From the NCBI GenBank assembly GCA_007127625.1, contig SKYZ01000134.1, positions 1 through 12,779 on the forward strand: DNA of 12,779 nt. The letters are read 5' to 3'. The translations under genes and the position numbers were made by a program. The DNA comes from Aquisalimonas sp. (GTDB lineage Bacteria; Pseudomonadota; Gammaproteobacteria; Nitrococcales; Aquisalimonadaceae). Positions 1 through 12,779 of this stretch are shown here, in pieces (the stretch's first letter is position 1; every line of letters starts with the position of its first letter). The notes below the pieces were generated by a model. That model was not told the DNA's origin. It made no database searches and saw only the letters and a program-made list of their open reading frames with translations.

Positions 1-947
1 GCCTGGCGGACCTCACCGGCAACACCCACCGCGCGGAGTTCAGTATCGACAAGCTCTGCGCCGCGGACCACGGTAGCGGCGCCCAGGGCCTGGTGGAGTT
101 CCGCGCCTTCGAGATGCCGCCCCACCCACGCATGAGTCTGGCCCAGATGCTGCTCCTGCGTGCGCTGGTGGCGCGGTTCTGGCAGACCCCGTATCACTAC
201 CCGCTGGTCCGCTGGGGCACCCTGCTCCACGACCGCTTCCTGCTGCCCCACTACACCTGGGAAGATTTCCGGGAGGTGATCGCCGACATGAACGCCGCCG
301 GCTACCCGGTGCAGGAGAGCTGGTTCGCCGCGTTCCACGAATTCCGCTTCCCGGTCCTGGGGCGGGCCAGCTACCACGGGGTGCAGATGGAGCTGCGCAC
401 CGCCCTGGAACCCTGGCCGGTGGTGGAAGTGCACAGCTCCATCCAGCGGGCGTCACGGGCGGTGGACTCCTCGGTGGAGCGGGTACAGTTCCGCTGTTCG
501 GGGCTGGATCCCGACCGCCACCTGATCACCTGCAACGGCCGCCGGGTGCCGTTGCAGTGCACGGGCACCCCGGGTGACTACGTCGCTGGTGTGCGCTTCC
601 GCGCCTGGCCGGACCCTCTGGGCCGCCACCCCACGGTGCCCGCGCATGCACCGCTGGTGTTCGACCTGGTGGACATAAACCTGGGGCGGCCGGTCGGAGG
701 CTGCGTCCACCACGTCGCCCACCCCGGCGGTCGCGCCTACGACACCGTCCCCATCAACGCCAACGAGGCCGAGGCGCGCCGGATGACCCGTTTCTGGGAC
801 TGGGGCCACAGCCCTGGCGGCGACCCCCAGCCGGACTGGCTGACCGCGCTGCGGATACGCCGCGGCGACCCCGCCACACCACCGGCGGAGGAGCCGGACC
901 CGGATTGCCCCCACACCCTGGATCTGCGCCGGGAGCCCCGGTCATGA
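1..947 (+). CDS. Transglutaminase/DUF2126 family putative amidoligase (5'-truncated by window edge)
   Basis: Only the last ~315 codons are present: the frame is open from base 3 to the TGA at 945-947, so the GTG at 93 is an internal valine. Full family members are about 1,100 residues: transglutaminase N-domain, Cys-His-Asp transglutaminase core, then the DUF2126 region annotated as a putative amidoligase. The visible part looks canonical: TGNTHRAEFSIDKL (bases 15-56), EFRAFEMPPHPRMSLAQ (96-146), a VRWGTLLHDRFLLP segment, LVFDLVD, then HPGGRAYDTVPINANEAEARR and a C-terminal HTLDLRREP. Conserved His (27-29), Arg (30-32), Glu (36-38), Arg (102-104) and Glu (111-113) are present, unlike in the downstream paralogue. 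It is probably cytoplasmic and may form amide bonds; substrate is unknown. The stop overlaps the next start as ATGA, indicating translational coupling. Whether its transglutaminase triad is intact cannot be seen. Confidence 0.9.
   Translation, partial: LADLTGNTHRAEFSIDKLCAADHGSGAQGLVEFRAFEMPPHPRMSLAQMLLLRALVARFWQTPYHYPLVRWGTLLHDRFLLPHYTWEDFREVIADMNAAGYPVQESWFAAFHEFRFPVLGRASYHGVQMELRTALEPWPVVEVHSSIQRASRAVDSSVERVQFRCSGLDPDRHLITCNGRRVPLQCTGTPGDYVAGVRFRAWPDPLGRHPTVPAHAPLVFDLVDINLGRPVGGCVHHVAHPGGRAYDTVPINANEAEARRMTRFWDWGHSPGGDPQPDWLTALRIRRGDPATPPAEEPDPDCPHTLDLRREPRS
931..935 (+). promoter_or_regulatory. Shine-Dalgarno GGGAG deciding the start of the second DUF2126 gene
   Basis: GGGAG lies eight bases upstream of the ATG at 944, inside the end of the preceding gene. 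The alternative in-frame TTG at 905 would add 13 residues that resemble nothing in the family, so the ATG is preferred. The family's N-terminal beta-strand (here IALRHRLDYRFDRPV) begins just after it. Confidence 0.65.
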
Positions 948-3900
948 ACGAGCCCGCACCCCGCATCGCCCTGCGTCACCGTCTGGACTACCGGTTCGAT
1001 CGACCGGTCAGGCTGTCCACTCACTGGCTGCGCCTGTGTCCGGCGCCCAACACTCGCGCCAAGGTCACCGCCTACACGCTGCGGGTCGGCCCGCGCACGC
1101 ATTTCCTGAACTGGCTCCGTGACCCCTTCGAGAACCACCTGGCGCGGCTGGATCTGCCGGAGCCGATCCGCCACTTCACCCTGGACGTGGAGATCCTCGC
1201 AGAGCTGCAACCGGCGAACCCCTTCGATTTCCTGGCGGAACCCTATGCGGTCAACCACCCCTTCGACTACCCGCAACAGCTGGCCCGCGACCTGGCGCCG
1301 TACCTGCGGCAACCGGCCATCGGCCCGATCACCCGTGCATGGCTTGCGCGACTGGACGGTACCGAAGCTGCCACCATCGAGCGCCTCACCGCACTGAACC
1401 AGCACGTCGGCACGACCCTTGCGACGGCGGACGACGACGCCCCGGGGAGCGTGGATACCGACGCGGTGCTCGACGCCGGCACCGGCTCCCCGCGCGCACT
1501 GGCGTGGCTGCTCACCCTGGCACTGCGCCATTTCGGAATCGCGGCACGCCTCGTGTCCGGCTACCGCCTCACCGGCGCCGCGCCTGACTACCACGCCGCC
1601 CTGGCCGCCTGGGTCGAGGCGTACCTGCCCGGCGCCGGATGGATCGGACTGGACCCGGTCGCGGGCCTGTTCACCGCGGAACAGCACATCCCCCTGGCCA
1701 CCGCCGCCGATCCGCTGCGCCTGCGGCCGGTCATCGGCTACCGGGAAGCCTGCGAGGAGACCGTCAGCGAGGACCTGGAGGTGATCACCCTGACGGCCCG
1801 GGGACCGGACTGGCCCTACACCGACGCGCAGTGGACCGCCATCCACGCCACTGCCGACCACGTGGATGAACGCCTGCAGCACCGCAACATCACCCTGACC
1901 GGCGGCACCGCGCTGGAATTCACCCGCCCGGACCACAAGGCGGCACCGGAATGGCGCACCGGCGGCCCGGGTCCGGACACGCTGGCCACCGCCCGACGGC
2001 TGGCCCGCCGGTTGCGCGACCGGCTGCTCCCGGGCGCGGCAATCTGTACCGGCCAGGGCGAGTGGTTTGCCGGCGAACCGGCGCCGCGCTGGCGCATCCA
2101 CTGCATTGCCCGCCGGGATGGCACGCCGGTGTGGCAGGATCCGGGCTTGCTGGATGTGCCGGGGCGAGACGACAGCCCCGGACGGGAGGCCGTACTGCCC
2201 CTCGCCAACAGCATTGCGCAGCGACTGGGACTCGCCCCGGAGGATGTGCTGCCGGCCCACGAGGACCAGCTGTTCGCCCTGTGGAACGATCGCCAGGCCT
2301 TGGAATTCCGGCCCGACGACAGTGACCTGGCCACCCCGGAGGCGCGCCTGGCCCTGGCCCGGCATCTGGATCGCGCCCACGGCCCTGCCACCGGGTTCGT
2401 GCTGCCGCTGCACCGGGATCCGGGCTCCGGTACCTGGCTTAGCGGCCCGTGGCCCACCCGGCGCGGGACCGTGACGCTGCTCCCCGGCGAAGCTCCCATG
2501 GGCTTCCGGCTGCCGCTGAATGGACTGCCCCGGACCGCGGAGGGGCGGGTGGAACCGCCGCCGGCCCGCTCGCCCTGGGACAGCGACGCACCGCTGTCGG
2601 CGGTGGCCGGGAGCCGTCGTGCCCTGCCCGGTGCCAGCGTCATGCCCGCCACCGCCCTGTGCGTTGAGCGCCGCCAGGGCCAGCTCCACGTCTTTCTGCC
2701 GCCGCTGCCCAGCAGTGACGACTTTCTGCATCTGATGGATGCCGTCGAGGGTGCAGCCGCGGAATGCGGCGTGGCGGTGCACCTGGAGGGCTACACACCA
2801 CCCACCGACCCGCGCCTGCAGTGCCTCGAACTCGAGCCGGAGACCGGCACCCTGCGCATCACCGTGCCACCGGCCCCGGACTGGCGCCAGGAGTGCGCCT
2901 GGCTGCAGGCCGTGTACGACGAAGCGGAACGCCTGGGACTGGCCGCCTGGACCGGTGACGCCGACCTGCCAGCGCCGGCGGGACAGCGGGCCGGTCGCCA
3001 ACTCGGCGGACCGACGCCGGCCCATAGCCCGTTCCTGCGCGACCCGGGGCTACTGCGCTCGCTGCTGCTCTACTGGCAGCGCCACCCCAGTCTCTCCTAC
3101 CTGTTCGCCGGCCCCCGCGTCGGCCCCGACGGCTGGGCGCCGAGACTGGACGAGGTCAGCGACGGCCACATGCGCGAGCTGGCACTTGCCCTGGAACGCC
3201 TGCCCCACGGGGACTGCGACCGGCCCTGGCTGGCGGACCGTGTGCTCTCACACCTGGTCACCGACCCCGCCGGCGATCCCCGGGGCGGCGAGTTCCGCCT
3301 GCACCGACTGTACCCGGCGGGCGCGGGAGGTGAACGGCTGGGCATAGTGGAACTGCACGCCTTCGCCATGGCCCCGCACGCCAGGCTCGCCGCCGTCCAG
3401 TCACTGCTGCTGCGGGCCATCTTACTGCGGCTGGCCGTGCGTCCGGAGACCGGTGCCCCGGTGCGCTGGGGCACGGCCCTGCACGACCGCTTCCTGCTGC
3501 CGGAAGTCCTGCAGCGGGATTTCGACACCGTTCTGGCGGAACTGGGCGACTGCGGTGTCAGGCTCGAAAGCCGCTGGTTCGCCCCCTGGATCACCTGGAT
3601 GTTCCCGCTGCTGGCCGACCTGCATGCGGGCCCGGTTCGCCTGCGCCTGCAACCGGCGCTGGAGCCCTGGCCGGTGCTGGCGGAGGAGAGCACCGGCCAG
3701 GGCAGCTTCCGCTTCATCGACCCGGCCAACGCCCGCTTCCAGGTGCACCTCACCGGCATGACACCGAACCGCCATGTGCTGCTATGCAATGGACACCGTG
3801 TCCCGCTGCAAGGCGCCGACCGGCCCGGCGAAGCGGTGGCCGGTATCCGCTGCAAGGTGGCTGATCCGCCAGCCACGCTGTATCCCGGCATGCCGCCGGT

Positions 3901-4219
3901 GCGTGCCCTGGTATTCGATCTGGTGGACACCTGGAGCGGCCGGACCCTTGGCGGCTGTACGTACGAACTCCCGGACACCGACGCCTGGAGCCCGCCAGAC
4001 GTTTCGCCGATCGCGGACACAGCGACTCCAGGGTATTCGGGCTCCCCGGCAGCGACGCGGCCGGCGCCTCCAGGCGCTGCCACGGCCTTCAGCGCCCGCG
4101 GGCGGCTCCTTCCGGAGAGCAGCCCCGGGACGCCGCCGGTGCCATCGACTCCGTCCACCGCGCCGGAGACCCCGTACCTCCTGGACCTGGCGGACCCCCG
4201 GCCTGGGTCAGGACTCTAG
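944..4219 (+). CDS. Transglutaminase/DUF2126-like protein, probable pseudoenzyme paralogue of the upstream gene
   Basis: A complete protein of 1,091 residues from the ATG at 944. Order: transglutaminase N-terminal domain (~6-100, with NPFDFLAEPYA), transglutaminase-like core (~150-245), DUF2126 region (~310-1005), then a Pro/Ser/Ala/Thr-rich tail (~1011-1075) ending YLLDLADP. The core keeps the scaffold (AWLLTLALRHFGIAARLVSGY; YLPGAGWIGLDP), but the usual GSCRDSAWLL is GSPRALAWLL, placing Pro183 where the nucleophilic Cys belongs. The usual HAWAEVYLPG is AAWVEAYLPG, putting Ala221 at the catalytic His. Asp237 remains. Residues shared by functional DUF2126 proteins and seen in the upstream gene are also changed: HRAE is RGGE (780-783), and EFRAFEMPPH is ELHAFAMAPH (His805, Ala808). 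From memory, the family also has a glycine-rich DGRHTGTGGGNH motif, not recognisable here. The intact long frame argues against a decaying pseudogene. A structural or regulatory partner of the upstream enzyme is the likeliest role (inference). Confidence 0.9.
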   Translation: MNEPAPRIALRHRLDYRFDRPVRLSTHWLRLCPAPNTRAKVTAYTLRVGPRTHFLNWLRDPFENHLARLDLPEPIRHFTLDVEILAELQPANPFDFLAEPYAVNHPFDYPQQLARDLAPYLRQPAIGPITRAWLARLDGTEAATIERLTALNQHVGTTLATADDDAPGSVDTDAVLDAGTGSPRALAWLLTLALRHFGIAARLVSGYRLTGAAPDYHAALAAWVEAYLPGAGWIGLDPVAGLFTAEQHIPLATAADPLRLRPVIGYREACEETVSEDLEVITLTARGPDWPYTDAQWTAIHATADHVDERLQHRNITLTGGTALEFTRPDHKAAPEWRTGGPGPDTLATARRLARRLRDRLLPGAAICTGQGEWFAGEPAPRWRIHCIARRDGTPVWQDPGLLDVPGRDDSPGREAVLPLANSIAQRLGLAPEDVLPAHEDQLFALWNDRQALEFRPDDSDLATPEARLALARHLDRAHGPATGFVLPLHRDPGSGTWLSGPWPTRRGTVTLLPGEAPMGFRLPLNGLPRTAEGRVEPPPARSPWDSDAPLSAVAGSRRALPGASVMPATALCVERRQGQLHVFLPPLPSSDDFLHLMDAVEGAAAECGVAVHLEGYTPPTDPRLQCLELEPETGTLRITVPPAPDWRQECAWLQAVYDEAERLGLAAWTGDADLPAPAGQRAGRQLGGPTPAHSPFLRDPGLLRSLLLYWQRHPSLSYLFAGPRVGPDGWAPRLDEVSDGHMRELALALERLPHGDCDRPWLADRVLSHLVTDPAGDPRGGEFRLHRLYPAGAGGERLGIVELHAFAMAPHARLAAVQSLLLRAILLRLAVRPETGAPVRWGTALHDRFLLPEVLQRDFDTVLAELGDCGVRLESRWFAPWITWMFPLLADLHAGPVRLRLQPALEPWPVLAEESTGQGSFRFIDPANARFQVHLTGMTPNRHVLLCNGHRVPLQGADRPGEAVAGIRCKVADPPATLYPGMPPVRALVFDLVDTWSGRTLGGCTYELPDTDAWSPPDVSPIADTATPGYSGSPAATRPAPPGAATAFSARGRLLPESSPGTPPVPSTPSTAPETPYLLDLADPRPGSGL

Positions 4220-4305
4220 TGTCCCGTCCCCGCGCAGCGATTTCTTAGCGCGGCAGGGCCGCTCGGGTTATTCTGGCGACGATCAACAGCCGTCAGGCGC
4301 CGTTC
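4220..4305 (+). promoter_or_regulatory. 86-bp intergenic gap, possible internal promoter or attenuator
   Basis: This is the only sizeable gap in an otherwise tightly packed operon. It contains a small GC-rich hairpin (GCGGC at 4250-4254, loop AGG, GCCGC at 4258-4262) and a -10-like TATTCT at 4269-4274. No convincing -35 lies 16-18 bases upstream and no T-run follows the hairpin. The Shine-Dalgarno for the next gene is weak (AGG at 4295-4297). The spacing hints that the ATP-grasp gene may have its own expression control, but this is not demonstrated. Confidence 0.25.
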
Positions 4306-6858
4306 ATGTCAGCCAGTCCCGAGACCACCCTCCTGTCCAGGTACCAGCGTCTGTCCGACCAGCCGGACGAGATGTTCGCGGCCAATGGTCAGGTGCGCAC
4401 CACCTGGCAGTACCTGGCCGACGCCCTGGACGCACTGGGCGTGGACAACCTGCGCCAGCGACACACACAGGCGCGACGCCTGCTGCGCGAGCGCGGCGTG
4501 ACCTACAACGTCTACGGCGACCCGCAGGGCCAGGAGCGCAGCTGGGACCTGGACCCGATTCCGGTGCTCATCGGCAGCGATGAATGGGCGCAGGTGGAGG
4601 GCGCGCTGCAGCGTCGGGCGGAGCTGTTCAACCTGATTCTCAAGGACATCTACGGCCCGCAGGAGCTGTTGCAGCGCGGCCTGCTCCCGGCAGAGGTCAT
4701 CTACGGCCACGGCGGATTCCTGCGCCCGTGCCATCCCTATGATCCGGACCTGGCACACCCGCTGACCATCTATGCCGCCGACCTGGCGCGCACCGACAAC
4801 GGGCGCCTGCACGTGGTCGGAGACCGCACCCAGTCGCCCTCCGGCGCCGGCTACGCCCTGGAGAACCGGGTGGTGATGAGCCGGGCCATGCCCAGCCTGT
4901 ATCGGGAATCTCACGTGCACCGCCTGGCCCTGTTCTTCCAGAACCTGCGCGCCAGCCTGGCCGCGCTGGCCCCGAACCGTGGCCAGGACGAGCCCAGCGT
5001 GGTGGTGCTCACCCCGGGCCCCCTCAACGAGACCTACTTCGAGCATTCGTTCCTGGCCAGCTACCTGGGGTACACCCTGGTGGAAGGGGGCGATCTCACG
5101 GTCCGCGACGGCCGGGTCTGGCTTCGCTCCATGGGCCGCCTGGAGCCGGTGGACGTAATCCTGCGGCGGCTCGACGACGACTACTGCGACGCGCTGGAAC
5201 TGCGCGGCGACTCCCTGCTGGGGGTTCCCGGCCTCACCGAGGCGGCGCGGCGCGGTAACGTGGCCCTGGCCAATCCCCTGGGTGCGGGGGTCCTGGAGAA
5301 TCCCGCCCTGCACGCCTTCCTGCCAGGGGTCGCGCAGCACTTTCTCGGGCGCGAGCTGGACCTGCCGACCCTGCCTACCTGGTGGTGCGGCGACCCCGAC
5401 TCCCTGGACCATGTGCTCGCCCACCTGGACGAACTGGTGGTCAAGCCCATCGGCCCTGGATCAGGGCCCGCCACACTGTTCGGCAGCGCCATGGACGCCT
5501 CCGCCCGGGACGCACTGGCCCAGCGTATCCGCCGGGCGCCGCACCGATTCGCCGCCCAGCAGCAGGCACGCTTCTCGTCGGTACCCACCCTGGGCGAGCA
5601 GGGCCTGGAACCCCGCGCCGCCACGCTGCGGACCTTCCTGGTGGGCCGCCCCGACGGCTATGCAGTGATGCCGGGCGGGCTCACGCGCATTGCGCCGGCA
5701 CCCGGTGAGCTCAACGCCTCCAACCAGGCCGGCGGCGTGTCCAAGGACACCTGGGTGGTCGCCTCGGAACCGGTGCGGGAAGTCAGCCTGATGAGTACCG
5801 AAGGCGGCATGGACACACCCATGGACCGTTCGGCGGCCCTGCCACCGGCGGCCACGGAGAACCTGTTCTGGATGGCCCGCTATGCCGAGCGGGCGGAGCA
5901 CGGGCTGCGCCTGCTGCGGGTGATTCAGCGGCTGCAGCGAACCGCCCAGGACTACCGGGACCCGCTGGATCAGCAGTGCCTGCAGACGCTGCTGATGGCG
6001 TTGAGCCGGGTCACCGACACCCGGCCGGGTTTCCTTGCCGGCGATCCGGCGCTGCTCGCCGACCCCATGCCGGAGTTGCGCTCGGTACTGCGGGATCCCG
6101 GCCGTGTGGGCACGGTGGCATTCAATCTCCAGGCCATGCTGGCCGCCTCCCACGCCGTGCGGGACCGACTGTCCCAGGACACCTGGCGGGTGATCGGCAA
6201 CATCCGCACGCGGCTGGCCGACGGCGGTGATGGGGATCCGGGGCCGGAGCTGGACGATGCCATCACTCTGCTCGCAGCGCTGCGCGGGCTCCAGGACGAC
6301 ACCATGGTCCACAGCCAGGCCTGGAGTTTCCTGGAACTGGGCCGCTGCATCGAGCGCGGGCTGCTCACCAGCAGCCTGCTGCGGGCCACCATGAGCACGG
6401 CCCTGGATCCGCGGCTGGAATCGCGGGTGCTGGAGGCGGTGCTCAGCCACCTGGAAAGCGTCAACGCCTACCGGCGGCAGCATCACCAGGTGGCCCAGGC
6501 CCGGCCGGTGCTGGATCTTGTGCTGCTGCACGAGCGCAATCCGCGCTCTGTGGGCTATCAGCTGGCACGCCTCAAGGCGGCGCTTCAGGCCCTGAACAGT
6601 GGCGCCCATGACAGCGGACTCAGCACCGAGGAGCGGCTGGTGCTGGAGGCGCATACGGCACTACAACTGAGCGATGCAGACAGACTGACCAGGGCGGACG
6701 CCGCGTCCGGACACCGCCCCGCACTGGATCAGCTGCTGGCGCGCAACGGGCGACTGCTTGACCGTACCGCCCGCCGCCTGGCGGAGTCGTACTTCTCCGA
6801 TCCCCGTGGTCCACGCCAGCTCACTGCGGCCAACACCGACCTGCAGGAAACCTCCTGA
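4306..6858 (+). CDS. Circularly permuted ATP-grasp / alpha-E domain fusion protein
   Basis: 850 residues. The first ~490 form a circularly permuted type-2 ATP-grasp module (the former DUF404/DUF407 families): YNVYGDPQG (67-75), GHGGFLRPCHPYD (134-146), VVGDRTQSPSGAGYALENR (170-188), VVVLTPGPLNETYFEHSFLA (232-251), RRLDDDYCDALELR (287-300), NPLGAGVLENPAL (323-335) and ELVVKPI (376-382), whose lysine is a candidate nucleotide ligand. From ~516 to the end is an alpha-helical alpha-E (DUF403) domain: ENLFWMARYAERAE (518-531), WSFLELGRCIERG and ERNPRSVGYQLARLK. In many genomes the two halves are separate adjacent genes; this fused form is also common. ATP-grasp enzymes of this type are predicted to ligate a carboxylate to an amine, with alpha-E as a partner domain; the substrate is unknown. 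No signal peptide is seen, so it is probably cytoplasmic. Its TGA overlaps the next ATG by one base (TGATG), implying coupling. Confidence 0.95.
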   Translation: MSASPETTLLSRYQRLSDQPDEMFAANGQVRTTWQYLADALDALGVDNLRQRHTQARRLLRERGVTYNVYGDPQGQERSWDLDPIPVLIGSDEWAQVEGALQRRAELFNLILKDIYGPQELLQRGLLPAEVIYGHGGFLRPCHPYDPDLAHPLTIYAADLARTDNGRLHVVGDRTQSPSGAGYALENRVVMSRAMPSLYRESHVHRLALFFQNLRASLAALAPNRGQDEPSVVVLTPGPLNETYFEHSFLASYLGYTLVEGGDLTVRDGRVWLRSMGRLEPVDVILRRLDDDYCDALELRGDSLLGVPGLTEAARRGNVALANPLGAGVLENPALHAFLPGVAQHFLGRELDLPTLPTWWCGDPDSLDHVLAHLDELVVKPIGPGSGPATLFGSAMDASARDALAQRIRRAPHRFAAQQQARFSSVPTLGEQGLEPRAATLRTFLVGRPDGYAVMPGGLTRIAPAPGELNASNQAGGVSKDTWVVASEPVREVSLMSTEGGMDTPMDRSAALPPAATENLFWMARYAERAEHGLRLLRVIQRLQRTAQDYRDPLDQQCLQTLLMALSRVTDTRPGFLAGDPALLADPMPELRSVLRDPGRVGTVAFNLQAMLAASHAVRDRLSQDTWRVIGNIRTRLADGGDGDPGPELDDAITLLAALRGLQDDTMVHSQAWSFLELGRCIERGLLTSSLLRATMSTALDPRLESRVLEAVLSHLESVNAYRRQHHQVAQARPVLDLVLLHERNPRSVGYQLARLKAALQALNSGAHDSGLSTEERLVLEAHTALQLSDADRLTRADAASGHRPALDQLLARNGRLLDRTARRLAESYFSDPRGPRQLTAANTDLQETS

Positions 6859-7745
6859 TGCGGTACCGGATCACCCACCGCACGGACTACAGCTACGCCC
6901 AGCCCATCATCCGCGGCTACAACGAGGCGCGACTGGCCCCGCGCAGCACGGCCGTCCAGTCGGTGCACAATCACGGTGTGACCATCTACCCCGCCCCGGC
7001 CTATCGGGCCGAGCGTGTGGACTTCTTCGGCAACCGGGTGCTGCACTTCGCCATGCAGCACCCCCATAGCCAGCTGACGGTGACCGCGGTCAGCGAGGTG
7101 GAACTGCTGCAGAGCTCGCCGGAACCGCAGCTGGCCAACGGCATGGCCTGGGAACAGGCGGCCACCGCCACCCGGAGCGACTGCAGCCCCACGGGGCTGG
7201 ACGCGCGGCAGTATCTGCTGGAGTCCCCGCAGGTGCCGCTGAGCGACGAGGCTCTGGCCTATGCCCGGGGTTCGTTTGCCACCGGCCGGGCGGTCACTGA
7301 CGCAGTGGCCAATCTCATGGGCAGGATTCACCAGGATTTTGCCTACGATCCCACGGCCACCACTGTCAGCACACCCATCGACCGGGTGTTCCGGGATCAG
7401 CGGGGCGTATGCCAGGACTTTGCCCACCTGGCCATTGCCTGTGTGCGCAGCATGGGCATCGCCGCGCGTTACGTCTCCGGTTACCTTGAGACGCTACCGC
7501 CGCCGGGACAGGAGAAACTCCAGGGCGCCGATGCATCGCATGCGTGGTTCGCGGTGTACGATCCCAGCCTGGGCTGGATCGACTATGATCCCACCAATAA
7601 CGTGGTGCCCATGGACCAGCACATCACCACGGCCTGGGGCCGCGACTACGGGGACATTTCGCCACTGAAAGGTGTCATTTTCGGTGGCTCCGGCGGACAG
7701 CGCAGCCATGTGGCCGTGGACGTCGAGCGGCTGACGGACACCTGA
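6858..7745 (+). CDS. Transglutaminase-like cysteine protein (bacterial, with N-terminal domain)
   Basis: 295 residues, typical for the compact family. An N-terminal beta domain (MRYRITHRTDYSYAQP; DFFGNRVLHF at 55-64) precedes a transglutaminase core with an intact triad: Cys185 in RGVCQDFAH, His228 in SHAWFAVYDP, and Asp244 in WIDYDPTNN. The conserved SMGIAARYVSGY (198-209) and a C-terminal WGRDYGDISPLKGVIFGG (260-277) are standard. Such proteins act as cysteine proteases, amidases or acyl-transferases; in this neighbourhood they may process an amide bond formed by the adjacent ligases (inference). The start overlaps the preceding stop by one base, and AGGAA at 6845-6849 gives a good ribosome site. 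There is no signal peptide. With its triad complete, it contrasts with the large triad-less paralogue two genes upstream and could supply catalysis to a shared complex. Confidence 0.95.
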   Translation: MRYRITHRTDYSYAQPIIRGYNEARLAPRSTAVQSVHNHGVTIYPAPAYRAERVDFFGNRVLHFAMQHPHSQLTVTAVSEVELLQSSPEPQLANGMAWEQAATATRSDCSPTGLDARQYLLESPQVPLSDEALAYARGSFATGRAVTDAVANLMGRIHQDFAYDPTATTVSTPIDRVFRDQRGVCQDFAHLAIACVRSMGIAARYVSGYLETLPPPGQEKLQGADASHAWFAVYDPSLGWIDYDPTNNVVPMDQHITTAWGRDYGDISPLKGVIFGGSGGQRSHVAVDVERLTDT

Positions 7746-7759
7746 CCCGCACAACCAAC

Positions 7760-7765
7760 GAGGAG
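7760..7765 (+). promoter_or_regulatory. Shine-Dalgarno GAGGAG unusually close to the hydrolase start
   Basis: GAGGAG ends only two bases before the ATG at 7768, closer than the usual 5-9. The next codon, TTG at 7771, would sit at a more normal distance and remove a single residue. ATG is retained; the protein is the same either way apart from one residue. Confidence 0.4.
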
Positions 7766-7767
7766 CA

Positions 7768-9795
7768 ATGTTGCAGACGGTACGCGATTTTCCTCATCAG
7801 GTACGCACCATCGAGAATCTCTGGATCCCCCTGCCGGACGGCACGCGCCTGGCGGCGCGGGCGTGGATCCCCGCGCACGCCGATGATCATCCGGTGCCGG
7901 CCATCGTCGAGTACATCCCCTATCGCAAACGCGAGTTCACGCGCCTGCGCGACGACGTCATGCACGGCTGGTTCGCCGGCCACGGCTACGCCTGCCTGCG
8001 GGTGGACCTGCGCGGCAGCGGCGAGTCCGACGGCCTGCTCACCGACGAGTATCTGCCCCGGGAGCTGGACGATGGCGAGGCCATCCTGGAGTGGATCGCC
8101 GCGCAGCCCTGGTGCAACGGCCGCACCGGCATGATCGGCATCTCCTGGGGGGGCTTCAACGGCCTGCAACTGGCCGCACGCCAACCACCGTCCCTGGGCG
8201 CCATCATCACCGCCTGCTCCACGGACGACCGCTACACCGACGATATCCACTACATGGGCGGCTGCCTGCTGGGGGACAACCTGTCCTGGGCGTCCACCAT
8301 GTACAGCCACACCGCCCTGCCGCCGGACCCGGCCATTGTCGGCGAGCGCTGGCGGGACATGTGGCATGCCCGCATGGAGGGCAGCGGCTTCTGGCTGGAG
8401 CAGTGGCTGCGCCACCAGCACCGCGACGACTACTGGCGGCACGGTTCCATCAACGAGAACTACGACCGCGTACAGATCCCGGTGATGGCCATCTCCGGCT
8501 GGGCCGACGGCTACTCCAACGCCGTGTTCCGCCTGCTGGAGAACCTGCGCGGCCCCCGCATGGGGCTGATCGGCCCCTGGGGCCACAAGTACCCCCACCA
8601 GGGCCTGCCCGGGCCCACCATGGATTTCCTCAGCGAAGCGGTGCGCTGGTGGGACCGTTGGCTCAAGAACGAGGCTTCGGGGATCGAGGCGGAACCCATG
8701 CTGCGCGCCTGGATGCAGGACAGCGCCCCGCCGGAGCCGAACCTGCGCACCCGTCCCGGGCGCTGGGTGGCCGAGAACAGCTGGCCGTCACCGCGCGTCG
8801 AGCACGTCAGTCACCCCCTGCTGCGCGGTCGCGTGGGCGGGCCCGGGGCCCGTGAAGATAGCGGTGAGTTGCACATCCAGTCGACCCTGTCCGTGGGCCT
8901 TTTCGCCGGGCGCTGGGCGTCGTTCACTGCCACGCCTGATCTGCCGCACGACCAGCGCGAGGAGGACGGCGGCGCTCTGGTGTTCGACAGCGAGCCCCTG
9001 ACCGCGCCGATGGAGATCCTGGGCGCGCCGGTGGTGACCCTGCGCCTGGCCGTGGACCAGCCGGTGGCCATGATCTGCGTGCGGCTGTCGGACGTGGCCG
9101 AGAACCAGGAAGCGACGCGCGTTACCTACGGCTTGCTCAACCTCACCCACCGGAACAGCCACGAGACGCCGGAGCCCCTGGAACCCGGAACGTTCTACAC
9201 CGTTCGGGTCCAGCTCAACGACATTGCCCAGCGCTTCCGGGCGGGGCACCGGCTGCGCATCTCCCTGTCCACCTCCTACTGGCCGGTGGCCTGGCCCGCA
9301 CCACGACCGGTGTGCCTTACCGTGGCCACCGCCCAGAGCAGCCTGGACCTGCCCATCCGCCGCGGCGGCGAGGCCGACGACGCCGCCATCCATGATCCGG
9401 GGCCAGCGCGCGGGGCGCCCCAGTCGGAGACTACGCTGCTGCAGCCGCGGGACTACGGCTGGACCGTGACCCGCGATCTGGCGGCGGACCGCTCGGTGCT
9501 GGAGGTCAAGAAGGACGAAGGCGCGTTCCGTATCAACGCCCTGGAGTTGGACATGCGCATCCGCACCGTGGAGTGGTACAGCCACCAGGGCAACGACTAC
9601 GGCTCGGTGCGCGGCGAGACACTGAGCGAACGGGGGCTGGTCCGGGGTGACTGGGCGGTGACGGTGCGGACCCGCACGGTGCTGACCTCGGACGCCACGC
9701 ACTTCCACTTGCGTGCGGAAATGGACGGCTTCGAGGGCGACCGGCGCGTCCATTCCCACAACGTCGAACGTTCCATTCCGCGGAATCTGGTCTAA
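7768..9795 (+). CDS. CocE/NonD family (peptidase S15-type) alpha/beta hydrolase
   Basis: 675 residues. The alpha/beta-hydrolase core (~15-320) has the oxyanion-region motif VEYIPYRKRE (47-56), VDLRGSGESDG (79-89), nucleophile Ser126 in GISWGGFNG, acid Asp247 in GWADGYSN and base His273 in GPWGHKYPH: a complete Ser-Asp-His triad. A C-terminal jelly-roll domain (~330-530) matches the X-Pro dipeptidyl-peptidase C-terminal fold (EILGAPVVTLRLAVDQPVA; RFRAGHRLRISLSTSYWP). A further ~120 residues (555-675) extend beyond the usual cocaine-esterase or glutaryl-acylase layout. Family members cleave esters, X-Pro peptides or acyl-amides, so a peptide- or amide-cleaving role suits this amide-ligase operon (inference). 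It starts 22 bases after the transglutaminase gene, and the ligase-like gene follows 21 bases downstream. No signal peptide is visible. A paralogue faces it at the right end of the window and shares the C-terminal extension. Confidence 0.93.
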   Translation: MLQTVRDFPHQVRTIENLWIPLPDGTRLAARAWIPAHADDHPVPAIVEYIPYRKREFTRLRDDVMHGWFAGHGYACLRVDLRGSGESDGLLTDEYLPRELDDGEAILEWIAAQPWCNGRTGMIGISWGGFNGLQLAARQPPSLGAIITACSTDDRYTDDIHYMGGCLLGDNLSWASTMYSHTALPPDPAIVGERWRDMWHARMEGSGFWLEQWLRHQHRDDYWRHGSINENYDRVQIPVMAISGWADGYSNAVFRLLENLRGPRMGLIGPWGHKYPHQGLPGPTMDFLSEAVRWWDRWLKNEASGIEAEPMLRAWMQDSAPPEPNLRTRPGRWVAENSWPSPRVEHVSHPLLRGRVGGPGAREDSGELHIQSTLSVGLFAGRWASFTATPDLPHDQREEDGGALVFDSEPLTAPMEILGAPVVTLRLAVDQPVAMICVRLSDVAENQEATRVTYGLLNLTHRNSHETPEPLEPGTFYTVRVQLNDIAQRFRAGHRLRISLSTSYWPVAWPAPRPVCLTVATAQSSLDLPIRRGGEADDAAIHDPGPARGAPQSETTLLQPRDYGWTVTRDLAADRSVLEVKKDEGAFRINALELDMRIRTVEWYSHQGNDYGSVRGETLSERGLVRGDWAVTVRTRTVLTSDATHFHLRAEMDGFEGDRRVHSHNVERSIPRNLV

Positions 9796-9803
9796 CTGGC
9801 ATT

Positions 9804-9810
9804 GGGAGGT
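9804..9810 (+). promoter_or_regulatory. Strong Shine-Dalgarno GGGAGGT fixing the ligase start at 9817
   Basis: GGGAGGT lies six bases before the ATG at 9817. A longer frame starting at TTG 9802 would overlap this site and add only MGGGT, which is the Shine-Dalgarno translated. The ATG is therefore the start. Confidence 0.75.
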
Positions 9811-9816
9811 GGCACC

Positions 9817-10839
9817 ATGGCCGAAACGTTCACCATCGGGGTCCTCAGCGGCGACCCCAACCTGCCTTACAGTTACGGCGTCGACGGCCGCTTCGGCCCC
9901 GACGACATGGAGGCCGTGCGCCGCGCAGTGGAGGCGGTGGACGGCCTGGAGGATTACCGTGCCATCGAATTCAGCGACCATGGCGAGTTGCTGGAACGTC
10001 TCCAGTCGGACCCGCCGGACCTGGCTCTGAACTTCTGCGATACGGGCTACCGCAATCTGCTGACCAATGAGCGCAACATCCCCGCGCTGCTGGAACTGCT
10101 GGACATCCCCTACACCGGTTCCGATCCGGCCTGCATGGGCGTGTGCAGCGACAAGGCGCTGGTGCGGCTGCTGGCGGCCAACCACGGCATTCCCGTCCCC
10201 GGGGAGACGGTGGTGGACCTGCGCAGCGACCCGCTCACGGTACCGGAGCTTTACCCGGCCATGATCAAGCCCAACGGCGGCTGCGGCAGCCTCGGCGTGA
10301 CCACAGACTCGGTGGTGCACGACGCCACCGAGGCCGACAGCTACCTGCGCTGGCTGGCCTCCGAAATGCCGGAGGCGGGTGCCCGAGCGCTGATCCAGGA
10401 CTTCCTCACTGGCCCGGAATACACCCTAGGTTTGATCGGCAATCCCACCACCGGGCTCACGGTGCTACCGATTCTCGAGATCGACTACAGCGCCCTGGAC
10501 CCGGACCTGCCCCCGATCCTCTCCTACAGTTCCAAGGTGGATCCGGATTCGCCCTACTGGCAGGCCCTGCGCTTCCGGCAGGCGGAGCTGGACACGGCCA
10601 CCGAGGCGGCCATGGTGAGCGAGGCGGTGTGGCTGTTCGAGCGTCTGGGCTTCCGCGACTATGCACGCATCGACTTCCGCGCCGGCGCCGACGGCGTCCC
10701 GCGGCTCCTGGACGCCAACTTCAACCCCACCTGGAGCCACGACGGCAAGATGGCGATCATGGCTGGCTGGGCGGGCTACGACTATGCCGATCTGGTGCGG
10801 ATGATCATCGAGGCGGCCCGGGAGCGGTACGGGCTGTAG
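9817..10839 (+). CDS. D-alanine-D-alanine ligase-like ATP-grasp protein
   Basis: 340 residues from the ATG at 9817. The layout is that of Ddl-type ATP-grasp ligases. An N-terminal domain holds LNFCDTGYRN (71-80) and IPALLELLDIPYTGSDP (88-104), then DKALVRLLA (112-120). ATP-binding follows with YPAMIKPNGGCGSLGV (146-161; Lys151 and the glycine loop) and FLTGPEYTLGLIG (196-208). The metal/substrate region is YARIDFRAG (282-290) and LLDANFNPTWSHDG (297-310). In true Ddl the last motif reads E-x-N-T-x-P-G with a metal-binding Glu; here it is D-A-N-F-N-P-T, so Asp299 replaces Glu and the substrate-side Gly is lost. It is probably a cytoplasmic carboxylate-amine ligase with a substrate other than D-Ala-D-Ala. 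A housekeeping Ddl is unlikely, since no cell-wall gene is nearby. It is last in the operon, and its TAG stop lies in the GTAG head of a REP element. Confidence 0.88.
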   Translation: MAETFTIGVLSGDPNLPYSYGVDGRFGPDDMEAVRRAVEAVDGLEDYRAIEFSDHGELLERLQSDPPDLALNFCDTGYRNLLTNERNIPALLELLDIPYTGSDPACMGVCSDKALVRLLAANHGIPVPGETVVDLRSDPLTVPELYPAMIKPNGGCGSLGVTTDSVVHDATEADSYLRWLASEMPEAGARALIQDFLTGPEYTLGLIGNPTTGLTVLPILEIDYSALDPDLPPILSYSSKVDPDSPYWQALRFRQAELDTATEAAMVSEAVWLFERLGFRDYARIDFRAGADGVPRLLDANFNPTWSHDGKMAIMAGWAGYDYADLVRMIIEAARERYGL

Positions 10840-10860
10840 GGCGGACCTTCAGGTCCGCCT
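10836..10860 (+). repeat. GTAG-headed REP-like palindrome, copy 1
   Basis: GTAG (10836-10839) is followed directly by the stem GGCGGACCT (10840-10848), loop TC, and AGGTCCGCC (10851-10859). A GTAG tetranucleotide at the foot of a hairpin is the signature of REP elements mobilised by TnpA-REP (RAYT) transposases. The TAG of GTAG is the stop codon of the ligase-like gene. The hairpin could also protect the mRNA 3' end, but no T-run follows to make it a classical terminator. Confidence 0.75.
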
Positions 10861-10861
10861 T

Positions 10862-10878
10862 GCGTTTCCCGGAAACGC
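10862..10878. repeat. Short inverted repeat after REP copy 1
   Basis: GCGTTTCC (10862-10869) and GGAAACGC (10871-10878) are exact reverse complements around one central base. As a hairpin this gives a six-pair stem with loop CCCGG. It sits two bases past the previous stem, so two hairpins stand side by side just after the stop codon. No T-run is present. Confidence 0.6.
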
Positions 10879-10908
10879 GAACCGCGGAGGTCAATCCGAG
10901 GTGGTCAT

Positions 10909-10932
10909 GGCGGACCTGATGGTCCGCCCTAC
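10909..10932 (-). repeat. GTAG-headed REP-like palindrome, copy 2 (inverted)
   Basis: Read on the minus strand: GTAG (CTAC at 10929-10932), stem GGCGGACC, loop ATCA, stem GGTCCGCC. The bases differ from copy 1 mainly at the loop. With copy 1 it makes a head-outward inverted pair separated by about 48 bases, the arrangement of a BIME. Confidence 0.75.
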
Positions 10933-10941
10933 CGATTCTGT

Positions 10942-10961
10942 CGGTGCATCTCGATGCACCG
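10942..10961. repeat. Perfect 9-bp inverted repeat with TC loop
   Basis: CGGTGCATC (10942-10950) and GATGCACCG (10953-10961) are exact reverse complements around TC. The architecture (9-bp stem, 2-base TC loop) equals that of REP copies 1 and 3, but the stem sequence is different and no GTAG flanks it. It may be a separate repeat family. Confidence 0.6.
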
Positions 10962-10975
10962 CGACGAGGCCCAGG

Positions 10976-11016
10976 CCCTGGATCAAAGCTTCCCGGCGTG
11001 CTTTGGATGCCCAGGG
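10976..11016. repeat. Long imperfect inverted repeat
   Basis: CCCTGGATCAAAGC (10976-10989) pairs with GCTTTGGATGCCCAGGG (11000-11016), allowing three unpaired bases, around a ten-base loop. This is the longest stem in the intergenic region. It has no GTAG head and no resemblance to the GGACC-core elements. Function is unknown; a hairpin RNA or a remnant mobile repeat are both possible. Confidence 0.55.
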
Positions 11017-11018
11017 TG

Positions 11019-11040
11019 TCGCGGCTTGCGCCGCTCCTAC
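11019..11040 (-). repeat. GTAG-headed REP-like element with a different stem
   Basis: On the minus strand: GTAG (CTAC at 11037-11040), GA, then GCGGC-GCAA-GCCGC. It has the GTAG foot but a stem unlike the GGACC-core copies. It resembles the GTAGGAGCGGC-type REP elements familiar from Pseudomonas and relatives. A perfect 12-bp palindrome, GTGGGCGCCCAC (11042-11053), adjoins it. Confidence 0.6.
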
Positions 11041-11041
11041 A

Positions 11042-11053
11042 GTGGGCGCCCAC
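11042..11053. repeat. Perfect 12-bp palindrome
   Basis: GTGGGCGCCCAC is its own reverse complement. It begins one base after the CTAC of the adjoining REP-like element and may be part of the same mosaic. A regulatory site is less likely because both flanking genes end here. Confidence 0.5.
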
Positions 11054-11063
11054 GGGATCAACC

Positions 11064-11087
11064 GTAGGGTGGACCTTCAGGTCCACC
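11064..11087 (+). repeat. GTAG-headed REP-like palindrome, copy 3
   Basis: GTAG (11064-11067), stem GGTGGACCT (11068-11076), loop TC, stem AGGTCCACC (11079-11087). Compared with copy 1, position 3 of the left arm is T instead of C, and the right arm carries the matching A instead of G. The paired change preserves the stem, which indicates selection on the hairpin. Confidence 0.75.
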
Positions 11088-11130
11088 ATTGCGGGGTTCG
11101 GCGAGCCACGTTGGCCTGCATATCGGGGAA

Positions 11131-11156
11131 GTCGGACCTGAAGGTCTGCCCCCTAC
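11131..11156 (-). repeat. GTAG-headed REP-like palindrome, copy 4 (inverted, degenerate)
   Basis: On the minus strand: GTAG (CTAC at 11153-11156), then GGGGCAGACCT, TC, AGGTCCGAC. The core AGACCT-TC-AGGTCC is kept, but the outer stem is imperfect. It pairs with copy 3 in inverted orientation and lies nine bases from the stop codon of the leftward hydrolase gene. Confidence 0.65.
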
Positions 11157-11165
11157 GGATCAGCT

Positions 11166-12779
11166 CTACAGGAAACCCCGTGGAATGGTCTCGTCCCACT
11201 CCCGGCGGCGCACCTGCTCCTGGCCCTCGTACGCCTCCAGGGTTGCCTGGACACGGAAGTTGTCCCGGTCACCGGAAATCACCGTGCGGCACTCGATGCG
11301 CACCGACCAGTCGCCGCGGCGGAACTTGGTCTTCTGCTGAATCTCCGCCCAGGCACTCAACGGATCGTCATCGCGAATCCGGAAGGTTCGGCGCATGGTG
11401 TAACCGATGGTGAGGTCGATGTCCTCGATGCGTGCCAGCGCGGCCCCGCCGAAATCGCCACCATCGCCGAAGGCGGTATACACCATTTCGTCCGTGGTCA
11501 GATCCAGCTCCACCAGCCGCTGGTTCTGCGCCCACTCCAGCGGCGTGTGCTCGGACACCGGCCCGCGCTCCGGCGGCTCGAAGGGCCTGAGTTCCGCGTC
11601 CGCCTCCCGCGGTGGCCGCTCCGGGAGCTCCAGAGTGCTGGTGCCCGTGTAGACCGTGAGTTCCACGGGTTCCGGTGACGGCCAGATCATGGGCCAGTAG
11701 CTGGTGGACACGGCAACCCGGACGGTGTGGCCGGCCCGGAAGCCGTAGCCGATGTCGTTCAGCTGCACCCGCACCCGGTAGCGTTTCCCGGGCTCCAGCG
11801 GTTCGGGGTGCTCATGGCTGTCCCGGTGGGTCAGGTTGAGACTGCCCCAGCTGACCCGGGTGGAACTGCCGTCCGGCGCAACGTCGTTCAACCGCACGAT
11901 CACCTGCGCCACGGGCTGGTCCACGGAGAGTTCCAGGGTCACCACCGGGGCACCCAGGATCTCCATGGGCGCCGCCAGAGGGTCGGAGTCGAAGGCCAGC
12001 GACTTGCCGTCGTCGGCACGCTGATCCAGGGGCGCGTCCCCATGGGCGCCGAAGCCGTAGAAATCGCCGCCGCGCAGGCCCGTGGTCTGGGGCGAGCGTA
12101 CGCGCACGGCGTCCTCCGCATCGGCTTTCTCGCCCAGGGAGAGCACATTCAGGTGCCAGCGCCGGTTGTCGATCCGCGGCGACGGCCAGGTCTCCTCGGC
12201 CACCCAGCGCCCGGGGCGTTCGGGGTGGTAGGGCGCCGGCGGCAGCCAGTCCTCCATCCACACACGCACCTGCGGTTCGTCCATGATGCCGGTGTCCACG
12301 CCCTTGAGCCAGTAGTCCCACCAGCGCACCGCCTCCTGGAAGAAGCCGATCTGCGGCCCCGGCTCGGCGGCATGGGGAAAGGCGTGTGGCCAGGGGCCGA
12401 TGAGCGCCTTGCGCGGCACGTTCAGGCCTTCCATGAGTCGGGGGATGGCATTAACGTAGCCGTCCGCCCAGCCGCCTACGGCATAGACGGCACAGTCGAT
12501 GGCGTCGAAGTTCTCGCACACGGAACCGTGCTGCCAGTAGGCATCCCGGGTGGGATGGCGCATCCAGACCGCCGGAAACAGGCGGTTGTGGTCCAGCCGC
12601 TGGAGCCACTGCTCCCGCCAGGCGTCCCCGGCCAGCTCCGGGTCCGGCGGGCAGGCATTCACCGAGAACAGCGCCGAACCCCAGGCCAGGTTCTCGTTCA
12701 GCAGGCAACCCCCCTTGTAGTGGGCGTCGTCGGCGTAGCGGTCGTCGGTGGAGCACATGGTGATGATGGCCTTCAGCGC
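11166..12779 (-). CDS. CocE/NonD family (peptidase S15-type) hydrolase, second copy (N-terminus beyond right edge)
   Basis: The frame is open from the right edge (12779) to TAG at 11166-11168, giving 537 visible codons. The ATG at 12756-12758 is internal: upstream codons read ALKAIIT, matching GAIIT before CSTDDRY in the paralogue. About 144 N-terminal residues, including the serine nucleophile, are off-window. Visible are Asp in GGWADGYVN (codon 12462-12464) and His in GPWPHAFPH (codon 12384-12386), then a jelly-roll domain (EILGAPVVTLELSVDQPVA; FRAGHTVRVAVSTSYWP). The same extra C-terminal region as the convergent paralogue follows, ending ETIPRGFL (paralogue: RSIPRNLV). Close matches such as GGCLL, EAVRWWD-WLK and PGRWVAE-WPSPR show common descent from one duplication. 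It likely hydrolyses an ester or amide in the cytoplasm; the substrate is unknown. It converges on the ligase-like gene across the repeat-filled gap, so it has its own transcription unit. Confidence 0.93.
   Translation of the reverse strand, partial: ALKAIITMCSTDDRYADDAHYKGGCLLNENLAWGSALFSVNACPPDPELAGDAWREQWLQRLDHNRLFPAVWMRHPTRDAYWQHGSVCENFDAIDCAVYAVGGWADGYVNAIPRLMEGLNVPRKALIGPWPHAFPHAAEPGPQIGFFQEAVRWWDYWLKGVDTGIMDEPQVRVWMEDWLPPAPYHPERPGRWVAEETWPSPRIDNRRWHLNVLSLGEKADAEDAVRVRSPQTTGLRGGDFYGFGAHGDAPLDQRADDGKSLAFDSDPLAAPMEILGAPVVTLELSVDQPVAQVIVRLNDVAPDGSSTRVSWGSLNLTHRDSHEHPEPLEPGKRYRVRVQLNDIGYGFRAGHTVRVAVSTSYWPMIWPSPEPVELTVYTGTSTLELPERPPREADAELRPFEPPERGPVSEHTPLEWAQNQRLVELDLTTDEMVYTAFGDGGDFGGAALARIEDIDLTIGYTMRRTFRIRDDDPLSAWAEIQQKTKFRRGDWSVRIECRTVISGDRDNFRVQATLEAYEGQEQVRRREWDETIPRGFL

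Follow-up and report, generated by a model that had tools for sequence, protein, structure and literature searches.

A transglutaminase-DUF2126 protein of Aquisalimonas without catalytic Cys and His, encoded directly behind an intact twin

Genes of the locus

We analyzed a window of 12,779 nucleotides (the whole stretch of DNA, numbered from its first base) from a genome of the genus Aquisalimonas. A forward-strand gene at 944..4219 encodes a protein of 1,091 amino acids, characterized from its translated frame, profile matches and an AlphaFold2 model as an apparent transglutaminase-DUF2126 double pseudoenzyme, hereafter PSE. An earlier note on this DNA had described the 1,091-codon frame as undisrupted, and it does translate without a stop. 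Directly upstream on the same strand lies an intact twin, CAN, represented in the window by its C-terminal 314 amino acids (3..947; PF09899, 446 bits) and truncated by the contig end. The stop codon of CAN and the start codon of PSE overlap in the four bases ATGA (944..947, forward strand). The N-terminal 549 amino acids of CAN are found on contig C34 of the same genome (G000:C34), contain GSCRDTGWLL and LHAWTEV with a Cys-His-Asp triad, and adjoin Alpha-E and ATP-grasp genes. PSE is 39–44% identical to ten intact-type proteins among its 120 listed homologues.

Two operon partners follow on the forward strand. The first encodes a circularly permuted ATP-grasp/Alpha-E fusion (4306..6858; PF14403, 496 bits; PF04168, 215 bits), and the second a small transglutaminase (6858..7745) assigned from its sequence and profiles, in which the Cys185, His228 and Asp244 named in the earlier note are indeed present. 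Farther downstream are an S15-family (S15/PepX_C-type) hydrolase found by profile search (7768-9795, forward strand), a D-Ala-D-Ala-ligase-like ATP-grasp gene scoring under the NCBIfam cut-off of each of the 25 models shown (9817-10839), and a second S15/PepX_C-type hydrolase from the profile search on the other strand (11166-12779). In the 90 fetched loci that gave operon hits, neither S15 hydrolases nor a D-Ala-D-Ala-ligase-like gene was seen next to the operon.

The full gene order is seen in three other genomes (G002, a congeneric genome complete on a single contig, G006 and G011): ATP-grasp, Alpha-E, intact copy, dead copy, ATP-grasp/Alpha-E fusion and small transglutaminase. A dead copy is missing from 79 named loci (L033-L111); in 52 of these the genes for the fusion and for the small transglutaminase come after the intact copy on the same strand. 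The stop/start overlap between intact and dead copy is four bases in the window, G002, G011, Methylolobus aquaticus, G215 and G337, and eight bases in G006 and G009. In G394 an ATG giving a four-base overlap is possible, but another ATG follows shortly after it. At the place of the window's S15 hydrolase, immediately after the small transglutaminase, G002 has a transposase-like ORF without profile classification (L025:14295-15320). In G215 a third DUF2126 gene encoding 709 amino acids without a transglutaminase domain (L112:360-2489) lies upstream of the intact/dead pair; its product keeps GTEPTF and a GNSHRAEL form and lacks GGGNH.

Residues at the two catalytic sites

The N-terminal part of PSE has a predicted transglutaminase fold. 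A Bact_transglu_N domain (amino acids 9-86; 968..1201) matches PF08379 with 70.4 bits and a Transglut_core domain (amino acids 133-238; 1340..1657) matches PF01841 with 51.6 bits, against curated cut-offs of 27 and 23, respectively. Of the residues expected in an active transglutaminase or cysteine protease, Cys and His are absent and Asp is present. The earlier note had placed Pro183 (codon CCG, 1490..1492) at the position of the nucleophile and Ala221 (codon GCC, 1604..1606) at that of the catalytic His, with Asp237 (1652..1654) retained, and all three assignments hold. We aligned PSE with 120 listed of 1,181 homologues, giving 121 rows in which the window's protein is present twice. Pro183 and Ala221 fall in the Cys and His columns; across the 121 rows the first contains P50 C33 A22 S10 H2 T2 V1 Y1 and the second H112 A4 C2 S1 Y1 Q1, and the column of Asp237 is Asp in 121/121. 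A profile alignment with the solved chain 6g49 brings the same two positions onto the Cys of GFCAHYAG and the His of HAW. In the AlphaFold2 model (pLDDT 89.5) Pro183 starts a helix (183-196), Ala221 lies within a strand (217-228) and Asp237 ends another (232-237). Many residues of the transglutaminase core other than the triad are conserved alongside the fold.

A sequencing or assembly error behind Pro183 and Ala221 can be ruled out, because Pro, Ala and Asp are identical in the complete genome G002. The Pro/Ala form occurs in these two genomes and in two further proteins at 82–84% identity.

In a tree of the family, intact copies (29 rows) and second-copy-type proteins (118 rows, clade 2) make up two fully supported groups. 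The split recurs in an IQ-TREE tree, from which P0024, P0099 and P0118 were left out as long branches. Clade counts exclude P0002, the window's own protein, and the 118 rows include roughly five locus copies duplicating database proteins. We considered whether a Cys at position 205 could be a relocated nucleophile and rejected this; it is found in 32/118 clade-2 rows, 20 of which have the normal Cys as well, and PSE has Ser205. This serine is encoded at 1556-1558, and Cys205 is present in 20/23 of the clade-2 rows with a Cys at the usual position.

The region that follows (amino acids 285-972; 1796..3859) matches PF09899, a putative amidoligase family (DUF2126), with 675.8 bits against a cut-off of 27, and its predicted structure matches the glutamine-synthetase fold. 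An hhalign comparison of DUF2126 with glutamine synthetase gave probabilities of 0.68% and 0.15%, which is not significant by itself. No sensible match was obtained for a third segment with respect to the Glu-x-Arg motif, and a PDB sequence search with intact DUF2126 returned nothing credible. The model of the intact domain is of moderate confidence (pLDDT 74.5).

Several invariant residues of intact members are replaced in this second domain. Ala323 (1910..1912) stands at the Glu of GGEPTF, which is found in 97/97 intact copies versus 8/118 clade-2 rows. Glu373 (2060..2062) occupies the position of the Lys of GQGKWYPGE, a residue present in 97/97 intact copies and at a fraction below 0.02 in clade 2, where 99/118 rows have Glu. 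Ala683-Gly684 (2990..2995) replaces the Asn-His of GGGNH, which is found in 96/96 intact copies and 0/118 clade-2 rows; one further intact copy (L163) has Ser-His. Pro779-Arg780 (3278..3283) replaces the Thr-His of TGNTHRAEF, also seen in 96/96 intact copies, and clade 2 has Thr in 1/118 and His in 4/118. Instead, position 779 is aliphatic in 103/118 and position 780 is Arg or Lys in 98/118 clade-2 rows, which looks like new constraint rather than decay. At position 665 an invariant Arg has become Gly in 113/118. Columns 323 and 683-684 are variable in clade 2 and have no new fixed residue. In all, E323, K373, N683, H684, T779, H780 and K788 of intact members are A, E, A, G, P, R and R in PSE, and the Glu and His motifs most like those of glutamine synthetase are gone. 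Glu325 adjoins the lost Glu323, and Glu803 is kept. The invariants R734, D736, E737, D765, R766, D848, E907, R923, D926 and N949 are also retained, and because so many are kept, PSE may still bind nucleotide.

Beyond this domain is a Pro-rich tail (amino acids 1009-1076; 3968-4171), modeled with low confidence at about residues 1011-1050. The PYLLDL end that follows resembles the TLDLR end of intact copies.

Distribution, history and selection

The second copy is found in nine genomes: the window's own, G002, G006, G009, G011, Methylolobus aquaticus, G215, G337 and G394. It adjoins an intact twin in 9/9, its frame is intact in 9/9, and the Cys is present in 0/9. The triad positions read Pro-Ala-Asp in the window and G002, Ala-His-Asp in two genomes, Pro-His-Asp in two, and Ser-Cys-Asp, His-His-Asp and Ala-Cys-Asp in one each. 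Cys-His-Asp is found in 138/138 intact-type copies read at the transglutaminase site, including all nine upstream twins. These 138 comprise 86 loci, 10 database proteins without context, 36 further genomes, the window's own copy, 4 read by pattern and that of G009, whose site was read from L024. The half-copy of the window's genome (L029) belongs to the 97 intact rows used for residue counts and lies outside the 86 loci.

Copies of the family were detected in 65/369 sampled genomes of the class and 120/398 of the phylum. A second full-length copy, as typed by bit score and position, occurs in 4/369 class genomes, 1/398 phylum genomes (the window's own) and 5/54 order genomes, all five from the window's family, of which 14 genomes were sampled; in the class and phylum samples only two candidates were scored per genome, and a third copy may have escaped detection. 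Residue-level reading covered 40 of the class genomes with a single copy, and the phylum-only sample was typed by bit score. Order-level searches around G337 and G394 covered only 3 and 5 genomes, respectively. A DUF2126 match is absent from 3/4 other genomes of the window's genus. Going by the names attached to relatives of the small transglutaminase, the window falls near Ectothiorhodospiraceae. A scan of genome contigs with a single protein as query found no relative, and among the best 80 loci of a second scan (query A1), from which we draw no frequency, only Methylolobus has a clade-2 copy.

The history of the Cys column in clade 2 is complex. Cys is absent from 95/118 rows and present in 23, of which 22 also have His and Asp; because these 22/118 keep the whole triad, some clade-2 members may be active transglutaminases. 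His is kept in 107/118 rows and is Ala in 4, all of them in the clade of the window's genus. The deepest clade-2 branches lack Cys, and the Cys-bearing rows fall in one nested subclade with the exception of one row. Parsimony requires 9 changes, at least 6 of which are forced by well-supported branches. Using a quick tree of 64 rows, a single loss without regain, in which the non-Cys rows (49 constrained) form one clade, is rejected (p-AU 0.0002), as is a single clade of Cys-bearing rows (9 constrained; p-AU 6.7e-45). A history without regain takes 17 losses; where regain is allowed, one loss on the stem plus 8 later changes is cheaper. The column could record either a stem loss with about 8 changes after it or as many as 17 independent losses.

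Intact copies paired with a dead twin group in a single clade among 133 intact copies (8/8, support 100); the pair has been inherited as a unit. The only residue specific to paired intact copies is at position 739, which therefore gives weak support for coevolution.

We estimated dN/dS by a counting method for one close pair, the window and G002 (dS about 0.36). The dead copy has a dN/dS of 0.26 (95% 0.215-0.313), with 0.189 (0.112-0.305) in the transglutaminase part and 0.265 in the rest. The corresponding values for the intact twin are 0.062 in the transglutaminase part and 0.12 elsewhere. In 997/1000 bootstraps the transglutaminase part comes out under weaker constraint in the dead copy than in its twin, yet in the dead copy too it is clearly constrained. 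With its intact frame and purifying selection in the absence of catalytic residues, PSE has the features of a maintained pseudoenzyme, as the earlier note had suggested.

Possible roles and related systems

We favor, with a probability of roughly 0.57, the interpretation that PSE is a maintained double pseudoenzyme acting with its intact twin as a non-catalytic partner in a peptide-modifying system. It would be an ancient paralogue of the transglutaminase-DUF2126 enzyme whose gene lies directly upstream, keeping both folds (transglutaminase, then a glutamine-synthetase-like amidoligase) and lacking the transglutaminase Cys, in this genus the His as well, and several invariants of the second domain. 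Judging from these residues, it probably no longer catalyses either reaction. PSE is presumably made together with the twin, and the gene structure suggests that in a hetero-oligomer it could act as scaffold, as activator or as the half that presents the substrate, within a system of ATP-grasp, Alpha-E and transglutaminase proteins. Action with the twin appears likeliest because of the fixed neighbor, the overlapping genes and the shared inheritance. A more specific version is tentative: overlapping genes would supply an obligate pair of intact and doubly dead paralogues in fixed ratio, the amidoligase-like site having been lost a single time, at an early point in the clade, and the transglutaminase nucleophile having changed on many occasions, and the pseudo-subunit would complete or control the active sites of the twin in a glutamine-synthetase-like hetero-oligomer.

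It is possible, though rather unlikely, that PSE is maintained apart from the twin and binds a peptide or small-molecule substrate as a carrier, sensor or sequestering protein. Retention of the fold and of many core residues outside the triad would fit such a role, and inactive transglutaminase domains elsewhere have been proposed, in the accessible part of PMC3482391, to bind peptides. However, the 9/9 co-location, the start/stop overlap and the single clade of paired twins suggest joint work. Slightly less probable is a re-purposed enzyme, in which the glutamine-synthetase-like domain has a changed chemistry or substrate, with the transglutaminase domain left as a relic or used for docking. 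The residues preferred in clade 2 at 373 (Glu), 665 (Gly), 779 (aliphatic) and 780 (Arg/Lys) and the many charged invariants still in place are consistent with this, but columns 323 and 683-684 have turned variable rather than newly fixed, and the most glutamine-synthetase-like motifs are the ones that are gone.

A decaying pseudogene caught before disruption of its frame is very improbable and already largely refuted by dN/dS; the ratio is two- to threefold above that of the twin, and the family is missing from most of the other same-genus genomes sampled, but it is well under 1, the frame is open in every genome with the gene, the same Pro/Ala form recurs in two genomes and two proteins at 82–84% identity, and the model is confident (pLDDT 89.5). 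Least credible of all is a transglutaminase domain still active through substitute residues, for although Ser or Thr stands at the Cys position in some relatives and His217 lies four residues before Ala221, Pro cannot serve as a nucleophile, the Cys205 of relatives is Ser in PSE, and we rejected His217 on its modeled position at the start of the same strand, probably too far away.

A second copy under selection beside the intact gene in some gammaproteobacteria thus suggests a non-catalytic partner in a little-understood peptide-modifying system. We know of no product assigned to ATP-grasp/Alpha-E/transglutaminase-DUF2126 operons. A dedicated, selected non-catalytic twin would imply that the large enzyme probably acts as part of a complex, and the twin offers a natural handle on the system, either as bait in pull-downs or by deletion without loss of the enzyme. 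The changes that recur in clade 2 at a single catalytic Cys also form a natural series in which to study the passage from enzyme to pseudoenzyme.

PSE resembles the intact transglutaminase-DUF2126 proteins (PF08379-PF01841-PF09899) in three-domain architecture, length and operon; however, it lacks their Cys-His-Asp triad, GGEPTF, GQGKWYPGE, GGGNH and TGNTHRAEF. Inactive members of Transglut_core include protein 4.2 (EPB42), an animal protein from a different transglutaminase family (PMC10318531, in part). Mutant phenotypes are described, in the available text, for two inactive transglutaminases with seven membrane helices, RloB of Pseudomonas aeruginosa, which has an ATP-grasp gene beside it (PMC12239564), and HM2192 of Shewanella (PMC12096838). 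Both are membrane-bound, and these portions of the two papers mention neither a DUF2126 domain nor an intact twin; in PSE the transglutaminase domain is followed by a predicted glutamine-synthetase fold. According to the accessible part of PMC3482391, inactive transglutaminase domains of polymorphic toxins have lost one or more of Cys, His and Asp, and they differ from PSE in that they are no operonic twins, a signal peptide or membrane helix preceding them and RHS repeats coming after. The association of the domains is noted in PMC3597751, as far as that text is available. Our search of the literature retrieved no paper for DUF2126 or the COG names and, for inactive or pseudo-transglutaminases, no title or abstract opening on an intact/dead pair; a 2009 amidoligase survey, outside its coverage, may mention inactive members. 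To our knowledge, EPB42 has no linked intact partner gene.

The window's operon shares ATP-grasp, Alpha-E and transglutaminase-like genes with the Anbu operon, which in addition contains the Anbu gene (PMC6376114 and PMC5666114, each in part). Interaction tests with an Anbu-type operon found no interaction, according to the available text of PMC6376114. A search of 8 genomes gave no PF00227 hit at the locus, the window's operon being cut upstream by the contig end, and the proteasome-family hits of these genomes lie elsewhere. Weak hits of this family, possibly Anbu, are seen in frames of 271-277 amino acids away from the operon in G009, G011 and G002 (L122, L123 and L124).
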